Assembly (NCBI RefSeq): GCF_024227715.1
Contig: NZ_CP100448.1
Span: forward strand, 2,749,655-2,813,654
Reading direction: 5' to 3'
DNA length: 64,000 bases
From: Halomarina litorea
Lineage (GTDB): Archaea > Halobacteriota > Halobacteria > Halobacteriales > Haloarculaceae
Shown here: positions 1 through 64,000 of the stretch, in pieces
Layout: each line of letters begins with the position of its first letter
Numbering within the stretch: the stretch's first letter is position 1
Notes under the pieces: generated by a model
What the model saw: the letters and a program-made list of their open reading frames with translations, nothing else
Databases searched by the model: none
What the model was told of the DNA's origin: nothing
Made by a program: the position numbers and the translations under genes

Positions 1-501
1 GGCGGCTCCTGTTTCCCCAAGGACACCGACGCCCTGCGCGCGGCCGCCCGCTCGAAGAACTACGACCCCGTCCTCCTCGATGCAGTCGTCGCGGTCAACG
101 ACCACCAGCCCATGCGGATGCTCGAACTCCTCGAACGCCACGTGGACGTGGCGGGCAAGCGCGTCGCCGTCCTCGGCCTCGCGTTCAAGTCCGGCACCGA
201 CGATATCCGCGGGTCGCGCGCCACGCTCGTCATCGAGGGCCTCCTCAACCGCGACGCCGAGGTGGTCGCCTACGACCCCATCGCCGCCGACAACATGCGC
301 GAGACGTTCCCCGACATCGAGTACGCCTCGTCGGCGGCCGAGGCGCTGGAGGGCGCACACGGCGCGCTCGTCGTCACCGACTGGGACGAGTTCGCCGCCC
401 TCGACGACGAGTTCGACGCGATGGCCGAGTCCGTCGTCGTCGACGGGAGACACATCGTCGAGGAACGCGAGGGGACGGTCTACGAAGGGTTGACCTGGTA
501 G
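1..501 (+). CDS. aglM: UDP-glucose 6-dehydrogenase, C-terminal part (5' end outside window)
   Basis: The frame is open from base 1 and codes for 166 residues. It begins with the catalytic-cysteine motif [12 protein letters not shown] of the UDP-glucose/GDP-mannose dehydrogenase family, followed by the family motif [14 protein letters not shown] at the start of the C-terminal UDP-binding domain and a terminal VVVDGR segment. The family oxidises a nucleotide sugar to a uronic acid with two NAD+. In Haloferax the homologue AglM makes UDP-glucuronate for N-glycan assembly. The AglB-like gene next door, on the other strand, fits that role, but the sugar specificity cannot be read from this fragment, so the symbol is tentative. 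Confidence 0.85.
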
Positions 502-507
502 GTCCGG

Positions 508-699
508 TCAGGGCGACGGCCCGCGAACCAGTACGGCGGAACATGGCACCCCCCGGACGACTCGTTCGGTGAGGGTGTCGACGGCGGGACGGCCGCCCTC
601 CGTCACCGTCGGGAGGCCGAGACAGACCGTGTCGAACTCACGAACCGCCGCTTCTATCGCGTCGGGGTCGCCGGTAATCACCACTCTCTCGTAATCCAC
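508..699 (-). pseudogene. C-terminal scrap of a universal stress protein domain
   Basis: The 63-residue frame matches only the second half of a UspA domain: a VVITGDPDAIEAAV segment, a hydrophobic strand ending in LGLP, then TERVVRGVPCSAVLVRG, the usual last helix and strand. The nucleotide-binding first half is missing, and the only plausible start here is GTG. The frame stays open upstream into the 3' end of the aglB-like gene in a different phase, so no full-length gene can be reconstructed. It is probably the remnant of a deleted Usp gene; a functional 63-residue protein is less likely. Confidence 0.45.
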
Positions 700-746
700 C
701 GTGTCGAGTCCTGCCGCCGCCTCGACGTCGCCGATATCCTCGACCC

Positions 747-3125
747 CTACGCCCGGGTCGCCGTCCCGTTCTCGACTGCGGCTTCGCTCACCCGGACGCT
801 CGTCGCCCCACCACCCTCGATTCGGTACTCGCCGGGGTAAGCGAGCGTCACGGCGTAGGTGCCGTTCTCGACTGTCGCCCGGCGCGTGTAGGTGAACGAC
901 TCGCCGTCGACGCTGACGTTCGTCGAGAGCGTCACCGTCTCGCCCGAGGCGGTCCCCCGCACCGTCGCGCCGGGGACGACCCGGAAGGCGGTGTACTCCC
1001 CGTCGGGGCTAACGTGGATAGCGCGGTAGTGGCCCAGTCCGGGCGTCTCGTCGCCCCTACTCCCGTAGCGGGCGAGCGCGACGCCCATCGACCCGGCGAC
1101 GCCCGTCGAGGCGTCCTCGACGACGACGAACCCGACGCGCTCGGCGAACCCCCTCGTGTCGTACTTGGCCGGTCGCCCCGTGAGGAAGGGCTCGAAGGTG
1201 GTCCGCGCCCGGGAGTACGACCGGGACTCACCGCTGACGAAGTAGTTGTACATCCGGTTGCGCCCCCACTCGCTGAGCACGTAGCTCTCGGGATAGGAGA
1301 GGTTCTGCGCGGCGGCGTACTCGTCCATCGCCTCGGCCGTCTCGTACTGGCTCTGCGGGATGGTCACCTGACTGGTCTTGACGGGCACCTGCACCATCCC
1401 GAGGCCGCCGACGAGGAGGAACAGGGCGAGGAGCGCCCCCGCCTGCCGGCGGTCGGGCAGCGAGAGCGTCCGACTCCCCCCGCGTCCGCCGTCTGCGCGC
1501 GTCCCCTCGTCAAACGGGGCGGGGCGGTCCGTCACCTCCACCCAGCCCGCGAGGTGGACGAACCCGAGGCCGGCGAACACCGCGACGAAGTGGGCGAGTT
1601 CGCCCGCGAATCTGAGCTGGACGCCCGCGAGGACGAGGAACGCGAGGGTGTAGACGCCGAGCGCGAGCCAGTCAAACCGACCGCGCCATCCGCGGTACAG
1701 CCCCCACGCGGTGTACGGGAGCGCGAGGACGAGCGCGAAGCCGAACAGGAGCAGCCAGCCCATCCCGCGCCCGTCGAACAGCGACTGGACCTCGACGATG
1801 CCGTCGGTGCGAAAGAGGGTGTCCACGCCCCGCAGCAGGCCCGCCCAGAGGTCGGGGAGGGCCGACTGGACGGCGAGGACGCCTCCGACGCCCCCGACGA
1901 GGAGGACGACGCCCGCGGCGAGGGCGGGGACGCCGAGTCGGACCGACGCCTCCCCGACGGCGAGGACGGCCACGCAGCCCACGAACAGCAAGAAGGGGGC
2001 GTACGCCACCGCCGACGTGTGCCAGCCGAAGCCCGCGTGCGCGAGGTGCGCGAGGAGCGCGGCGAGACCCGTCCCGGCGACGACGGGGAGACCCGCCGGG
2101 AGGAGCGAGCGCCCCTCGTGGACGGCGACGAGGGCGATTGCGGCGACGGCGAGACCGAACGGGAGCAGCAGCAGCGGGCCGTTGTCCCACGCGAGCGCCT
2201 GTCCGGCGACGCCGACGCCGATGCCGAGCGCGGCGAGGGCGCTCGTCGCGGACGAGGCGAGGCCGTCGGAATCGAGAGGGCGTGACCGCTCGCCGAGCGC
2301 GACGACCAGCGCGTAGGCCGTCAGCGAGAGGAATACGTAGTCGAAGGCGTGGTGGTCGGCGAACCCGAGGCCCGTCCGCAGGGCGTGGGCGGGGACGACG
2401 GCCAGCAGGGCGACGGCCGCCAGCGCGACCCGTCGGTCCCCACTGACGCGCCGGGCCAGCAGGTAGACGAACAGCGCGGCGAGGAGCGCGCTCACGACGG
2501 GGTAGATGGCGAGGACGACGCCCGCCGCTTCGCGCGTCCCGCCGAGGAGCGTGCTCGCCACCCACAGCGTGGCGACCAGCAGGGGTTCGCCCTTCGTCAG
2601 CGCCTCGGGGAAGTTCGAGAGGACGGCGAAATCGAGTGCGCCGCCTGCCTGCGCCAGCGCGCGCTCGACCCAGTAGCGGTAGTAGTACGGGTCGTTGCCG
2701 GACAGGACCACCCGGTCGCGGAACACCGCCGGGAGCGAGACGAGGCGAAAGATGGCGACGAGCGCGAGTGCGCCCGCCAGCGCGAGGAGCGACCGGCGGT
2801 CAGTCCGCAAGGAGAGCGACGAGAGGGAGGCCAGTGAGTCGAACGAGGGGCGACTCGGGCGCGGCGTGCCGCCGGTCGCATCCGTCGTCCCCTCGCCGTC
2901 CAGCGCGCGTCGGGTCGCGGCGGGGTCGGCGAGGCGGTAGCCGCCGCCGCGTTTCTCGACGACGCCCCGGGAGACGAGTTCGCCGAACGCCCCCGAGTCG
3001 GCGTCGAGGTCCGCGAACGTCCACGGGCCGTCCGCGCGACGGTCGGTCTCGAGGGCGGCGCGGACCGCGGGTTCGAGGTCAGGGCGTTCGGCGAGCAGGT
3101 CGGCGACCGGCCGCGCGTCGGTCAT
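747..3125 (-). CDS. aglB: AglB/Stt3-type oligosaccharyltransferase with divergent catalytic loop motif
   Basis: This 792-residue membrane protein has an Stt3-like layout. The first external loop carries an NDPYYYRYW motif (144-152), a later one has FADHHAFDYV (255-264), there are about 11-13 hydrophobic segments to residue 580, and a C-terminal soluble domain follows. The family transfers a lipid-linked glycan to Asn in N-X-S/T sequons on the outer face. Two things are unusual. The expected WWDYG motif is replaced by SEWGRNRMYNYF (618-629). Residues 1-75 look like a cytosolic winged-helix segment (ELVSRGVVEKRGGGYRL) ahead of the first membrane helix. It may be a paralogue rather than the main AglB, so the symbol is tentative. 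It converges with the upstream dehydrogenase gene. Confidence 0.75.
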   Translation of the reverse strand: MTDARPVADLLAERPDLEPAVRAALETDRRADGPWTFADLDADSGAFGELVSRGVVEKRGGGYRLADPAATRRALDGEGTTDATGGTPRPSRPSFDSLASLSSLSLRTDRRSLLALAGALALVAIFRLVSLPAVFRDRVVLSGNDPYYYRYWVERALAQAGGALDFAVLSNFPEALTKGEPLLVATLWVASTLLGGTREAAGVVLAIYPVVSALLAALFVYLLARRVSGDRRVALAAVALLAVVPAHALRTGLGFADHHAFDYVFLSLTAYALVVALGERSRPLDSDGLASSATSALAALGIGVGVAGQALAWDNGPLLLLPFGLAVAAIALVAVHEGRSLLPAGLPVVAGTGLAALLAHLAHAGFGWHTSAVAYAPFLLFVGCVAVLAVGEASVRLGVPALAAGVVLLVGGVGGVLAVQSALPDLWAGLLRGVDTLFRTDGIVEVQSLFDGRGMGWLLLFGFALVLALPYTAWGLYRGWRGRFDWLALGVYTLAFLVLAGVQLRFAGELAHFVAVFAGLGFVHLAGWVEVTDRPAPFDEGTRADGGRGGSRTLSLPDRRQAGALLALFLLVGGLGMVQVPVKTSQVTIPQSQYETAEAMDEYAAAQNLSYPESYVLSEWGRNRMYNYFVSGESRSYSRARTTFEPFLTGRPAKYDTRGFAERVGFVVVEDASTGVAGSMGVALARYGSRGDETPGLGHYRAIHVSPDGEYTAFRVVPGATVRGTASGETVTLSTNVSVDGESFTYTRRATVENGTYAVTLAYPGEYRIEGGGATSVRVSEAAVENGTATRA

Positions 3126-3275
3126 CGTTCGGGCCTGCCGCCTCAGTGGAATAAACCCACCGCTACCCGACGCAGGGTGCGAGTCCCGCCTCGCTGGTGG
3201 CCGTCGAGTCGTGCCGAGACCTGCTCGCCGGTCTCGCGGTATCGAGCCTCCCCAGCGGTCCGTCGGTCAGGAGAA

Positions 3276-3310
3276 ACGTCCGGTTGGTGACGAACGTCCG
3301 GCTGGTGACG
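3276..3310. repeat. 18-base tandem direct repeat between aglB and the PIN gene
   Basis: Two copies of ACGTCCGGYTGGTGACG lie 18 bases apart at 3276-3292 and 3294-3310, differing at one base. They sit in the 248-base gap between the aglB-like gene and the end of the PIN gene, where I see no convincing gene. Confidence 0.6.
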
Positions 3311-3373
3311 GGGCGCTTGCGCTGCTACCCCGAACGATCTCCAGAACTCCACGCGGCCTCCGCAGAACCGCAC

Positions 3374-3886
3374 TCAGGGCGCGTCGAGCAGCGAGCGTGC
3401 CCGCTGGACGTAGCTGTTCGCGTCCCAGCTCCGAGCGGCGCTGATGTCGTCGAGGAGCGTCCGCGCCTCGTCGGGCGTCAATCGGTCAGTCCGGACGAAC
3501 ACCGAGAGGAGCGTAGGCGTCGTCACGAGTCGTGTGTCGGCCAGCGAAGCGTGAACGAGTCCGAGGCGATTGAACTCGTCACAGAGCAGGAGCGCCGCAT
3601 CGGTCTCGTTCGCGAGCGTGACGGCGGCGTTCTCCCAGTCGTCGAGCGGGAACTCGGCATCGAGGTCTACGGACCGTACCGTCAGCTCGTCAGTCCGGTC
3701 GCGGACCGCGGTCGCGGCACGACCGTGTTCGTCGTCGTAGGAGGCGACCTCCTGGAGTTCCGTGAGGACCTCGTCCGGGACGGACACGTCGTAGCTGGCC
3801 AGACAGAGCGAGAGCGGGTTCGGCTCGACCTCCGCGACGATACCGAGACTCACCAGGGCGGACGTGTCCGCGACTACCCTCGGCAT
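3374..3886 (-). CDS. PIN-domain toxin (VapC-like ribonuclease)
   Basis: This 170-residue protein starts with the PIN signature VVADTSALVSLG (acidic D7). It continues with a conserved glutamate near residue 43 (TELQEV) and a late acidic pair in ALLLCDEFNRLG (D103), the layout of metal-dependent PIN ribonucleases. Its ATG follows the TAG of the upstream ribbon-helix-helix gene directly, so the two should be co-transcribed and translationally coupled as toxin and antitoxin. At 170 residues it is longer than the classic 130-residue VapC, and it ends in a helical extension rich in aspartate and arginine. The RNA target is unknown. Confidence 0.75.
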   Translation of the reverse strand: MPRVVADTSALVSLGIVAEVEPNPLSLCLASYDVSVPDEVLTELQEVASYDDEHGRAATAVRDRTDELTVRSVDLDAEFPLDDWENAAVTLANETDAALLLCDEFNRLGLVHASLADTRLVTTPTLLSVFVRTDRLTPDEARTLLDDISAARSWDANSYVQRARSLLDAP

Positions 3887-4189
3887 CTATCGCTCTGCGA
3901 CCTCGTCGACGAAGTCTTCGTCGAGTTGCCGCTTCAGCACACGCAGGTTCGCGGCCTCTTCGGCTCCAACGAGCGCTCTGAGCTGGTCGTACGTGATCTC
4001 GTCGTCGTAGTAGGCGGCGGCGATCTCCTGGGTGAGTGCGTCGTCGTGAGCGGCCTCTTGGAGGTACTCACGGAGCGCAGTCACGAGGACATCCGTTCGG
4101 TCCTCCCCGAGGACCGAGGCGAGTGCGTCGGCCCGGTCGACGAGCCGGCCGGGGGCCCGAAACTGCACGCGCTTCTTCTCGGAACTCAT
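3887..4189 (-). CDS. ribbon-helix-helix antitoxin of the PIN module
   Basis: I chose the second of two adjacent ATG codons (4192 or 4189), giving about 100 residues. The protein begins MSSEKKRVQFRAPGRLVDRA, typical of a ribbon-helix-helix DNA-binding domain with a beta strand followed by two helices (ADALASVLGEDRTDVL). The C-terminal half is helical and acidic, as in antitoxins that wrap their toxin. The frame continues upstream of these ATGs into the insertion-sequence end, but that extension is composition noise. It lies directly before the PIN gene. Such antitoxins usually repress their own operon, and the 70 bases between this start and the transposon end must hold the promoter. Confidence 0.7.
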   Translation of the reverse strand: MSSEKKRVQFRAPGRLVDRADALASVLGEDRTDVLVTALREYLQEAAHDDALTQEIAAAYYDDEITYDQLRALVGAEEAANLRVLKRQLDEDFVDEVAER

Positions 4190-4283
4190 CATGTGTACAT
4201 TGTGAGCCAACTCACTAAGCCGTTTCCGTGCGCACGACGTGGACTGGACTCGCTTCGTCGAGCGGTACGTCGGAGATTCGCCG

Positions 4284-4437
4284 GTGACATCCTCCCCGCC
4301 GTAAACGGCGGGGCTTCCCACACGGTGGGAATGCCAGTCAGTCGTCGTCCCCAGAACCTTCGGTTCTGGTGGGCTGCACGAGACCTCTGGTTTCGTGAAC
4401 GCTGGCAGAGGGTTTCGACTCTCGAAACGCCGTGAGC
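4284..4437 (-). ncRNA. predicted omega/reRNA over the tnpB 3' end and right end
   Basis: TnpB nucleases use a guide RNA made from the 3' part of tnpB plus the right end, and haloarchaea express sense-overlapping transcripts there. Here the two stable hairpins at 4294-4331 lie just after the tnpB stop, as expected for the scaffold. The guide would be read from the host sequence next to the element, roughly 4264-4283. The 5' boundary given is a guess. Confidence 0.5.
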
Positions 4438-5666
4438 GTCATCTGCGAGGGTGTCTCGCTCGTCTCACGGTGAGTCGTGGCCGTGTCACTACGGCTCCCG
4501 TCCTGTGGCGAGTCATCGCCTGCCCGTTTCCACGGCAGGCTCTCTCCCCACGGGTCTACGCGACGTGCGATGTTCGCACTCGCGTTGATGTCCGCCTGAA
4601 ACATCGATACGTGGCACTCTGGATTCTTGCACTTGAACTCGGCTTGCCGGGGCCGATACCCGATGTGCTTGCATGAGTGGCACATCTGCGACGTGTACTG
4701 CGGATGAACGTACCGCACCGGAATCCCCGCATCTCGTGCTTTGTCCTCGATACGGCCCTGCAAGCGGGCGAACGCCCATGCGTGCAGGCGTCGGTTCATA
4801 TACTTCCCGTAATCCAGTGACTCGCGGATGTACGCCAAGTCCTCCATCATGATGACGGGATTCTCGAACTGTTTAGCGTACTCCACAGACTCACGAGACG
4901 CTTTCTCGATGATGTCCGTGAGTCGGTTCTGGTAGTACGAGAAGCGTTCTTCGACGCGCCACTCCGAAGCGTCTCGCTCTTGGAGACGCTTGAGCGTCGT
5001 GAACATCTCTTTGCGGAGTTGCTTGGCTTCGTTCCCGTTGATTAGCAACGGTTTGGTGGGCGTGTCGTGCTGGAGGGCACAGCCCGTGACCAGCATCGAC
5101 TCCCCAATATCAAAGCCGACCCGTGTCGGATTCTCTGGCATCTCGGTCGTGTCTTCGACCTCGTATTCGACGGTGACGTGGAGCGTCCACGTCTTCCGAT
5201 GTTTCTGCAAGCGAAGTTCGCCCACCTTCGTACTTGACCCATCATCGAGAAGGTCGTCCCATAGTTCCTCTTGTTCGGGATTCAGTCGGAGTGGAATCCA
5301 GAAGTTGGTTCCACGACCGGGTTGGGGAACGTTCCAACAGATTTCGTACTCACGCGTGGAGTCGCGGTCGAACTTTCCGGCCCTGTTCACGAATCGGAGC
5401 GGGTGTTCGTCGTCTAACTCCTGTGCGTTGTACGTGTTGTGGAGTTTCGGGACGTAGGATTTGAGGGCGTCTTTCGCTTGGTACGGCAGGTTATACGGCG
5501 TCACCACGTCGTTCGTGGCGCTCATCGTCGTACAGTCTTGCTCGAAGGCGTCGTGAAGTGCGTCACGGTATTCAGACAGCGTTTGCTGGAGGCGTTGCTC
5601 TTTGCACTGTGTGGGTGGTGCGAGCGTGGCTTCCAGCGTCTTAGTCGCCGTCTGAGTCGTTGACAT
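4338..5666 (-). CDS. tnpB: TnpB, RNA-guided endonuclease of the IS1341-type element
   Basis: The 442-residue protein has all three RuvC acidic residues: D186 in GFDIGESM, E275 in MMEDLAYIRESLDYG, and D359 in FQADINASANIARR. It also has the zinc finger C329/C332/C346/C351 inserted before the last one, so it looks catalytically intact. TnpB cuts DNA complementary to its reRNA guide next to a transposon-adjacent motif, which favours element retention. The C-terminal 70 residues after the RuvC core are low-complexity, rich in Ser, Thr and Asp, and overlap the predicted guide RNA. The start ATG overlaps the 3' end of a 53-codon upstream gene by 26 bases, suggesting translational coupling. Confidence 0.9.
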   Translation of the reverse strand: MSTTQTATKTLEATLAPPTQCKEQRLQQTLSEYRDALHDAFEQDCTTMSATNDVVTPYNLPYQAKDALKSYVPKLHNTYNAQELDDEHPLRFVNRAGKFDRDSTREYEICWNVPQPGRGTNFWIPLRLNPEQEELWDDLLDDGSSTKVGELRLQKHRKTWTLHVTVEYEVEDTTEMPENPTRVGFDIGESMLVTGCALQHDTPTKPLLINGNEAKQLRKEMFTTLKRLQERDASEWRVEERFSYYQNRLTDIIEKASRESVEYAKQFENPVIMMEDLAYIRESLDYGKYMNRRLHAWAFARLQGRIEDKARDAGIPVRYVHPQYTSQMCHSCKHIGYRPRQAEFKCKNPECHVSMFQADINASANIARRVDPWGESLPWKRAGDDSPQDGSRSDTATTHRETSETPSQMTLTAFRESKPSASVHETRGLVQPTRTEGSGDDD

Positions 5667-5802
5667 CGTAGCCTTCGGATTCGAGTCCTTTGCGGAGGAG
5701 CTCGGGGTACGCGCGGGAGTGGCGTATCCCGTGGTCGCGGGCGTAGTCCTTCACGGCTTCGTGAAGTGCCCCGCCTCGCTCCATATCGAAGTCGGCTCTC
5801 AT
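5641..5802 (-). CDS. 53-residue protein encoded upstream of and overlapping tnpB
   Basis: The short gene begins MRADFDMERGGALHEAVKDY, continues with an amphipathic helical stretch (SRAYPELLRKGLESEGYDV), and ends NDSDGD. Its stop lies 26 bases inside tnpB, so both are read from one mRNA. It lies within the transposon ends and is therefore element cargo rather than host sequence. I do not recognise its family. A role as a small regulator or helper of tnpB is possible from position only. An inverted repeat sits just before its start. Confidence 0.6.
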   Translation of the reverse strand: MRADFDMERGGALHEAVKDYARDHGIRHSRAYPELLRKGLESEGYDVNDSDGD

Positions 5803-5811
5803 CCGCCTAAG

Positions 5812-5829
5812 CGTAAGTTCTTACGTAAG
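5812..5829. promoter_or_regulatory. overlapping dyads before the tnpB operon
   Basis: CGTAAG-TT-CTTACG (5812-5825) and the perfect palindrome CTTACGTAAG (5820-5829) overlap about 10 to 27 bases upstream of the 53-codon gene. This is where the TATA element or operator of a leaderless haloarchaeal transcript would sit, so binding by an autoregulator is plausible. Confidence 0.45.
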
Positions 5830-5935
5830 CTAAAGGTAACGGCTGGCATTCGGGCCGAGCATCAGAACGTGGTTAGTGTGGGAATTGTCGGATTCCCTCC
5901 CGCCCTAAAGGGCGTGATTCCCTCCTTGTAGGAAG

Positions 5936-6160
5936 ATGGCGAACTTCGCGGCCGCACACGGCGAGCGGATCTCCCACTTCCACCTCAACGACACCCGCCG
6001 GGCGCGCGACGAACACCTCCCGTTCGGGTCGGGAACCATCGACTTCGCCGCCATCTTCGACGCGCTGGGCGACTGGACGGGCACGCTCTCACTGGAGGTG
6101 TTCACGCTCGACTTCGAGTACGTGGCGACGAGCAAGGAGCGACTGGACGCCCTGCTCTGA
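5936..6160 (+). pseudogene. 3' remnant of a sugar phosphate isomerase/epimerase, cut by the tnpB element
   Basis: The 74 residues match the last part of a xylose-isomerase-like TIM barrel: [14 protein letters not shown], then a [14 protein letters not shown] segment and a final LEVF strand and helix. The metal-binding N-terminal two thirds are missing and are not found on the other side of the insertion element (about 4.2 kb), where a toxin-antitoxin pair begins. The frame runs open leftward to the transposon boundary, so the ATG at 5936 is internal to the original gene. Insertion plus deletion of the 5' part is the simplest explanation. Confidence 0.75.
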
Positions 6161-6197
6161 CGCGAGGCGACGGACGTATCTCTCGGGAAGGGGAGCG

Positions 6198-6797
6198 ATG
6201 GATATGCGCCAGTTCATCGTCGTCGGCCACGACGTGCCCACGACCGGCGACTTCTCGCTCGACGACCTGCCCGGTGCCGGCCGCCTCGACGTCCTCTGTC
6301 GGTGCGTCAACGCGACGTTCTTCCTCTCGCACGCCATCCGCGAGGAGGCACGCTGCCTGCTCGTCCTCTCCGACGAGTTCACGGTACGGTTCGAGGGCTC
6401 GGAACTCCGGCGGCTCAACCCCGACGAGCGCTCGACGGGCGCGCTGATTCGCAACGCCCTCGACGAACGCGAGGAGGCCATCGGTCACGTCGAGGTGGAG
6501 GTATCGCCGGGCGTGTACCTCTCGCGGCGGGACTTCGCGGCCACCCTCGAACGCGCCGCCCGCGAGGGGAGCGTCGTCCAGCTCCACGAGGACGGCGACC
6601 CCGTCGTGGACGTCGAACCGCCGGAGGACCCGGTGTTCGTCGTCTCCGATCACCACGACTTCGCGGAGGGAGAGGCGGAGTTGCTCGCCGACCACGCCGA
6701 CCACCGCGTCCGCCTCGGACCGGAACTCCTCCACGCCAACCACGCAATCACCGTCGCGCACAACTACCTCGACACCGACGGGTTCACGCGCTACTGA
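6198..6797 (+). CDS. trmY: tRNA (pseudouridine54-N1)-methyltransferase
   Basis: The 199-residue SPOUT-class protein matches TrmY over its whole length: [20 protein letters not shown] at the start, [20 protein letters not shown], then [19 protein letters not shown] and a VVSDHHDF segment towards the end, where the SAM-binding knot forms. TrmY methylates pseudouridine 54 in the T-loop of archaeal tRNAs. ATG codons occur at 6198 and 6204. The second gives the more usual MRQFIV start, while the first has a GGGAG-like stretch close before it. The gene follows the isomerase remnant by under 40 bases. Confidence 0.92.
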
Positions 6798-6901
6798 GCA
6801 GGTGGGTGTGGGGCCTCGGTCGCGCTCCTGTCGGGAGCGCACGAGGCGGGCGGTGTTGCCCCCTTCGGATAGGTTCTCCCTCGTGCCCCCGAGGCGACTG
6901 T

Positions 6902-7321
6902 ATGCAGAGTTACCTCCTGTGGGCGCTGCTGGCGCTCGTGGGTTACTCGCTGTTCACACCGCTGGCCGAAATCGCCACCAAACAGGTCCCCAGCACCGTC
7001 GTCGCGCTGGTCGCCAACAGCATGCTCGCGCTCTCGGCGCTCGCGGTGGTCCTCCTGCGCCGAGAGAACCCGTTCGCGTACGCCGGCAGCGACGTCTTCC
7101 CGCACATGCTCGCGGCGGGCGTCTTCCTCTCCGTGGGCATCCTCGCGTACTACCGGGCGCTCTCGCAGGGACCCATCACTGTCGTCGTCCCCATCTTCGG
7201 GCTGTTCATCGTGACGAGTTCCGCTATCGGCTTTCTCTTCCTCGGCGACGAGTTCAGCGCCCGGAAGGGCGCGGGCATCCTCCTCGCCGCCGTCGCCATC
7301 TACCTGACCGTCACGGGGTGA
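6902..7321 (+). CDS. single-domain EamA/DMT-family membrane transporter
   Basis: The 139-residue protein is one EamA repeat of about five hydrophobic segments, starting MQSYLLWALLALVGYSL and including the typical ALSQGPITVVVPIFGLF and FLGDEFSARKGAGILL motifs near the end. Full DMT transporters have two repeats; half-size members like this are thought to act as dimers in the membrane. The substrate is unknown. It follows trmY with a 104-base gap and ends just before tRNA-Pro. Confidence 0.8.
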   Translation: MQSYLLWALLALVGYSLFTPLAEIATKQVPSTVVALVANSMLALSALAVVLLRRENPFAYAGSDVFPHMLAAGVFLSVGILAYYRALSQGPITVVVPIFGLFIVTSSAIGFLFLGDEFSARKGAGILLAAVAIYLTVTG

Positions 7322-7392
7322 CGTGCGAGGCGGTGGGAGGGGTCGAAACGAGACGGAAGGGTTAACACTCCGCTGGTCCACCCTCCGAGTGC

Positions 7393-7465
7393 GGGCCGGT
7401 GGGGTAGCTTGGTATCCTTCGGCCTTCGGGTGGCCGTAACCTCAGTTCGAATCTGAGCCGGCCCA
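7393..7465 (+). tRNA. tRNA-Pro (CGG anticodon)
   Basis: The 73-base gene folds as a cloverleaf: acceptor GGGCCGG paired with CCGGCCC plus discriminator A, anticodon stem CGGCC/GGCCG around loop TTCGGGT (anticodon CGG, codon CCG), and T-arm CTCAG-TTCGAAT-CTGAG. CCA is not encoded and there is no intron. Two decayed copies of its 3' end lie downstream. Confidence 0.95.
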
Positions 7466-7617
7466 CTTCTCCCGCATTCCATCCGACGAGCGTCGCGGAG
7501 CGCGCGAGTCGACCCCGGAATGCGGGTGCATGGGCGACGAGCAGATTCGCACGACGAGCGGAGCGAGGTCGCCGTGCGACCTCGGATGCGAACGGCGAAG
7601 CCGTGAGCATCAGCGAG

Positions 7618-7641
7618 TCAGTTCGAATCTGGGCCGACCCA
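7618..7641 (+). repeat. degenerate copy of the tRNA-Pro 3' end (possible att remnant)
   Basis: These 24 bases match the T-arm and acceptor 3' strand of tRNA-Pro (7442-7465) with only two mismatches in the acceptor part. The preceding sequence does not form a tRNA. Archaeal integrases often recombine at the 3' half of tRNA genes, leaving such copies. Confidence 0.65.
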
Positions 7642-7690
7642 TTTTCACCCCACTTCGCAACGGCGAGCGGAGCGAGCGAACACGAGCGAC

Positions 7691-7713
7691 CGAGTTCGAA
7701 TCTGCGCCGTTCC
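7691..7713 (+). repeat. second, more decayed copy of the tRNA-Pro 3' end
   Basis: The core GAGTTCGAATCTG followed by GCCG and CCC keeps the register of the tRNA T-loop and acceptor strand, with more mismatches than the copy at 7618. Two copies of different age suggest successive integrations or a layered attachment site. Confidence 0.5.
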
Positions 7714-8012
7714 CGTGAGCAGAGCGAGCGGGGAGACGTGACGAGCGAAGCGAGTCACGGTAGCCCATCTCCTGCCCGCGTTCAACGACCGCGAGCGGAG
7801 CGAGCGGTCCGAACGCGGGGAAGGTGGAGGTTCCAGAAACGTACTCCGGACCACGCTCGCGTGTTTCGCCGGTCACTCGAACCTCGCTGAGTCGAACGAG
7901 GACCACGAAGACGACGTGCTCGATCCTGCCGACCGGTGTACCGGAGCGAACTCCGACGTCTCGAAGACGAGCACGAAACCCGAGAACGGCGTTCGATACG
8001 ACCCATAAAGTT

Positions 8013-8456
8013 ATGTGTATGTCATTCCGGAAGACACCTTGGATGTCGCTTCAGCGTTCCCGGTCTGCCGTCCGCTCTACCGCGTTCCACCAGTACGTCG
8101 CCGTCCGGATGGTCGACGTCGGCTTGGCGGGCCTGAGTCCGCTTCTGGTGGCGTTCGCGCTGTCCGAGTACCACGTGGCGAAAGTCGCGACGTTCTGTGC
8201 GACGGCGACGCTCGTAACCGGTGCGTTGGTGTACCTGCCGGCGAACTTCATCGGGCAAGAGCTCTTCGACGCTGGCGGGCTGTGGTCGCTACCGTTCGTC
8301 TACGGATTCAGTCTCGCAGTAGCGTTGTGTGTGCTCACGCCGATACTGCTGTTGCCCGTCAGGACGTGGGTCGTCCTGTCCGTCGTCCTCTTGGTAGCCA
8401 TCGCCGGCGGGCGGACGGAGGTGCCAACCCCCGTCGCGACTGCCGTCCGTGACTGA
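8013..8456 (+). CDS. small multi-pass membrane protein of unknown function
   Basis: The 147-residue protein (start ATG at 8013 or 8019, just after an ATAAAG stretch) has a basic N-terminus (SFRKTPWMSLQRSRSAVRS) and four hydrophobic segments, among them VGLAGLSPLLVAFALSEY and a final WVVLSVVLLVAIAGG. I do not recognise a family. Its codon use is less GC-biased than its neighbours, with more T- and A-ending codons, and it lies beside the decayed tRNA att copies. It may be a relic of an integrated element. Confidence 0.5.
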   Translation: MCMSFRKTPWMSLQRSRSAVRSTAFHQYVAVRMVDVGLAGLSPLLVAFALSEYHVAKVATFCATATLVTGALVYLPANFIGQELFDAGGLWSLPFVYGFSLAVALCVLTPILLLPVRTWVVLSVVLLVAIAGGRTEVPTPVATAVRD

Positions 8457-8790
8457 AGACGGGACGTGAATCCCCGGTCAGACGAACGGGTACGCTGTCC
8501 CCGGGAGGAGTACCCCACGGCGCAGTGAGTCACGGGGGTCCACTTCTCTCGCATCTCACTGCTGTGAGCACCGCGAAGCGTGCGCGAACAGAACACGGAA
8601 CGCGGGCGAGTCCGAACCGTTTGCGTACGAACTGGCGCCTCTGTTGGAGACGATACAACGGGTTTTTCAGTCGCAGTCGTGAGAGGTACGATACTCCCAT
8701 CGTGACCCGCCACGATACGAACGGTAGCGACGTCCATGGGCGTACAGGCGCGGTTCGACCGACTGCGACACTGCGACGGAACGATACCCG
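8457..8790. other. gene-free gap before the BCCT transporter
   Basis: This 334-base stretch lacks a convincing reading frame on either strand. It should contain the promoter of the BCCT gene. I see no clear TATA element directly before its ATG and no strong hairpin. Confidence 0.5.
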
Positions 8791-10377
8791 ATGAGGCCGT
8801 GGTACGTCCTCGGTCTCGAGGACTCGTCGTGGCCCGAACGCGGGCTGTTCGGCGTGGCGATGGCCGTGATGCTCGCGCTGGGGGCGTTCGGGTTCCTGAA
8901 CCCCTCGGGGCTGAGCAGCCTCCTCACAGGGTCGAAGACGGCCGTCCTCACGAACTTCGGGTGGTGGTTCATCCTGCTCGGGTTCGTCCTGTTGCTGGTC
9001 GTCCTCGCGTTGACGTTCTCGCGGTACGGCCGCCTCCGCATCGGCGGCCCCGACGCGGAACCGGAGTTCGACCTGTTCTCGTGGCTCTCGATGGTGTTCA
9101 CCGTCGGCTTCGGCGCGTCCATCCTCATCTGGGGAGTGGCCGAACCCATCTCCATCGTCAGTAGCCCGCCGCCGAAGCCCTACCCGGTGCAGGGGGCGTC
9201 GATGGAGTCGATGGCGCTGGCGTTCATGTTCGTCCACGAGGCGTTCCCCGGCCTCGCGATGTGGTACCTCCCCGTCGCGATGGCCTTCGGCGTCATCGTC
9301 TACACGCAGGGCGTCGGCGAGTACAAGATCAGTTCGATGCTCACGGGCGTCGTCGACGAGGACCGAATCCCGGGGCTGTACTGGCTGGTCGACCTCGCGG
9401 CGGTGGTCGCCACCATCGGCGGCATCTCGACGACGCTCGGGTTCAGCGCGCAGACGATGTCCGCCATCCTCGGGCGAGTGTTCGGTCTCGACGCGACGGT
9501 GCTCACCTACGGCGTCTTCGGCCTCATCGGCGTCGTCTTCCTCGCGGACGTCTGGCTGGGACTCCGCAAGGGCATCCGGAACGCGGCGCGCGCGACGATG
9601 CTGTTCATCGCCCTCTCGATGGGGTTGCTCGTCGTGGTGGGGCCGACCATCTTCATGTTCGAACTGGGGCTGGACGCGACGGGCGTCTGGCTCAGCGACC
9701 TGTTCCGCCTGATGCTGTACACCGCCCCCACCTCCGAGGGCAACTGGGCGGCCAACTGGACCGGCTTCTGGTGGGCGTGGTGGGCGGCGTGGTCCATCTT
9801 CGTCGGCAGTTTCGTCGCCCGCGTCTCGAAGGGGCGGACACTCCGCGAGATGTTCGTCGTCCTCGTCGCGGTGCCGACGTTCCTCAGCTGGATTCAGCAC
9901 CTGCTCATCGGCGGGTGGGTGCTCGCGCCGGGCTACCAGGAACCGGTCGCGGCGGCGATGGCGGCCGCCGGCAAACCCGCGGCCATCGCACAGGCGCTCC
10001 AGATCACCCCGCTGGGGACGGTGCTCGCGGTGCTGTTCGTCCTCGTCATCGCGGGCTACATCGTGACGTCGCTCGACTCCGCCGTGTTCATGATATCCGC
10101 CATCACGCTCGGCACCGAGGACCCCAACCCGCGCAACCGGGCGTGGTGGGGCGCGCTCCTCGCGTTCTTCGGGATGGTGTCGCTCGAACTGGAGAAGTTC
10201 AGCTCCATCCAGTCGCTGTCGGTGACGATGGCCCTCCCGTTCTCGCTGTTCTTGCTCGTCATCCTCTACGGGAGCTACGTCGTCGCCCGCGACCACCTCG
10301 ACGACCGGGACACCTCCGGCGCCGAGAGCCGGACGCTCCTCACCAGACAGTCGGGCAGCGGGGCCGACGACGACTGA
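8791..10377 (+). CDS. BCCT-family transporter (betaine/choline/carnitine type)
   Basis: The 528-residue protein has the 12-segment layout of the family and its signature tryptophan-rich box WTGFWWAWWAAWSIF followed by FVARVSKGRTLREM. An earlier GASILIWGVAEPISI segment matches the substrate pocket region. These carriers take up compatible solutes with Na+ or H+, which fits a halophile adjusting to salinity change. The substrate cannot be fixed from the sequence. The hydrophilic C-terminus is short, unlike the long osmosensing tail of BetP. A tandem universal stress protein follows 83 bases downstream, a pairing common for haloarchaeal transporters. Confidence 0.88.
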   Translation: MRPWYVLGLEDSSWPERGLFGVAMAVMLALGAFGFLNPSGLSSLLTGSKTAVLTNFGWWFILLGFVLLLVVLALTFSRYGRLRIGGPDAEPEFDLFSWLSMVFTVGFGASILIWGVAEPISIVSSPPPKPYPVQGASMESMALAFMFVHEAFPGLAMWYLPVAMAFGVIVYTQGVGEYKISSMLTGVVDEDRIPGLYWLVDLAAVVATIGGISTTLGFSAQTMSAILGRVFGLDATVLTYGVFGLIGVVFLADVWLGLRKGIRNAARATMLFIALSMGLLVVVGPTIFMFELGLDATGVWLSDLFRLMLYTAPTSEGNWAANWTGFWWAWWAAWSIFVGSFVARVSKGRTLREMFVVLVAVPTFLSWIQHLLIGGWVLAPGYQEPVAAAMAAAGKPAAIAQALQITPLGTVLAVLFVLVIAGYIVTSLDSAVFMISAITLGTEDPNPRNRAWWGALLAFFGMVSLELEKFSSIQSLSVTMALPFSLFLLVILYGSYVVARDHLDDRDTSGAESRTLLTRQSGSGADDD

Positions 10378-10436
10378 CGCGGGACCCCGCTCCGCGGACG
10401 ACGGGCGCTCGGTCGCGGGACGGCAAACCGTCATAC

Positions 10437-10460
10437 GTGTGTGGTACGTATACACACACT
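10437..10460. promoter_or_regulatory. imperfect dyad overlapping the promoter of the Usp gene
   Basis: GTGTGTGG, a central TACGTA palindrome and TACACACAC lie immediately before the ATG at 10461. For a leaderless transcript this covers the core promoter and start point, so it may be an operator. Confidence 0.35.
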
Positions 10461-11354
10461 ATGATGTACGACCGCATCGTCATCCCGGTCGACGGGAGCG
10501 AGGAGGCCGAGCGAGCGGCCCGTCGGGGGCTGGAACTGGCGAGGCGGTTCGGGGCCGCCGCGGACGTCCTCTACGTCGCCGACCGTGCGGTGGTGGAACT
10601 CGGGTCGTCCGCCGACGAGACGGATCGCCTCCGGGAGGTGGGCGGGGTCGTCCTCGCGGAAGTCGAGACGTTCGCGGCGGACCTCGGCGTCCCTACCACG
10701 ACGACGCTGCTGGAGGGCGACCCGACCACACAGATCTGCGAGTACGTCCGGGACCGGGACGCGTCGCTCGTCGTCCTCGGCGGTCGGCCGCTGGCGGGAC
10801 TCGGCAGGCGCCTGCTCGGCGGTGTGAGCGAGCGAGTCCTCCACCGGAGCGACGTGCCCGTCCTCGTCGTCCCCAGCGGCGAGGGCGACCGTGCGGCCGA
10901 CTACGAGCGCGTCCTCCTGCTGACCGACGGGAGCGAGGAGTCGCGAGCGGGCGTCCGGCACGCGGTCGCGTTCGCCGAGTGCTACGGGGCCTCGGTCGAC
11001 GTCCTGAACGTCGTCGACCTGCAGGCCGCGAGCGGGGTGTTCGCCGCGGGCGGCCTCGATGAGGCGTTCGTCGAACGCCTCGAGGCGCGGGGACAGCGGT
11101 CGGCGGGGCGGTTCGCTGCCGACGTCGAGGACCTCGCGCCCAGTGTGTCCGTCGACTCCGACGTCGTCACGACGAGGTCCTTCGAGGGGGTCGCCCCCGC
11201 CATCCGCGAGTACGTCGAGGAGCGGGACGTCGACCTCGTCGTGACGAGCACGCACGGCCGGTCGAACGTGGGGCGACACCTGCGCGGGAGCGTCGCCTCC
11301 TCGCTCTTCCGGACGCTCGACGTGCCGGTGCTGGTGGTCCGGCGGGGGACCTGA
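10461..11354 (+). CDS. tandem universal stress protein (two UspA domains)
   Basis: The protein of about 297 residues has two complete UspA domains. The first starts MYDRIVIPVDGSEEAERA and ends SDVPVLVVPSG. The second starts YERVLLLTDGSEESRAG and ends LDVPVLVVRRG. The ATP-binding Gly motif is kept in the second (STHGRSNVGRHLRGS) and weaker in the first (GGRPLAGLGRRLLGG). The starts at 10461 and 10464 are equally possible. Its position after the BCCT carrier suggests it senses energy state or modulates transport, but this is inference. Confidence 0.88.
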   Translation: MMYDRIVIPVDGSEEAERAARRGLELARRFGAAADVLYVADRAVVELGSSADETDRLREVGGVVLAEVETFAADLGVPTTTTLLEGDPTTQICEYVRDRDASLVVLGGRPLAGLGRRLLGGVSERVLHRSDVPVLVVPSGEGDRAADYERVLLLTDGSEESRAGVRHAVAFAECYGASVDVLNVVDLQAASGVFAAGGLDEAFVERLEARGQRSAGRFAADVEDLAPSVSVDSDVVTTRSFEGVAPAIREYVEERDVDLVVTSTHGRSNVGRHLRGSVASSLFRTLDVPVLVVRRGT

Positions 11355-11467
11355 GCTACTCCCGGCGGAGGTGGCGTAACCGGACACACTTGCCACATCC
11401 GAACCTGTTGAGCGAGCGTGCCCCGAGGTGACACCGCGCGTCGTACGGGGCGGCGCCGGGACACCAC

Positions 11468-12781
11468 ATGGCACACAGCCACGACGACGAGGTGGAGTAC
11501 CTCAAACGGACGGGGGACGTATCGCTCGACATCGAAGCCGACGTGACCGACACGGTGGCGGACATCCTCTCGCGGGTCCGGGCGGACGGCGACGAGGCGC
11601 TCCGCGACCTCACCCGGAAGTTCGACGACGTCGACCGCGAGGCCCTGCGCGTGAGCGACGAGGAGGTCGAGGCGGCCCACGAGGCGCTCACCGACGACCA
11701 GCGCGAGGCCGTCGACGCCACCATCGCGAACGTCCGGGAGTTCCACGAGGAACAGCGAGAACACATCGAGGGCTTCGAGCGGGAGTTCAAACCGGGCGTG
11801 CGACTGGGCCAGCGCGTCGTCCCCATCGAGTCAGCGGGGGTGTACGTCCCCGGCGGGCGACACCCGCTGGTGGCCGCACCCGCGATGTCCATCGTCCCGG
11901 CGCGGGTGGCGGGCGTCGAGCGGGTGGTCGCCTGCGCGCCGCCACAGCGCGAGGGGTCGATACAGCCGGCCCAGCTGTACGCGATGGACCGCGCGGGCGC
12001 CGACGAGATATACTGCGTCGGCGGCGCGCAGGCCATCGGGGCGATGGCCTACGGGACGGAGTCGGTCCCGGCGGTCGATACGGTGGCCGGCCCGGGCAAC
12101 GTGTTCGTCACCGAGGCGAAACGACAGGTGTACGGCCACGTCGGCATCGACTTCCTGGCCGGACCCACCGAGGTGCTGATACTCGCCGACGACACCGCGG
12201 ACCCGGAACTCGTCGCGACGGACTTGCTCGCGCAGGCCGAACACGACCCACGCTCGCGGCCCATCCTCGTCTCGACGGACCGGGACCTCGCCGAGGCGGC
12301 GATGGCGGCGGTCGACGACCAGTTCTCGCGCATCGACACCGAGGAGGTGGCCCGCGAGTCGTGGGCGGACAACGGCGAGGTGGTCCTCGCGCCCGACGTG
12401 GAGACTGCCGTGCGCGTGGCCAACGACTACGCCATCGAGCACCTGCAGGTCATGACCGAGGACCCCCGCTCCCTGATGGACGACCTGTACAACTACGGGT
12501 CGCTGTTCCTCGGGCCGCACTCGCCGGTGGTCTTCGGCGACAAGGCCGTCGGGACGAACCACTCCCTGCCGACGCTGGAGGTGGCGCGCTACAGCGGCGG
12601 CATCTGGGTGGGGACGTACCTCAAGACGCTGACCCACCAGGAACTGACGGCGGAGGGGGCGGCGACCATCGCCCCCCACGCCGCCCGCATCTGCGAACTG
12701 GAGGGGACCCACGCCCACCAGCTATCGGCCGAGGCGCGTCTCGGGGACGGGAACGGAGACTCGGACGCGAGAGACGAGTGA
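11468..12781 (+). CDS. hisD: histidinol dehydrogenase
   Basis: This 437-residue protein has the full family pattern: VPGGRHPLVAAPAMS, GGAQAIGAMAYG, AGPGNVFVTEAKRQV and DFLAGPTEVL. The expected catalytic and zinc residues are in place: Q256 and H259 in LAQAEHDP, the Glu-His pair in NDYAIEHLQV, the Asp in VFGDKAVGTNHSLPT and a late His in the EGTHAH segment. It carries out the last two oxidation steps of histidine synthesis (L-histidinol to L-histidine) with NAD+ in the cytoplasm. No other his gene is nearby, as is usual for the scattered his genes of haloarchaea. Confidence 0.95.
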   Translation: MAHSHDDEVEYLKRTGDVSLDIEADVTDTVADILSRVRADGDEALRDLTRKFDDVDREALRVSDEEVEAAHEALTDDQREAVDATIANVREFHEEQREHIEGFEREFKPGVRLGQRVVPIESAGVYVPGGRHPLVAAPAMSIVPARVAGVERVVACAPPQREGSIQPAQLYAMDRAGADEIYCVGGAQAIGAMAYGTESVPAVDTVAGPGNVFVTEAKRQVYGHVGIDFLAGPTEVLILADDTADPELVATDLLAQAEHDPRSRPILVSTDRDLAEAAMAAVDDQFSRIDTEEVARESWADNGEVVLAPDVETAVRVANDYAIEHLQVMTEDPRSLMDDLYNYGSLFLGPHSPVVFGDKAVGTNHSLPTLEVARYSGGIWVGTYLKTLTHQELTAEGAATIAPHAARICELEGTHAHQLSAEARLGDGNGDSDARDE

Positions 12782-12790
12782 GCCAGTGAG

Positions 12791-12975
12791 TCAGTCGGCG
12801 GCGGGAGTCGTCGCTGGCGCGCGCCCGAACGCGTCGAACTCGAAGTAGAGTAGTTCGGCGAGGATGACGACGGCGGAGATGCCGAGGACGGTGTAGATGC
12901 CGCCGCCGTTGACCTCCTCCCGAGCGCCATCGAGATGGCCCCGGTCAGTCCTAACTGGCCGTCGCTGTCTGTCAT
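12791..12975 (-). pseudogene. collapsed amino-acid permease (APC family) remnant
   Basis: The ATG frame gives MTDSDGQLGLTGAISMALG, the exact style of an APC permease N-terminus up to its first-helix glycine motif. It then loses phase: the next frame continues NGGGIYTVLGISAVVILAEL with a short tail (FDAFGRAPATTPAAD) and stop. A GGAGGAGG run marks the junction. Only about 60 of the expected 450 or more residues remain, so this is a decayed gene with a large deletion and a frameshift. It converges with hisD, 9 bases away. Confidence 0.6.
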
Positions 12976-13112
12976 TGCCGACCGGTTCTCGAAACAGTCG
13001 GACTGTGGCTGGGCTTGCCATCGGCGAAGGATTCGTCCGAACGGGGGAGCGACCGGCGCTCTCCACCCGTGCGAGCGCCGGGAGTTTTGTCGTCGGCCCA
13101 CCGGACCCCCGT

Positions 13113-13664
13113 ATGGACGACACCGAAGGCGCACGCGTGCCGTTGCTCGACCGGACGGACCTGCCCGAAGACTACCAGTACCTCATGGAGGAGGACGTGA
13201 TGGGCGACCTGAACCTGTTCCGGACGATGGGGCACGTGCCGCGGGTCATGCAGGCGTACATGCGACTGGGGACGGCGCTGTGGAACGGGGGCGACCTCTC
13301 GACGCGCGAACGCGAACTCGCCATCCTCGCGGTGGCCCGCGCCCAGCGCTCGCGCTACGAGTGGCACCAGCACGTCGACATCGGCCGCGAGGCGGGCGTC
13401 ACCACCGAGGAACTGCGCCGCATCGCCCACGCCGACGAGACGGGGTTCCCCGAGCGCGAACAGGCCGTCATGCGCTACGCGGAGGCCGTCGCCGCGGGCA
13501 CCGTCACGGGACCGCTGTTCGAGGCCGCCCGCGAGGTGACCGACACGGAGACCGTCGTGGCGCTGACGCTCCTCGCGGGCCACTACCTGCTGACGGCACG
13601 GTTCCTCGACGCGCTCTCGGTGCCCGTCGACGACCCGTTCGTCGGGTGGGACCCGGAGGCCTGA
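13113..13664 (+). CDS. carboxymuconolactone decarboxylase-family (AhpD-like) protein
   Basis: The 183-residue protein has the core of the family: STRERELAILAVARAQRSRYEWHQH followed by AREAGVTTEEL-type helices and a late HYLLTARFLDAL segment. The CxxC redox pair of AhpD is absent; the cognate stretch reads RSRYEWHQH, so thiol peroxidase activity is unlikely. Members with this layout are often annotated as gamma-carboxymuconolactone decarboxylase homologues of unknown substrate. The ATG at 13113 was chosen because upstream sequence belongs to the divergent permease remnant. Confidence 0.7.
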   Translation: MDDTEGARVPLLDRTDLPEDYQYLMEEDVMGDLNLFRTMGHVPRVMQAYMRLGTALWNGGDLSTRERELAILAVARAQRSRYEWHQHVDIGREAGVTTEELRRIAHADETGFPEREQAVMRYAEAVAAGTVTGPLFEAAREVTDTETVVALTLLAGHYLLTARFLDALSVPVDDPFVGWDPEA

Positions 13665-13859
13665 GTCGACCAGAATCGGAGAACAGTCGTCCGACGGGGG
13701 ACGGTCGGACGACCCTCGACAGCCCGTAGCGGGGACGAGACGTCGCCCGACGAGACGACGTCCTGCCCGCAAGTGGCCGTATTGCTGACAGGTACTTAGC
13801 TCTTGTCCGAATCTCCGGTAATCCGGTTACCACGCGATACTGTCAGCTACCGTGTACGT

Positions 13860-13866
13860 ATTATAC
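13860..13866 (+). promoter_or_regulatory. TATA box of the small winged-helix gene
   Basis: ATTATAC lies 27 bases before the GTG start at 13890, the standard spacing for a leaderless haloarchaeal transcript. It supports the GTG rather than the upstream ATG. Confidence 0.6.
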
Positions 13867-13889
13867 CCCGATATCGTATTCGGGGAACG

Positions 13890-14114
13890 GTGGCCCCCAC
13901 AGATGTTCAGCGAGCGGTCCTGCGGCTCCTCGCCGAGAACGAACTCCAGTTGACGCCGAACAACATCGCCCGGAACACGGGGTACAGCGCCGGCTACGTC
14001 AGGAAGCAGTGCGTCTCGCTCGCGGAGGAGGGGTACCTCGTACGCGACGACGACGGGACGAACCCGTTCTACGAGATCACTCCGGCCGGACGGACGTATC
14101 TGAACGGGAAATAG
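13890..14114 (+). CDS. small winged-helix DNA-binding protein
   Basis: The 74-residue protein (GTG start) is a single winged helix: a first helix VQRAVLRLLAENELQLTP, a recognition region NIARNTGYSAGYVRKQCVSL, and a wing EEGYLVRDDDGTNPFYEITPAGRTYL. It resembles the PadR/MarR-like 'phage-repressor-like' winged helices common in haloarchaea. It has no ligand domain, so it probably responds through its partners or simply by dose. The start is set by the TATA box 27 bases before it. The NUDIX gene follows after 35 bases. Confidence 0.7.
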   Translation: MAPTDVQRAVLRLLAENELQLTPNNIARNTGYSAGYVRKQCVSLAEEGYLVRDDDGTNPFYEITPAGRTYLNGK

Positions 14115-14149
14115 CGACGCCTTTCCGGCCCCCGGCCGAACGGGGAGCG

Positions 14150-14695
14150 ATGACCGACGAACTCGCGTGGGAGACGCTCGACAGTCGCGTCGCCTACGAG
14201 TGTCCCGGCTTCGACGTCGTCCACGACGAGGTGCGCCTCCCCGACGGGACGGAGACGGACTTCGACTACCTCTCGGAACCGCCCGCGGTGGTGGTTCTCC
14301 CGTTCACCTCCGCGGGGGACGTGGTGCTCATTGAGGAGTGGCGACACGCCGTCGGGCGCGTCAACCGGGGCCTCCCGGTCGGGACGGTCGAACCAGACGA
14401 CGACGACCTGACGGCGGCGGCACGCCGCGAACTCGCCGAGGAGACGGGCCACGAGGCGGGACGCGTCGAACCGCTCACGACGGTCGAACCCGCCAACGGC
14501 ATCGCGAACAGCGTCCACCACTACTTCGTCGCCCACGACTGCGAACCGACCGCGGAACAGGACCTCGACTTCAACGAGTCCATCCGCGTCGTCGAGTCGG
14601 GCTACGAGGAGTTCCGGGCGGCGGTCCGGTCGGGCGAGGTGCGCGACGGGCGGGCGGTCCTCGGCGTGCTCTACTACGAGACGTTCGAGGAGTAG
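14150..14695 (+). CDS. NUDIX hydrolase (ADP-ribose pyrophosphatase type)
   Basis: The 181-residue protein carries a Nudix box read as GTVEPDDDDLTAAARRELAE followed by ETGHEAG. The REL-EE-TG core that binds metal is complete, but the first glutamate of the consensus is replaced by aspartate. The N-terminal strand region (ECPGFDVVHDEVRLPDG) and LIEEWRHAV are typical of ADP-ribose or nucleotide-sugar hydrolases. The start is the ATG at 14150. Substrate assignment is by family only. Confidence 0.82.
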   Translation: MTDELAWETLDSRVAYECPGFDVVHDEVRLPDGTETDFDYLSEPPAVVVLPFTSAGDVVLIEEWRHAVGRVNRGLPVGTVEPDDDDLTAAARRELAEETGHEAGRVEPLTTVEPANGIANSVHHYFVAHDCEPTAEQDLDFNESIRVVESGYEEFRAAVRSGEVRDGRAVLGVLYYETFEE

Positions 14696-14714
14696 GAGTG
14701 CGGAGCGCGTGGGG

Positions 14715-15170
14715 TCAGACCATCCGGTCGGCCAGTCCCGCCGCGACGGGGATGCGCGGCGTCGTCCCCTGATAGGCGCGGACGATGAGGTACACCCAGA
14801 GGACGAACCCGACGAGCGAGACGGCGAGCCACACCAGCCCGAGCAACAGCGAGAGCAGACTCGCCACCGCGAACGCCCCCGTCCCGGCGAAGAACATCGC
14901 TGAGACGGCGGTCCCCACGACGGAGAGGGCGATGCTCACGCCGAAGAGGATGGCGGAAACGGCGATGCTCTGGGCGGCGTGGAACCGGACGAACTCGTCT
15001 TCCTTCTCGACGAGGTAGACGACGATGCCGGTGACGAACCCGAGGACGTACGACAGCGCTCCCATCAGGTTCGCGTCCGGCCCGTCGTCGGTCGTCGCGT
15101 GGGTAGTCGTCGTGTGGGTGGTCGGCGAGGACTCCGCGTCGGCGTGGTCGGTGCGTTCAGTCGTTGCCAT
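14715..15170 (-). CDS. DUF4870-family membrane protein
   Basis: The 151-residue protein has a disordered N-terminus rich in Thr, His and Asp (1-35), then three to four hydrophobic segments with the DUF4870 hallmark GALSYVLGFVTGIVVYLVEK followed by FVRFHAAQSI. The C-terminal segment ends in WVYLIVRAYQG, also typical. These Tic20-like small membrane proteins have no established function in archaea. It converges with the NUDIX gene, with 19 bases between the stops. Confidence 0.8.
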   Translation of the reverse strand: MATTERTDHADAESSPTTHTTTTHATTDDGPDANLMGALSYVLGFVTGIVVYLVEKEDEFVRFHAAQSIAVSAILFGVSIALSVVGTAVSAMFFAGTGAFAVASLLSLLLGLVWLAVSLVGFVLWVYLIVRAYQGTTPRIPVAAGLADRMV

Positions 15171-15310
15171 GGATTTTCACGGTATGTGACCGCACGCCCG
15201 GGGATTATACTCACCGACCGAACGAATTTCGGCGCGTGAAACCATCGAACGACGTGAAATGCCCCGATTGGAAGAATTACGCTTAAGAGGTACTGTCGTC
15301 ACTCTCGACT

Positions 15311-16087
15311 ATGGGTGGTACTGACACGCTCATCCAGTTGGTCAGGCGCTCGCCCCTGCTCTCGGCGCTGCGGGAGGGGCCGCTGGACCGGCGTGACATC
15401 GAGGCCCGCCTCGACGTCTCGAAGCCCACGGTCCACCGGGCGACGAAGGCGCTGACGGAACGGGGGTTCGTCGAACGCGACGGGAGCGTCTTCCGGTTGA
15501 CCCGGTCCGGGCGGGTCGTCGCGGAGGCCGCGGAGGACTTCCGGCGGACGGCGACGGCGGCCGACCGACTCGCGCCGCTCTTGCACGCCATCGACGACGC
15601 CGACCCGACCTTCGACGTCGCGGTCGAACCGTTCGCCGACGCCCGCGTCACCTGCTCCGAACCCGGCCACCCCTACCGCCCGCTCAACCGCTTCATGACG
15701 CTGGTCCGGGAGACGGACCGCCTTCGCGGGTTCGACACGACCACCGTCGCCCCCGGCAACGTCGCCACCATCCACGAACGCATCGTCGACGGGATGGTCA
15801 CGGAGATTCTCTACCCGCCGGGGGTCGTCGAGGACGTCCTCGGAAACGACCCCGAGCGGGCGCGCGAGGCGGTCGAGAGCGGGAACCTCACGCTGGGGCT
15901 CCACGAGTCGCTCCCCTGCGGCCTCGCCCTGTTCGACGACCGCGTGGGCCTCGGCGGCTACGACGCGGGGACGGGCACGCTCAGCGTCTTCGTCGACACC
16001 GACGATCCCGAGGCCTACGCGTGGGGCGAGCGCACCTTCGAGCGCTACCGGGCGGCGGCGACGCCACTCACGGCGACGGAGGGGTGA
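15311..16087 (+). CDS. winged-helix regulator with FilR1-type ligand domain
   Basis: The 258-residue protein has an N-terminal winged helix (LIQLVRRSPLLSALREGPLD, then VSKPTVHRATKALTERGFVE) and a C-terminal domain of the FilR1/DUF1724 kind, ending with a FVDTDDPEAYAWGERTFERY helix. This architecture is widespread in haloarchaea and methanogens. FilR1 itself controls filament formation and methanogenesis genes in Methanothrix, but ligands of haloarchaeal members are unknown. A GCTTAAGAG element around 15282-15290 lies at TATA distance from the ATG. The neighbouring lipase gene converges from the right. Confidence 0.75.
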   Translation: MGGTDTLIQLVRRSPLLSALREGPLDRRDIEARLDVSKPTVHRATKALTERGFVERDGSVFRLTRSGRVVAEAAEDFRRTATAADRLAPLLHAIDDADPTFDVAVEPFADARVTCSEPGHPYRPLNRFMTLVRETDRLRGFDTTTVAPGNVATIHERIVDGMVTEILYPPGVVEDVLGNDPERAREAVESGNLTLGLHESLPCGLALFDDRVGLGGYDAGTGTLSVFVDTDDPEAYAWGERTFERYRAAATPLTATEG

Positions 16088-16091
16088 GCGC

Positions 16092-16808
16092 TCAGTCGAG
16101 TCGCCGGTAGTACTGGTCGAACACCGCCCGGTCGAACACCAACTGGACGTGCTCCTGAAAGCCCGTGACGCGGTTCCGCGCCGACTCGACGGACGACAGT
16201 TCCGGTTCCGGGAGCGCGGCGTACCGACTCGGGACGACGAGTTCGTCCGCGCGACTCCAGAGGGCGGTGTAGGAGACCCCCTCGGCCAGCGACCCGTCGT
16301 TCAGGTCGGTCAGAAACTCTCTTCCCGGGCGCATGTCCCGTCCACCCTCCGTGAGGGCGCCGAGGTTGGCCGCGTACGTCCCCTGATGGGGCGTCCCGAG
16401 CGTTATCAGGTCGTCGACGAGGTGCGCGCCGCCGAGTTCCTCGACGCACCACCGGGTGTCGAGACCACCCATCGAGTGGGCGACGACGTCCACCCGTGAG
16501 TCGTGGTCGTCGCGCACCGACTCCAGTCTCGCCTTCACGGCCTCGGCGTACTCCTCGGGGGAGTCCGTCGTCGTCCCCGGCAGGTCGCCGAGGCTGAGGA
16601 CGTGAATCGCGGAGTCGGGATAGCCCACGTCCCGCAGGTAGCCCCCGAGGACCTCCCACCACGGCGTCTCGCCGGTGTCACCGTAGCCGTGGACCAGCAA
16701 GACCGGTTCCGGGCCCGGACGAGTCGCCCCGACGACGCCCGACAGTCCGACCGCGCCCGCGACGGTCCCGCCGATGCGCCCCAGCACGCCGCGTCGTGTG
16801 TATCTCAT
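16092..16808 (-). CDS. Tat-exported alpha/beta hydrolase (lipase/esterase-like)
   Basis: Starting at the ATG at 16808 the protein has 238 residues. It begins MRYTRRGVLGRIGGTVAGAV, a twin-arginine signal followed by a hydrophobic stretch. The mature part has the LLVHGYG oxyanion region and the nucleophile elbow AHSMGG, with likely acid and base residues in SRADELVVP and EHVQLV. This is the lipase class 2 / triacylglycerol-lipase-like pattern. The natural ester substrate is unknown. An upstream extension of the frame to 16898 is not supported, since it would bury the Tat signal. Confidence 0.78.
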   Translation of the reverse strand: MRYTRRGVLGRIGGTVAGAVGLSGVVGATRPGPEPVLLVHGYGDTGETPWWEVLGGYLRDVGYPDSAIHVLSLGDLPGTTTDSPEEYAEAVKARLESVRDDHDSRVDVVAHSMGGLDTRWCVEELGGAHLVDDLITLGTPHQGTYAANLGALTEGGRDMRPGREFLTDLNDGSLAEGVSYTALWSRADELVVPSRYAALPEPELSSVESARNRVTGFQEHVQLVFDRAVFDQYYRRLD

Positions 16809-16929
16809 AGCCCACAGTGTGTCATTCGAATTGAACGCCTGTCGCCGGGGTGCGCCGGGACTTGACGTGTCCGGCAGGCGCGAGGACGGGGAACGCAACC
16901 CTTAGCCGTGCGCTCGCGGAACGGCGAGC

Positions 16930-18405
16930 ATGCGCGACCACTTCGAGGTGCGGGACTTCGACGCCGGGGGGCGAATCGGCGAGTTGCGCGTCCCCCGCGC
17001 GGGAGTCACCGTCGAGACGCCCGCGCTCCTGCCGGTCATCAACCCGCACATCCGGACGATAGCGCCCGCCGAACTGGAGTCGGAGTTCGGCGCGGAGATA
17101 CTCATCACGAACGGCTACATCCTCCACCAGAGCGACGACATGCGCGAGGCGGCGCTCTCGCGGGGCCTCCACGACCTCTACGGCTTCGACGGGGCCATCA
17201 TGACCGACTCGGGCTCGTTCCAACTCGCCGAGTACGGCGAGATAGACGTGACGACCCCCGAGATTCTCCAGTTCCAGCACGACATCGGCTCGGACATCGG
17301 GACGCCCGTCGACATCCCCACGCCCCCGGACGTCTCTCGCGAGCAGGCCGAACGGGAGCTGGCGACGACGAACGAGGCGCTGGCCGCCGCCGAGGGGGTG
17401 GACGTCGGCGAGATGCTCGTCAACGCCCCCGTGCAAGGGTCGACGTACACCGACCTGCGCGAACGGGCGGCCCGCGACGCCTACGCGACGGACCTCGACG
17501 TGTTCCCCGTGGGCGCCGTCGTCCCCCTGCTGAACGCCTACCGCTACGACGCGATGGTGGACGTGGTCGCCGCCGCGAAACGCGGCCTCGGGCAGGACGC
17601 CCCCGTCCACCTCTTCGGCGCGGGCCACCCCATGATGTTCGCGCTCGCCGTCGCCATGGGCTGTGACCTCTTCGACTCGGCGGCCTACGCGCTGTACGCC
17701 CGCGACGACCGCTATCTGACGGTGAGAGGGACCGAACACCTCGCCGACCTCCAGTACTTCCCGTGTTCCTGTCCGGTCTGTACCGACAACACCCCCAAGG
17801 AGATTCGAGGGTGCGACGACGAGACGCGCGAGCGACTGCTGGCGCGCCACAACCTGCACGTCACCTTCGAGGAGATGCGCCGCGTGAAACAGGCCGTCAG
17901 AAAGGGCAACCTGCTGGAACTCGTCGACGCCCGCGCCCGCGGCCACCCCGCGATGCTCGACGGCTACCGGGCGCTGCTGGACCACGCCGACCGACTCGAA
18001 CGGACCGACCCCGTCTCGAAGGACGCCTTCTTCCACGTCTCGGCGGAGTGTTCGCGCCGCCCGGAGGTCCTGCGCCACCACGAGCGACTCGCCCGCCTCG
18101 ACGTCGAGGGGGACGTCCTCCTCTCGGAGGGCAACAAGAACGACGACTACGACGCGACGTGGCGCGTCGTCGCCCCGTTCGGCCCGTTCCCGCGTCACCT
18201 CTCGGACTCCTACCCGCTCACGGCGGAGGTGCCCGAACGCCGCTCGCGGGACGCGTACGAGGCGGCCGCCGAGGGCGTCCGGGCGCTGGTCGAGGCGAAC
18301 CCCGACGCGCGGTTCACGCTGGCCCACTGGCGGTGGCCGGGGAGCGCACTCGAACGGGTACCCGAGCGCGTCGAGATGCGACCGCTCGGTGACCGCGAGG
18401 ACTGA
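16930..18405 (+). CDS. tgtA: tRNA-guanine(15) transglycosylase (archaeosine pathway)
   Basis: This 491-residue enzyme swaps guanine 15 of archaeal tRNAs for preQ0, the first tRNA-level step of archaeosine synthesis. It has the TGT barrel signature [13 protein letters not shown] with the catalytic Asp, the [15 protein letters not shown] segment and the zinc site in [19 protein letters not shown]. The C-terminal 130 residues are shorter than in Pyrococcus ArcTGT and lack a PUA domain, as in other haloarchaea where that part is a separate gene. The other archaeosine genes, arcS (24.9 kb) and a RaSEA-type gene (52.1 kb), are also in this window but are not clustered with it. Confidence 0.95.
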
Positions 18406-19659
18406 CTACTCGGAGACGACGACGTCCACGCCGTTCGGTTCGTAGGCGTTCGCCGCGTAGCCGCCCTCGTTCCACGGGTACTCGCCGTCGTCGAGGGCCG
18501 TCTCCCAGTCCTCGGGGTCGGAGATGGTCGGTGGCTGGGTCCGTCCGCGCTCGTCCGTCGCCCGCGAGTAGAGCGTGTACTCGCCCGGGTTGGGCCGCCA
18601 CGTGTACCGGAACAGCCGCCACGCGCAGTCGTAGTCCGGGCCGAACAGCGAGGCGTCGTCCCACGTCTCGCCCTGGTCCGTCGATATCTCTACCCTCGTC
18701 GGGCGGTCGTCGCCCGCCCACGCCACGCCCAGAACCTCGACGGTGTCCCCGCGCGGCGTCACGCTCTCCTCGCCCGAGGGCGACCCGATTATCGACATGA
18801 CGTTCTGGTCGAACGTGTAGGGGTGGTCGACCGCCTCGGACTCCAGTTGCGCCCACGTGTCCGGGTCGTCCACCGAGTCGTTCTCCTCGGGCGTGACGCC
18901 CTCCGGGTGGATGCGGTAGGCCTCCTGTTGCCAGTAGGCGTGCGTCCCCGGCCTGTCGAGCGACCCCTCCCGGACCATCCCGTCGGTGACGCGCAGTTCC
19001 TCGACCCACTTCACGCTGTTCACGCCGTACCACCCCGGCACGACCACTCGCACCGGATACCCGTGTTCCTCGGGGAGGGGGTCGCCGTTCATCCCGTAGG
19101 CGAGCAGGCAGTCGTCCAGCGCCTTCCCCAGCGGGACCGAGCGCGCGAAGGCCTCGTCGTCGGGCGAGTCGCCGCCGATGGCCGTCAGCCAGCGACTGCC
19201 CGCCTCCTCGACGCCGACGCGCCGGAGGACCGAACTGAGGGGCGTGCCCACCCAGAAGGCGGTGCCGGCGGCGTCACACCCCCACTGGACGCTGCTCGTC
19301 TCGGGGACGTGCTGACCGCGGTTGTTGCCCGCACACTCCATCGTGTGGGCCACCGCGACGGTGGGGAACTCCTCGCGGATGTCCTCCATCGACAGCGTCA
19401 GGTCGCCGTCGGGACCGGCCACCGAGACGGTCCACGAGTCGGCGTCGATCTCAGGTACGAGGTTCCGGTGGCAGACGAAGTGCTCGCCGACGGGGGTGAG
19501 CCAGTTCGCGAACGTCTCGCGACTCGCCGCCCCGACGACGGTGTAGCGGCCGTCCTCGTCGCGGACGGGGGCCACGCCGCCCTTGCGTTCGACGATGTCG
19601 CGTATCTCCTCCTCGCGTCCCGGCAGGCGGTCCCCGGTGGGGTCGCTCGCGTCGCTCAT
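18406..19659 (-). CDS. sulfite oxidase-family molybdopterin oxidoreductase
   Basis: The 417-residue protein (second ATG chosen, MSDASDP) has a molybdopterin-binding domain of the sulfite oxidase family with the metal-ligand cysteine C109 in HTMECAGNNR, followed by RVVVPGWYGVNSVKWVEEL. The C-terminal Mo-co dimerisation domain (about 280-400) has the usual DQGETWDDA and RATDERGRTQPP elements. There is no heme domain, no Tat signal and no membrane anchor, so it seems cytosolic. Whether it oxidises sulfite or another substrate is unknown. It ends 1 base from the tgtA stop and is divergent from the first AOR gene 92 bases away. Confidence 0.88.
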   Translation of the reverse strand: MSDASDPTGDRLPGREEEIRDIVERKGGVAPVRDEDGRYTVVGAASRETFANWLTPVGEHFVCHRNLVPEIDADSWTVSVAGPDGDLTLSMEDIREEFPTVAVAHTMECAGNNRGQHVPETSSVQWGCDAAGTAFWVGTPLSSVLRRVGVEEAGSRWLTAIGGDSPDDEAFARSVPLGKALDDCLLAYGMNGDPLPEEHGYPVRVVVPGWYGVNSVKWVEELRVTDGMVREGSLDRPGTHAYWQQEAYRIHPEGVTPEENDSVDDPDTWAQLESEAVDHPYTFDQNVMSIIGSPSGEESVTPRGDTVEVLGVAWAGDDRPTRVEISTDQGETWDDASLFGPDYDCAWRLFRYTWRPNPGEYTLYSRATDERGRTQPPTISDPEDWETALDDGEYPWNEGGYAANAYEPNGVDVVVSE

Positions 19660-19751
19660 GTGCCACGATAGCACGCATCGGTGAAAGCAGTTCGGGAGAC
19701 GGGAGCCTCGAACCGCACACCTATGTGGCGGGGGGCGCGATACTCGCTCAC

Positions 19752-21431
19752 ATGATACACGACGAGGGGTCCCTGCTCACGGTCGACCTCGGAGACCGGA
19801 CGACGACGGAGACAGACATCGACGCGGTCCTCGAACAGTTCATCGGCGGACGGGGCGTGGCGACTGCGCTGGCCCACGACCGGGTGCCGTTCGACGCCGA
19901 CCCGTTCGGCCCCGAGAACCGCCTGTACTTCACGACGGGACCGCTGCAGGCCTCACAGACGAGTTTCACGGGCCGGACGAACGCGACGGCGGTGTCGCCG
20001 CTGACCGGCGGCCTGTTGTCGAGCAACGCCGGCGGGTTCGTCTCGCGCAACCTGAAGGCGACGGGCCACGCCGCGGTCGAGATCGTGGGTGAGTGCGACG
20101 AACTGGTCGGCCTGCACGTCACCGACGAGGGCGTGGAGTTCGAGGCGGTCCCCGACCTCGACGGGGCGCTCACCTCCGAGGTGACCGAACACGTCCGAGA
20201 GACGCGTGACCTCGACGCGGAGAACGTCGTCTGCATCGGACCGGCGGGCGAGAACCGCGTCCGGTTCGCCTGTCTGATGACCACCGAGACGCGGGCGTTC
20301 GGTCGGGGTGGACTCGGCGCCGTCCTCGGCGCGAAGAACGTCAAGTTCGTCACCTTCGACGGGGACAGCGCGCCCGAACTCGAACTGCCCGGCGACGGCG
20401 CGTCGCTCCACCGCGACGCCGCCACCTCCGACAGCGTGATGAAGCGACAGGGGACGACGAGCGTCACCGAACTCGCAAACGAGGTGGGTGCGCTCCCGAC
20501 CAGATACTTCGCGGAGACCACTTTCGAGGCCGCCGCGAACATCGGCGGCGACGCCGTCGAGGCCAAGAAGTACAAGAAGGGCACCTGCTCGCAGTGCGCG
20601 TTCGCCTGCAAACTCCCCACCCGCGACGAGGAACGAGGCATCGAGACGGAGGGGCCGGAGTACGAGACGGTGATGTCCTTCGGGTCGAACGCGGGCGTCG
20701 ACGACATCGTGGACGTGATGCAGTCGAACGAACTGTGCGACGAGTTCGGGATGGACACCATCTCCTGTGGCGATACGGTGTCGGCGTACCTCGCCGCGGA
20801 GGGCGAGTTCGGCAACGTGGACCTCATCACCGAGACCATCAGCAAGATCGCCCACCGCGAGGGTATCGGCGACGTGCTGGCGGAGGGCGTCCACCGCGCC
20901 CACGAGCAACTGGGCGTCGAGGACTGGTCGGTCAAGGGCATGGAGTTCTCCGCCCACGACGGGCGCACCCTGAACGGGCAGGGACTGGGCTTCGCCGTCT
21001 CGAATCGCGGCGCGGACCACATGTACAGTACCTTCTACGCCTACGAGTACCCGCTGGTCGCCCCCGACGAGGCGTTCGACGCCTCCGGACTGACGGGCAA
21101 ACCCGAGAAGCTGGTCGAACTGGAGAACAAGCGCGCACTGGAGGACTGCGGCGTCCTCTGTCGGTTCTCGCGCGGCGAGATGTCCGAGGCGCGCTTCGAG
21201 GAGTTCTTCGGCGCGGACTTCGGGGACCTCCTCGACGTGGGCGCACGGGTCGTCGAACTCGAACGCCACTTCAACAACGAACGCGGGTTCGACCGGAGCG
21301 ACGACACCCTGCCCTACGACCTGCCGGAGTTCGAGGCGGCCCTGGACGAGTACTACGAGGCGCGCGGGTGGAACGACGACGGTACGGTGCCCGACTCGGG
21401 CGGGGCGGGGGCCGCCCCGGCGGACGACTGA
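19752..21431 (+). CDS. aldehyde ferredoxin oxidoreductase-family protein (first copy)
   Basis: This 559-residue tungsto/molybdo-pterin enzyme has the iron-sulfur ligands C279, C282 and C286 (GTCSQCAFACK) and the fourth in EDCGVLCRFSRGE (C470). Domain 1 begins IGGRGVATAL and contains FTGRTNATAVSPLTGG. The family oxidises aldehydes to acids and reduces ferredoxin in the cytoplasm. It is about 45 residues shorter than the hyperthermophile enzymes. The ATG at 19752 was preferred, because an upstream in-frame GTG overlaps the promoter gap shared with the divergent sulfite-oxidase-type gene. A BAT-type regulator follows. Confidence 0.9.
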   Translation: MIHDEGSLLTVDLGDRTTTETDIDAVLEQFIGGRGVATALAHDRVPFDADPFGPENRLYFTTGPLQASQTSFTGRTNATAVSPLTGGLLSSNAGGFVSRNLKATGHAAVEIVGECDELVGLHVTDEGVEFEAVPDLDGALTSEVTEHVRETRDLDAENVVCIGPAGENRVRFACLMTTETRAFGRGGLGAVLGAKNVKFVTFDGDSAPELELPGDGASLHRDAATSDSVMKRQGTTSVTELANEVGALPTRYFAETTFEAAANIGGDAVEAKKYKKGTCSQCAFACKLPTRDEERGIETEGPEYETVMSFGSNAGVDDIVDVMQSNELCDEFGMDTISCGDTVSAYLAAEGEFGNVDLITETISKIAHREGIGDVLAEGVHRAHEQLGVEDWSVKGMEFSAHDGRTLNGQGLGFAVSNRGADHMYSTFYAYEYPLVAPDEAFDASGLTGKPEKLVELENKRALEDCGVLCRFSRGEMSEARFEEFFGADFGDLLDVGARVVELERHFNNERGFDRSDDTLPYDLPEFEAALDEYYEARGWNDDGTVPDSGGAGAAPADD

Positions 21432-21512
21432 GAGGAGGGGTCCGACCCCGATAGCTCCCGAACGGTGGACACTGCCACGGGCGAGGGTGTGTGTTAGTGG
21501 GTAAATTCAACA

Positions 21513-21539
21513 TTATATATAAGGTAGAGTATTTATATT
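21513..21539 (+). promoter_or_regulatory. AT-rich promoter region with two TATA-like elements
   Basis: TTATATATAAG (21513-21523) and TATTTATATT (21530-21539) stand out in very GC-rich surroundings, 150-170 bases before the ATG of the BAT-type regulator. Either the transcript has a long leader or the regulator starts further upstream at a non-ATG codon. Nothing else in the 253-base gap looks coding. Confidence 0.5.
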
Positions 21540-21684
21540 GAGTGATGACGAGAGACCCTTGCCCGACCGCCGACAGTGACGCACGGACCGGACACCCGCG
21601 TAGAACTCGTGGGGACCACTCGACCGCAGCGTCGACGGGAGGACCAGTTCCCCGCGGCCCGGGGTCGGGGGTGGTGAAGACCTG

Positions 21685-22320
21685 ATGCGCCTCGAACTGA
21701 CGGCTCCGCTCCAGGCGCTCGTTCTCGACTCGCTCAAGACGCTTCCTACCGGTTCCGCCGTCGAGTTCGAGCGGATGGTCCCGGTGAACGGTGCGGCCGC
21801 CGTCTACCTCGCGGTGACCGGCCCGAAGAAGAAGGTCGTCACCGCGGCGCAGAGGAGCGTTCACGTCGAGAGCCTGCGTTTCGTGGAGGAGGCCGGCGAC
21901 ACCTCCACCTACCGGATGTCGTGGGCGGGAACGGTCCCACCTCTCATCGCCAGCCTTCAGGAGACGGACGGCGCGATGCTGTCGGCTGTCGCCACCGGGG
22001 ATTCGTGGACGCTCCGGGTGCGGTTCCCGAGTCACGAAGCGGCCTCCGAGTTCTACGCGTCCAGCGAGGGGGGCGACTTCGGGGCCACCGTCAGGCGCAT
22101 CATCTCGCGCGAGTCGACGCACGCCGCCGGCGGGAACGCCCTGACCACCACCCAGCGCGACACCCTCCGCTGTGCGCTCGAGGCCGGCTACTACGAGGTC
22201 CCTCGCGGCGCGACGCTCGGCGAACTCGCGGCGATACAGGGCGTCTCGGACACCGCCACCTCACAGCGCCTCCGGCGGGGCGTGGGGAACCTCCTCAGGG
22301 ACACCCTCGACGAGAGGTGA
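21685..22320 (+). CDS. bacterio-opsin activator (BAT)-type transcriptional regulator, HTH_10
   Basis: The 211-residue protein ends in the HTH_10 domain typical of haloarchaeal BAT-like factors: LTTTQRDTLRCALEAGYYEV, then PRGATLGELAAIQGVSDTA and SQRLRRGVGNLLRDTL. The N-terminal 130 residues are a BAT-associated sensory fold with no recognisable cofactor site. Many such proteins act near the genes they control, so a role for the preceding AOR gene is plausible but unproven. Its 3' end overlaps the convergent small gene at 22295 by 26 bases. Confidence 0.8.
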   Translation: MRLELTAPLQALVLDSLKTLPTGSAVEFERMVPVNGAAAVYLAVTGPKKKVVTAAQRSVHVESLRFVEEAGDTSTYRMSWAGTVPPLIASLQETDGAMLSAVATGDSWTLRVRFPSHEAASEFYASSEGGDFGATVRRIISRESTHAAGGNALTTTQRDTLRCALEAGYYEVPRGATLGELAAIQGVSDTATSQRLRRGVGNLLRDTLDER

Positions 22321-22540
22321 GTATCGGGGGCCACTCCCGCCCGTCGCCGGTGTCCGCGTCCACCGGGTCGCGGCGAACGACGTCCGTCACGTGGACGTCC
22401 CAGACCGTCCGCCCGTTCTCGTCGCGCACTTCCCAGCCACCCGTGACCGCCACGCCGTTCCGGTGTGCCCGGCGGAACAGTCGCTGCAGGTCGTGCTGTA
22501 GTTCCGCCGGAGTCGTGGGGCCGTCGTCGTCTCGTGTCAT
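22295..22540 (-). CDS. small conserved haloarchaeal protein (GGW-WDV type)
   Basis: The 81-residue acidic protein has a helix (PAELQHDLQRLFRRAHRNG) followed by the motif VAVTGGWEVRDENGRTVWDV. The same helix-GGW-WDV pattern occurs in the 57-residue protein at 46222-46395, so the two are homologous. I know no function for the family; no metal-binding or membrane features are visible. It is on the same strand as the TrmB gene upstream, with 49 bases between them. Confidence 0.65.
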   Translation of the reverse strand: MTRDDDGPTTPAELQHDLQRLFRRAHRNGVAVTGGWEVRDENGRTVWDVHVTDVVRRDPVDADTGDGREWPPILTSRRGCP

Positions 22541-22589
22541 TGTCGTCTCGTAGTGGGTATCGACGCTCGCCGCCGACTCCCGGCGTGTG

Positions 22590-23381
22590 TCACTCCCCGC
22601 CGTCGCCCAGTCGCCACGTGAATATCGCCCTCAGCACGACGACGAGGCTGTTCGACTCGCCGGACCCCCAGATGGCCGTCTCCCTGCGCACCCCGTTGCG
22701 ACCCCCTTCGACGAGGACGCTCGCGAGGGTGGTCTCGCCGTCGACCATGAGGAGTCGCCCGGCCGGGGTGTCGGACCAGAGCCACAGTGACTCGAAGAGG
22801 TCGGCGCTCGGAATCTCCTCTCGGAGGTGACGCTGGACCTCGGGGGAGATACCCCCGAGGTGGACCGAGACGCCGCGGTCCACCGCGCGCCGGAGTTCGT
22901 CGACGAGTTCGTCGTCGAGGAGGGTCTCGACGGTCATGAAGACGACTTCCTCCTCCGCGTGGGCGACGAACTCCAGTACCCGCTCCGTGACCTCCTCCTG
23001 ACCGGTTATCGTCCAGACGCCGTGCTGTTCGTCGCGGTGGTTGGTCGATTCGAGGCGGTCGAGCGCTTCGGTCAACGACGAGAGTCGCTGGTGCATGGCG
23101 CGTTCGAGCGTCCGCTCCGCCGTCGTGGCCGAGACGGGCCAGAAGCGCCGCGGGGTCGACCGCTGGACGTCGACCAGCCCCCACTCGTGGAGTTCGTCGG
23201 CGGCGTCGTACACCCGCGTCCGGGGGACGTCGACGATCCGGCTGACGTCCTCCGCCGTGCCCATCCCGAGTTCGGCGAGGGCGACGAACGTACGGGCGGC
23301 GTAGGTACTCAGCCCGAGCGCCTTGAGTTGTGTCTCCGCAATCGCCGCCGGGTCGTCGCCCGCGTCCTCGTTCGTCTTCAT
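22590..23381 (-). CDS. TrmB-family transcriptional regulator
   Basis: The 263-residue protein has the TrmB winged helix (ALGLSTYAARTFVALAELGM, then VDVPRTRVYDAADELHEWGL) and a middle PLD-like domain (residues about 125-250, EEEVVFMTVETLLDDELVDE) without the C-terminal sugar-binding barrel of long TrmBs. Such short forms are numerous in haloarchaea and usually act on neighbouring metabolic genes. It is transcribed away from a paralogue at 23724 across a 342-base spacer, so the two may cross-regulate. Confidence 0.82.
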   Translation of the reverse strand: MKTNEDAGDDPAAIAETQLKALGLSTYAARTFVALAELGMGTAEDVSRIVDVPRTRVYDAADELHEWGLVDVQRSTPRRFWPVSATTAERTLERAMHQRLSSLTEALDRLESTNHRDEQHGVWTITGQEEVTERVLEFVAHAEEEVVFMTVETLLDDELVDELRRAVDRGVSVHLGGISPEVQRHLREEIPSADLFESLWLWSDTPAGRLLMVDGETTLASVLVEGGRNGVRRETAIWGSGESNSLVVVLRAIFTWRLGDGGE

Positions 23382-23723
23382 GTCCTGTGACCAAGTGCAC
23401 CGTGGCTCCGCGCGGTCGTGGAGTCGGCACGCAGTGGCGCCTGGTTGGGACCAACAGCCGACTGCGTGCCATCCGTGACTTTCGCAGGCAGGGGCTTCAA
23501 CGTTTTGTGATTAATCGGGTGACACCGTCAGAGCGTCCCCCCGGGGGGAGCCCCGTAGCGGTCGGCGAGAGGCATAAGCGTGTGACGCTGGTAGTCACAG
23601 CCGGAGGGACCACCACCCCCGACGGACGACACCAGTGCGCCGACCCACGGCGGGAGGGACAACCCCTTCTGCACGGAGGTGGGAGGTGTACCACTCCGGG
23701 TGCTCCGGGGGATGGTTGGGACC
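23382..23723. other. spacer between head-to-head TrmB genes, with a C6G6 palindrome
   Basis: No gene is visible in these 342 bases. The spacer holds an AT-richer patch (TTTTGTGATTAATC near 23503-23516) and a perfect 14-base palindrome, TCCCCCCGGGGGGA, at 23536-23549. Both are candidate control elements for the two divergent regulators. Confidence 0.45.
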
Positions 23724-24539
23724 ATGACAAACGAGCAAGACAGCGTCAACGAGGCAGTGGAACAACTGAAACAGCTTGGGCTGAAGGAGTACGAGGCCAA
23801 GTGCTTCGTGGCGCTGTCGCGGGTGGACAGCGCCACGGCGAAGACGGTCAGCGAGCAGTCGGAGGTACCCCGCACCCGGGTGTACGACGCGACGCGCGTT
23901 CTCGAGGCGAAGGGCCTGATCGAGGTCCAGCACAGCACCCCACAGCAGTTCCGGGCGGTTCCCATCGAGGAGGCCATCGAGACCCTCCGGTCGCGCTTCG
24001 AGTCCCAGTTCGACGCCCTCCGGGCCAACATCCGGGGACTCGACCGTCCGGACGACCCCGACGACGACGCGATTCACGAGGTGTGGTCCATCTCGGGGAC
24101 CGACGCCATCGCCAACCGGACCGAGCGTCTCATCCGCGGTGCCGAGACCGAGGTGGTCCTCGTCGTCGGCGTCCCGTCGCTCGTGACCGACGACCTGCTG
24201 GAGACGCTCGACGAGGCGACCGACCGGGGGGTGTCGGTCTCCGTCGGGACGCTCGACGAGACCCTCAGGGAGACGGCCGAGCGGTCGCTCGACGGTATCG
24301 AGACGTTCGTCTCCGGGCTGGAGTGGCTCCGGGGGAACGGCGGGACGACCGAGGAGACGGCCATCGGTCGACTGTTGCTCGTCGACGGGTCGACCATCCT
24401 CGTGAGTTCCTTCGAACCCTCGACGGGCGAGGAACGGGCGGTGTTCGGCCGCGGGTTCACCAACGGGCTGGTGCTGATAACCCGTCGGCTGATGTCCACG
24501 AGACAGTGGAACGCGGGCGGCCCGGCCGGGAGTTCCTGA
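23724..24539 (+). CDS. TrmB-family transcriptional regulator, paralogue of the divergent gene
   Basis: The 271-residue protein (ATG at 23724, MTNEQDS) shares the layout of the divergent gene. Its winged helix runs LKQLGLKEYEAKCFVALSRV and EVPRTRVYDATRVLEAKGL, followed by a middle domain with GAETEVVLVVGVPSLVTDDL and TDRGVSVSVG, matching DRGVSVHLG in its partner. The C-terminal sugar-binding domain is absent here too. The pair seems to have arisen by inverted duplication. Targets are unknown. A small DUF1059 gene and arcS follow. Confidence 0.82.
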   Translation: MTNEQDSVNEAVEQLKQLGLKEYEAKCFVALSRVDSATAKTVSEQSEVPRTRVYDATRVLEAKGLIEVQHSTPQQFRAVPIEEAIETLRSRFESQFDALRANIRGLDRPDDPDDDAIHEVWSISGTDAIANRTERLIRGAETEVVLVVGVPSLVTDDLLETLDEATDRGVSVSVGTLDETLRETAERSLDGIETFVSGLEWLRGNGGTTEETAIGRLLLVDGSTILVSSFEPSTGEERAVFGRGFTNGLVLITRRLMSTRQWNAGGPAGSS

Positions 24540-24628
24540 CCCGCGGTACGGTCCCCCGACCGGGGGCGGGGCGAGCAGGGTGCTCCGTGGCCGGGAGCGC
24601 TCGAAAGAGAGGTCGGACGACGCCGCGC

Positions 24629-24805
24629 TTACGCGGGTTTCGCCGCGTCCTTCATCAGCCCGCGGACGTCCTTCGCCGACATGTCCATGTGGTGTTTGCC
24701 CTTCGCGTGTTTGCGGACCATGTCGATGATCTCCTGTTCGTCGTTCGACTGGACGGAGAACTCGCAGTCCATGCCGGCTTCCTGACAGCTCACGTACTTG
24801 GTCAT
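24629..24805 (-). CDS. DUF1059 small protein
   Basis: The 58-residue protein begins MTKYVSCQEAGMDCEFSVQS and contains EIIDMVRKHAKGKHHMDM, the pattern of the DUF1059 family, with two cysteines seven residues apart and a His-rich helix. The function is unknown; a role in metal or redox sensing has been suggested only by its residue content. It is convergent with the TrmB gene to its left and divergent from arcS. Confidence 0.8.
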   Translation of the reverse strand: MTKYVSCQEAGMDCEFSVQSNDEQEIIDMVRKHAKGKHHMDMSAKDVRGLMKDAAKPA

Positions 24806-24910
24806 GGTTACGGTACCGCCGGAGATAGACCGTGTGGGAAGATAACGGTTGACCACTACTGTTGGGTCCGGAAGGCAAGATAGTTGCCCGTCGACCGGCG
24901 AGAGAGGCCA

Positions 24911-26659
24911 ATGACCGACTACTTCGAGGTGCAGGAGCGAGACGGGGCCGCCCGCCTCGGCGAACTCCGCCTCGCGGACTCGTTGCGGACGCCCGCGCTG
25001 GGCGACGACGTCCTCGTCGACGCCGGGAGCCTCTGGCGGGAAGAACAGGCGGCCCCCGAGGGCGACGAGTCGAAACTCACGGTCCTCCCGCACCGCGCGT
25101 TCCCCGGGGGCACCGCCGACGAGGTGGCCGAGGCGTTCGCCGTCGACTACGAGGACGTCGAGTTCCCGAGCGCCGCCGTCGTCTCGCCGACCACCGCCGC
25201 GGACTACGGCGCGGACGCCTACGTCCTCTCGAACGCCCCCGGCCTCGTCGGCCACGCCGAGGCGTTCGTGGAGGCAGTCGTCGACGTGCGCGAGACGGTG
25301 CCGCCGGACACCGCCCTCGTCATGTCGGGCGTCGCCACGCCCGCGAACGTCGCCACCCTCGCCTACGCGGGCGTCGACCTCGTCGACTCCCACAGAGCAC
25401 ACGTCCGGGGGCTGGAGGGGTTCTACCTGACGAACGACGGCGAGGTGTTCCTCGAGGACCTGGAGGAACTCCCGTGTGCCTGCGAGGCCTGCCGCGCCCC
25501 CCGAGACCAGTTCACCCGAAAGGACTGCGCCGCGCACAACGTCAACGCCCTCCGCGCGGAACTCGCCCGCGTCAGGGAGCGCATCCGCGCGGGCCGCCTT
25601 CGCGACTACGTCGAGGGACAGGCCCGTCACGAGGCGTGGCTGACGGCGACGTTCCGCCGCCTCGACCAGCAGTACGGCTATCTCGAGGAACGTACACCCC
25701 TCCAGCGCCGGGACGAACTGCTCGCCGCGAGCGACGACTCGCTCAGGCGGGTCGAGATTCAGCGCTTCGCCGACCGTGTCACCTCCCGGTACCGCAACCG
25801 CTTCGACGGCCCACTCGTGCTGGTGCCGTGTTCGGCCCGCAAGCCCTACGGCGAGTCACAGAGCCACGCGCAGTTCCACCGCACCATCAGCTACCGGGGC
25901 CACAAGGTGTCGATGACCTCCCCCATCGGCGTCGTCCCGCAGGAACTCGAACTCACCTACCCCGCACAGCACTACGACTCCGTGGTGACCGGCGAGTGGA
26001 GCGAGACCGAAATCGAGTTCGTCGCGCGGGTGCTCGCGCGGTATCTGGAGCACACGGACTACCCCCGGCACATCGCCCACCTCCCGCCGGGCGGCTACAC
26101 GGACATCGTCGAACGCGCCGCCGAGCGCGCGGGCGTGGAGTTCGAGTACACCGTCGACGACCACCCGACGACCGACGAGTCGCTGGCCGCACTCGACGCC
26201 ACGCTGGAGGGCGAGGAGCAGTACCTCAAGCGCGAACGCGAGCACAACACCGTCCGGGCCATCGCGGACTACCAGTTCGGCGACGGTGCCGGCGACGAGT
26301 TCTTCGACCACATCAACACCGGGGGGCGCTACCCGTCGCTCCGGGTCCACAGCGAGGGCGACCAGTGGGCGACGCTCGTCCCCCAGTACGGCACGCTCTC
26401 GCTCACGCTGGCGGGGGCGCGCCGCTGGCAGGAGAGCGACGTGCCGACCAAGACGGTGGAGATAGACGGCTTCGTCCCGCAGGGGAGCGTCCTCGCACCG
26501 GGCATCCTCGACGCCGACGCCTCCATCCGGGAGGGCGACGAGGTGGTCGTGGAGGGACCGAAGGCGTACGCCGTCGGGCGCGCGACGATGCACGGCGACG
26601 AGATGGTCCGCTCCACGCGCGGTATCGCCGTCGACGTGCGCCACGTCGAGGAGCGGTAA
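24911..26659 (+). CDS. arcS: archaeosine synthase alpha subunit
   Basis: The 582-residue protein is the TGT-derived amidotransferase ArcS. It has a degenerate TGT barrel at the N-terminus, the ArcS core VPCSARKPYGESQSH with reactive C307, and a C-terminal PUA RNA-binding domain (about 500-582, VEIDGFVPQGSVLAPGI). It attaches lysine to preQ0 at position 15 of tRNA; a radical SAM partner (RaSEA, probably the gene at 52059) then releases the archaeosine formamidine. The ATG at 24911 gives MTDYFEVQERDG, parallel to the tgtA start [13 protein letters not shown], which shows their common origin. Confidence 0.94.
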   Translation: MTDYFEVQERDGAARLGELRLADSLRTPALGDDVLVDAGSLWREEQAAPEGDESKLTVLPHRAFPGGTADEVAEAFAVDYEDVEFPSAAVVSPTTAADYGADAYVLSNAPGLVGHAEAFVEAVVDVRETVPPDTALVMSGVATPANVATLAYAGVDLVDSHRAHVRGLEGFYLTNDGEVFLEDLEELPCACEACRAPRDQFTRKDCAAHNVNALRAELARVRERIRAGRLRDYVEGQARHEAWLTATFRRLDQQYGYLEERTPLQRRDELLAASDDSLRRVEIQRFADRVTSRYRNRFDGPLVLVPCSARKPYGESQSHAQFHRTISYRGHKVSMTSPIGVVPQELELTYPAQHYDSVVTGEWSETEIEFVARVLARYLEHTDYPRHIAHLPPGGYTDIVERAAERAGVEFEYTVDDHPTTDESLAALDATLEGEEQYLKREREHNTVRAIADYQFGDGAGDEFFDHINTGGRYPSLRVHSEGDQWATLVPQYGTLSLTLAGARRWQESDVPTKTVEIDGFVPQGSVLAPGILDADASIREGDEVVVEGPKAYAVGRATMHGDEMVRSTRGIAVDVRHVEER

Positions 26660-26732
26660 GGCGGCGGGAAGGCGGCGACGTGAGACGGCAGGGGACAGTT
26701 TTTAGCCGCCTCTAATCTTACCGGGAGCAAGA

Positions 26733-26771
26733 ATGTCGAGAGCGACCGCGTCGGTCGGTGACCCGAGATGA
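26733..26771 (+). CDS. 12-codon leader mini-ORF overlapping the GDT1 gene start
   Basis: ATG at 26733 opens MSRATASVGDPR and stops at the TGA that overlaps the next gene's ATG as ATGA. A TTTTTAG element near 26698-26704 lies about 30 bases before this ATG, as for a leaderless transcript. Translation of the membrane gene may therefore depend on reading this mini-ORF. The evidence is positional only. Confidence 0.35.
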   Translation: MSRATASVGDPR

Positions 26772-27553
26772 CGCCCCTCCCCCTGCAGGACGCGGGTCTG
26801 CAGGCGCTCATCGAGCAGTACGCCGGTTACGGGCCGCTGGCGGCGTCGTTCCTCGTCAACCTGCTGGCGACGTTCGGCGACAAGGGGCAGTTGGTGGTCG
26901 TCACGCTCGCCTCGCGCTACGACGCGAAGAAGGTGTTCGCGGGGTCGATGACCGCCTTCGGCCTCTGGAGTGCCCTCGAAGTGCTGTTCGGACAGGCCGT
27001 CCTCAGTGTCGTCCCGGCCGGCGTGATGACGCTGCTCACGGGCGGCCTGTTCCTCCTGTTCGGCCTCTGGACGGCCAAGAGCGCCCTCGACCGGGCGCGC
27101 GTGGACCGCGAGGAGTCGTCGGGGCTGGCACTCGGCGACGGCGGCCTCGACGCCGGCCTGACGGGGCGCCTGCTCCCCGACGCGGTGCTCGCACGGATGG
27201 GCGCCCACGGGGGCGTGCTGACCTCGTTCGTCTTCATCATGTTCGCCGAGTTCGGCGACAAGACTCAGCTGTTGACCATCAACCTCTCCATCACCTACCC
27301 GGACGCGCCGGTGTCGGTGTTCCTCGGCGTGATGGCGGCGCTCGCCCTCCGAACGAGCGTCGACGCCGTCATCGGCGAGCGGGTCGAACGCTTCCTCCCG
27401 ACGATGCTCATCGAGGCGGCGGCCGCCGTCGTCTTCCTCGCGTTCGGCCTGCTGGTCCTCGGCGTCGTCCCCGCCTGGGTCCTGCTGGTGACGCTCGCAG
27501 CCGTCGTCCTCGCGCTGGTCGGCTGGGTCCTCCGGGAGCGACTGGCCGACTGA
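26768..27553 (+). CDS. GDT1/TMEM165-family (UPF0016) membrane cation transporter
   Basis: The 261-residue protein has six to seven hydrophobic segments in two inverted halves, each with the family metal motif. The second is intact (FAEFGDKTQLL); the first reads LLATFGDKGQLV, where the usual Glu is replaced by Thr. Family members move Ca2+ or Mn2+ against protons, and bacterial MneA exports Mn2+. Loss of one acidic ligand may alter selectivity. The peroxiredoxin gene follows after 34 bases, which would suit manganese and oxidative-stress control. Confidence 0.85.
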   Translation: MTPLPLQDAGLQALIEQYAGYGPLAASFLVNLLATFGDKGQLVVVTLASRYDAKKVFAGSMTAFGLWSALEVLFGQAVLSVVPAGVMTLLTGGLFLLFGLWTAKSALDRARVDREESSGLALGDGGLDAGLTGRLLPDAVLARMGAHGGVLTSFVFIMFAEFGDKTQLLTINLSITYPDAPVSVFLGVMAALALRTSVDAVIGERVERFLPTMLIEAAAAVVFLAFGLLVLGVVPAWVLLVTLAAVVLALVGWVLRERLAD

Positions 27554-27587
27554 GCAGGTTCTTGGTGCGTCGCCACACACCACTGGC

Positions 27588-28097
27588 ATGGTCGAGATAG
27601 GCGACGCGGCACCCCAGTTCACGGCACCGATGGCGACGCCCGAAGCGGCGGCGGGCAAGCGGGGGTCCTACACGAGCGGTGACGTCGAGGCGTTCTCGCT
27701 CGCCGAGGCCCTCGACGACGGGCCCGTCGTCCTCGCGTTCTTCCCCGGCGTGTTCTCGCGGACCTGCACCGAGGAACTCTGCGAGGTGCGCGACTGGCGC
27801 GATGCCCTCACGGGCCTCGACGCGCAGGTGTACGGCGTGAGCGTCGACCCGCCGTTCCCCCAACTGGCGTTCGTCGACGAGTACGACCTCTCGTACCCGC
27901 TGCTCTCGGCGTTCAACAACGACGTCGCCGCCGACTACGGGGTGCGCCGCGAGGCGGGGATCCTCCGGGGCGTCACCGAACGGTCCGTCTTCGTCGTCGA
28001 CCCGTCGGGGACCGTCGTCTACGACTGGGTCGTCACCGAACCGCAGGTGTTCCCGGATCTCGACGCCGTCGAGTCGGCGCTGGCGGACGCCGCCTGA
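27588..28097 (+). CDS. peroxiredoxin (AhpC/TSA or BCP-type redoxin)
   Basis: The 169-residue thioredoxin-fold protein has the peroxidatic motif FFPGVFSRTCTEELCEVRD, with two cysteines five residues apart. This resembles atypical 2-Cys Prx/BCP enzymes more than typical AhpC. Further family features are AQVYGVSVDPPFPQLAF and a final FVVDPSGTVVYDWV strand. It reduces peroxides in the cytoplasm with thioredoxin-type donors, which cannot be specified here. It probably shares a transcript with the GDT1-family gene. Confidence 0.88.
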   Translation: MVEIGDAAPQFTAPMATPEAAAGKRGSYTSGDVEAFSLAEALDDGPVVLAFFPGVFSRTCTEELCEVRDWRDALTGLDAQVYGVSVDPPFPQLAFVDEYDLSYPLLSAFNNDVAADYGVRREAGILRGVTERSVFVVDPSGTVVYDWVVTEPQVFPDLDAVESALADAA

Positions 28098-28142
28098 GGC
28101 GGGAGCGACGCACCTTTGAGCGTCGCCCCGTCACACCCACGC

Positions 28143-28541
28143 ATGGACGAGGTCTCACTCGGCGTTCCACAGCCCATCATCGACTCGCTCCCCGAGGACG
28201 GCACCGCCAGCGCACAGGACATGCAGCGGGCGGTACAGGGCCTCGAAGCCCGTCTCAACCGGGCCATCCGCGAGGCCGAGGACGACGCCGAGGCGGCCGG
28301 GTTCGCCCTCGACGTCATCGAACATCTCGAGGACCGCGCGTCGACGTACGACTCGTTCGTCCCGGAACTCCGCGCGTGGGGGCAGTCGCCCATCTACGCC
28401 ATCGCGTGGCGCAACCTGCAGGCCGACCTCGTCGAGCAGTTGTACGACCACGAGGCGCTGGCGGAGCGACTGGACCGCGAGCGCAACGCCCGCATGGTCG
28501 AGGACGGCATCCGACTGAGCGACATGTACGACGACGAGTGA
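28143..28541 (+). CDS. conserved hypothetical haloarchaeal protein
   Basis: The 132-residue protein (ATG at 28143) is acidic and mostly helical: AQDMQRAVQGLEARLNRAI and EAEDDAEAAGFALDVIEHLE suggest coiled-coil stretches. It has no cysteines, no membrane segment and no known motif. It lies 82 bases upstream of the iron-sulfur-less AOR homologue on the same strand. I do not recognise the family. Confidence 0.6.
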   Translation: MDEVSLGVPQPIIDSLPEDGTASAQDMQRAVQGLEARLNRAIREAEDDAEAAGFALDVIEHLEDRASTYDSFVPELRAWGQSPIYAIAWRNLQADLVEQLYDHEALAERLDRERNARMVEDGIRLSDMYDDE

Positions 28542-28623
28542 CGTCGGGTCGCCGCGGAAGCGACGAGACCGGTCGACTCGCCGGGTACAGGCTTATCCCG
28601 CCGACGCGAGTACCTGTCGGCAG

Positions 28624-30387
28624 ATGACCGACCACGTGCGGGACGCCGTCATCCGGGTCGACCTCTCGACGGGGAGCGTCGACCGGGAGCGGGTCCCGGA
28701 GTCGTGGCGACACGACTTCCTCGGCGGCAAGGGCCTCGGCGCGCGCTACCTCTACGAGGACCTCCCACCGGGGGCGGACCCGCTCGGCCCGGCGAACCTG
28801 CTCGCGTTCACCCTCGGGCCGCTGTCGGGCTACCTGCCCGGCGAGACGCGCTACGCCGCCGTCACCAAGTCGCCCCTGACCGGCGCGTTCCTGGACTCCT
28901 ACAGCGGCGGCACCTTCCCGGACGCGCTGGCGGGGGCGCTCGACGACTGCCTCGGCCTCCTCGTCACCGGCGTGAGCGACGACCCGGTCGTCCTGACCGT
29001 CGAGGACGGCGACGCCAGCCTCGCGCCCGCGGAGACGTGGGGCGAGGACGTGACCGCCACCTGCGAGGCCCACGACGGCGCGGTGGCCTGCGTCGGCCCC
29101 GCGGGGGAGGCGGGCGTCGGGTACGCCACCATCGCCTCGGACGGCGGCGACCACCACGCCGGACGCGGCGGGGCGGGCGCGGTGATGGGCGCGAAGGGCC
29201 TGAAGGCCGTCGTCGCCCGGGGCGACCCGCCCGAGGGCCTCGACGACCTGCGCGAGCGCTACGAGCGCACCTACGGCGACTCCGATACGGGCCGCTGGCA
29301 GGCCGCCGGCGCCACCCTCGAGAGCATCGACTTCGCCAACGAGGTGGGCGCGCTCGCCACCCGCGGCTGGCAGGACCACACCTTCGAGGGCGCGGACGGC
29401 ATCGGCGTCGAGGCGGCCCGCGAGGCGGCCACGGAGCGAGAGCGCGACGACGCCATCCGGGGCGGGTTCCGCGTCGGGACCGACGACGGCGAGAGCGTCC
29501 CCCGGGGGGCCACGCCCATGAGCCTCGGTGCGGGCCTCGGCATCGACAACTTCGACGCCGTCGCGGACCTCGGCGGGGTCTGCGACCGCCTCGGGATGGA
29601 CGTCATCAGCGCCGGGAGCGCCGTCGCGTGGGCCATCCGCGCGAGCGAGACGGGCCTCGTCGAGCGCGACCTCTCCTTCGGCGACCCGGCGGGCGCCCGG
29701 GGACTCATCGAGGAGATAGCCACCCGTTCGACGCCGCTGGGCGACGCCCTCGCAGACGGGGTGGCGGCCGCCGCCGACCGCTTCGGCGGCGACGAGTTCG
29801 TCCCGACGGTGAAGGCGATGGAACTGCCCGCCTACGACCCGAGCGACGCGCCGGCGATGGCGCTCGCCTACGCCACCAGCGACCGGGGGGGCTGTCACCG
29901 GCGGGCGCGCCCCATCGAGGAGGAGGCCTTCGACGGCGAGGCGTGGGACGCCGCCGACCGCGTGCGGCGCGTCGTCGCCGCCCAGACGACCCGCGCGACG
30001 CTCTGGAGCCTCGTCGCGGACGACTTCGTCGGCGAGTCGCTGTCCGATCTCGGCGCGGAGTGGCTGGAGGCCGTCGGGCTGGCGTACGACCCGGCGGAGC
30101 TGGCGACCGTCGGTGAGCGAATCTGGACGCTCGTGCGCCTGTTCAACGCCCGCGAGGGGTTCACCAGGGCGGACGACCGCCTCCCCGCCGCGCTGACCGA
30201 CGCCGTGGCGTTCGACCCCGCCGAGTTCGAGCGACTGCTCGACGCCTACTACGCCGCCCGCGGGTGGGGACCGAACGGCCTCCCCACCCGGCGGACGCTC
30301 GCCCGCCTCGGACTGGCAGGCGTCGTCGACGCACAGACCCCGCTGGACGACGGGGTGACCACCGACCCCGAGACTGCAGATGACTGA
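28624..30387 (+). CDS. AOR-family protein lacking all iron-sulfur cysteine ligands (second copy)
   Basis: The 587-residue protein follows the AOR fold: FLGGKGLGARYLYEDLPPGA, ETRYAAVTKSPLTGAFLDSY, then HAGRGGAGAVMGAKGLKAVV in the pterin-binding region, and a C-terminal LLDAYYAARGWGPNG. The segment that carries CxxCxxxC in relatives reads RDDAIRGGFRV here (275-284), and the C-terminal cysteine is also missing (TTRATLWSLVADDF). The [4Fe-4S] cluster that passes electrons to ferredoxin therefore cannot form in the usual way. It may use another acceptor or have a non-redox role. It overlaps the following gene by 8 bases. Confidence 0.85.
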   Translation: MTDHVRDAVIRVDLSTGSVDRERVPESWRHDFLGGKGLGARYLYEDLPPGADPLGPANLLAFTLGPLSGYLPGETRYAAVTKSPLTGAFLDSYSGGTFPDALAGALDDCLGLLVTGVSDDPVVLTVEDGDASLAPAETWGEDVTATCEAHDGAVACVGPAGEAGVGYATIASDGGDHHAGRGGAGAVMGAKGLKAVVARGDPPEGLDDLRERYERTYGDSDTGRWQAAGATLESIDFANEVGALATRGWQDHTFEGADGIGVEAAREAATERERDDAIRGGFRVGTDDGESVPRGATPMSLGAGLGIDNFDAVADLGGVCDRLGMDVISAGSAVAWAIRASETGLVERDLSFGDPAGARGLIEEIATRSTPLGDALADGVAAAADRFGGDEFVPTVKAMELPAYDPSDAPAMALAYATSDRGGCHRRARPIEEEAFDGEAWDAADRVRRVVAAQTTRATLWSLVADDFVGESLSDLGAEWLEAVGLAYDPAELATVGERIWTLVRLFNAREGFTRADDRLPAALTDAVAFDPAEFERLLDAYYAARGWGPNGLPTRRTLARLGLAGVVDAQTPLDDGVTTDPETADD

Positions 30388-31153
30388 CTCCATCGACCTC
30401 GACGACATCGACGTACAGGACGACGACGACCGGCCGGAGCGCAACCGCGGCGACTGGTTCTGGCGCGGCGAGGGCGACCCGGACGACGAACCCGCGGACC
30501 CCGCCGGGGCCGACCCGAGCGCGACGGACGCCGGGGCCGACCCGACTTCTGCCGGCGAGGACCCCGAGCGCGAACGCGAGAGCGAGCGCGACGGCGCGTC
30601 GGGCGGTCCCGTCCCGCGGGTCCCCCGGGAGAACGAGGGCAAGCCGGTCGGCATCCCGATGGAGGGGGGTGGCGCGGGCGGCGCGGACGCGAAGCGGGCG
30701 GGCGAGCGAGAGCGGGAGCGAACGCTGGAGGCCGACGCGAACGAGCCCTCCGCCTCCGGCCCGCACGGCGGCGGCGTCGACGACATGACCACCGCGTTCA
30801 CCTACGAGGCGCTCAAGCGGCTGAAACACCTCCAGACGGCGCTCGCGGACGCGAACACGTGGTCGGACTGGATCGGCATCGTCGGCGACGTGCCCGCCCA
30901 CGTCATCACCACGTTCCAGCGGAACAACGGGGTCGACGCCGACTTCTTCAACGGCGCGGGCGCGGGGCCGGCCGAACGCCTCGCGGACATCGACCGCTCC
31001 TCGATGTTCTTCGCCGAGCGGATGGTCGTCATCGGCCTGCCCGGCGAGGAGTGGTTCGCCGAGGAGGCCGACTGGGAGTTCGTCCCGCTCTCGGAGGCCG
31101 CCGAGGGCGCCGGCTGGGAACTACGCGACGACGGGGCCGACGGGACCGTCTGA
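30380..31153 (+). CDS. acidic conserved protein co-transcribed with the cluster-less AOR
   Basis: The 257-residue protein has a disordered, highly acidic N-terminal half (DDIDVQDDDDRPERNRGDW, then stretches of D, E, R and G) and a compact C-terminal domain from about residue 135 (TTAFTYEALKRLKHLQTALA, EDIDRSSMFF-like and GEEWFAEEADWEFVPL). It overlaps the AOR homologue by 8 bases, so the two are translationally coupled. The family occurs in haloarchaea, but I know no function. No cysteine cluster or membrane segment is seen. Confidence 0.65.
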   Translation: MTDSIDLDDIDVQDDDDRPERNRGDWFWRGEGDPDDEPADPAGADPSATDAGADPTSAGEDPERERESERDGASGGPVPRVPRENEGKPVGIPMEGGGAGGADAKRAGERERERTLEADANEPSASGPHGGGVDDMTTAFTYEALKRLKHLQTALADANTWSDWIGIVGDVPAHVITTFQRNNGVDADFFNGAGAGPAERLADIDRSSMFFAERMVVIGLPGEEWFAEEADWEFVPLSEAAEGAGWELRDDGADGTV

Positions 31154-31219
31154 GCGGGGACGCGACCGGGGGCAACCACTTTACCGGAGGCCCGAGATGT
31201 GGGGCGGTAGGAGACAATC

Positions 31220-31489
31220 ATGGGTATCAAGACTGCCGTCAGCGACAACGGGATGCGGGTCATCCCGTTTCTCGTCCTGCTGACCATCGCGTGGCTGGGC
31301 CTGACGACGCTCGACGTCTGGAACTCGATGCAGTCGTTCACCGGGTTCACCGACCAGTACGTCGGGCACGCCGCGATTTCGGGGTACATCGGCCTCGCCG
31401 TCCTCCTCGTGACGGCGCTGGCAGCGGTCTACCTCTACGGCGAGGCGGGCGCGGCGGAACCGGGTCCGAAGGAGTTCCCGCCCCGATAG
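31220..31489 (+). CDS. small two-helix membrane protein
   Basis: The 89-residue protein begins MGIKTAVSDNGMRVIPFLVL and has two hydrophobic segments (PFLVLLTIAWLGLTTLDVW and IGLAVLLVTALAAVYLYG) with a short charged tail. It is one of several small membrane genes in this region. Its TAG is followed at once by the ATG of a zinc-ribbon gene, so they are coupled. The function is unknown. Confidence 0.65.
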   Translation: MGIKTAVSDNGMRVIPFLVLLTIAWLGLTTLDVWNSMQSFTGFTDQYVGHAAISGYIGLAVLLVTALAAVYLYGEAGAAEPGPKEFPPR

Positions 31490-31630
31490 ATGTACTACGA
31501 GTGTGCCGACTGCGGACAGATGACGACGTTCGCGGACGTCGAGCGCTCGTCGGTGGTCCGCCCCTGCCCGGTCTGCGAGGAGCGCACGCGCTGGACGACG
31601 GCCTTCGAGGGTGAAGGGGTGTCCTTTTGA
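31490..31630 (+). CDS. 46-residue zinc-ribbon protein
   Basis: The short gene codes for MYYECADCGQMTTF and later VVRPCPVCEERTRW, two CxxC knuckles 26 residues apart that would bind one zinc ion. This is the CPxCG-type small protein common in haloarchaea, where several affect growth or motility by unknown means. Its start directly follows the stop of the membrane gene, and its TGA overlaps the TTG start of the next. Confidence 0.7.
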   Translation: MYYECADCGQMTTFADVERSSVVRPCPVCEERTRWTTAFEGEGVSF

Positions 31631-31977
31631 TATCCTTCACCCCCTCCGAGCGGTTCTACGAGGCCGCCGGCGACTGGGCCGACAGCCGACTGATGGACCC
31701 CGAGGAGGCCCTCGAGGTGAAAGCCGAGCAGGCGCTACTGGAGATAGAGAACCTCGTCTCGGGCGCCCACGAGGTGACCTTCGAGGTGGGCGAGGACGGC
31801 GAAACGGTCCGCCTCGACCCCTCCCCGGAACTGGATGCTTTCCTCGAAGAACGGGCCGCGGAGGCGGGCCTCGACCAGAGCACGCTGCTCCGCCTGTACG
31901 TTGACCTGTTCGCGCGCGTCTTCCTCGACGAGAACGGGGGGCAGAGCGGGCGTCCCCCGAACGCCCCGCCGGAGTGA
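31627..31977 (+). CDS. small acidic conserved protein
   Basis: From a TTG codon overlapping the previous stop the product has 116 residues and begins MISFTPSERFYEAAGDW. An internal ATG at 31693 (MDPEEALEV) is the alternative start. It is acidic, with a helix of alternating charge (EEALEVKAEQALLEIENLVS) and a final helix (LDQSTLLRLYVDLFARVFLD). There is no known domain. Its position in a chain of overlapping small genes suggests one operon with the preceding two. Confidence 0.55.
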   Translation: MISFTPSERFYEAAGDWADSRLMDPEEALEVKAEQALLEIENLVSGAHEVTFEVGEDGETVRLDPSPELDAFLEERAAEAGLDQSTLLRLYVDLFARVFLDENGGQSGRPPNAPPE

Positions 31978-32028
31978 CGACCGCTCGCCGGGACAACGGC
32001 TAAGGGGTCGGGTGCGGTAGCCGGGGAC

Positions 32029-32223
32029 ATGACGATTCGCGACACCGGCTGGAAGCCCAAGGGCGCGATGCGGTCGTACGGCGGCTTCGAGGTCTGGGAC
32101 TACGACCACGGCCCACACGAAGTGAACACCGGCGAGAAGAACCCCGAGTGGTTCGACGAGGAACTCCGCGAGGCCGCGGAGGAGGCCGACGAGAAGGCCG
32201 ACGACGGCGGCGAAAGCGAGTAG
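32029..32223 (+). CDS. 64-residue conserved haloarchaeal protein
   Basis: This very acidic small protein has MTIRDTGWKPKGAMRSYGGF at the start, then WDYDHGPHEVNTGEKNPEWF and a Glu/Asp/Ala tail. Its first half is dense in aromatic and Gly residues, which suggests a small folded domain. A GGCTAAGG element about 25 bases before the ATG may be its TATA box. The function is unknown. Confidence 0.6.
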   Translation: MTIRDTGWKPKGAMRSYGGFEVWDYDHGPHEVNTGEKNPEWFDEELREAAEEADEKADDGGESE

Positions 32224-32278
32224 TCGGACGGCGCGTCGGACGCGACTCGCGCGTACTGGTTCTCCGGTCTCCGGGACC

Positions 32279-32911
32279 CTACCGCCGGGCCATCTGCGAG
32301 GCGACGATGTCGTCCTCGAACTCGACGACGCCGACGAGCACCTGCGCCGCCGCGCGGTAGAACGGTTCGTCGGTGTTGTCGAGGACGTCCGCGGCGAGGT
32401 CGTCGGCCCACTGCCCGAGGTGTTCGTCGAGGAAGACCCGCTCGTAGCCGAAGGCCTCCTCGTGGCCCCGGCGCTGGAGCGTGAGGAGGTGACGCAGGAA
32501 GGCGAGTTCGACGGCGACGTAGTCGTCCTCCTCGGGGTAGTCCTCGGGCGGCGACCACCCGGCGGCGCTGTAACTCGCCTCCACCTCCGCGAGGCCCTTC
32601 CCGAGGAAGTCCCCCTCCCGGTAGTACGTCTCGTGGGCCGTCACTGGGGGGCGAGGGCCGACGAACAGGCGGGTGAACTCCTTCCCGAGACGGTCGGTGA
32701 CCGCCTCGGGGTCGTCGCCCTCGCTGGCGACGAACGTGCGAAGCGTCTCGAAGCCCTCGTCCATCCCCTCGTTGACCGAGTCCTCGGGGGTCGCAACCTC
32801 GCCCGAGAGGAGGCGCTCGATGAACGCCTCGTCGGGCGCGTCGTGGAAGCACTCCACGAGGTAGTCGACCAGTTCGATGCGTGCGGCGTAGATGTCGTCG
32901 TCCGATGTCAT
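32279..32911 (-). CDS. TorD/DmsD-family molybdoenzyme chaperone
   Basis: The 210-residue all-helical protein (ATG at 32911) fits the TorD family: an ARIELVDYLVECFHDAPDEA start, the central TRLFVGPRPPVTAHETYY, which carries the family's Y/F-x-x-L-F-x-GP element, then LAFLRHLLTLQRRG and FLDEHLGQWADDLA. TorD chaperones bind the Tat signal of a molybdoenzyme and hold it until its cofactor is loaded. The obvious client is the Tat-exported FDH-type subunit encoded at 35285. It is on the same strand as the polyferredoxin gene, 28 bases downstream of it, so the two are likely co-transcribed. Confidence 0.82.
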   Translation of the reverse strand: MTSDDDIYAARIELVDYLVECFHDAPDEAFIERLLSGEVATPEDSVNEGMDEGFETLRTFVASEGDDPEAVTDRLGKEFTRLFVGPRPPVTAHETYYREGDFLGKGLAEVEASYSAAGWSPPEDYPEEDDYVAVELAFLRHLLTLQRRGHEEAFGYERVFLDEHLGQWADDLAADVLDNTDEPFYRAAAQVLVGVVEFEDDIVASQMARR

Positions 32912-32939
32912 GTGGATTGGGTCGGGAACGGTGGCGTAC

Positions 32940-35063
32940 TCAGCGGTCGTCGAGGTTGAGCACGAGCTGCGCGCGGCAGTCGCCGCAGTACTCGAAGACG
33001 CTCTCATCCTCGCCCGTGAGGTCGGCGACCATGTGGCCCACCTCCCGCTGAATCTTCTCGGCGGTGGCCTCGCTGGCGAAGGGCTTGCCACAGCGCTTGC
33101 ACTCCAGCATCTCGCCCTCCGCGACGGTGGTCCACGCCTCGCCGGCGTTGTTCTCCGGCAGGAGCGACAGGTCGAGGCCGGTCTCCATCGTGATGGCGTT
33201 CTCGACGCAGCCCTCCTCGCAGAGCCCGCAGTTGACACAGCGCTCGTGGTCGAAGGCGAGTTCCGTCTCGGTACGTCGGATGGCGTCGGTCGGACAGAGA
33301 TTCGAACACGTCGGCGTGAACGTACAGTCGTCGCTCACGGTCATCCGCCCGAACGTCTCCAGCCCGCGGATCACGTCGCGCTCGGGGGTGGCGTGCGCCA
33401 GAATCGCGCGGACGCTCTCCAGCGCCCAGTCGTGCGTGTTGAACGCCGGCTGGGGCTTCTCGTCCTCGATGGTGCCGGTGGCCTCGTGCTCCCCGGCGGG
33501 CACCGGCGTGTCGTCGAGGCCCTCGGTGAACGCGACGAGCGAGTCGCGAAAGCCCTCGAAGTCGTCGCCGTCGGGCGCGAGGAAGGTGACGCGCTCGCCG
33601 AGGCCGAGGTCCGACGTGGCGGTGTTCAGGCGCTCGACGAGTTCGGCCTTCGGGTCCGGCCCGGAGTGCAGGCAGGAGTCGCCACAGCCGACGACGGCGA
33701 CGCCCTCGGCGCCCGCCGCCAGCGCGTGGACCACGTGTGCCTCGCCGACGGTGTCGGTGCAGTTGACGCGCACGGGGAGAACGGGCGGGTAGCGGAGGTC
33801 GTCGCCCGCGGCGGCCCGCCGGCCGTACTCGCGCAGGACCCGTTCGGCGCGCTCCGAGCAGACGAACGCGAGGACGGGCGTCTCGATGCCCGGTTCCGAC
33901 CCGCCGGTGAGTTTCGAGAGCCACCCGCCGCCGTCCTCGCCGGGGTGGAGCAGCGCCTCCACTTCACGGGCGATACGGCGGTTCGAGGGTTCCCGGAGCA
34001 TCGTCGCACCCGTCGGGCACTCGCTGGTGCAGGCCCCGCAGTTCTGGCAGGCAGTAGCGTCGAACTCGACGGAATCTATCGTGGGCCGCCGGACGGCGTC
34101 GTGCGGGCAGGCGTCCGTACAGGCCGTACAGCCCTGCTGGCTCGACGACCCGGAGGCGCAGACCTCCATCTCCAGGTCGAGGAACTGGGGTTGCTTCACC
34201 CCGCCGAGCAGCGACTCGACGGCGGCGACGGTGCCCGCGTCGACGTGCGTGTAGTAGCCGGTTCGGCCCGCGCGGGCCATCTCGCTCCCGCCGGGGTAGA
34301 CCACCTGGTCGAACTCGACGACGCGTTCGACGCCGTCCATCTCGATGGCGTCGGTCGGACAGCACTCCGTCCACTCGCCGTCGGGCGCGCCGGGCGCGAT
34401 GTCGACGGGGCGGCTCGTCACGAGGCCGTCGGGCCCCTCCCGGACGCACTTCATACAGGAGACGCAGTCCTCGGTGACGCGGGCGCGCAGGCGGACCTCG
34501 AAGGCCCCGAACTCGCCGTCGACGCCGACGACGCGCCCGCGTTCGAGCGTCACGTCGTCGAGGTCGGCGTCGCAGTCGGCGAACTCGCGGCCGTCGGCGA
34601 CGAGCGTCACGTCCGCGGTGTCGGCGAGGGCGGCGGCGGCCTCCGGGTCGCCGACGACGGCGACTCGCTCGCCCGCCTCGCGTTCGACCGAGCGGGCGGG
34701 TGCCTCCTCGGCGAGGCCGGCGTTCCGGGCGTTGAGGAGGCGGGCGGTCTTGTCCGTCGCCTCGGCGCGCTCGTGGACCCAGCCCGCGCTCTCGCGGTGG
34801 TCGACGAACGAGGTGGCCTCCGGGTGGAGGCCCTCCGACTCCGCGAGGTCGCGAAAGCGCGACTGACAGCCCGGGTCGGGCGCGGTGACGAGCAACTGGT
34901 CGAGGTCGTATTCGTCGATGACCTGCCGCATCGCTGGCAGGCCGTCCTCGCAGAGGAGCCGGGAGCTGGCGACGACGTCGACGTCGCGGACGCCGTCGCG
35001 GACGGCCTCCAGGTCGACGTCGCAGGTATCCCCACAGGAACAGACGAAGGCTCCGACGTTCAT
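32940..35063 (-). CDS. cytosolic polyferredoxin with HdrA-like and MvhD-like domains
   Basis: The 707-residue protein contains, in order: an HdrA-like N-terminal domain (1-115, FVCSCGDTCDVD with a GWVHERAEATDKTARLL helix); a short degenerate nucleotide-fold stretch (132-165); ferredoxin clusters at 200-235 and 312-349 (CTACTDACP and CQNCGACTSECP); an MvhD/FlpD-like domain (395-500, C435, C460, C464); more ferredoxin motifs at 580-619; and a C-terminal zinc-type CxxC pair (655-696). The FAD-binding core of true HdrA is not evident, and there is no signal peptide. It looks like an electron-transfer hub in the cytoplasm. It is divergent from the FDH operon and upstream of torD. No substrate or partner can be proven from the sequence. 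Confidence 0.82.
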   Translation of the reverse strand: MNVGAFVCSCGDTCDVDLEAVRDGVRDVDVVASSRLLCEDGLPAMRQVIDEYDLDQLLVTAPDPGCQSRFRDLAESEGLHPEATSFVDHRESAGWVHERAEATDKTARLLNARNAGLAEEAPARSVEREAGERVAVVGDPEAAAALADTADVTLVADGREFADCDADLDDVTLERGRVVGVDGEFGAFEVRLRARVTEDCVSCMKCVREGPDGLVTSRPVDIAPGAPDGEWTECCPTDAIEMDGVERVVEFDQVVYPGGSEMARAGRTGYYTHVDAGTVAAVESLLGGVKQPQFLDLEMEVCASGSSSQQGCTACTDACPHDAVRRPTIDSVEFDATACQNCGACTSECPTGATMLREPSNRRIAREVEALLHPGEDGGGWLSKLTGGSEPGIETPVLAFVCSERAERVLREYGRRAAAGDDLRYPPVLPVRVNCTDTVGEAHVVHALAAGAEGVAVVGCGDSCLHSGPDPKAELVERLNTATSDLGLGERVTFLAPDGDDFEGFRDSLVAFTEGLDDTPVPAGEHEATGTIEDEKPQPAFNTHDWALESVRAILAHATPERDVIRGLETFGRMTVSDDCTFTPTCSNLCPTDAIRRTETELAFDHERCVNCGLCEEGCVENAITMETGLDLSLLPENNAGEAWTTVAEGEMLECKRCGKPFASEATAEKIQREVGHMVADLTGEDESVFEYCGDCRAQLVLNLDDR

Positions 35064-35228
35064 CCGTCCGAACCGCCGCGTCCCGTACTCAAATCGTTTG
35101 TGCCCTCGCGTGCAGTTCCGCCCGTCGCCCCCCGCTCCGGGCCTCGGGCGAGGAGTCGGGGGCAGCGTGCGGCAGGAACCGGAATCGATTGCCCACTTGT
35201 GTACGTCGGGGGACAGTGCAAGACCAAG

Positions 35229-35238
35229 CTTTATGCAC
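35229..35238 (+). promoter_or_regulatory. likely TATA element of the FDH operon
   Basis: GCTTTATGCA stands about 50 bases before the ATG at 35285, giving a predicted leader of roughly 20-25 bases. The 221-base gap also serves the divergent polyferredoxin gene. Confidence 0.45.
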
Positions 35239-35284
35239 GTACCACGAGTTTCCCGTTGTTAGCAGTTGTCACTATCATCTCACA

Positions 35285-38200
35285 ATGAGTAGCGAACCAG
35301 TGTCGCTGGACCTCGACCGGCGGTCCTTCCTGAAGGCGAGCGCCATCGCGGGTGGCCTCGCCCTGGGGGGCGGGACGGCCGGTCAAGTTCTGGCACAGGA
35401 CGAGGGCGACGACGGCGTCGACGCCACCGACGACGACAGCACGTTGACGAAGACCATCTGTAACTTCTGTGCGGTCGGTTGCGGGTTCCGAGGGGAACGA
35501 CAGGGTGACGCGTTCGTCGGCCAGGAGCCGTGGCACGAGAACCCGATCAACAACGGGTCACTCTGCTCGAAGGGCGCGGCCATCTACGGCAGTGAGCACT
35601 CCGAGAAGCGCCTCCGACACCCGATGATCAGGCGCGACGGCCAGTGGGAGAAGCTCTCCTGGGAGGATGCCTACGCGGAGATCAAAGACGAGTTCGGCAG
35701 CATCGTCGAGGAGTTCGGCCCCGACAGCGTGATGTGGCTGGGGTCGGCCCACCACTCCAACGAGGAGGCCTACGCGTTCCGCAAACTCGCCTCCCTGTTC
35801 GGGACGAACAACGTCGACCACCAGGCGCGCATCTGTCACTCGACGACGGTGGCGGGCCTCGCGAACACCTGGGGGTACGGCGCGATGACCAACCCCATCA
35901 ACGACTACCGGAACTTCGACCTCGACCTCATCATCGGGCAGAACCCCGCCGAGGCCCACCCCATCGCGATGCAGCACATCCTCGAGGGGCAGAAACGCGG
36001 CGGGACGGTCGTCTCGGTGGACGCCCGCTACACGAAGACCTCGGCACACGCCGACCACTTTTACCGTATCCGGCCGGGCACGGACGTGGCGCTGATGATG
36101 GGGCTCATCCGCTACATCCGCGACCAGGGCGAACTCGACACGGACATGCTGAACGGTCGGGTGCAGGGCTGGGCGGACGTCGAGGCAGAACTCGACAAGT
36201 ACGACCCCGCCACCGTCGCCGAGATCACGTGGATCTCCGAGGAGGAACAGCAGGAGATCGGCGACCTGATGATCGAGAACAAGCCCAACATCCAGATCGA
36301 GTGGGCGATGGGCGGGACCCAGCACAACAACGGGACCCAGAACATCCGCTCGTACGCGCTGACGGGCCTCGCGACCGGCGGCATCGCCAAGAAGGGCGGC
36401 GGGATGCAGGTCATGCGCGGACACGCGAACGTGCAGGGCGCGACGGACCTCGGGGTGGCGAGCCACAACCTGCCGGGGTACTACTCGGTCAGCTCCCCCG
36501 GGTCCTGGAAGTACTGGACGGACGTCTGGACCCAGAGCCCCTACACGAGCGGCTCCATCTCGTTCAAGGAGCTCTACGAGAAGTACGACCTCCTGCCGAA
36601 GAAACTGGCCGAGCAGTCGGGGTCGTACACCGAGTACAGCGACAGCAAGGGGGCGGCGAGCGCCGACCAGCCGAACCCGCGCTCGATGATGTTCCAGAAC
36701 GGCCTCACGGTCGCGCGCTGGTACGAGGCGGCCCTGCCGAAGGAGGACCGCCTCCACGACACGCCGGTGTACCAGCCCAACCCGCTGAAGGCCGCGGTGT
36801 TCTGGGGGCACTCCTCGAACTCCATCAGCGAGATGAGCAAGATGAAACGGGCGATGGAGAACCTCGATATGCTCGTCATCGTCGACCTGTTCCCCTCCAT
36901 GGCCTCCGTCCTGCCCGAGGAGAAACAGGACGGCATCATCCTCCTGCCGGCGGCGAGTCAGTACGAGCACTACCGGTCGGTGACGAACTCCCACCGTGCG
37001 GTCCAGTGGTCCGAGCCGGTGCGCGAGCCCTCGCACAACACGCGGCCGGACCTGCGCATCATCCAGGAGTTCGCCGACCTCTTCGGCTTCGGCGACCACT
37101 TCGACTGGGGGAACGGCCCCGAACTGTACAACGGTCGGAGCACCTACGAGGACGCGCTCCGGGAGGTCAACCTCGGTGTGCGGACCATCGGCTACCAGCA
37201 GTCGCCCGAGCGCCTCCAGCGCCAGCACGAGTACGACCACCTGTTCAGTACGGAGGACCTGCAGGCGGACTCCGGGCCGGTCGCCGGCGAGTACTGGCAG
37301 CTCCCGTGGCCGTGCTGGGGCGAGGGCCACCCCGGGACGCCCATCATCTGGAACGACAACCTCGACCCCCGGGAGGGCGGTCAGGACTTCCGCGCGCGCT
37401 GGGGGCTGAAGGCCCCCACGCCGCAGGAGTGGCAGCAGATGGACACCGACCAGCCCTACCCGCTGCAGAACACCTACGAGCAGGGCGGGGAGTCCTCGCT
37501 CGACATGCTCCGGGCGCCGTTCAATCCCGACTGGGCGAACGGGCAGGTCAACGGCGTGCCCCAGTACCCCGGGTTCTCGACGGTGTGGCCCGAGGACCTC
37601 ACCAACCCCGACGCCCTCTCGTTGCCCTACCGCTACGCGCTGGACCCGACGAAGTCGGTCTACGACTGCGCGAAGGCAGTCGTCGAGCAGGGGAAGATGA
37701 AGGAGAGCGAACTGCCGATGAGCCTCTCCGAGTACCAGCAGTTCGACTTCAAGCAGGCCGACCCGCCGACCGGGCGGGGACGGGCACGGGGAGTCGCGTG
37801 GAACTTCATCGACACCGTCCCGGTCCATCGCGAACCCATCGAGAGCCCGAGCCAGAAACTCGTCGAGGAGTGGCCCGCCAACGGCCAGCAGAGGAACTTC
37901 TACCGCCTCGACCAGAACAACGCGACGACACAGACGGAGGCGATGCGGGAACTCAGCGGCAAGAACGGCGAGGGCTTCGACACCATCATGACCTCCGGGA
38001 GACAGGTCGAACACCAGGGCGGGGGCGCCGAGTCCCGGTCCAACCAGTTCCTCGCGGACCTCCAGCCCCACATGTACGCCGAGATTCACCCCGAGAAGGC
38101 GGAGGAACTCGGCGTCGACGGCGGGGACCTCGTGGTCGTCTCGACGACGACCCGCGGGTCCGTGCTCGTGCGGGCGCGGGTCACCTACCGGCCGAACCCG

Positions 38201-38503
38201 AAGGAGACGTTCATGCCGTTCCACTGGGGCGGGGTCTTCCAGGGGAACTCCCTCGAGGACCAGTACCCCGACGGGATGGTCCCCTACGCCATCGGGGACA
38301 GCGTGAACGCGATCACCGTCAAGGGGTACGACGTCGAGACGCAGATGCAGGAGACGAAGGTCGGCCTCGTGAAGATACAGCCGGCGACGCCGGAGCTCCT
38401 CGACGAGCTGAACATGGACCCCGACATCACGTTCCCGCAGGACAGGAACGACATCGGCCTCCAGAAGGACTTCGACGTGCGTGACTACCACACCGTTCAG
38501 TAA
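35285..38503 (+). CDS. Tat-exported formate dehydrogenase-type molybdopterin subunit
   Basis: The 1072-residue catalytic subunit of the DMSO reductase superfamily begins with a twin-arginine signal (DRRSFLKASAIAGGLALGGG). It has a [4Fe-4S] site (C59, C62, C66, C94) followed by the electron-relay K96 (SLCSKGA). The metal ligand is C184 in QARICHSTTVAGLANTWGYG, with the His185 typical of formate dehydrogenases. GGTQHNNGTQNIR and VMRGHANVQGATDLG are also FDH hallmarks. It should oxidise formate on the outer face, though other substrates of this clade cannot be excluded. The iron-sulfur subunit follows after 5 bases. Confidence 0.87.
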   Translation: MSSEPVSLDLDRRSFLKASAIAGGLALGGGTAGQVLAQDEGDDGVDATDDDSTLTKTICNFCAVGCGFRGERQGDAFVGQEPWHENPINNGSLCSKGAAIYGSEHSEKRLRHPMIRRDGQWEKLSWEDAYAEIKDEFGSIVEEFGPDSVMWLGSAHHSNEEAYAFRKLASLFGTNNVDHQARICHSTTVAGLANTWGYGAMTNPINDYRNFDLDLIIGQNPAEAHPIAMQHILEGQKRGGTVVSVDARYTKTSAHADHFYRIRPGTDVALMMGLIRYIRDQGELDTDMLNGRVQGWADVEAELDKYDPATVAEITWISEEEQQEIGDLMIENKPNIQIEWAMGGTQHNNGTQNIRSYALTGLATGGIAKKGGGMQVMRGHANVQGATDLGVASHNLPGYYSVSSPGSWKYWTDVWTQSPYTSGSISFKELYEKYDLLPKKLAEQSGSYTEYSDSKGAASADQPNPRSMMFQNGLTVARWYEAALPKEDRLHDTPVYQPNPLKAAVFWGHSSNSISEMSKMKRAMENLDMLVIVDLFPSMASVLPEEKQDGIILLPAASQYEHYRSVTNSHRAVQWSEPVREPSHNTRPDLRIIQEFADLFGFGDHFDWGNGPELYNGRSTYEDALREVNLGVRTIGYQQSPERLQRQHEYDHLFSTEDLQADSGPVAGEYWQLPWPCWGEGHPGTPIIWNDNLDPREGGQDFRARWGLKAPTPQEWQQMDTDQPYPLQNTYEQGGESSLDMLRAPFNPDWANGQVNGVPQYPGFSTVWPEDLTNPDALSLPYRYALDPTKSVYDCAKAVVEQGKMKESELPMSLSEYQQFDFKQADPPTGRGRARGVAWNFIDTVPVHREPIESPSQKLVEEWPANGQQRNFYRLDQNNATTQTEAMRELSGKNGEGFDTIMTSGRQVEHQGGGAESRSNQFLADLQPHMYAEIHPEKAEELGVDGGDLVVVSTTTRGSVLVRARVTYRPNPKETFMPFHWGGVFQGNSLEDQYPDGMVPYAIGDSVNAITVKGYDVETQMQETKVGLVKIQPATPELLDELNMDPDITFPQDRNDIGLQKDFDVRDYHTVQ

Positions 38504-38508
38504 CCACA

Positions 38509-39195
38509 ATGTCAACAGACCAGAATTCGATGCAGCGCGAGCAGATGAGTCAGGGCGTCATGAGCGTCGGTGAGGGGACCCGAATCTTCCCCGACGTTGA
38601 GGCGTGTATCGACTGTGGCGGGTGCGTCGTCGCGTGCAAGCGGACGTGGGACGTGCCGCCGGAGGAGCAGCGCATCTCCATCTCGACGATGTTCGAGGGC
38701 CAGGAGGCGGAGAAGCCGCAGCTCAACTCCAACAGCGGGCGGGCGCTCAACCAGGGAGAGTTCCCCGGCGAGACGAGCTTTCCGATGCAGTGTTACCACT
38801 GCGAGGACGCCCCCTGCGTGTCGGTCTGCCCGGTCGACTCCCTCCAGAAGAACGACGACGGCTTCGTCGAGGTCGTCGAGGACCTCTGTGTGGGCTGTCA
38901 GTACTGCCTCTCGGCGTGCCCGTTCGGCGCGCCGCAGTTCCCCGAGTCGGACGACGGCGCGGAGGCCGTCCTCGGCGGCGGGGGTATCATGGACAAGTGT
39001 ACGATGTGCGAGGAGCGCCAGCACGTCGGGAAGGGGCCGGCCTGCGCCGAGGAGTGTGCGACCGACGCCATCCTCGTCGGTGACGCCGGCGACATCGCCG
39101 ACGAGCTGGACAAGCGCGACGCCGCACCGGCGTTCAACAAGGAGGCGATGGAGATCATCTTCGGCGCCGACGAGGCGAGGGCCTTCGACCTATGA
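38509..39195 (+). CDS. four-cluster ferredoxin subunit of the FDH-type complex
   Basis: The 228-residue protein has four cysteine groups: CIDCGGCVVACK, CYHCEDAPCVSVCP, CVGCQYCLSACPFG and CTMCEERQHVGKGPACAEEC. This is the pattern of FdhB/DmsB-type subunits that bind four [4Fe-4S] clusters. It has no signal of its own and presumably rides out with the Tat-bearing catalytic subunit. It takes electrons from the molybdopterin subunit and passes them to the membrane cytochrome. It overlaps the next gene by 4 bases. Confidence 0.9.
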   Translation: MSTDQNSMQREQMSQGVMSVGEGTRIFPDVEACIDCGGCVVACKRTWDVPPEEQRISISTMFEGQEAEKPQLNSNSGRALNQGEFPGETSFPMQCYHCEDAPCVSVCPVDSLQKNDDGFVEVVEDLCVGCQYCLSACPFGAPQFPESDDGAEAVLGGGGIMDKCTMCEERQHVGKGPACAEECATDAILVGDAGDIADELDKRDAAPAFNKEAMEIIFGADEARAFDL

Positions 39196-39662
39196 ACCGA
39201 CGTCGTAAGGAACGCGTCGCGGTGCTCGTCAGCGCCCTCGTGGGCGTCGTCGTCGCCGTGGGGTCCGTCTGGCTCTTCTCGGGGACGTTCGACGTGTTCC
39301 ACGAGCAACTGTTCCGCGTCGGCCCCACCGTCGAGGGCCAGGGCGTCGGCGCCGACTGGGAGACGGGCAACACCGTCCCGTGGCTCAACTTCCTCATCTC
39401 GCTGATGCACGCCGCCGACGTCATTATGGGCGTGTTCATCCTCGTGATGGTGTTCCTCCACTGGGGGGCGTTCCGCCGGCTCGCCGACCGGATGCAGTCG
39501 CCGTACGCGAACCAGCAGTCGGGCACCGTCGCCGCCGACGGGGGAAGCGTGCCCGCTGGCACGGAGAGCGTGCCCGCTGGCACGGAGAACGAGGCCGCCG
39601 CCTCCGAAGGCGAGGCCGCTCGCACGGGCGACGGCTCCGACACGGGAGGTGAGGGGCGATGA
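39192..39662 (+). CDS. membrane subunit of the FDH-type complex with repeat-bearing tail
   Basis: The 156-residue protein has two membrane segments (VAVLVSALVGVVVAVGSVWL and DVIMGVFILVMVFLHW) and a polar C-terminal tail of Ala, Gly, Ser and Glu. The tail includes a doubled SVPAGTE unit. His residues near the second segment (LMHAADV and LHWGAF) could bind heme, but a full cytochrome b fold is not present, so it may assist the larger cytochrome b next to it. The 4-base overlaps on both sides mark a tight operon. Confidence 0.7.
   Translation: MNRRRKERVAVLVSALVGVVVAVGSVWLFSGTFDVFHEQLFRVGPTVEGQGVGADWETGNTVPWLNFLISLMHAADVIMGVFILVMVFLHWGAFRRLADRMQSPYANQQSGTVAADGGSVPAGTESVPAGTENEAAASEGEAARTGDGSDTGGEGR
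39546..39587 (+). repeat. two tandem copies of a 21-base in-frame repeat
   Basis: AGCGTGCCCGCTGGCACGGAG occurs at 39546-39566 and again at 39567-39587 without mismatch, encoding the repeated SVPAGTE in the tail of the membrane subunit. Each unit also contains a small inverted repeat (GCCCGCTGGC). Confidence 0.85.
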
Positions 39663-40657
39663 CGAACCTCGACCACGGGAAGTTCACGCGGGTGACGACG
39701 ATGTTCCACTCGTTGCTCGCGCTGGACGTGTTCCTGCTGTTCTTCACGGGCTACAGCGTGATGTTCAACGACGAACTCTGGTGGCTCCTCGAACTCATGG
39801 GCGGGAACACGGGCGTCCTCGCGCTCCACCGTATCGCGGGCGTCGGTCTCATCGTCCTGACGGTGTTCTGGATCACGTTCATGATCATCGGGCCGGGGCG
39901 CCGGAGCAACTTCCGGGCGGTCCTGCCGGACCTGAAGAACGACATGCAGGCGTTCATTCAGGACGTGAAGTTCGTCCTCGGCCGGGCCGACGAACGCCAC
40001 CCGCACGCCCGCCAGTTCGCGGGCTACACGTCCGACGAGGTGCCCCTCCTCTCGTACGTCGGGAAGGGGGTCATCTTCATCTTCGCCGTCGAACTGACGC
40101 TGCTGATGGTGTCGGGCCTGCTCATCTGGAGCAAGCCCTCCCTGATGCAGTTCTTCCAGACGAAGGCTGCCGCGATGGCGTTCGTCGTCTTCCACGGGCT
40201 GCTGGGCGTCATCATGCTGATGGGCGTGATGTTCCACATCTTCGAACACGGGTTCCACCCCGCGTTCTACCCCGTCGAACTGAAGGCGTTCATCTCGAAG
40301 GACAAGATGCCTCACACTGACCACAGCGACGAGGACCACGAGGGGACGGGCATCGAACTGCTCACGCTCCGCCCGTCGTGGAACTGGGCGGTGAATCTCG
40401 GCGGGGCGGCGGTGGTCATCGGCATCGTCAGCGTCCTCCTCGGGAGCATCTTCGACGAGGGCTACCCGGTGCCGCGCGAACTCACCATCGGCGGCGGGCC
40501 GACGAACCTCCTGCTCACCATCGGCATCAACGTCGGGGTACTGGTGTTGTTCCTCGGTCTGTTGCTGTCGGTGTACGGCAACGTCCTCCGGGCGCGCTAC
40601 GAGCGACAGGTGCGCGCGGAGCGACGGACCGCCGAGACGAGTCACAGCGACGACTGA
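39659..40657 (+). CDS. cytochrome b-type membrane subunit (FDH gamma-like)
   Basis: The 332-residue protein resembles FdnI-type cytochrome b. It has four main membrane segments in the first 220 residues, with His pairs at GKFTRVTTMFHSLLALDVFL, LALHRIAGVGL, FVVFHGLLGVI and GVMFHIFEHGFHP, enough to hold two b hemes. One or two additional C-terminal segments follow (NLGGAAVVIGIVSVLLGSIF). It should pass electrons from the iron-sulfur subunit into the quinone pool. It is the last gene of the FDH-type operon. Confidence 0.83.
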   Translation: MTNLDHGKFTRVTTMFHSLLALDVFLLFFTGYSVMFNDELWWLLELMGGNTGVLALHRIAGVGLIVLTVFWITFMIIGPGRRSNFRAVLPDLKNDMQAFIQDVKFVLGRADERHPHARQFAGYTSDEVPLLSYVGKGVIFIFAVELTLLMVSGLLIWSKPSLMQFFQTKAAAMAFVVFHGLLGVIMLMGVMFHIFEHGFHPAFYPVELKAFISKDKMPHTDHSDEDHEGTGIELLTLRPSWNWAVNLGGAAVVIGIVSVLLGSIFDEGYPVPRELTIGGGPTNLLLTIGINVGVLVLFLGLLLSVYGNVLRARYERQVRAERRTAETSHSDD

Positions 40658-40705
40658 GCGCTCGCTCGTTCGGGCGCGATTCGACGATTCGACTGAACGG
40701 CGAGC

Positions 40706-41929
40706 CTACAGCAACGGGAACGACCGCCCCCCGCGCGGCGGGACGTAGAAGTTCGCGCGGGCGGTGACGGTGATGAAGTCGAGGATGCCGTTGTTCCGGC
40801 GTTCGCGCACCCGTTCGCTGTCGTCGCGGAGGTACCAGCCGTTCATCGCCTTGCGCGTCGCCTGGAAGTCAGCGAGTGAGCGCTGGTAGGAAAGGAAGTG
40901 GACGCCCGCGTGCCCCCCGTCGACGGTGTTGAAGTCCCGGCGGAGCAGGAGGGGGTCGCCGTCCTCGCGGACCCGCGCCACCTTCTCGTGGTGGCCCACC
41001 ACGTCGTGTTCGCGGGCGGCCTCCGGGACGCCGCCCTCGAAGGGGACGTCGTCGGTGAGCGCGTCGACGTCCTCGCCCGTCAGAGTCCCCGAGAACATTC
41101 GAGCGACCCGTTCGTTCCGCGAGAGCGAGAACCACGTCTCGAGGGACTGGCGCAGGCGCGAGAGGTGCATCGTCGTGCCGCCAGCGAACGGCCCCTCCTC
41201 GATGGTGACGCGGTCCTCGGTTGCCTGCGTCCCCCGCCGCCCGGACTTGAATCCCATGAACATCGGGGCGTCCTTCGGGAGGGGCGCGTCGTCGGGAATC
41301 CCATCGGCGTCGGTGTGCGCTGCGGGCAGCCCCTCGCCCATGAACCCAGTGCGGCGGCCCACGACGCGGAAGACGTCACCGAGGCGGGCGTCGGGGGTCG
41401 ACCCGGCGAGCGACCCGCCGTGGAACAGTCCGCGTTCGGCGTCGAGGAGGGTCGAGGGGTCGTCCGCCGAGAGGACGAGGGCGGCGTCGTACGTCTCCAG
41501 TTTCGGGTCGTCGGTTCGTGAGAGCACCTCCGGGTGGTCGACCGGCGCGGCGGCGAGTTCGCCGATGCGCTCGAAGTAGCCCGATCCCCACGCGAGGACG
41601 TGGAAGAGGCCGTCTGGCGACCAGTCGTAGGCCCCCTCCAGTTCGCGCATCGCGCGCTCGACGGTCCGGGCGTGCTCCACCGTCGGCGGGTTCCGGAGGC
41701 CGAGCAACAGGACGGTGTGGTAGCGCGGGGCGAGCGAGTTGCCGTGCTCGTCGGTCCGGAGGGCGTCGTCCACGGCGTGTTGCCGGGCCGGGAGCGCGTC
41801 TGCGTGCGGGTTCGACGGGAGGTTCAACTCCACGGTGTCGCGTCGCGTGAGGAGTCGCGTACACCCGGCGAACCCCGCCGCGCTGGTCACGCCCGCGAGT
41901 CCCCTGATGATGGCACGCCGGGATGGCAT
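40706..41929 (-). CDS. Tat-exported lipoprotein of a divergent DyP-peroxidase-like family
   Basis: The 407-residue protein begins MPSRRAIIRGLAGVTSAAGF with a lipobox-like FAGC, so it is a twin-arginine-exported lipoprotein. The body resembles dye-decolorising peroxidases: a GFKSGRRGTQ segment at the place of their GFxDG loop, a likely proximal His in VGHHEKVARV, and a C-terminal LLLRRDFNTVDGGHAGVHFL and ADFQATRKAMNG. The distal Asp of the GFxDG motif is replaced by Ser, so classic peroxidase chemistry is doubtful. It shares a 94-base promoter gap with the small-membrane-protein operon. Confidence 0.7.
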   Translation of the reverse strand: MPSRRAIIRGLAGVTSAAGFAGCTRLLTRRDTVELNLPSNPHADALPARQHAVDDALRTDEHGNSLAPRYHTVLLLGLRNPPTVEHARTVERAMRELEGAYDWSPDGLFHVLAWGSGYFERIGELAAAPVDHPEVLSRTDDPKLETYDAALVLSADDPSTLLDAERGLFHGGSLAGSTPDARLGDVFRVVGRRTGFMGEGLPAAHTDADGIPDDAPLPKDAPMFMGFKSGRRGTQATEDRVTIEEGPFAGGTTMHLSRLRQSLETWFSLSRNERVARMFSGTLTGEDVDALTDDVPFEGGVPEAAREHDVVGHHEKVARVREDGDPLLLRRDFNTVDGGHAGVHFLSYQRSLADFQATRKAMNGWYLRDDSERVRERRNNGILDFITVTARANFYVPPRGGRSFPLL

Positions 41930-41967
41930 CGTCTCCTCGGAGGGCCGTCACGACCAAGAGTGTTCGT

Positions 41968-41985
41968 CCGGCCTCCGAAGGCCGG
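41968..41985. promoter_or_regulatory. 7-base-pair hairpin in the divergent promoter gap
   Basis: CCGGCCT-CCGA-AGGCCGG lies between the DyP-like gene and the three-gene membrane operon, just before the TATA-like element at 41993. It could be an operator for both genes. Confidence 0.4.
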
Positions 41986-41992
41986 GCGAGGA

Positions 41993-41999
41993 CTTATGC
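41993..41999 (+). promoter_or_regulatory. TATA box of the small membrane-protein operon
   Basis: CTTATGC lies 28 bases before the ATG at 42024, as for a leaderless transcript. The same element type precedes the FDH operon (CTTTATGC). Confidence 0.5.
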
Positions 42000-42023
42000 A
42001 CGCGCCGACCGATTCGACCGTAG

Positions 42024-42176
42024 ATGGGGGTCGCAGAACCGCTACACGGCACGCCGTTGCCGATGCCGCTCGACCAGGCGGTGGTCGTCCTCGCCGCCGC
42101 CTGCGTCGTCCTCGTCGGGGTCGCGTACCTGTTCTACCGGGACTACCGGAGCGTCTTCACGGAGGTGCGGACGTGA
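42024..42176 (+). CDS. 50-residue single-pass membrane protein
   Basis: The short gene codes for MGVAEPLHGTPLPMPLDQAV, one hydrophobic helix (VVVLAAACVVLVGVAYLFY) and a basic tail RDYRSVFTEVRT. It opens a three-gene operon with GTGA and ATGA overlaps. I do not recognise the family. A single-pass size and positively charged exit suggest an assembly or anchoring subunit of a membrane complex. Confidence 0.65.
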   Translation: MGVAEPLHGTPLPMPLDQAVVVLAAACVVLVGVAYLFYRDYRSVFTEVRT

Positions 42177-42478
42177 GCCACGACCACCCGACGCGGGAGG
42201 CGGGCGGCGAGAGCGAGAGCGTCGAGGCCGGGCGGCCGGGCGGCCGGGCGGCCCGCTACCTCCGGGTGGCGGTGTACTCGCTTGGGGTCCTCCTCGCGCT
42301 CTCGTTGCTGACCGTCGGGAGCATCGCCATCATCGCCGAACTGAAGGGGACGTGGCACTGGCAGCTCCACCTCGAGACGACGGTGAGCTACATGGCCGTC
42401 TTCGTCGGGTGGGTGCTGGCGGCGCTCGTCCCCCTCACGGTCCTGCTGGGCGTCGTCCGCTGGCGGGAGGGCGGATGA
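42173..42478 (+). CDS. 101-residue two-helix membrane protein
   Basis: From a GTG overlapping the previous TGA, the product has a hydrophilic N-terminus (SHDHPTREAGGESESVEAG) and two membrane segments. The first ends in GSIAIIAELKGTWHWQLHLE, the second is SYMAVFVGWVLAALVPL. The loop between them matches the third gene of the operon (GAVAMVAEYNATWDWYFLME), so the two are paralogues. Trp and His in the loop could bind a cofactor or quinone, but this is speculation. Confidence 0.65.
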   Translation: MSHDHPTREAGGESESVEAGRPGGRAARYLRVAVYSLGVLLALSLLTVGSIAIIAELKGTWHWQLHLETTVSYMAVFVGWVLAALVPLTVLLGVVRWREGG

Positions 42479-42705
42479 CCCGCGCCGCGCGGGCCGTCCG
42501 GTGGGCGGCGGTCGCCTCGGTGGGCGCGCTCTGCTTGCTCGTGGCAGGCGTCGGCGCGGTGGCGATGGTCGCCGAGTACAACGCGACGTGGGACTGGTAC
42601 TTCCTGATGGAGCGGGCCGTCGCATTCGCGACGCCGGCGGCGATGTGGCTGCTCGCGGCGGTGCTCGTCGGACTGGTCGGCCTGACCGTCGTCGCCCGGG
42701 ACTAG
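42475..42705 (+). CDS. 76-residue two-helix membrane protein, paralogue of the preceding gene
   Basis: The product has two hydrophobic segments joined by a GAVAMVAEYNATWDWYFLME loop, the same pattern as its neighbour with a shorter N-terminus. Start and previous stop overlap as ATGA. Its own stop overlaps the stop of the convergent gene at 42702. No known family was recognised. Together the three genes suggest a small multi-subunit membrane complex. Confidence 0.65.
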   Translation: MTRAARAVRWAAVASVGALCLLVAGVGAVAMVAEYNATWDWYFLMERAVAFATPAAMWLLAAVLVGLVGLTVVARD

Positions 42706-43103
42706 ACCGAGAGGAGTTCCGCGCCCTCCGTCGAGAGTTCGACGGTCACGTCCTGTCTGGTCTGCTGGCTGATCTGGTCGATGTTGCGCGTCAGCACTTC
42801 GAGGATGTCCTTCGGTTCGGGGTAGACCAACATGTTGCCGTCGTCGTCCTCCATGACGAGTTGCGTATCGGAGAGCGATATCTGGTCGTCCTCGATACGG
42901 GCGACGACGGCGGGGAGCGCCTCCGCACCGCCGGGGTCGCCCTCGCGCACCGAGGTGATGTACAGCGAGTCGAGACCGATGAGGTCCTTGTACTCCCGGA
43001 CGCGTTCGGCACAGCGGACCATGTCCCGCGTGACCTCGGTCTTCTGGGGGTTCCCGTGTTCGCCGTCGTAACAGTGCTTGCACACCCGCAGTTCCATTCG
43101 CAT
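42702..43103 (-). CDS. conserved haloarchaeal protein with N-terminal cysteine pair
   Basis: The 133-residue protein starts MRMELRVCKHCYDGEHGNPQ, with CxxC and a His that could bind zinc, and continues with TEVTRDMVRCAERVREYKDL and a C-terminal acidic alpha/beta region (EPKDILEVLTRNIDQISQQ). There is no membrane segment. The third codon (MELRV) is an alternative start. I do not know its role. It is convergent with the membrane operon and divergent from a small membrane gene that precedes the MoaD-like gene. Confidence 0.6.
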   Translation of the reverse strand: MRMELRVCKHCYDGEHGNPQKTEVTRDMVRCAERVREYKDLIGLDSLYITSVREGDPGGAEALPAVVARIEDDQISLSDTQLVMEDDDGNMLVYPEPKDILEVLTRNIDQISQQTRQDVTVELSTEGAELLSV

Positions 43104-43218
43104 CGTCTACCGACGAGAGGCCAGCGACGCGGAAATAGCTTCACCCCGCGGCCACCGGTGGGTGACCTTGCCAAGGGGGAGACACAGGTTTAGGGGGGTT
43201 CGACCCGAACCCCCGGGC

Positions 43219-43410
43219 ATGGCGAAGACACTCGACTTGGTATACAGCATCGTCGTCCTGCTGGTCGCGACGGGGGGCGTCGCCGGCGTCTTCTGGCTCG
43301 GCTGGTCGGAGCGCCGGGAGGCACAGAGCTACTGGGGGCTGGCCGGAGCCGCCGTCGCCATCCTGTTCGTCGCGGCGCTGGTCGCCAGCCTCGTCACGAC
43401 GCTGTTCTGA
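43219..43410 (+). CDS. 63-residue two-helix membrane protein
   Basis: The product begins MAKTLDLVYSIVVLLVATGG, has a charged turn (WSERREAQSY) and a second segment (AVAILFVAALVASLVTTLF). No family was recognised. It lies 39 bases before the MoaD-like gene on the same strand, so a shared transcript is possible. Confidence 0.6.
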   Translation: MAKTLDLVYSIVVLLVATGGVAGVFWLGWSERREAQSYWGLAGAAVAILFVAALVASLVTTLF

Positions 43411-43449
43411 GCGGCGGAGGTTTATCAGCGATGCGCCGATGGTAAGACT

Positions 43450-43737
43450 ATGGAACTGGAGTTGCGGTTCTTCGCTAACTTCCGGACCGCGGTGGGCGAC
43501 AAGACCATCTCGCGGGAGTACGACGACGGGTCGACCGTCGGTGACGTCCTGCGGGCCCTCGAAGCCGAGTTCGACGGGCTCGAAGGCGACATCCTCGACG
43601 ACGAGGGGGACATCCTCCCGCAGTTGAGCGTGCTCAAGAACGGACGCGAGGTCCTCCACATGGAGGGGACCGAGACCGAACTGGAGGACGGGGACCGGCT
43701 GTCCGTGTTCCCGCCCGTCGCGGGGGGGTGCGCGTAG
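43450..43737 (+). CDS. MoaD/SAMP-type ubiquitin-like protein with Cys-Ala after the di-glycine
   Basis: The 95-residue protein has the beta-grasp pattern of MoaD-like proteins: MELELRFFANFRTAVGDKTI, a VGDVLRALEAEFDG helix, LSVLKNGREVL and a final DGDRLSVFPPVAGG. Unlike archaeal SAMP and MoaD proteins, which stop at the di-glycine, two more residues (Cys-Ala) follow before the stop. The extension lies at a run of seven G, so a sequence error is conceivable. If real, the tail would need to be clipped before activation by E1-type enzymes. Related proteins are linked to AOR maturation and to protein modification. The next gene starts directly after the stop. Confidence 0.8.
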   Translation: MELELRFFANFRTAVGDKTISREYDDGSTVGDVLRALEAEFDGLEGDILDDEGDILPQLSVLKNGREVLHMEGTETELEDGDRLSVFPPVAGGCA

Positions 43738-44025
43738 ATGCGCGTCGAGAAGTCGTTCCGCGGCATCTCGCTGCGCCTCGCCGTCCACTACCTGACCGAG
43801 AGTCTCGGCGGCGAACGCGTCGACGACGGCCCCGAGGACATCACCGAGGCCGACGGGGCCACCGTCGAGGGCGACGGCTGGCGCGCGGACCTCACGACGG
43901 CGATGGCGAACCCCGTGGGGTCGGTCGAACTCACCGAGGTTCGCATCGACTTCGAGGGCGAGGAGGAGACCCTCGACCCCCTCGTCGAGCAGTTCTCCCA
44001 GAAGGCGATGCGCGCCGGCGGGTGA
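43738..44025 (+). CDS. small conserved protein coupled to the MoaD-like gene
   Basis: The 95-residue product begins MRVEKSFRGISLRLAVHYLT and ends VEQFSQKAMRAGG. Its start codon follows the MoaD stop without a gap. In some bacteria and archaea MoaD-like domains are followed by a domain of similar size (the DUF1952/MoaD_arch kind), and this may be the unfused form; that match is from memory and unconfirmed. The Gly-Gly at its own C-terminus is noteworthy for a protein beside a ubiquitin-like modifier. Confidence 0.55.
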   Translation: MRVEKSFRGISLRLAVHYLTESLGGERVDDGPEDITEADGATVEGDGWRADLTTAMANPVGSVELTEVRIDFEGEEETLDPLVEQFSQKAMRAGG

Positions 44026-44411
44026 GCGGGCCGGTGGCCAACCCCATCGACGGGCAAGCGATGTTGCTCGCCGCCGCGAAGGCCAGCGTCGGCCCGCAAC
44101 TGCTCCCGGACCTCGTCGACCGCGTCCAGGACCACCTCTGCTCGCGGGAAGCGGAGTATCGTCGGCAGTACGAACTCGCCTACGAGGACGACTCGGCGTG
44201 CGTCTTCTTCGTCGAGGCCGGCCACTGGACGACCCTCGCGGACGAGGTGGGACTCGAACGCCGCGAACGCGACGCCGTCCGCCGGGCGCACACCGAACAC
44301 CTCCGGCGCATCGGGAAGGACACGGGCCGCCGCGAGGAGTTCGAGACGGCACTCGACATCCGCGAGTGCGTCGTCGTCGGGAAGACGGACGAGTCGGACG
44401 GGTCGGACTGA
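44022..44411 (+). CDS. conserved haloarchaeal protein at the end of the MoaD operon
   Basis: From a GTG overlapping the previous TGA the product has 129 residues. It is mainly helical (LAAAKASVGPQLLPDLVDRV) with an AYEDDSACVFFVEAGHWTTL core and a basic-acidic C-terminal half ending in VVVGKTDESDGSD. It has two cysteines and no known domain. Overlap with the preceding gene indicates one operon of at least three genes. Confidence 0.55.
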   Translation: MSGPVANPIDGQAMLLAAAKASVGPQLLPDLVDRVQDHLCSREAEYRRQYELAYEDDSACVFFVEAGHWTTLADEVGLERRERDAVRRAHTEHLRRIGKDTGRREEFETALDIRECVVVGKTDESDGSD

Positions 44412-44458
44412 CCGCGACCACAGAAACAGCGACGCGTCGTTCGCGCCCGGGCGACCTC

Positions 44459-44788
44459 TTACGGGTCCGGGTCGGTCACTTCGATGATGACCGCGTTCTC
44501 GACGTACTCCGTCTCGCCGCCCTCGGTGCGCAACTGGATGGTGACGCCGGGCACCTCCCCTTGCTCCTCGAGGTGGTCCTTCGGGACGGAGACGGCGGTC
44601 ACCTCGTCGAACGTGGCGACGCGACGGTTGAGCGTCGTGCCGTCGTACTCGAACTCCTCCCACTCGTCGGCCTCCAGTTCGTCCGTGTTGAAGTACTCCT
44701 CCGTCTCGTGGTCCACCGAACCGCCCACGTCCCGTTCTTTGTTCCCCTTGCTCTCCCCTTCGCGGTACTGGTGCAGGTACACGAGCAT
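44459..44788 (-). CDS. conserved acidic haloarchaeal protein
   Basis: The 109-residue protein (ATG at 44788) begins MLVYLHQYREGESKGNKERD and is rich in Glu and Asp. It has beta-strand-like segments (TTLNRRVATFDEVTAVSVP and VTIQLRTEGGETEYVENAV). An upstream extension of the frame to 44827 crosses a probable promoter, so the inner ATG is preferred. No known function; it converges with the MoaD operon. Confidence 0.55.
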   Translation of the reverse strand: MLVYLHQYREGESKGNKERDVGGSVDHETEEYFNTDELEADEWEEFEYDGTTLNRRVATFDEVTAVSVPKDHLEEQGEVPGVTIQLRTEGGETEYVENAVIIEVTDPDP

Positions 44789-44874
44789 GGGCGTGCAGAC
44801 TCGCGGACATCGAATAAGGGCTAGCACGGCACAGGCAGGGGAACTGTTGTGTCACTGTTCACACGTGAGTCGGT

Positions 44875-45444
44875 GTGGGAACGTTCGGCGCGCGGGCGGT
44901 CCTCGCGACCCCCCGACGGGTCGTCGTCGCCGTCGGCGTCGCGGCCTGGGCGCTGGGACTGGTCGGGACGGCCCTGTGGCTCGCGCTCGTCACCGAGGGG
45001 CCGTTCGGGGCGCTCCCGGCGGGGACGGCGTTCGCCGACGAACCGACGGCCGACTGGAAGGTCGTCGGGTGGCCGTTCTACAGCGCCCAGTTCGTCGACG
45101 TGCGGTCGGTCGGCCTCCAGAGCGTGACCGTCACGCGGAGTCCGGTCGGCCTCCTCGTCGACCGGACCGAGCGGTTCCCCCCGGTCTACCTGCTGCCCCC
45201 GGTCCTGTTGACCGTCGCGGGGACGGTGGCGACGGCGAGCGTCTCCGCGAGCGACGGCCGACCGCTCGACCCCGTCGCGGGGGCGCACGTCGCCTTCGGT
45301 TACCTCCCGGCGACACTCCTCGTCGTCGCTATCGACCCGTTCGCCGCCGTGGTCGCCGGACTGGTCTCCCCGGCCACCTTCGGGTTCCTCGGCGGAGTCC
45401 TCGCCACACTCCCCGGACGGGTGCGAGCGTCACACCGGAGGTGA
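44875..45444 (+). CDS. multi-pass membrane protein of unknown function
   Basis: From GTG at 44875 the product has 189 residues and four hydrophobic segments (VVVAVGVAAWALGLVGTALW, then VYLLPPVLLTVAGTVATASV and two near the end), with a soluble stretch at residues 45-85 (DEPTADWKVVGWPFYSAQF). It resembles the many unannotated haloarchaeal membrane proteins that accompany transport or surface genes. No family was recognised. It converges with the methyltransferase gene. Confidence 0.5.
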   Translation: MGTFGARAVLATPRRVVVAVGVAAWALGLVGTALWLALVTEGPFGALPAGTAFADEPTADWKVVGWPFYSAQFVDVRSVGLQSVTVTRSPVGLLVDRTERFPPVYLLPPVLLTVAGTVATASVSASDGRPLDPVAGAHVAFGYLPATLLVVAIDPFAAVVAGLVSPATFGFLGGVLATLPGRVRASHRR

Positions 45445-45467
45445 CCGCGCCCGGCGAGGGGACCCGC

Positions 45468-46133
45468 TCACTCGACCCGACCGGCAGCGTCGTCCGGCGC
45501 GACGACCATGCTCGTCAGCACCCCGAGGAGGTCACGTTCGTGCGCGCGGACGTCGAGGCCGGCCGCCCGGACGACGTCGACCGGTTCCTGGTTCCAGCGA
45601 CAGCCCATCGACTCGAAGTGGTGGTCCGCGAAGCGGTCCTGCAGAGCGGCGATCGGGCCGACGCTGGAGCGCCCGTGTTCCAGCAGGAGGACGTACCCGT
45701 CGGGCGCGCACACCCGCGCCATCTCCCGGAGGACGGCGACGGGGTCCGGGAACGTACACGTCGAGAGCGATGAGACGACGAAGTCGAAGCTGTCGTCGGA
45801 GAAGGGGAGGCTCGTCGCGTCCGCCCGCTGGAGGGTCACGTCGCGCCCGCGGCGGGCGGCCTCGCGGTCTGCGGCGGCGAGCATCGCGGGGCTGAGGTCC
45901 ACCCCGACCACCTCGCAGTCGGCGGGCAGGTAGCGGAAGTTCGCGCCGGTCCCGCAGGCGACGTCGAGGACGCGACCGGACGCCCGGCCGAACAGTCGAC
46001 GGCGATAGCGCCCGACGAGGAGGTGGCCGAGTCGGTCGAAGCGTTCGAAGGTCGCCGCGGCGTCGTCGTAGATGGTCTGCAACTCGCCGGGGGACTTGCC
46101 GGGCCGGTCCGCGGCGACGGGACGGGAGGTCAT
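45468..46133 (-). CDS. class I SAM-dependent methyltransferase (UbiE-like)
   Basis: The 221-residue protein (ATG at 46133) has motif I VLDVACGTGANFRYLP, the acidic loop EVVGVDLSPAMLAAA, motif II-like LQRADATSLPFSDDSFDFVV and a late YVLLLEHGRSS strand. This places it in the Methyltransf_11 group, whose members act on quinones, lipids or small metabolites. The substrate is unknown. The start was set at the first ATG that keeps the helix before motif I intact. Confidence 0.82.
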   Translation of the reverse strand: MTSRPVAADRPGKSPGELQTIYDDAAATFERFDRLGHLLVGRYRRRLFGRASGRVLDVACGTGANFRYLPADCEVVGVDLSPAMLAAADREAARRGRDVTLQRADATSLPFSDDSFDFVVSSLSTCTFPDPVAVLREMARVCAPDGYVLLLEHGRSSVGPIAALQDRFADHHFESMGCRWNQEPVDVVRAAGLDVRAHERDLLGVLTSMVVAPDDAAGRVE

Positions 46134-46221
46134 GGGAGAGCGATTGGTCCGTCCCGAACTTAGCGTCGTCGCCGGACGCGGGGACCACGGCGCGTCCCGG
46201 TCCGAGGGTCCGGCGCGACGC

Positions 46222-46395
46222 TCAGTCGCCCCCGCGGTCGACCAGCCCGACGATCTCCACGTCCCAGTCGGGACCCCCGTCGTTCGACACCGGCCACCCA
46301 CCCTCGACCTGCACGCCGTTCTCGGCCGCCTCCAGCACGAGCGCACGGAGTGCTTCGTGGAAGGCCGCCTCGGAACGGATCGATTCTGAATTCAT
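46222..46395 (-). CDS. 57-residue conserved protein (GGW-WDV type)
   Basis: The product begins MNSESIRSEAAFHEALRALV and has the motif VQVEGGWPVSNDGGPDWDVE shared with the 81-residue protein at 22295-22540. Its upstream region contains a TATA-like GTATAATC near 46470 on the same strand, at some distance, which would give a leader of about 50 bases. No function is known for the family. Confidence 0.65.
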   Translation of the reverse strand: MNSESIRSEAAFHEALRALVLEAAENGVQVEGGWPVSNDGGPDWDVEIVGLVDRGGD

Positions 46396-46535
46396 GATGC
46401 TGACCGGAGCGACCCGACGACGGGGACTCGGTCCCGAGTAGACCACCGTTCCACAAATGCTTTCGTGATTATACTGGTGACACGTCGACGGGCGGACCGA
46501 CTCCCCGCGGCGCGCCACCCTCGGCAGGGCGCGGG

Positions 46536-47834
46536 TCAGTCGTCGGTCGCCTCCCCGCAGTAGTCGAGGGCGGTCCACGCGAGGGTCGTCGCCGTCTCCA
46601 GCAGGGAGGTCACGGTGGTGGTCTCGTCCGCCCCGTGGAGGCGCTCTCCCTCCGGGCCGACCGACACCGCGTGGACGTCGTAGTAGCGCTCGTAGAACCG
46701 CTCGTCCAGTCCGGCGCTGCCGCCGATGAACTGGCCCTCGCGCCCGGTCGCCGCCTCCGCGTTCCGTTTCGCGCGGGTGGCGATTTCGCAGTCCTCCGGC
46801 ACCTCGTGGGGCGCGGCCTGCCACCCGAACCACTCGACGCGCGGCGGGTTGTCGGCGAGCCACCCGTCGTCGGTCGCCACCGCGTCGACCGCACCCTCGA
46901 CCTGTTCGCGGACCTCCTCGCGGCTCTCGCCGGGGGGCCAGCCGACGCGCCCCTCGACGACGGCCTCGGCGGGCACCGTCGAGGGCCAGTCGCCGGCGCG
47001 TATCGTCCCGAGGTTGATGTTCGTCACGTTCCCCTCCAGCCCGGGGGTCGCCCGATAGGCTGGTTCGTAGTCGATGCGCGCCTTCCGCTCGCGGTCGAGG
47101 TCGTCGAGCGCCCGGTACACCTCCGTGGCCTTCCCGATGGCGTTGACGCCCTCGTGGCCCCACGCGGCGTGCGCGCTCTTCCCGGGGACGGTCACCCGGA
47201 AGTACATCACGCCCGCGCTGGCGGTGCCGACGTTCGGGACGCCGTAGGGTTCCGCGACGAGGGCGGCGTCGGGGACGTACCCGCGTTCGAGCGCCGAGAG
47301 GGTGCCGCCGACCCCGCCGTCCTCCTCCTCGATGGTCGAGAGCAAGAGCAGGTCGCCCGCGAGGTCGACGTCGAGGTCCCGGAGGCTCTCGACGGCGAGC
47401 AGAATCGCCGCGAGCCCGCCCTTCATGTCCGCAGCGCCGCGGCCGAACAGTCGGTCGCCCTCACGGGTCAGCGCCCACGGGTCGTGGTCCCACTCGTCTT
47501 CGGTGACGTCGACGACGTCCACGTGACCGCTGAGCGCGAGCGTCGGGCCGTCCCCGCTCCCCGCGAGGCGCGCCGCGACGTTCGGTCGGCCCTCGTAGCC
47601 CACCCGCGCGAACGACGACGTCTCGAAGTAGCCCTCGTGGTCGCGCAGTCGCCCGGGGTCCGGTTCCCAGACGTCGGGTTCGAGCCCGAGCGCCTCGAAT
47701 CGCTCGACCAGCAGTTCCTGTCCCGGCCCCTCGTTCCCGGTCACCGTCCGCGCCGCGACGAGGTCGGAGAGGAACTCGACCATGGACGCCTCGCGGTCCT
47801 CGATGCGCGCCGCAACCTGCTCTTTGGTACCCAT
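46536..47834 (-). CDS. M20-family metallopeptidase (ArgE/DapE/CPG2 type)
   Basis: The 432-residue protein (ATG at 47834) has the M20 zinc ligands: His and Asp in LALSGHVDVVDV, the bridging Asp in GRGAADMKGGLAAI, catalytic Glu-Glu in LLLSTIEEEDGG and a later His in GPEGERLHGADE. A dimerisation domain with PGKSAHAAWGHEGVNAIGK lies between. Such enzymes remove acyl or succinyl groups from amino acids or act as peptidases. Without neighbouring biosynthetic genes the substrate cannot be assigned. Confidence 0.87.
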   Translation of the reverse strand: MGTKEQVAARIEDREASMVEFLSDLVAARTVTGNEGPGQELLVERFEALGLEPDVWEPDPGRLRDHEGYFETSSFARVGYEGRPNVAARLAGSGDGPTLALSGHVDVVDVTEDEWDHDPWALTREGDRLFGRGAADMKGGLAAILLAVESLRDLDVDLAGDLLLLSTIEEEDGGVGGTLSALERGYVPDAALVAEPYGVPNVGTASAGVMYFRVTVPGKSAHAAWGHEGVNAIGKATEVYRALDDLDRERKARIDYEPAYRATPGLEGNVTNINLGTIRAGDWPSTVPAEAVVEGRVGWPPGESREEVREQVEGAVDAVATDDGWLADNPPRVEWFGWQAAPHEVPEDCEIATRAKRNAEAATGREGQFIGGSAGLDERFYERYYDVHAVSVGPEGERLHGADETTTVTSLLETATTLAWTALDYCGEATDD

Positions 47835-47954
47835 AGTCACGATTCTCGAGAGCCCCCACATAAACCCTCGTGCGGGCGTCGTCCCGGCGGCCGGGCTTGC
47901 TCACCCCACCCTCGGCCTTTTTCTCGTGTCCGCCGCAACTTCCGGCGGACACCG

Positions 47955-48959
47955 ATGACACTCTCAGCCCGCGTCGTCTTCTCGGCCGGTCTGGTGGTGG
48001 TCCTCGCCCTCCTCGCGTGGCTCATCGTCCAGCCGTTTCTCACCTACCTGCTCGCGGCGGTGCTCCTCGCGTTCGTCCTCCGGCCGCTCCACGCCCGGGC
48101 GTCGGACGCCGTCGGGTCGCACCTGTCGGCAGGCCTCCTCGTCGTCGGCACCGTCCTCGCCGTCCTCCTGCCGGTCGGGGCGTTCGTCTTCGTCGTCGCG
48201 AGCGACGTCTCGACGCTCACGGAGGGCGAGACGGCCATCCCCGCACTGGAGTCCGTCGAACGACTGCTCCGGACGCGCCTCGGTATCGACGTGGAACTCG
48301 GCGGGCGCTTTCGCACGCTCGCCGGACAGATTCCGGACCTCATCGCCGGGCAGGCCCCCGCCATCGTCGGGTCGGGCGTCCACACGGTGCTCGGCCTGTT
48401 GCTCCTCCTGTTCGTCGAGTACTACCTCCTGAAGGACGGCCCGTCGCTCGTCCAGTGGATTCGCGGCGTCGCCCCCCTGCCCGACGCCGTGGGCCGGGAA
48501 CTGTTCGCGGCCGCCGAGGAGATGACGTGGGCCGTCCTGAAGGGCCACGTCCTCGTCGCCATCGCGCAGGGCCTCGTCGCCGGCCTCGGCCTCCTCGCCC
48601 TCGGCATCCCCAACGCGGCGCTCTGGACGCTCGCGATGACGTTCCTCGCGCTGGTGCCGGTCATCGGTGTCGCGCCCGTCATCGGCGGGGCCATCGTCTA
48701 CCTCCTCGCGGAGGGCCGCCTGTTCGCAGCCGTGGGACTGGCCGTCTACGGCCTCACGGTGGTCGCCCTCACCGACGACTACCTGCGGGCGTTCCTGGTC
48801 GAACGCCACGCCACATCGCTACACCCGGCGGTCATCCTCGTCGGCGTCTTCGGCGCGGCCGTCGCCTTCGGTCCGATGGGTCTGTTCTTCGGCCCGGTCG
48901 TCCTCGGTCTGTTCAAATCGAGCGTCGACGTGTTCAGCCGCCACTACAACCTCGCGTAG
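47955..48959 (+). CDS. AI-2E (UPF0118) family transporter
   Basis: The 334-residue protein has eight hydrophobic segments with the long soluble loop after the third (GETAIPALESVERLLRTRLG) that marks the family, then VEYYLLKDGPSLVQWIRG, GIPNAALWTLAMTFLALVPV and a C-terminal LFFGPVVLGLFKSS. Members include autoinducer-2 exporters and Na+/H+ antiporters, so the cargo is uncertain. It is divergent from the M20 peptidase gene, with 120 bases between the starts. Confidence 0.83.
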   Translation: MTLSARVVFSAGLVVVLALLAWLIVQPFLTYLLAAVLLAFVLRPLHARASDAVGSHLSAGLLVVGTVLAVLLPVGAFVFVVASDVSTLTEGETAIPALESVERLLRTRLGIDVELGGRFRTLAGQIPDLIAGQAPAIVGSGVHTVLGLLLLLFVEYYLLKDGPSLVQWIRGVAPLPDAVGRELFAAAEEMTWAVLKGHVLVAIAQGLVAGLGLLALGIPNAALWTLAMTFLALVPVIGVAPVIGGAIVYLLAEGRLFAAVGLAVYGLTVVALTDDYLRAFLVERHATSLHPAVILVGVFGAAVAFGPMGLFFGPVVLGLFKSSVDVFSRHYNLA

Positions 48960-48989
48960 CCGATCCGGGGCCCGGAGAGCGCCGATTGG

Positions 48990-49229
48990 TCAGCGCTCGA
49001 AGCCCCCGTCGCGCTGGTCGTACCGGACCCGCAGCGTCCCCGGAGCGGAGCGTCTCGTCGCGTCTCGAATCGCCTCGAAGGCTTCGAGCGTCCCGACGGG
49101 GGGCGCGTCCTCTCCGTACACGTCCCGTATCTCCTCTCGAAGGGCGTCGTAGGCCCGCTCCACGAGGAGTCTGACCGCTTCCGCGTCCGCTCTCGAATCG
49201 ACCTCGAAGGTGGCCTCGTACCTCGACAT
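48990..49229 (-). CDS. small conserved haloarchaeal protein
   Basis: The 79-residue product begins MSRYEATFEVDSRADAEAVR and has one long helix (LVERAYDALREEIRDVYG) between beta segments, ending TLRVRYDQRDGGFER. It has no cysteines and no membrane segments. It looks like a small alpha/beta domain; the function is unknown. Confidence 0.6.
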   Translation of the reverse strand: MSRYEATFEVDSRADAEAVRLLVERAYDALREEIRDVYGEDAPPVGTLEAFEAIRDATRRSAPGTLRVRYDQRDGGFER

Positions 49230-49381
49230 AGGGTGTGTTGGCGTTCCAGCGGGAAAGCGTAGCCTACCGTCGAGTGGAACTGCCGGGCGGTGCGGGCCGG
49301 CGCGGTCGCTCGGCGCGTGTCGTGCGTCGGTCGAAAGAAGTGGGAGTCGTCGAGCGATACGGACCCGGACCGTGGGCTGGA

Positions 49382-51319
49382 CTAGTCGTCGCTCGGGGCC
49401 GCCGCGTCGCCGCCGCTGGAGACGCCCGTGCCGGGACCGACGTCGATGCCGAGGTCGTCGAGCTTCTCGTCCGGGACGACGCCGTCGACCCAGCCGCGGT
49501 GCTCGTAGTACTCCTCTTTCATCCGGTCGAGCTCACAGAGCGAGCCCTCGCTGCCGCCCTGACCGGGGACGGCGTTCTCGTGGCCTTCGACGAACCGACC
49601 GGGCAGGGTGTCGTCGCTCCCGTCGAACCCGGCGAGGTTGTTGTAGTAGCGTTCGAGGTTGTAGACGCGCTCGCCGGCCGTCATGAGCTCCTCCTCGCTC
49701 ACGTCCAGGCCCGTCATGCCGTTGTACTGCATGACGTACTCCTCGATGCCCTCTGCGAAGGCGTTGAACTTGCAGATGTCGAAGGAGTCGGAGATGGCGT
49801 GGAGGTCCTGGAAGGTGGCGGTGAGTTCGCCCTTCCCCTCCCACGCGTACGGGTCGACCTTCTCCGGGATGCCGAGAATCTCGGCGGCAGGGGTGTACCC
49901 GCGCAGGTGACACGCGCCGCGGTTGGAGGTGGCGTAGGCGATGCCCATCCCCTTCATGCAGCGCGGGTCGTAGGCCGCGATGGCCTGCCCCTTGACCGAG
50001 AGCAGGTTGTCGTGACCGTCGAACTCCTCGGCCATGTGACTCTGACCCTCGCCGAGGTGCTCCGCGAGGTCACCCTCGCGGTTGGCGATGTCCTCGATGA
50101 GGTCGATCATCGACTCGACGTCGCCCCACTCGATGCCCTCGCCGAGGCCGTCGAGTTTGCCCTCCTCGGTCATCTCCATGGCCATGGCGATGATGTTGCC
50201 CGTCTCGATGGTGTCCATCCCGAAGTTGTTGCACTGGTCGATCATGACCGCGATGCGGTCACGGTCGGTGTGCATCGAGTTGGGGCCGAGCGCCCACGCC
50301 GACTCGTACTCGTAGGACTCCATCCGGACGTTGAGGTCCTCGCCCTTGTGGGAGGTGGTGACCTCGACTTCCTTCTTGCAGGCGACCGGACAGGAGTGGC
50401 AGGTCGGCTCGTCGACGAGGATGTTCTCGCGGACGTTCTCCCCCGAGACCTCCTCGGCGTCGATGTCGCCGCCCTCGTTCTCCCGGAACGACCGCGTCGA
50501 GGTGTACTTCCCGTTCTTGACGGGGAGGCCGTCCATCTCCTCGGTCGCGTTCATGAGGACGTTCGTCCCGTACAGCGAGAGGCCCCCCTCGTTGGGCGCG
50601 GTGACGTCCGACTCCTGGATGACCTGCATGGCCTGCTGGTGGCCCTTCTTGAACGTGTCCGGGTCGGCCGGTTTGGGCATCTTCGTGCCCGACTTCACGA
50701 CGACCGCTTTCAGGTTCTTGTTGCCCATCACGCAGCCGGTGCCGCCGCGGCCCGAGGAGCGGTCGTCCTCGTTCATGATGCAGGCGTACTTGACGCCGTT
50801 CTCGCCGGCCTGCCCGATTCCCATGACGGACATGTTCTTGCCGTAGGAGCCCTCGCACTCCTCCTCGAGGGTGTCGCGGGTCTCGTGGAAGCCCATCCCC
50901 CAGAGGTGGGAGGCGTCGCGCAGTTCGACCTCGCCGTCCTCGATGACGGCGTAGACCGGGTCCTCGCTCTTGCCCTCGAAGAGGAGGCCGTCGAAGCCCG
51001 CCCACTTGAGGCGCGCGCCCGACCAGCCGCCGTGGTGGGAGTCGGTTACGGTACCCGTCAGCGGCGACTTGGTGCAGATGGCGATGCGCCCGGACATGAC
51101 GACCTGCGTGCCCGTCAGCGGGCCGTTCATCATCGCCAGCAGGTTCTCGTCGCTCATCGGGTCCACGTCGGTCCCGTTGTCGAAGACGTACTTCACGCCG
51201 AGGCCGCGCGCCCCGATGTACTTCTTGGCGTCCTCTTCGTCGATGCTCTCGTAGTTCACGTCGCCCGAGGACAGGTCGACGCGCGCCACGTGGTCTTGGA
51301 ATCCGCCGAGTTCAGTCAT
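49382..51319 (-). CDS. aldehyde ferredoxin oxidoreductase (third copy, canonical)
   Basis: The 645-residue enzyme has all cluster ligands: C307, C310 and C314 in PTCHSCPVACKK, and C516 in DSFDICKFNA. The tungsten-pterin region shows YIGARGLGVKYVF, TKSPLTGTVTDSHHGGWSG and SSGRGGTGCVMGNKNLKAVV. Length and motifs are close to the hyperthermophile AOR/FOR enzymes, so it should oxidise aldehydes and reduce ferredoxin in the cytoplasm. It stands alone, with 242 bases before the VanZ-like gene. Of the three AOR-type genes in the window this one is the most complete. Confidence 0.93.
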   Translation of the reverse strand: MTELGGFQDHVARVDLSSGDVNYESIDEEDAKKYIGARGLGVKYVFDNGTDVDPMSDENLLAMMNGPLTGTQVVMSGRIAICTKSPLTGTVTDSHHGGWSGARLKWAGFDGLLFEGKSEDPVYAVIEDGEVELRDASHLWGMGFHETRDTLEEECEGSYGKNMSVMGIGQAGENGVKYACIMNEDDRSSGRGGTGCVMGNKNLKAVVVKSGTKMPKPADPDTFKKGHQQAMQVIQESDVTAPNEGGLSLYGTNVLMNATEEMDGLPVKNGKYTSTRSFRENEGGDIDAEEVSGENVRENILVDEPTCHSCPVACKKEVEVTTSHKGEDLNVRMESYEYESAWALGPNSMHTDRDRIAVMIDQCNNFGMDTIETGNIIAMAMEMTEEGKLDGLGEGIEWGDVESMIDLIEDIANREGDLAEHLGEGQSHMAEEFDGHDNLLSVKGQAIAAYDPRCMKGMGIAYATSNRGACHLRGYTPAAEILGIPEKVDPYAWEGKGELTATFQDLHAISDSFDICKFNAFAEGIEEYVMQYNGMTGLDVSEEELMTAGERVYNLERYYNNLAGFDGSDDTLPGRFVEGHENAVPGQGGSEGSLCELDRMKEEYYEHRGWVDGVVPDEKLDDLGIDVGPGTGVSSGGDAAAPSDD

Positions 51320-51561
51320 GGTAATAGCTTACAGTTACACATGGGGGCGAGCGGTGTTAGGACTTGACATTAGTGCGCAACCGGAATCGGTTTCGTGTCG
51401 CGACGACCGGGGCCGATTTCCCCCGACGACGGGCCACCGAGGGGCAGATTCCGCCGCCGCGCTCCTCGGTGGCCGTCGCCAGCCCCGTCCGCTGTGGGTC
51501 GTTCGTCCGGTCGACGGCGACGAACCGGTCCGTTTAGCACGGGCCACACCGAGAGTCGGGT

Positions 51562-52005
51562 ATGGCACGTCGGGTCCCGCTCCCCCTCACGCCCCCGCTC
51601 GTCCGCTACGGGCTGGTCGGCCTCGTCGCGGGCGGCATCCTCCTCGCGTCCGTCGTCGACCCGCCCTCGACGGGGCCGACGCCGCTCGGTCCGCTCGGGC
51701 TCCTGCCCCTCGACAAGTGGCTCCACGCGCTGGGCTACGGCGGCCTGACGGGGGCGCTGGCCTACGCGATGGTCCCGCGGACGGTCCCCGGGGACGGACG
51801 GCCCGAGCGCACGGTCCTCGCCGGCCTCGCGGTCGCCGTGGCGGTCGCCGCGGGGTACGGGTTCGGCATCGAACTCGTCCAGGGGATGCTCCCGGCCCGG
51901 TCGTTCGACGTCGCGGACGCCGCGGCGAACGGGACGGGCGCGCTCCTCGCCGCCGGTGGCTGGCGACTGGTCGCCGCCCGCCTGCGGCCCGTCTCGTTCT
52001 GGTGA
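51562..52005 (+). CDS. VanZ-family membrane protein
   Basis: The 147-residue protein has four hydrophobic segments and the VanZ pattern: LDKWLHALGYGGLTGALAYA, GIELVQGMLPARSFDVADAA and a final ANGTGALLAAGG. The charged Asp-Lys-x-x-His and Glu-x-x-Gln positions in the helices are kept. VanZ-like proteins are widespread; most have no known role outside teicoplanin resistance. The archaeosine radical SAM gene follows after 53 bases. Confidence 0.82.
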   Translation: MARRVPLPLTPPLVRYGLVGLVAGGILLASVVDPPSTGPTPLGPLGLLPLDKWLHALGYGGLTGALAYAMVPRTVPGDGRPERTVLAGLAVAVAVAAGYGFGIELVQGMLPARSFDVADAAANGTGALLAAGGWRLVAARLRPVSFW

Positions 52006-52058
52006 GCGCGACGGCGAGAGACGAAGGCGCTTTACCCGCCGGTCGGCTACCCCGGCCA

Positions 52059-53135
52059 ATGAGTACGCCGGACCCCGACGTCTACGAACAGGGGCGAGGG
52101 ATGGACGCGCACAACAGCGTGATGCGCGAGGTCCGCTCGCGCAACGACCGCACCTACGACCCGCGCGAACCCACCCGCGTCTGGATCGACGAGGACAACA
52201 CCCCCGACGGGGTCCGCCAGTCGCTGACCATCATCCTCAACACCGGCGGCTGTCGCTGGGCGCGCGCCGGCGGCTGTACGATGTGTGGCTACGTCGCCGA
52301 GTCGGTCGAGGGCGGCACCGTCGCCCACGAGGACCTGATGACGCAGGTGCAGGCGTGTCTCGACCACGAGAGCGAGAACGCGGACGACGAGAGCGAGCTA
52401 ATCAAGATATACACCTCCGGCAGCTTCCTCGACGAGCGTGAGGTGCCCGCCGAGACGCGCGACGCCATCGCGGAGACGTTCGCCGACCGCGAGCGGATGG
52501 TCGTCGAGTCCCTCCCGGACTTCGTCGACCGGGAGAAGCTGGCGGACTTCACCGGGAGAGGGCTGGAGACGGACGTCGCGGTCGGGCTGGAGACGGCCAC
52601 CGACCGCGTGCGCCGCGACTGCGTCAACAAGTACTTCGACTTCGCCGACTTCGAGGACGCCTGCGCCGAGGCCCGCGAGGCGGACGCGGGGGTCAAGGCC
52701 TACCTCCTGATGAAGCCGCCCTTCCTCACCGAACGGGAGGCGCTGGAGGACATGGTCAGTTCCGTCGAGCGCTGTTCGGCCGTCGAGGGCTGTCACACCG
52801 TCTCGATGAACCCGACGAACGTCCAGCGCCACACGATGGTCGAGGAACTGTACCACGATGGGGGGTACCGCCCGCCGTGGCTCTGGTCGGTCGCCGCCGT
52901 CCTCGAACGCACCGCCGACGCCGACGCCATCGTCGTCTCGGACCCCGTCGGTCACGGCTCCGACCGCGGCGCGCACAACTGCGGGGAGTGCGACGACCGG
53001 GTCCAGCGCGCCATCAAGGACTTCGACCTCAGGCAGGACCCGAGCGTCTTCGAGCAGGTGTCCTGCGAGTGCGAGGCGACGTGGGAGGCGGTGCTCGAAC
53101 GCGAGACGAGTTACGGGATGCCGCTGACGCACTGA
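52059..53135 (+). CDS. radical SAM archaeosine synthase partner (RaSEA type)
   Basis: The 358-residue protein has the unusual radical SAM motif C-x7-C-x2-C (C65, C73, C76, GGCRWARAGGCTMCGY) of the RaSEA group and the accompanying IKIYTSGSFLDEREVP and SLPDFVDREKLADF segments. A C-terminal region with CGECDDRVQRAIKDFDL and a pair of Cys in SCECEATW may bind zinc. RaSEA forms a complex with ArcS and converts the lysine-preQ0 adduct on tRNA position 15 to archaeosine. ArcS is encoded 27 kb upstream. Confidence 0.9.
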   Translation: MSTPDPDVYEQGRGMDAHNSVMREVRSRNDRTYDPREPTRVWIDEDNTPDGVRQSLTIILNTGGCRWARAGGCTMCGYVAESVEGGTVAHEDLMTQVQACLDHESENADDESELIKIYTSGSFLDEREVPAETRDAIAETFADRERMVVESLPDFVDREKLADFTGRGLETDVAVGLETATDRVRRDCVNKYFDFADFEDACAEAREADAGVKAYLLMKPPFLTEREALEDMVSSVERCSAVEGCHTVSMNPTNVQRHTMVEELYHDGGYRPPWLWSVAAVLERTADADAIVVSDPVGHGSDRGAHNCGECDDRVQRAIKDFDLRQDPSVFEQVSCECEATWEAVLERETSYGMPLTH

Positions 53136-53237
53136 GACGACCCGGCTCCGCGGGTCCGACGGAACCCTCGTTCTGCTGACCCACCCCGTCCGACCGACCA
53201 GCCGGGGCGTCGACCGCCCGTCGCGCGCGGGGAGCGC

Positions 53238-53720
53238 GTGGGCGAACGCGTGGCACCCGGACTCGCGGAAGCCGACGCGCTCGCGCTCCTGTTCGCACAG
53301 CTCGACGTCGTCCTCGCGGTGGCGACCCCGCTCGCGGGCATCGCCCGGCGCGCGGGCGCGCCGCCGGTGGTCGGCGAACTGCTCACCGGCGTCCTCCTCG
53401 GGCCGTCCGCGCTCGGCCCCCTCGCGCCCGGCGTGTACGCCGACCTGTTCCCGCGGGACGCCGTCCCCCTGACGGGCGTGTCGGCGGTAGCGCTCGTCGT
53501 CCTGATGACCGTCGTGGGCATGGAGACCGACCTCCGCGTCGTCCGCGCCCAGCCGGGCCGGACGCTTCTCGTCACGGCCGGCGCCACGGTCGGCCTGCGC
53601 ATCGGCGTCCTGAACGAGGCGGCCTACCCGACGGTGGTGCTCATCGCCATCGGCACGCCCGTCATGGCCCCGCCCCCCGTCAGGCGGATACTGGACGGGC
53701 GGCGAGCGCCCGCCGTCTGA
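53238..53720 (+). pseudogene. internally deleted Kef/CPA2-type cation:proton antiporter
   Basis: The 160-residue frame (GTG start) joins the N-terminal part of a CPA2 antiporter (APPVVGELLTGVLLGPSALG, then VVLMTVVGMETDLRVV) directly to its very end (VLNEAAYPTVVLIAIGTPVM followed by a basic tail RRILDGRR). Full proteins have about 380-400 residues in this domain, so some seven membrane segments with the ion-binding site are missing while the frame stays open. It is most likely inactive. The junction lies near 53595-53605. Confidence 0.7.
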
Positions 53721-53778
53721 CCCGTCGGCGGGGGCGCGACGGGTCGGTCGTCGCGGAGGTGGCCGGAGAAGAGGGCCG

Positions 53779-54453
53779 TCAGTTCGAGAAGCCCCGGAGG
53801 ACGCCCTGTCCGTCGGTACTGCCGAGGTGCGGCAGGGTGGCGCGCTCGGGGTGGGGCATCATCACGGCGACGGTGTCGCGGTCGCCGAGGACGCCCGCGA
53901 CGTTGTCCGCCGACCCGTTGGGGTTGGCGGCGTCCGTCACGGCCCCGTCGGTGTCGCAGTAGCGAAAGAGGACCCTGTCTTCGGATTCGAGGTCGGCGAG
54001 TTCCTCCCCGCCGAGTTCGAACCGACCCTCGCCGTGGGCGATGGGGATGGAGAGGACGTCCCCCTCGTCGTAGGCGCGGGTCCACGGCGTGTCGGCGTTC
54101 TCGACGCGCAGGTGGACGGGTTCGCACTGGAACCGGGCGCTCCGGTTGGTGGTGAACGCGCCGGGGGTGAGGCCGGCCTCGCAGCCGATCTGCGCGCCGT
54201 TGCAGACACCGAGGACGGGCGTTCCCCGTGCGGCGGCCTCGCGGACCTGTTCCATCACGGGGGCGCGAGCGGCCATCGCCCCGGCCCGGAGGTAGTCGCC
54301 GTACGAGAAGCCGCCGGGCAGGAGGACGCCGTCGGCGTCCTCGGGGAGGCCGTCCTCGTGCCAGACGCGGCGGGCGTCGATACCGACGTGCGCGAGGGCG
54401 CGTTCGGCGTCCCGGTCGCAGTTCGACCCGCCGAACTGGAGGATGGCGACCAT
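53779..54453 (-). CDS. purQ: phosphoribosylformylglycinamidine synthase subunit PurQ
   Basis: The 224-residue glutaminase subunit has the class I triad: nucleophile Cys in GVCNGAQIGCEAGL, and the His and Glu in MMPHPERAT. The start is typical (MVAILQFGGSNCDRDAERAL, LLPGGFSYGDYLRAG). It supplies ammonia to PurL for FGAM formation in purine synthesis. PurS is immediately upstream with a 1-base gap. PurL is not in the window. Confidence 0.95.
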   Translation of the reverse strand: MVAILQFGGSNCDRDAERALAHVGIDARRVWHEDGLPEDADGVLLPGGFSYGDYLRAGAMAARAPVMEQVREAAARGTPVLGVCNGAQIGCEAGLTPGAFTTNRSARFQCEPVHLRVENADTPWTRAYDEGDVLSIPIAHGEGRFELGGEELADLESEDRVLFRYCDTDGAVTDAANPNGSADNVAGVLGDRDTVAVMMPHPERATLPHLGSTDGQGVLRGFSN

Positions 54454-54454
54454 C

Positions 54455-54709
54455 TCAGCGCTCCGCGACGGCCACGTCGTAGTCGTGGATGGTCGGGTTG
54501 GCGAGCAGTCGCTCGGCCATCTCCCCCGCGCGGTCTGCGGCGGCCTCCTCGCTCGCGGCGTCGAGGTCGATCTCGAAGCGGTCGGCCGACCGGAGCCCCT
54601 CCAGTTCGAAGCCGAGTCGGTCGAGGGCGCGCCTGGTCGTCTCGGCCTCCGGGTCGAGCACCCCCCGCTTGAGGCGGACGGTGACGGTCGCCGTGTAGGC
54701 GGTCATCAC
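54455..54709 (-). CDS. purS: phosphoribosylformylglycinamidine synthase subunit PurS
   Basis: The 83-84-residue protein (ATG at 54709 or the next codon) starts MTAYTATVTVRLKRGVLDPE and contains TTRRALDRLGFELEGLRSAD and AERLLANPTIHDYDVAVAE, the small PurS fold that bridges PurQ and PurL. It is co-transcribed with purQ. The AT-richer GGGTTTTGATG stretch 25-30 bases upstream may be the promoter. Confidence 0.94.
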   Translation of the reverse strand: MMTAYTATVTVRLKRGVLDPEAETTRRALDRLGFELEGLRSADRFEIDLDAASEEAAADRAGEMAERLLANPTIHDYDVAVAER

Positions 54710-54837
54710 CTGAGATGGCGAGGTCGTGCATCAAAACCCTTGTGGGTTCCTTCGAGTGGGCACGTTCGTGTACAAGTCGAGTGGCCCCTCGCGCGTCCCC
54801 TCCCGTCCCGTGACTCCGGGTCGCGCGGGCCGGCGTG

Positions 54838-54847
54838 CCTTTTTACC
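54838..54847 (+). promoter_or_regulatory. TATA-like element of the mini-ORF/purU transcript
   Basis: CCTTTTTACC stands about 27 bases before the ATG at 54869 and about 70 before the purU GTG. The transcript is therefore expected to start at the mini-ORF, not at purU. Confidence 0.45.
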
Positions 54848-54868
54848 GACCGGCATCCACGGGTGGAT

Positions 54869-54919
54869 ATGAACCGACTCGCCAGCGGACTGCGCGTGCG
54901 GCGTGAGGTGGCGGCGTGA
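54869..54919 (+). CDS. 16-codon leader mini-ORF overlapping purU
   Basis: ATG at 54869 opens MNRLASGLRVRREVAA and ends in a TGA that overlaps the purU GTG as GTGA. With the TATA-like element at 54838 this would be a leaderless first cistron, and purU would be translated by coupling. The peptide is basic (five Arg). No attenuation hairpin is obvious. Confidence 0.4.
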   Translation: MNRLASGLRVRREVAA

Positions 54920-55875
54920 CCCGCGAACTCGCGGAGGTCACCGTCGTCGGCGACGACAAGAAGGGTATCATCGCCCGCGTGACGACGCTCCTGTTCGAGC
55001 GCGGCGCGAACGTCGAGGACCTCGACCAGGCCGTTCAGGGCGGGGTGTTCCGGATGACCCTCCACGTGGACACGAGCGAGATGGTCGTCAAACCCGAGAC
55101 GCTCCGCGAGGCGCTCCACGACCTCGGCGACGAACTCGGTCAGGACATCCAGGTGCGCTTCCCGGGCGACCGGGACACCGACCGCATCGCCGTCCTCGTC
55201 ACGAAGGAGTCACACTGTCTGGAGGCGCTCGTCGAGGCCCGGGAGGCCGGCGACATCGACGCCGAACTGTCGGTCGTCGTGGGCAACCACGACCACCTCG
55301 CGGACGTCGCCGAGGACGCCGGCATCCCCTTCTACGACATCGGCGACGGGTCGGGCACGCCCGACGAGGAGTGGCTGCTCGACATCCTCGACGAACACGA
55401 CGTGGACCTCATCGTCCTCGCGCGCTACATGCGCATCCTCTCGCCGAACGTCGTCTTCCGCTACGAGGACCGCATCATCAACGTCCACCCCTCGCTCCTC
55501 CCGGCGTTCCCCGGCGCGGAGGCCTACCGGCAGGCCCGCGAGGAGGGCGTCCGCATCGCGGGCGTCACCGCCCACTACGTGACGACCGACCTCGACCAGG
55601 GGCCCATCGTCGCCCAGCGAGCCTTCGACGTGCCCGACGGGGCGAGCGTCGAGGAACTGACGCGGCGCGGCCAGCCACTGGAGGCCGACGCCCTCGTCGA
55701 GGCCGTGAAACTCCACCTCGACGACGCGCTCACGGTGTACCACGGGCGCACGCACCTCCGCGACGAGGGCGAGGGGGAGTACCAGTTGGGCCTCTCGAGC
55801 GAGGCGCAGGCGGCGAACCCCGAGGGGCCGGTCGACCGGTCGGGACTGGCGGAACCCTCGGAAGCGGACGACTGA
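54916..55875 (+). CDS. purU: formyltetrahydrofolate deformylase-type protein
   Basis: The 319-residue protein has an N-terminal ACT domain (TVVGDDKKGIIARVTTLLFE) and a C-terminal formyl-transferase domain. The active-site motifs are INVHPSLLPAFPGAEAYRQA and TTDLDQGPIVAQRAF, with the catalytic Asn, His and Asp. PurU releases formate from 10-formyl-THF; in archaea it may supply formate for PurT or PurP-type purine steps. A 45-residue acidic tail (QLGLSSEAQAANPEGP) follows the conserved part. The GTG start was chosen because no in-frame ATG precedes the ACT domain. Confidence 0.88.
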   Translation: MTRELAEVTVVGDDKKGIIARVTTLLFERGANVEDLDQAVQGGVFRMTLHVDTSEMVVKPETLREALHDLGDELGQDIQVRFPGDRDTDRIAVLVTKESHCLEALVEAREAGDIDAELSVVVGNHDHLADVAEDAGIPFYDIGDGSGTPDEEWLLDILDEHDVDLIVLARYMRILSPNVVFRYEDRIINVHPSLLPAFPGAEAYRQAREEGVRIAGVTAHYVTTDLDQGPIVAQRAFDVPDGASVEELTRRGQPLEADALVEAVKLHLDDALTVYHGRTHLRDEGEGEYQLGLSSEAQAANPEGPVDRSGLAEPSEADD

Positions 55876-55880
55876 GAGGA

Positions 55881-57101
55881 TCAGGAGAGTACGACGAGCC
55901 GACCCTCTGACGAGTGGCGGCCGGTACCGACCACGGCGAACCCGTCGCCGACGACCGGTCCCGTCGTCGGCGCGGACGGGAGGTCGTACCTGTTCAGTCG
56001 GTCCCCGGTTGCGGCGTCGAGGACAGAGACGGCCCCGTGGTCCACACCCTCCGCGACGTACACGCGGTCGGCGGCGACCGTCGGGACGAGACGCGGCGCT
56101 CCCGCGTCGAACTCGACCGACCACCGCTCGGTCCCGTCGACGGTGTCGAGGGCGAACAGTGTCCTGTCGTTCGTCCCCTTGACGTACACCATCTCCTCGG
56201 CCACGGTGACACGTTCGTACGCGGACCGTCGCAGTTCGTGTCTCCAGACAGGCGAGCCATCTGCCGAATCGAGCGCGTGGAGCGTCCCGTCCGTCGTGAC
56301 GACGAACACTCGCCCGTCGCCGATGACGGGAGGTGCGTAGCTCTCGCCGACTGCCCCAGCATTCCACAGCAGGGTGCCGTCGGCGGGGTCGATACCGTAC
56401 GCGCCGCCCTCACCGCCGCTGCCACTCGTCGCGGCGACGAGGTCCGGCGTCGCGGCGGTGCCCTGTGGACTGGCCGTGTTGACCTCGGCGACCCACCGCC
56501 GTTCGCCGGTCCGGGCGTCGAGGGCCGTCACCTCGCCGTCGGTGACGTACACCGTCCCGTCGAGCACGGTCGGCGAGGCCCCGGGGGAGCCGTAGCCGAC
56601 GTCGTACTGCCAGCAGAGCGACCCGTCCCGGCGGTCGAGGGCGCGCGTATTCCCGGCGCTGGTGGTGAACACCGCGTCCCCGACGACGGTCGGCGTCGCC
56701 AGCCCCTTGCTTTCGGCGACGGTCCACCGCTCGGTTCCGTCGAATCCGGTGGCGACGAACCCGGAGAACGGTCCCCTGGAACTCGACCCGTCCGCGTCTC
56801 GGCGGTTCGCGCCGTAGTAGAGCGTGTCAGCAGCGAGCACGGGTTGCATCTCCGGGTACAGTCCGGCGTCCACGACCGACGAGACGGACGCATCCGCCGG
56901 GGGACCACTCACGTCGGGTGCGTAGCCACTCCGACGAGCGTCGTGGCCCAGCGTGGGCCACGGCCCGACAGAACGGCTGTCGACTGGGGCGTCACGTTCG
57001 TAGCGGCGAGGACCCGTGAGGGCGTCACCGAGGGCGGTACAACCCGCGAGCGACCCGGCGAGGAGGCCGCTCGCGAGGTGGAGGGCGCGGCGTCGGCGCA
57101 T
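55881..57101 (-). CDS. PQQ-type beta-propeller lipoprotein
   Basis: The 406-residue protein begins MRRRRALHLASGLLAGSLAG with a lipobox LAGC and twin-like basic residues, so it is exported and lipid-anchored. The rest is a series of WD/PQQ-like blades with repeated DGTxxALDxxDG, for example GTLHALDSADGSPVWRHEL, GEVTALDARTGERRWVAEV and AVSVLDAATGDRLNRYDL. Such propellers act as protein scaffolds at the cell surface; the PQQ-binding residues themselves cannot be verified. It converges with the purU gene with 5 bases between stops. Confidence 0.82.
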   Translation of the reverse strand: MRRRRALHLASGLLAGSLAGCTALGDALTGPRRYERDAPVDSRSVGPWPTLGHDARRSGYAPDVSGPPADASVSSVVDAGLYPEMQPVLAADTLYYGANRRDADGSSSRGPFSGFVATGFDGTERWTVAESKGLATPTVVGDAVFTTSAGNTRALDRRDGSLCWQYDVGYGSPGASPTVLDGTVYVTDGEVTALDARTGERRWVAEVNTASPQGTAATPDLVAATSGSGGEGGAYGIDPADGTLLWNAGAVGESYAPPVIGDGRVFVVTTDGTLHALDSADGSPVWRHELRRSAYERVTVAEEMVYVKGTNDRTLFALDTVDGTERWSVEFDAGAPRLVPTVAADRVYVAEGVDHGAVSVLDAATGDRLNRYDLPSAPTTGPVVGDGFAVVGTGRHSSEGRLVVLS

Positions 57102-57154
57102 CGTGACACGTCCGCGAGGTGTCGGTAAAAGTCTTCTCTGATAACAACTCCCGT

Positions 57155-58180
57155 TCAGAGGTCCCGGGCCGCCGCCACCGCCCGCTCGATGGACGGCGCG
57201 TCGAACAGTTCCCGGCCGAGATAGGCGTTCGCGCCGGCGGTGTAGAGGTCGCTCGCGGTTTCGAGAACGGCCTCCGAGAGCGGTTCGGGGTCGCGGTCAC
57301 AGAGCGTGCGCCAGTCGGCCACGTCGCGCGCTTTCGCCTCGCGTTTGGCCGTCTCGACGGCCGCCACCCACTCGGACTGCGTGCGCTTGTGGTACTGGCG
57401 GATGACCTCCTTGGACACCTCCTGTCCCTCGTAGGAGAAGCGGTTCTCGTCGAAGGTGCCGACCACGTCGGCCACCCGTATCTCGCCATCGTAGTAGAGA
57501 CACTCGATCTTGCCGTCCTCGTGGGTCAGGCTGGCCTCCGCGGCGCGGTCGGTGACGAGGCGGTTCACCTCGTGGGCGACCGATTCGAGGGCCTCGATGT
57601 CCGCGACGCCCGCGATGGCGTCGGCCTCCTCGCGGGCGAGATAGCGGTCGGACTCCTCGTACTTCGTGGAGAACTCGACGACGGGTTCGGGCAGGTCGAC
57701 GGCCTCCGCGGGCCACTCGGAGTGGTCGAGGCCGACCGCCCCGGGGGTCGTCCGGGACCGGAGCGACGACCCCACGGGGACGGTGTTCCGGAAGACGATT
57801 TCGAGGGGGACGAGGTAGTTCTCGCCCGCGGCGTCGTGGTAGGCCTCGTAGTCGTACTTGCGGCCCTCGTGGGGCAGGTCGGGGACCTGCGTGAGGTCGA
57901 TGGCCATCTCGCGGGGCGGGTCCTCCACGTCGTCGAGGGAGACCGGGTCCTCGTCGTCCCCGGGGACGACGCCCCGGTAGTGGGTGGGGACGCCCTCGCT
58001 CTCGAGCAGTTCGAAGTTGGCCGCGCCCATCGCACAGAGCGACGCGCCCTTCCCCGGAATCGGGTCGGGCATCTGCCCCCAGTCGAACACCGAGTAGGCG
58101 TCGGTGAACACGAACGCGCCCCGACCGAGTCGCTCCCGCGTCGCCGCCTCGTCGACGCGGAACTCCTTGACGCTGGTCAT
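57155..58180 (-). CDS. purC: SAICAR synthetase
   Basis: The 341-residue protein (ATG at 58180, [14 protein letters not shown]) has PurC motifs: [20 protein letters not shown] in the ATP-binding half, then [53 protein letters not shown] and GTFDENRF. It is longer than the 240-residue bacterial enzyme because of a haloarchaeal insertion around residues 70-120. It condenses CAIR with aspartate in purine synthesis. An ATAAATAC element about 20 bases upstream fits a leaderless promoter. Confidence 0.94.
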
Positions 58181-58229
58181 GAACGTGTATTTATGTCCCA
58201 AAAGAAAGGCGTTTCCATGCACGAGCGTG

Positions 58230-59654
58230 CTATCTCGCGGGCCGGGCGTCCCCGGGTCGGGCCGAGGGGGCGACGTTCTGGTTCATCGAGAACAGGTTCT
58301 CGGGATCCCACTCGTCTTTGAGTTCGACCAGTCGGTCGTAGTTCTCGCCGTAGACGGCGTGCTCCTGGCCCTCGCGCTCGGGGACGAAGTTGCCGTAGAC
58401 GCCGCCCGTGGCGTAGGGGGTGAGCGCCTCGTGGAGGGCGCGCGCCCACGCGACGACCTCGTCGTCCCTCTCGGGCGACTCCCAGCGCCCGTGGACGTTC
58501 ATCGTGAACTCGGCGTCGCGGTGCGGGTAGGCGGTGGCGTCGCTCGGGATGCGGTTGATGGCCCCGCCGAGGTGCCCGATGAATATCTCGGTCAGCGGCG
58601 AGGGGATGGTCCGCGCGTGCTCGACGAACGTGTCGATGGCGTCGTCCGACAGGGCCGCGAAGTAGTGTGACTTCCAGTAGTTGCGCGCGCCCTCGGTGAG
58701 CAGGGGGTCGAACGCCTGTTGCCACGCGGTGTACTGGTGGGGCGAAATCACGTCCGCGATGGGGTCGCCCAGTTCGCGCAGGGGGGCGAGGACGCGTTCA
58801 CCCTCCACCGCGTCCCCCACGTAGCAGGCGGCGAACACCACCACGAGGTCGCCGTGGACCGACTCGGGGAGGAACGGGAGCGGCGGCGCGTGCCGGAGGA
58901 CGACCCACGCCGAGAGTTCCTCCGGTGCCTCGGCGACGAAGTCGCGGTACTGCCGGAGGAGAGCCGCCGGGTCGTCGAACGGGTGGACGACCAGCCCCGA
59001 GAGGACCGCCGTCCCGATGTCGTGGAGGTCGAACTCGAAGCCGGTGACGACCCCGAAGTTCCCGCTCCCGCCCCGGACGCCCCAGAACAGGTCGGGGTGT
59101 TCGTCCTCGCTGGCGTGGACGAGTTCGCCGCGCGCGGTGACGAGTTCGACCGCCCGCAGGTTGTCGATGGTCAGCCCGAGCGACCGGGAGAGCCACCCGA
59201 ACCCGCCGCCGAGGGTGAGCCCCGCGAGCCCCGTCGTGGAGTTGATGCCGAGGGGGGTGGCGAGGCCGAACGCCTGCGTCTCGTGGTCGAACTCCGCGAG
59301 GGTGACGCCCGGTTCCGCCCACGCGATACGCGCCTCCGGGTCCACGCGCACCGACCTCATCGGCGAGAGGTCCAGCATGAGGCCGTCGTCACAGACCGCG
59401 TTGCCCGCGATGTTGTGCCCGCCGCCGTGGACCGCCAGCGGGAGGCCGTGCTCGCGCGCGAAGTTCACCGAGCGAATCACGTCCGCGACGCCCGCACACC
59501 GCGCGACGAGCGCCGGGCGGCGGTCGATCATCGCGTTCCAGATGGAGCGGGCCTCGTCGTAGGCGTCGTCGCCGGGGCGCAGAATCGACCCGCGGAACCC
59601 CTCCTCGAACGCCTGTATCGCCTCGTCGTCGACGATTCTAAACTCTACTGCCAT
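58230..59654 (-). CDS. FAD-linked oxidoreductase of the berberine bridge/6-HDNO type
   Basis: The 474-residue protein has the PCMH-type FAD domain ([20 protein letters not shown], then [20 protein letters not shown], where the His and Cys bind FAD covalently in relatives), [18 protein letters not shown] and a C-terminal BBE segment ([20 protein letters not shown]). The His is the usual histidyl attachment position; the paired cysteine (NAVCDDG) is also present. The substrate (sugar, alkaloid-like or other alcohols) is unknown. It is transcribed away from the cofH gene. Confidence 0.87.
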
Positions 59655-59776
59655 ATCTTACACCACCGACAGGAAGGGGTCGAGGTAATATCACGGTTCT
59701 TCATGGCATTGGGGTGCTACCGGGGGGTAGACAGTCCCGTCACCGTGCCGACGGGAGGGGACCACCCGGAGACGTT

Positions 59777-61174
59777 ATGTCGCCGGCCTCGCCAGTACCC
59801 CCAATGGGCCGGTACCGACCGACGAACGTCCCCCGCGACCGATTCCACTTCGCGCACACGCCCCCGTCCGACCAGTCCTTCGAGAACGCCCTCGCGAAGG
59901 CGCGGGCCGGCGAGCGACTGACCGTCGACGACGGCGTCGAACTGCTCACCACCGGCACGGAGTTCGAGGGCATCGACCCCGAGCGAAAGGAACTGGTCCT
60001 CGAAGCCGCCGACCAGCGCCGGGCCGAGGTGGTCGGCGAGGACGTGACGTTCGTGGCGAACCTGAACAACAACGTCACGACGGCGTGCAACACCGGCTGT
60101 CTGTTCTGTAACTTCAAGGACCCGGCGGGCGAATTTGAAGGGGAGGTCCCCCCGCCCGAGGCACAGGGGTTCACGAAGACCCCCGAGGAGTCCCGACGCA
60201 TCGTGAGCGACGCCGTCGAACGCGGCATCTACGAGGTCACCTCCGTCTCCGGTCTCCACCCTGCGCTCGCGCTGAACGACGAACACCTCGAAGTCCTCGA
60301 GGCGAACGGCGGCCCGAACTACAAGCCCGCCTCGCGCTACCGGACCGACCCGGGCACGTACGTCGAGCAGATTCGCGCGATGGCCGTCGACGGCGTCCAC
60401 GTCCACTCGATGACGCCCGAGGAGGCCTACCACGGCAAGCGCGGCACCGACTGGTCCTACGAGCAGGTCTACCGCGAACTGGGCGAGGCGGGCCTCGACT
60501 CCGTCCCCGGCACGGCCGCCGAGATTCTCGTCGACGAGGTGCGCGACGTCATCTGCCCACAGAAGATTCGCTCCGGCGACTGGGTCGACGCGATGGAGGC
60601 CGCCGCCCGCGTCGGGATGGACATGACCGCGACCATCATGTACGGCCACGTCGAGAACGAGCGCCACCGCGTGATGCACCTCGACGTGGTCCGCGAGTTG
60701 CAGGACCGCACCGGCGCCATCACCGAGTTCGTCCCGCTCTCGTTCGTCCACGCGAACACCCCGCTCGCGGAGAAGGGTATCATCGACAGCGGGGCGACGC
60801 AGGACGAGGACGAACTGCTGATGGCCGTCTCCAGACTCTACCTCGACAACGTCGAAAACCTGCAGTCTTCCTGGGTGAAGTTCGGCGACGAACTCGGCCT
60901 GAAGATGCTCTCGTGTGGCGCGAACGACTTCATGGGGACCATCCTCTCCGAGGAGATAACCAAGCGCGCGGGCGGCGAGTTCGGCGAGTTCCGCTCGGTC
61001 CGCGAGTACGTCGAGATGATAACCGCAATCGGCAGGCGGCCCGTCGAGCGCTCGACGGACTACCGCCAGCACCGACCCATCGACCCCGAGACGGACCTCC
61101 TCGGCCCCATGCTCGGCCCGAAGGCGGACGGGACACCCCTGATGGACGCGCCCGTCGCGCCCGCCGACGACTGA
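59777..61174 (+). CDS. cofH: 5-amino-6-(D-ribitylamino)uracil-L-tyrosine 4-hydroxyphenyl transferase
   Basis: The protein of 465 residues (ATG at 59777) or 456 (ATG at 59804, MGRYRPTNVPRD) is the CofH subunit of FO synthase, with radical SAM motif CNTGCLFCNF (C-x3-C-x2-C) and family segments TACNTG, EVTSVSGLHPALAL and YGHVENERHRVMHL. It transfers the hydroxybenzyl part of tyrosine to the ribitylaminouracil, the first radical step to the F420 chromophore. The conserved part begins only at HTPPSDQSFENALAKARAG, so start choice does not affect function. The other F420 genes cofG and cofC follow on the other strand. Confidence 0.93.
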   Translation: MSPASPVPPMGRYRPTNVPRDRFHFAHTPPSDQSFENALAKARAGERLTVDDGVELLTTGTEFEGIDPERKELVLEAADQRRAEVVGEDVTFVANLNNNVTTACNTGCLFCNFKDPAGEFEGEVPPPEAQGFTKTPEESRRIVSDAVERGIYEVTSVSGLHPALALNDEHLEVLEANGGPNYKPASRYRTDPGTYVEQIRAMAVDGVHVHSMTPEEAYHGKRGTDWSYEQVYRELGEAGLDSVPGTAAEILVDEVRDVICPQKIRSGDWVDAMEAAARVGMDMTATIMYGHVENERHRVMHLDVVRELQDRTGAITEFVPLSFVHANTPLAEKGIIDSGATQDEDELLMAVSRLYLDNVENLQSSWVKFGDELGLKMLSCGANDFMGTILSEEITKRAGGEFGEFRSVREYVEMITAIGRRPVERSTDYRQHRPIDPETDLLGPMLGPKADGTPLMDAPVAPADD

Positions 61175-61294
61175 CGGCGAACCCTTTTACACCGGGAGGG
61201 GGCCAGACGCCCCGTGACCTGACCGTCGCCACGGGGCGGTCTGCGGGTGTGCGGTGTCCCGCCCCGTGGACGCGCCGCGCACCGCCTGTTCGCT

Positions 61295-62374
61295 CTACTC
61301 GAGGACCGCCCGGTATCGCTCGCCTGCGGCGTCGTCCGCTTCGAGGGCCTCCCTGATTCGGGGCGAGCACCACTCGGGGACGAACCGCTCGTAGATTGGG
61401 AGGCGTTCGCGCAGGGGGACGCCCCCATAGTCGGCGACGTCCTCCAGTTCGCGCAGCGCCGGCCACGCGTAGTCGGGGTTGATGTAGTCGTCCGTCACCG
61501 GCGACACTCCACCCAGATCGTCGATGCCGCAGTCGAGGAGGTCACGGACCGGCGCGAGGTTCGGCGGCGCCTGCACGCTCACCGCCTCGGGGAGCACCGC
61601 GCGGGCCATCGCAACGACGCGGCGCATCGTCGCGAGGTCCGGCGTCCCCCCGCGCCAGCGCTCGTTGTCCACCACCGGCTGGACGATGACCTCCTGGACG
61701 TGGCCGTAGCGTTCGTGCATCTCGCGGATGGCCAGTAACGACTCCGCCCGGTCGCGCCAGTCCTCGCCGATGCCGACGAGGATGCCCGTCGTGAAGGGGA
61801 CGCCGAGTTCGCCCGCCGTCCGAATCGTCGCCAGCCGCTGGCCCGGCGACTTCGCCCGGGGGCCGCCGTGGGCCTGCACCTCGGCGGTGGTCTCCAGCAT
61901 GACCCCCATCGAGGCGTTCAGGTCCGCGACGAGTTCCATCTGCTCGCGCGTCTGGTCGCCGGGGTTGGCGTGGGGGAGCAGGCCCTCCTCCAGTGCGATC
62001 TCGCAGGCCTCGCGGAGGTACTCGTGGATGGAGCCGTGGCCCCACTCGTCGAGTTGGTCGTGGACGGCCGTGTAGCGGTCGTCGGGGTCGTCGCCGAAGG
62101 TGAACAGCGCCTCGGTACACCCCGCGTCCGCGCCCGTCCGACAGGTCTCGCGGATCTCCTCGGGCGTCATCAGCGACGCCTGTCCCGGCACGTCGTAGTA
62201 CGTACAGTACGTGCAGGTGTACCGACAGGCGGTCGTCAGCGGCAGGAAGACGTTTCGCGCGAAGGTGAGTTCGTCGGCGCTCGCCACCTCGACGGGCGTC
62301 ACCGCGAGCGCCCGCTCGACGGCCGCCTCCTCGATTCGCACGTCGACGCCGTACGCCGCGGCACCCGGTATCAC
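61295..62374 (-). CDS. cofG: 7,8-didemethyl-8-hydroxy-5-deazariboflavin synthase subunit CofG
   Basis: From GTG at 62374 the product has 359 residues. It begins with VIPGAAAYGVDVRIEEAA, as other CofG proteins do, and carries the radical SAM motif CRYTCTYCTYY. Further family segments are EALFTFGDDPDDRYT, GVMLETTAEVQAHGGPRAKS and DDLGGVSPVTDDYINPDYAW. It closes the deazaflavin ring of FO after CofH. An ATG in the upstream extension is rejected because that segment has shadow-like composition. cofC lies 183 bases upstream on the same strand. Confidence 0.93.
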   Translation of the reverse strand: MIPGAAAYGVDVRIEEAAVERALAVTPVEVASADELTFARNVFLPLTTACRYTCTYCTYYDVPGQASLMTPEEIRETCRTGADAGCTEALFTFGDDPDDRYTAVHDQLDEWGHGSIHEYLREACEIALEEGLLPHANPGDQTREQMELVADLNASMGVMLETTAEVQAHGGPRAKSPGQRLATIRTAGELGVPFTTGILVGIGEDWRDRAESLLAIREMHERYGHVQEVIVQPVVDNERWRGGTPDLATMRRVVAMARAVLPEAVSVQAPPNLAPVRDLLDCGIDDLGGVSPVTDDYINPDYAWPALRELEDVADYGGVPLRERLPIYERFVPEWCSPRIREALEADDAAGERYRAVLE

Positions 62375-62557
62375 GCTCTGTCGTCGCGTGCGGAGGTACA
62401 AAAGGCTGTCAGTCCGGGTGGATCCCGGCGACAGCGTGGCTACGTGACTGCAGACGGGCTTCCGTGCGCGCACGAGTGGACGGGTGCCGGGCCGGGCGGA
62501 GCCGCGGCGACGGACTCGTCCGCGCGTGCTACGACAACGCACGACACGACAAAGCTG

Positions 62558-63184
62558 TTACCCCCGTTCGCGCCGCACCGGGCGGACCCGACCGTCGCCC
62601 GTCTCGACGTCGAACGCGTGGTCGTCGAGCCACCGCCGCGCGGTCCCCTCACCGTGGAGGAGCACCTCCACGAGGTCCGCGGGTTCGTCGACGTCCGTCC
62701 CGAGTCGGTAGGAGTCGACCGTCTCGAATGTCAGGCCCGCCGTCTCGCAGGCCCGCCGGTGGTCGCGGAACGACGCGCCGTGGTAGTCCGCACGGAACGC
62801 GGAGTCGCGCACGACGAGGGCGTTCGTCCCGCCGCCGCGCCCCGGCGCAACCACCACGTCGCCGTCCGTCTCGAACAGGCGACCGAGCGCGCGAGGGGTC
62901 GCGAGCGGCAGGTCCGCCATCACGACCGCGACCGGGCGCTCCGGGAGCGACTCGTCGACGACGGCGTCGACCGCCCTCGAGAGTGACCGGTCGTCCACCC
63001 GCACCCGAGCGGGACAGTCGAACGGTTCGGTGGCGAGCACCGTCGGGTCGTGGCCCGCCGCCCGAACCGCCCCGAGGACGTCGTCGAGCATCGCCCGGGC
63101 GAACGCCGGCCGCTCCTCGCGGTCCAGCAGGTCCGCGAGCCGGGTCTTCGGGTCCGCGACGCGATAGGGGACGACGACGCGCAT
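62558..63184 (-). CDS. cofC: 2-phospho-L-lactate guanylyltransferase
   Basis: The 208-residue nucleotidyltransferase starts MRVVVPYRVADPKTRLADLL and has RPVAVVMADLPLATPRALGR, VVVAPGRGGGTNALVVRDS and YHGASFRDHRRACETAGLTF, the CofC pattern. It activates phospholactate (or phosphoenolpyruvate in other lineages) with GTP for F420 assembly. The ATG at 63184 is preferred; the frame continues upstream into the polysaccharide-deacetylase fragment, but that part is unrelated. Confidence 0.92.
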   Translation of the reverse strand: MRVVVPYRVADPKTRLADLLDREERPAFARAMLDDVLGAVRAAGHDPTVLATEPFDCPARVRVDDRSLSRAVDAVVDESLPERPVAVVMADLPLATPRALGRLFETDGDVVVAPGRGGGTNALVVRDSAFRADYHGASFRDHRRACETAGLTFETVDSYRLGTDVDEPADLVEVLLHGEGTARRWLDDHAFDVETGDGRVRPVRRERG

Positions 63185-63260
63185 GTGTCCGGTGTGGACG
63201 GCCCCCGAGGTTGAAGCTAGCGGTCCATGCGCACGGAGAGTGAGTCGCCGGGCGGGCCGG

Positions 63261-63590
63261 TCAGCGGATCCGCGACACCGTCGACCACAGGTCGGCGAAG
63301 AAGGGGTCGGGGTCGTCCAGCGAGGGGTAGTCGAAGTGGGGCTGTTCGACCAGCGACCGCAACACGGCCGGTATCTCGGGGGGGGGACGCCGCCGCAGCG
63401 TTTCAGAAAGAGGTGGCCGACGAGCGCCCACGTCGTCGGGACGTTCCCCCGCTCGAACAGGTCAACGAGCCAGCGCCACGTCTCGCGGACGTCCCGCATC
63501 CGGTCGAGGTGGTACCGGCGACGCTCGGGGTAGTGGTCGTGATACCCCCCAGATGAGCTCGGCGTCGAGCGAGATGACGACTGCCTTCAC
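63261..63590 (-). pseudogene. polysaccharide deacetylase N-terminal fragment with two homopolymer frameshifts
   Basis: From GTG at 63590 the frame reads VKAVVISLDAELIWG, the NodB-type start with its catalytic Asp. It then loses phase at a run of six G. The next frame gives YHDHYPERRRYHLDRMRDV, TWRWLVDLFERGNVPTTWAL and VGHLFLKRCGGV, again clear polysaccharide deacetylase, and breaks at a run of nine C. A third frame continues EIPAVLRSLVEQPHFDYPSL to a stop at 63261. Both breaks are at homopolymers, so read errors or phase variation are alternatives to decay. Even repaired, only about 110 of some 280 residues remain. Confidence 0.65.
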
Positions 63591-63609
63591 GAGGCGAAGG
63601 GCAATATGG

Positions 63610-63625
63610 GTAACAATAAAGTTTT
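63610..63625 (-). promoter_or_regulatory. AT-rich promoter before the deacetylase fragment
   Basis: On the minus strand, AACTTTATTGTTACCC about 20-35 bases before the GTG at 63590 is a good haloarchaeal TATA region. The promoter therefore outlived, or still drives, the broken gene. The remaining sequence to 63818 holds no clear gene. Confidence 0.5.
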
Positions 63626-63818
63626 GTGAGCGCTCCGACAGGATCGGCGGCGGCCGACTGGCGGGGGCGGGCGCACCGACGCTCCGGAGCGGCGCCACTC
63701 ACGGGCGTTCGAGGGGTCGGAACGTCGAATCGCCGGGTCCGCGATACGGCGCGGGGAGACACGTCACTCGGGCCGTCGCCCGGGTGGCGGTCCGGCGCTG
63801 GTCGCCCGAGGGGTGCGG

Positions 63819-64000
63819 TCAGGCGGGGACGGTGAGGACGCTCCCGCAGTCACACGCGTAGAAGTCCCGCCGGCCCTCCCAGCCGACGACTTTCCCCGTC
63901 CGGCCGCAGTCGGGACACGCCACCAGGACTTTCGTCCCACGGGTCAGGTCGCGACACGGCGACCCCGCACGGCCGAGTTCGTGCAGGACCGTCGCGGGGC
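63819..64000 (-). CDS. zinc-ribbon protein (5' end beyond the window)
   Basis: The open frame entering from the right edge reads LHELGRAGSPCRDL, then KVLVACPDCGRTGKVVGWEG and FYACDCGSVLTVPA before the stop. Two C-x(1-2)-C knuckles (CPDC and CDC) plus the preceding Cys suggest a small zinc ribbon. Nothing more can be said without the missing part. Confidence 0.65.
   Translation of the reverse strand, partial: PATVLHELGRAGSPCRDLTRGTKVLVACPDCGRTGKVVGWEGRRDFYACDCGSVLTVPA

Follow-up and report, generated by a model that had tools for sequence, protein, structure and literature searches.

The locus described here raises the question of what a large cytosolic polyferredoxin, built from HdrA- and MvhD-type parts, does beside a formate dehydrogenase (FDH)-type operon whose enzyme is exported by the Tat pathway. 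The locus lies in a 64,000-nucleotide stretch of the Halomarina litorea genome (contig NZ_CP100448.1, positions 2,749,655 to 2,813,654), hereafter the window, and its genes are listed below by window position.

28624..30387 (+): AOR-family protein, an island neighbour without [4Fe-4S] cysteines
30380..31153 (+): DUF7124 protein, overlapping the AOR-like gene; 18 of 19 surveyed islands
32279..32911 (-): TorD/NarJ-type chaperone (PF02613, E 6e-26)
32940..35063 (-): polyferredoxin, 707 aa (profile, homology and cysteine-conservation results)
35064..35284 (no strand): intergenic region of 221 bp between the two divergent units
35285..38503 (+): FdhA-like catalytic subunit with Tat signal, 4Fe-4S cysteine motif and C-H active site
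38509..39195 (+): FdhB-like four-cluster ferredoxin subunit; best NCBIfam match FDH3_beta, under its cut-off
39192..39662 (+): small membrane protein with two TM segments, encoded between FdhB and FdhI
39659..40657 (+): FdhI-like cytochrome b561-family membrane subunit
40706..41929 (-): DUF7405/DyP-peroxidase-like protein; 8 of 19 surveyed loci

In the first-pass annotation the polyferredoxin gene faced, head-to-head, an FDH-type operon with a Tat-exported product and adjoined a gene for a TorD chaperone, and both placements hold: FdhA begins at ATG 35285, 221 bp from the polyferredoxin gene, with the Tat signal RRSFLK, and torD follows the polyferredoxin gene by 28 bp on the same strand. The operon is refined here to four genes by including the small membrane-protein gene (39192-39662). 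FdhA carries the active-site C-H motif RICHS at residue 182 as well as the FDH-type RGHANVQGATDLG, and the operon as a whole (35285-40657) shows the Tat signal, C-H active site, four-cluster beta subunit and cytochrome b gamma subunit of the FDH-N type. FdhA scores below the curated FDH equivalog cut-offs (TIGR01591, 428 against 666; TIGR01553, 309 against 814), and on its sequence the operon is best described as FDH-type, not FDH-N, with formate as a putative substrate. The same island also holds the AOR-like, DUF7124 and DyP-like genes beside the FDH operon.

Domain architecture and the flavin site

The product of the ORF at 32940-35063(-) can be divided as follows.

Residues 1-~125: HdrA-type N-terminal domain
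Residues ~130-190: degenerate Rossmann half
C200/C203/C206...C235: partial inserted ferredoxin
C302, C312, C315, C319 and C339, C342, C345, C349: central 2[4Fe-4S]
Residues 397-516 (C402, C435, C460, C464): MvhD domain
C580, C586, C590 and C609, C612, C615, C619: C-terminal 2[4Fe-4S]
C655/C658/C693/C696: terminal CxxC/CxxC, a putative metal site

This combination of an HdrA-like N-terminus, an MvhD domain, ferredoxin motifs and a terminal CxxC pair in one 707-residue chain had been read from the letters and is borne out by the ORF, the profiles and phmmer; the searches proposed against the HdrA and MvhD families returned matches to both (NF041891, PF02662 and phmmer). An HdrA N-terminal domain is recognized by NF041891 (NCBIfam; best stretch residues 2-139, E 3e-28), by hhalign and by phmmer, which matches the HdrA chains of solved Hdr complexes (9sfi_A, E 1e-14; 5odc_A, E 2e-10). 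Residues 397-516 match FlpD/MvhD (PF02662) in Pfam at E 4e-16, with 59.6 bits against a gathering score of 22.3. The HdrA2 model NF040770 of NCBIfam is matched over residues 309-489 (E 2e-29), at a score of 102 that is far below the cut-off of 1100. The protein has no export signal. An AlphaFold2 model built from a five-sequence alignment had a mean pLDDT of 38; it was unusable and was left out.

It had also been claimed that the usual FAD domain is missing, and both hhalign against HdrA2 and the family alignment agree. HdrA2 residues 1-772 align colinearly with polyferredoxin residues 1-520 (hhalign, E 2.4e-46), with HdrA2 ~325-560, the second half of the flavin domain, almost without counterpart. 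The glycine loop is gone in nearly all family members; in the window protein the HdrA GGGVxG position reads VVGDPEAA. The flavin-site pair of HdrA is K409/E356 (PMC12054007), and its region, placed as a region and not residue by residue, is expected inside the missing half. The protein thus has no full thioredoxin-reductase-like FAD domain bearing the glycine loop and K/E pair, and no intact HdrA was found elsewhere in the Halomarina litorea genome. By these alignments the polyferredoxin reads as a de-flavinised HdrA2 to which a C-terminal polyferredoxin and a metal site have been added. One should keep in mind that an annotation of "HdrA" or "hydrogenase iron-sulfur subunit" is no indication of electron bifurcation.

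Family distribution and gene neighbours

The family extends beyond Halobacteria, with colinear relatives in FDH3 operons of Proteobacteria as well as in other Halobacteriota and archaea, so the earlier view of the fusion as a haloarchaeal peculiarity has to be given up. When sequences from Halobacteria, other archaea and Proteobacteria were compared, the 15 cysteines of the four clusters in the centre and at the C-terminus (two each) were invariant (64/64), and the terminal CxxC/CxxC was kept in all but one (63/64). The MvhD cysteines C402, C435, C460 and C464, candidate [2Fe-2S] ligands, are invariant in the main halobacterial clades, lost in bacteria, and variable or lost in some archaea. 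The joint tree came from a quick search and has weak deep joins, and was used for clade grouping only; a Prolixibacteraceae match (L066) was dropped as a ferredoxin-only match.

The survey of molybdoenzyme neighbours suggested by the first-pass annotation came out in its favour, with an FdhA relative within 8 kb of 64 of the 67 halobacterial copies. In the P0001 search, polyferredoxin and FdhA occurred together in 63 genomes, polyferredoxin only in two and FdhA only in three, two of which have a divergent polyferredoxin copy. One haloarchaeon, G129, combines TorD with a Tat FDH-type operon but yielded no detectable family member, so the polyferredoxin is not always needed.

The steadiest neighbour across the family is TorD, found at all 30 of the best halobacterial loci and at 18 of 20 other archaeal loci; locus L115 is without it, and in four Halobacteria it lies 6-11 kb off. 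The FDH can be replaced as partner: some loci pair the polyferredoxin with an NrfD-type molybdoenzyme, others with a Tat [NiFe]-hydrogenase plus HypF, and others with an AOR accompanied by a Tat ferredoxin; because partners vary in this way an FDH-specific role was rejected. Tat export is kept across the swapped enzymes, and the polyferredoxin persists while membrane anchors vary (cytochrome b, NrfD, DmsC-like). In four halobacterial loci the next gene after the polyferredoxin gene encodes an Fe-S carrier NTPase of the Mrp/NBP35 type, and in Sulfitobacter one small gene stands between the two.

Proposed role and comparison with known systems

A protein that keeps TorD while its partners change looks like one with a biogenesis role, and since in archaea and bacteria alike it accompanies a chaperone and exported redox enzymes, an assembly helper is likelier than energy coupling. 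We consider that the polyferredoxin is probably a cytosolic redox/Fe-S accessory which acts with TorD in the biogenesis of Tat-exported metalloenzymes, here the head-to-head FDH. Its 4Fe-4S clusters would relay electrons from a cytosolic donor to the C-terminal site, and this site would contact the TorD-bound catalytic precursor and reduce, insert or check the precursor's Fe-S/pterin cofactors before Tat export. It would act in the manner of FdhE and FdhM/TorD of bacterial periplasmic FDHs. Besides the lost flavin site and the swapped partners, the conserved cysteine core, the near-complete co-occurrence with FdhA, the adjacent Mrp/NBP35 gene of some loci and the absence of FdhE and FdhD described below speak for this role. 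It counts against the accessory reading that the cluster chain would suit an electron carrier equally well, and our literature search found no biochemical or genetic experiments on any family member.

The polyferredoxin could instead be a flavin-free cytosolic electron-transfer partner, shuttling electrons between cytosolic ferredoxin and either another cytosolic enzyme or the FDH membrane subunit on its inner face, or a redox sensor regulating FDH. This would fit the many conserved 4Fe-4S motifs, the four MvhD cysteines kept in the main halobacterial clades, a C-terminal module resembling HycF of formate hydrogenlyase, and the existence of FDH-coupled HdrA complexes in methanogens (PMC5861303). 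We think it unlikely, though, given partner subunits that are Tat-exported, anchors that differ while the polyferredoxin stays, a constant neighbour that is a chaperone, and MvhD cysteines missing from the bacterial and some of the archaeal members.

Another suggestion is that it exchanges electrons with the AOR-family enzyme encoded nearby. HdrA/MvhD-type subunits play this part for BamB in the class II benzoyl-CoA reductase, and by analogy one might point to the AOR-family gene that 15 of 19 halobacterial islands contain, to its position directly after the polyferredoxin gene in L085/L086, and to L121, which holds an AOR, a short polyferredoxin and TorD. We regard this as quite improbable: no AOR gene is annotated in five annotated proteobacterial loci, most other archaeal loci gave no AOR match, and the main halobacterial AOR-like proteins are without the Fe-S cysteines needed to pass electrons. 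The first-pass annotation's own idea, flavin-based bifurcation carrying outer-face formate oxidation to cytosolic ferredoxin, was rejected as highly improbable despite homology to HdrA2-MvhD along its length and bifurcation by HdrA2B2C2 and FdhAB-HdrABC in methanogens (PMC5861303), since the flavin domain is incomplete, with its second half, where the K409/E356 region (PMC12054007) should lie, deleted and its glycine loop gone, and the export of the FDH and the swapping of partners also argue against it, as do the lack of an intact HdrA in this genome, the polyferredoxin's lack of an export signal and the constancy of TorD.

Returning to the maturation accessory, one may tentatively extend it to a widespread module, in which a bifurcating HdrA2-MvhD lost its flavin and came, together with TorD, to load or proofread the cofactors of Tat-exported metalloenzymes by a redox-driven mechanism, and which may take over the steps of FdhD and FdhE in Halobacteria without them; this wider version is possible but rather doubtful. 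None of 295 Halobacteriota genomes had FdhE and none of 242 Halobacteria genomes had FdhD, and neither was detectable in Halobacteria carrying a polyferredoxin-linked FDH. A role as general FdhD substitute was rejected, since FdhD and the polyferredoxin occur together in G402, G307, G256 and G303. For the delivery of cofactors to exported FDHs and related enzymes, the polyferredoxin is a testable candidate for a missing redox step, one with an ancestry in electron bifurcation that follows TorD across two domains of life and through swapped partner enzymes.

Among known systems, FdhE (E. coli/Pseudomonas) and the TorD-type FdhM (Campylobacter) are accessory proteins dedicated to Tat-exported FDH, as proposed for the polyferredoxin. 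FdhE is a CX2C rubredoxin required only for periplasmic FDHs and FdhM is a TorD homologue serving the C. jejuni FDH; the part played by the iron of FdhE, and how FdhM and FdhD share the work, are called unresolved (PMC10609526). The paired CX2C metal sites of FdhE (PMC10609526) recall the CxxC/CxxC of the polyferredoxin, with no sequence homology claimed, but FdhE has no ferredoxin chain and is absent from Halomarina litorea.

With HycF/HyfH, the Fe-S subunit of formate hydrogenlyase, only the C-terminal 2[4Fe-4S] plus CxxC/CxxC module is shared (NF009053, PRK08222, 7z0s_F), and no hydrogenase-3 type complex was noted near the polyferredoxin. HdrA2, or type Ia HdrA (the HdrA-MvhD fusion of Methanosarcina and relatives), has the N-terminal domain in common with it and the order HdrA-N / inserted Fd / C-terminal 2[4Fe-4S] / MvhD, whereas the polyferredoxin is without ~235 flavin-domain residues and the glycine loop, adds its own C-terminal 2[4Fe-4S] and CxxC/CxxC, and has TorD and exported enzymes as gene neighbours, among which no gene for the HdrA partner subunits HdrB and HdrC was noted.

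A further close counterpart is the proteobacterial "4Fe-4S binding protein" of TorD-FDH3 operons, the "fer4" of Bay et al. 2015 (PMC4464133). These homologs are only 25-28% identical to the haloarchaeal protein, have lost the MvhD cysteines, lack the inserted-Fd region in several cases and have DUF3305/DUF3306 alongside. They are nonetheless full-length and colinear with the same invariant cysteine core and the same FDH/TorD setting, and the window polyferredoxin belongs to their family.

Gene arrangement at the window locus

The locus is two-armed, with the polyferredoxin and TorD genes on the reverse strand and a formate dehydrogenase (FDH)-type operon on the forward strand:

32940-35063, reverse strand: polyferredoxin, 707 aa
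32279-32911, reverse strand: TorD/NarJ-type chaperone (PF02613, E 6e-26), 28 bp after the polyferredoxin gene
35285-40657, forward strand: whole FDH-type operon, four genes, end-to-end or overlapping, in the order FdhA-like subunit, four-cluster ferredoxin subunit, small two-TM protein, cytochrome b561-family subunit

The FdhA-like subunit bears a Tat signal, RRSFLK, along with the C-H motif of the active site and RGHANVQGATDLG, a motif of FDH type. Because its profile scores do not reach the curated FDH family cut-offs, we call the enzyme "FDH-type"; formate is its likely substrate.

Other genes of this FDH island also recur. The AOR-family protein (28624-30387, forward strand; gene present in 15/19 FDH islands) is without the CxxCxxxC motif and fourth cysteine of its [4Fe-4S] cluster, which is odd for an AOR. 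The same loss is seen in AOR relatives of eight other halobacterial loci, and CxxCxxxC is retained in the copies of loci L085 and L086. A DUF7124 protein (30380-31153, forward strand), a candidate accessory factor, occurs in 18/19 loci, and a conserved 116-aa protein with no Pfam match (31627-31977, forward strand) in 14/19. The DyP-peroxidase-like DUF7405 protein (40706-41929, reverse strand) recurs beside the island in 8/19 loci; its N-terminus, RR-type and then AGC, suggests a possible Tat lipoprotein.

Relationship of the polyferredoxin to HdrA2

Residues 397-516 match FlpD/MvhD above the Pfam gathering score, HdrA profiles match residues 2-139, the HdrA2 profile matches 309-489, and the top PDB matches are solved HdrA chains. 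In profile-profile alignment with HdrA2 sequences drawn from archaeal genomes, polyferredoxin 1-520 is colinear with HdrA2 1-772 (E 2.4e-46), including the HdrA signature around 'V.GxxGxF'. HdrA2 ~325-560, which makes up the latter half of the flavin domain (thioredoxin-reductase-like), is almost unmatched. The glycine loop of this domain reads VVGDPEAA in the window protein and is gone in nearly all relatives, with a remnant, GGGAVG, kept at locus L108. HdrA K409 and E356, named as flavin-stabilising (PMC12054007), would probably fall in the deleted part.

The first-pass annotation had taken the HdrA/MvhD fusion beside a molybdoenzyme to suggest a route from outer-face oxidation to cytosolic ferredoxin. 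Known HdrA-based bifurcation requires the FAD of HdrA (PMC5861303), and such a route is disfavoured here: the flavin domain is incomplete, and a search of the window's genome found no intact HdrA, the sole FlpD match being the polyferredoxin itself.

Fifteen cysteines are invariant or nearly so: C312, 315, 319, 339, 342, 345, 349, 580, 586, 590, 609, 612, 615 and 619 in 64/64 sequences, and C302 in 63/64. Cysteines 655, 658, 693 and 696 are also present in 63/64. Many of the 64 sequences are close kin and so do not count as separate tests, yet they are drawn from three groups far removed from one another. The MvhD and inserted-ferredoxin cysteines are not universal, and position 583, Thr in the main halobacterial clades, is the second Cys of CxxCxxC in bacteria and other relatives.

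Distribution and partner enzymes

The genome sets are samples, and several distant genomes are incomplete MAGs. Among 242 halobacterial genomes, 65 encode the polyferredoxin, 66 an FdhA relative and 63 both. Of the three genomes counted with FdhA alone, G052 and G182 have a divergent polyferredoxin copy beside FDH, leaving G129 as the only case of FdhA without it. Polyferredoxin and FDH are both absent from the other three genomes sampled in the same genus as the window. Halobacterial copies lie within 8 kb of FdhA in 64/67 cases and are divergent from it, with <600 bp between, in 54/67.

A search of 295 genomes from non-halobacterial members of the phylum recovered full-length relatives in several families. 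On proteobacterial plasmids, FDH3 operons that also hold TorD, DUF3305 and DUF3306 contain a colinear homolog under the annotation '4Fe-4S binding protein'; a 'fer4' gene and hypothetical ferredoxins were already drawn in such operons by Bay et al. 2015 (PMC4464133).

TorD adjoins the polyferredoxin gene on the same strand in 30/30 of the best halobacterial loci and is near it in 18/20 other archaeal loci; four Halobacteria whose FDH is of another subtype have TorD 6-11 kb away. The partner enzyme differs between loci. L070, L071 and L092 have a molybdoenzyme that resembles PhsA/ArrA and comes with an NrfD subunit, in L092 inside an arsenic gene cluster of Natronorubrum. At L115 (G264:C4:178000-197000), where there is no TorD, the partner is a [NiFe]-hydrogenase beside HypF whose small subunit begins with a DRRTFLK Tat signal. 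One cluster at L121 (G256:C2:178000-197000) holds AOR, a Tat-tagged ferredoxin, a shortened polyferredoxin and TorD, which suggests an exported AOR complex. FdhA N-termini of other archaea also bear SRRTF-type Tat signals.

A gene for an Mrp/NBP35 (ApbC-type) Fe-S carrier NTPase lies directly 3' of the polyferredoxin in L070, L071, L072 and L092, and in Sulfitobacter (L090, NTPase gene at 9432-10502) one small gene intervenes. The L072 copy (G160) has no recognised enzyme neighbour within the stretch read.

A candidate role in enzyme biogenesis

The polyferredoxin (pI 4.3) lacks both an N-terminal Tat motif and any hydrophobic stretch (mean hydropathy over 19 residues peaks at 1.42), features from which we infer a cytosolic protein, whereas its partner enzyme works outside; the two would meet only before export. 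Members of the TorD family help to insert cofactors into molybdoenzymes and to proofread these enzymes (PMC10609526). Since the polyferredoxin stays with TorD while the enzyme swaps, and these enzymes are exported after cytosolic assembly, we consider it, with moderate confidence, best explained as a candidate biogenesis factor of exported enzymes. A literature search, with most subscription papers outside its reach, found no experimental data on any homolog.

A precedent is FdhE, a CX2C iron protein required only for periplasmic FDHs (PMC10609526); searches found FdhE in 0/295 Halobacteriota genomes and FdhD (PF02634) in 0/242 Halobacteria, though 66 of the latter encode an FdhA relative and the same search detects FdhD in 8/14 control genomes. 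Compared with HdrA2, the polyferredoxin has an extra module after the MvhD domain; this C-terminal module adds a CxxC/CxxC site and two further clusters and resembles HycF.
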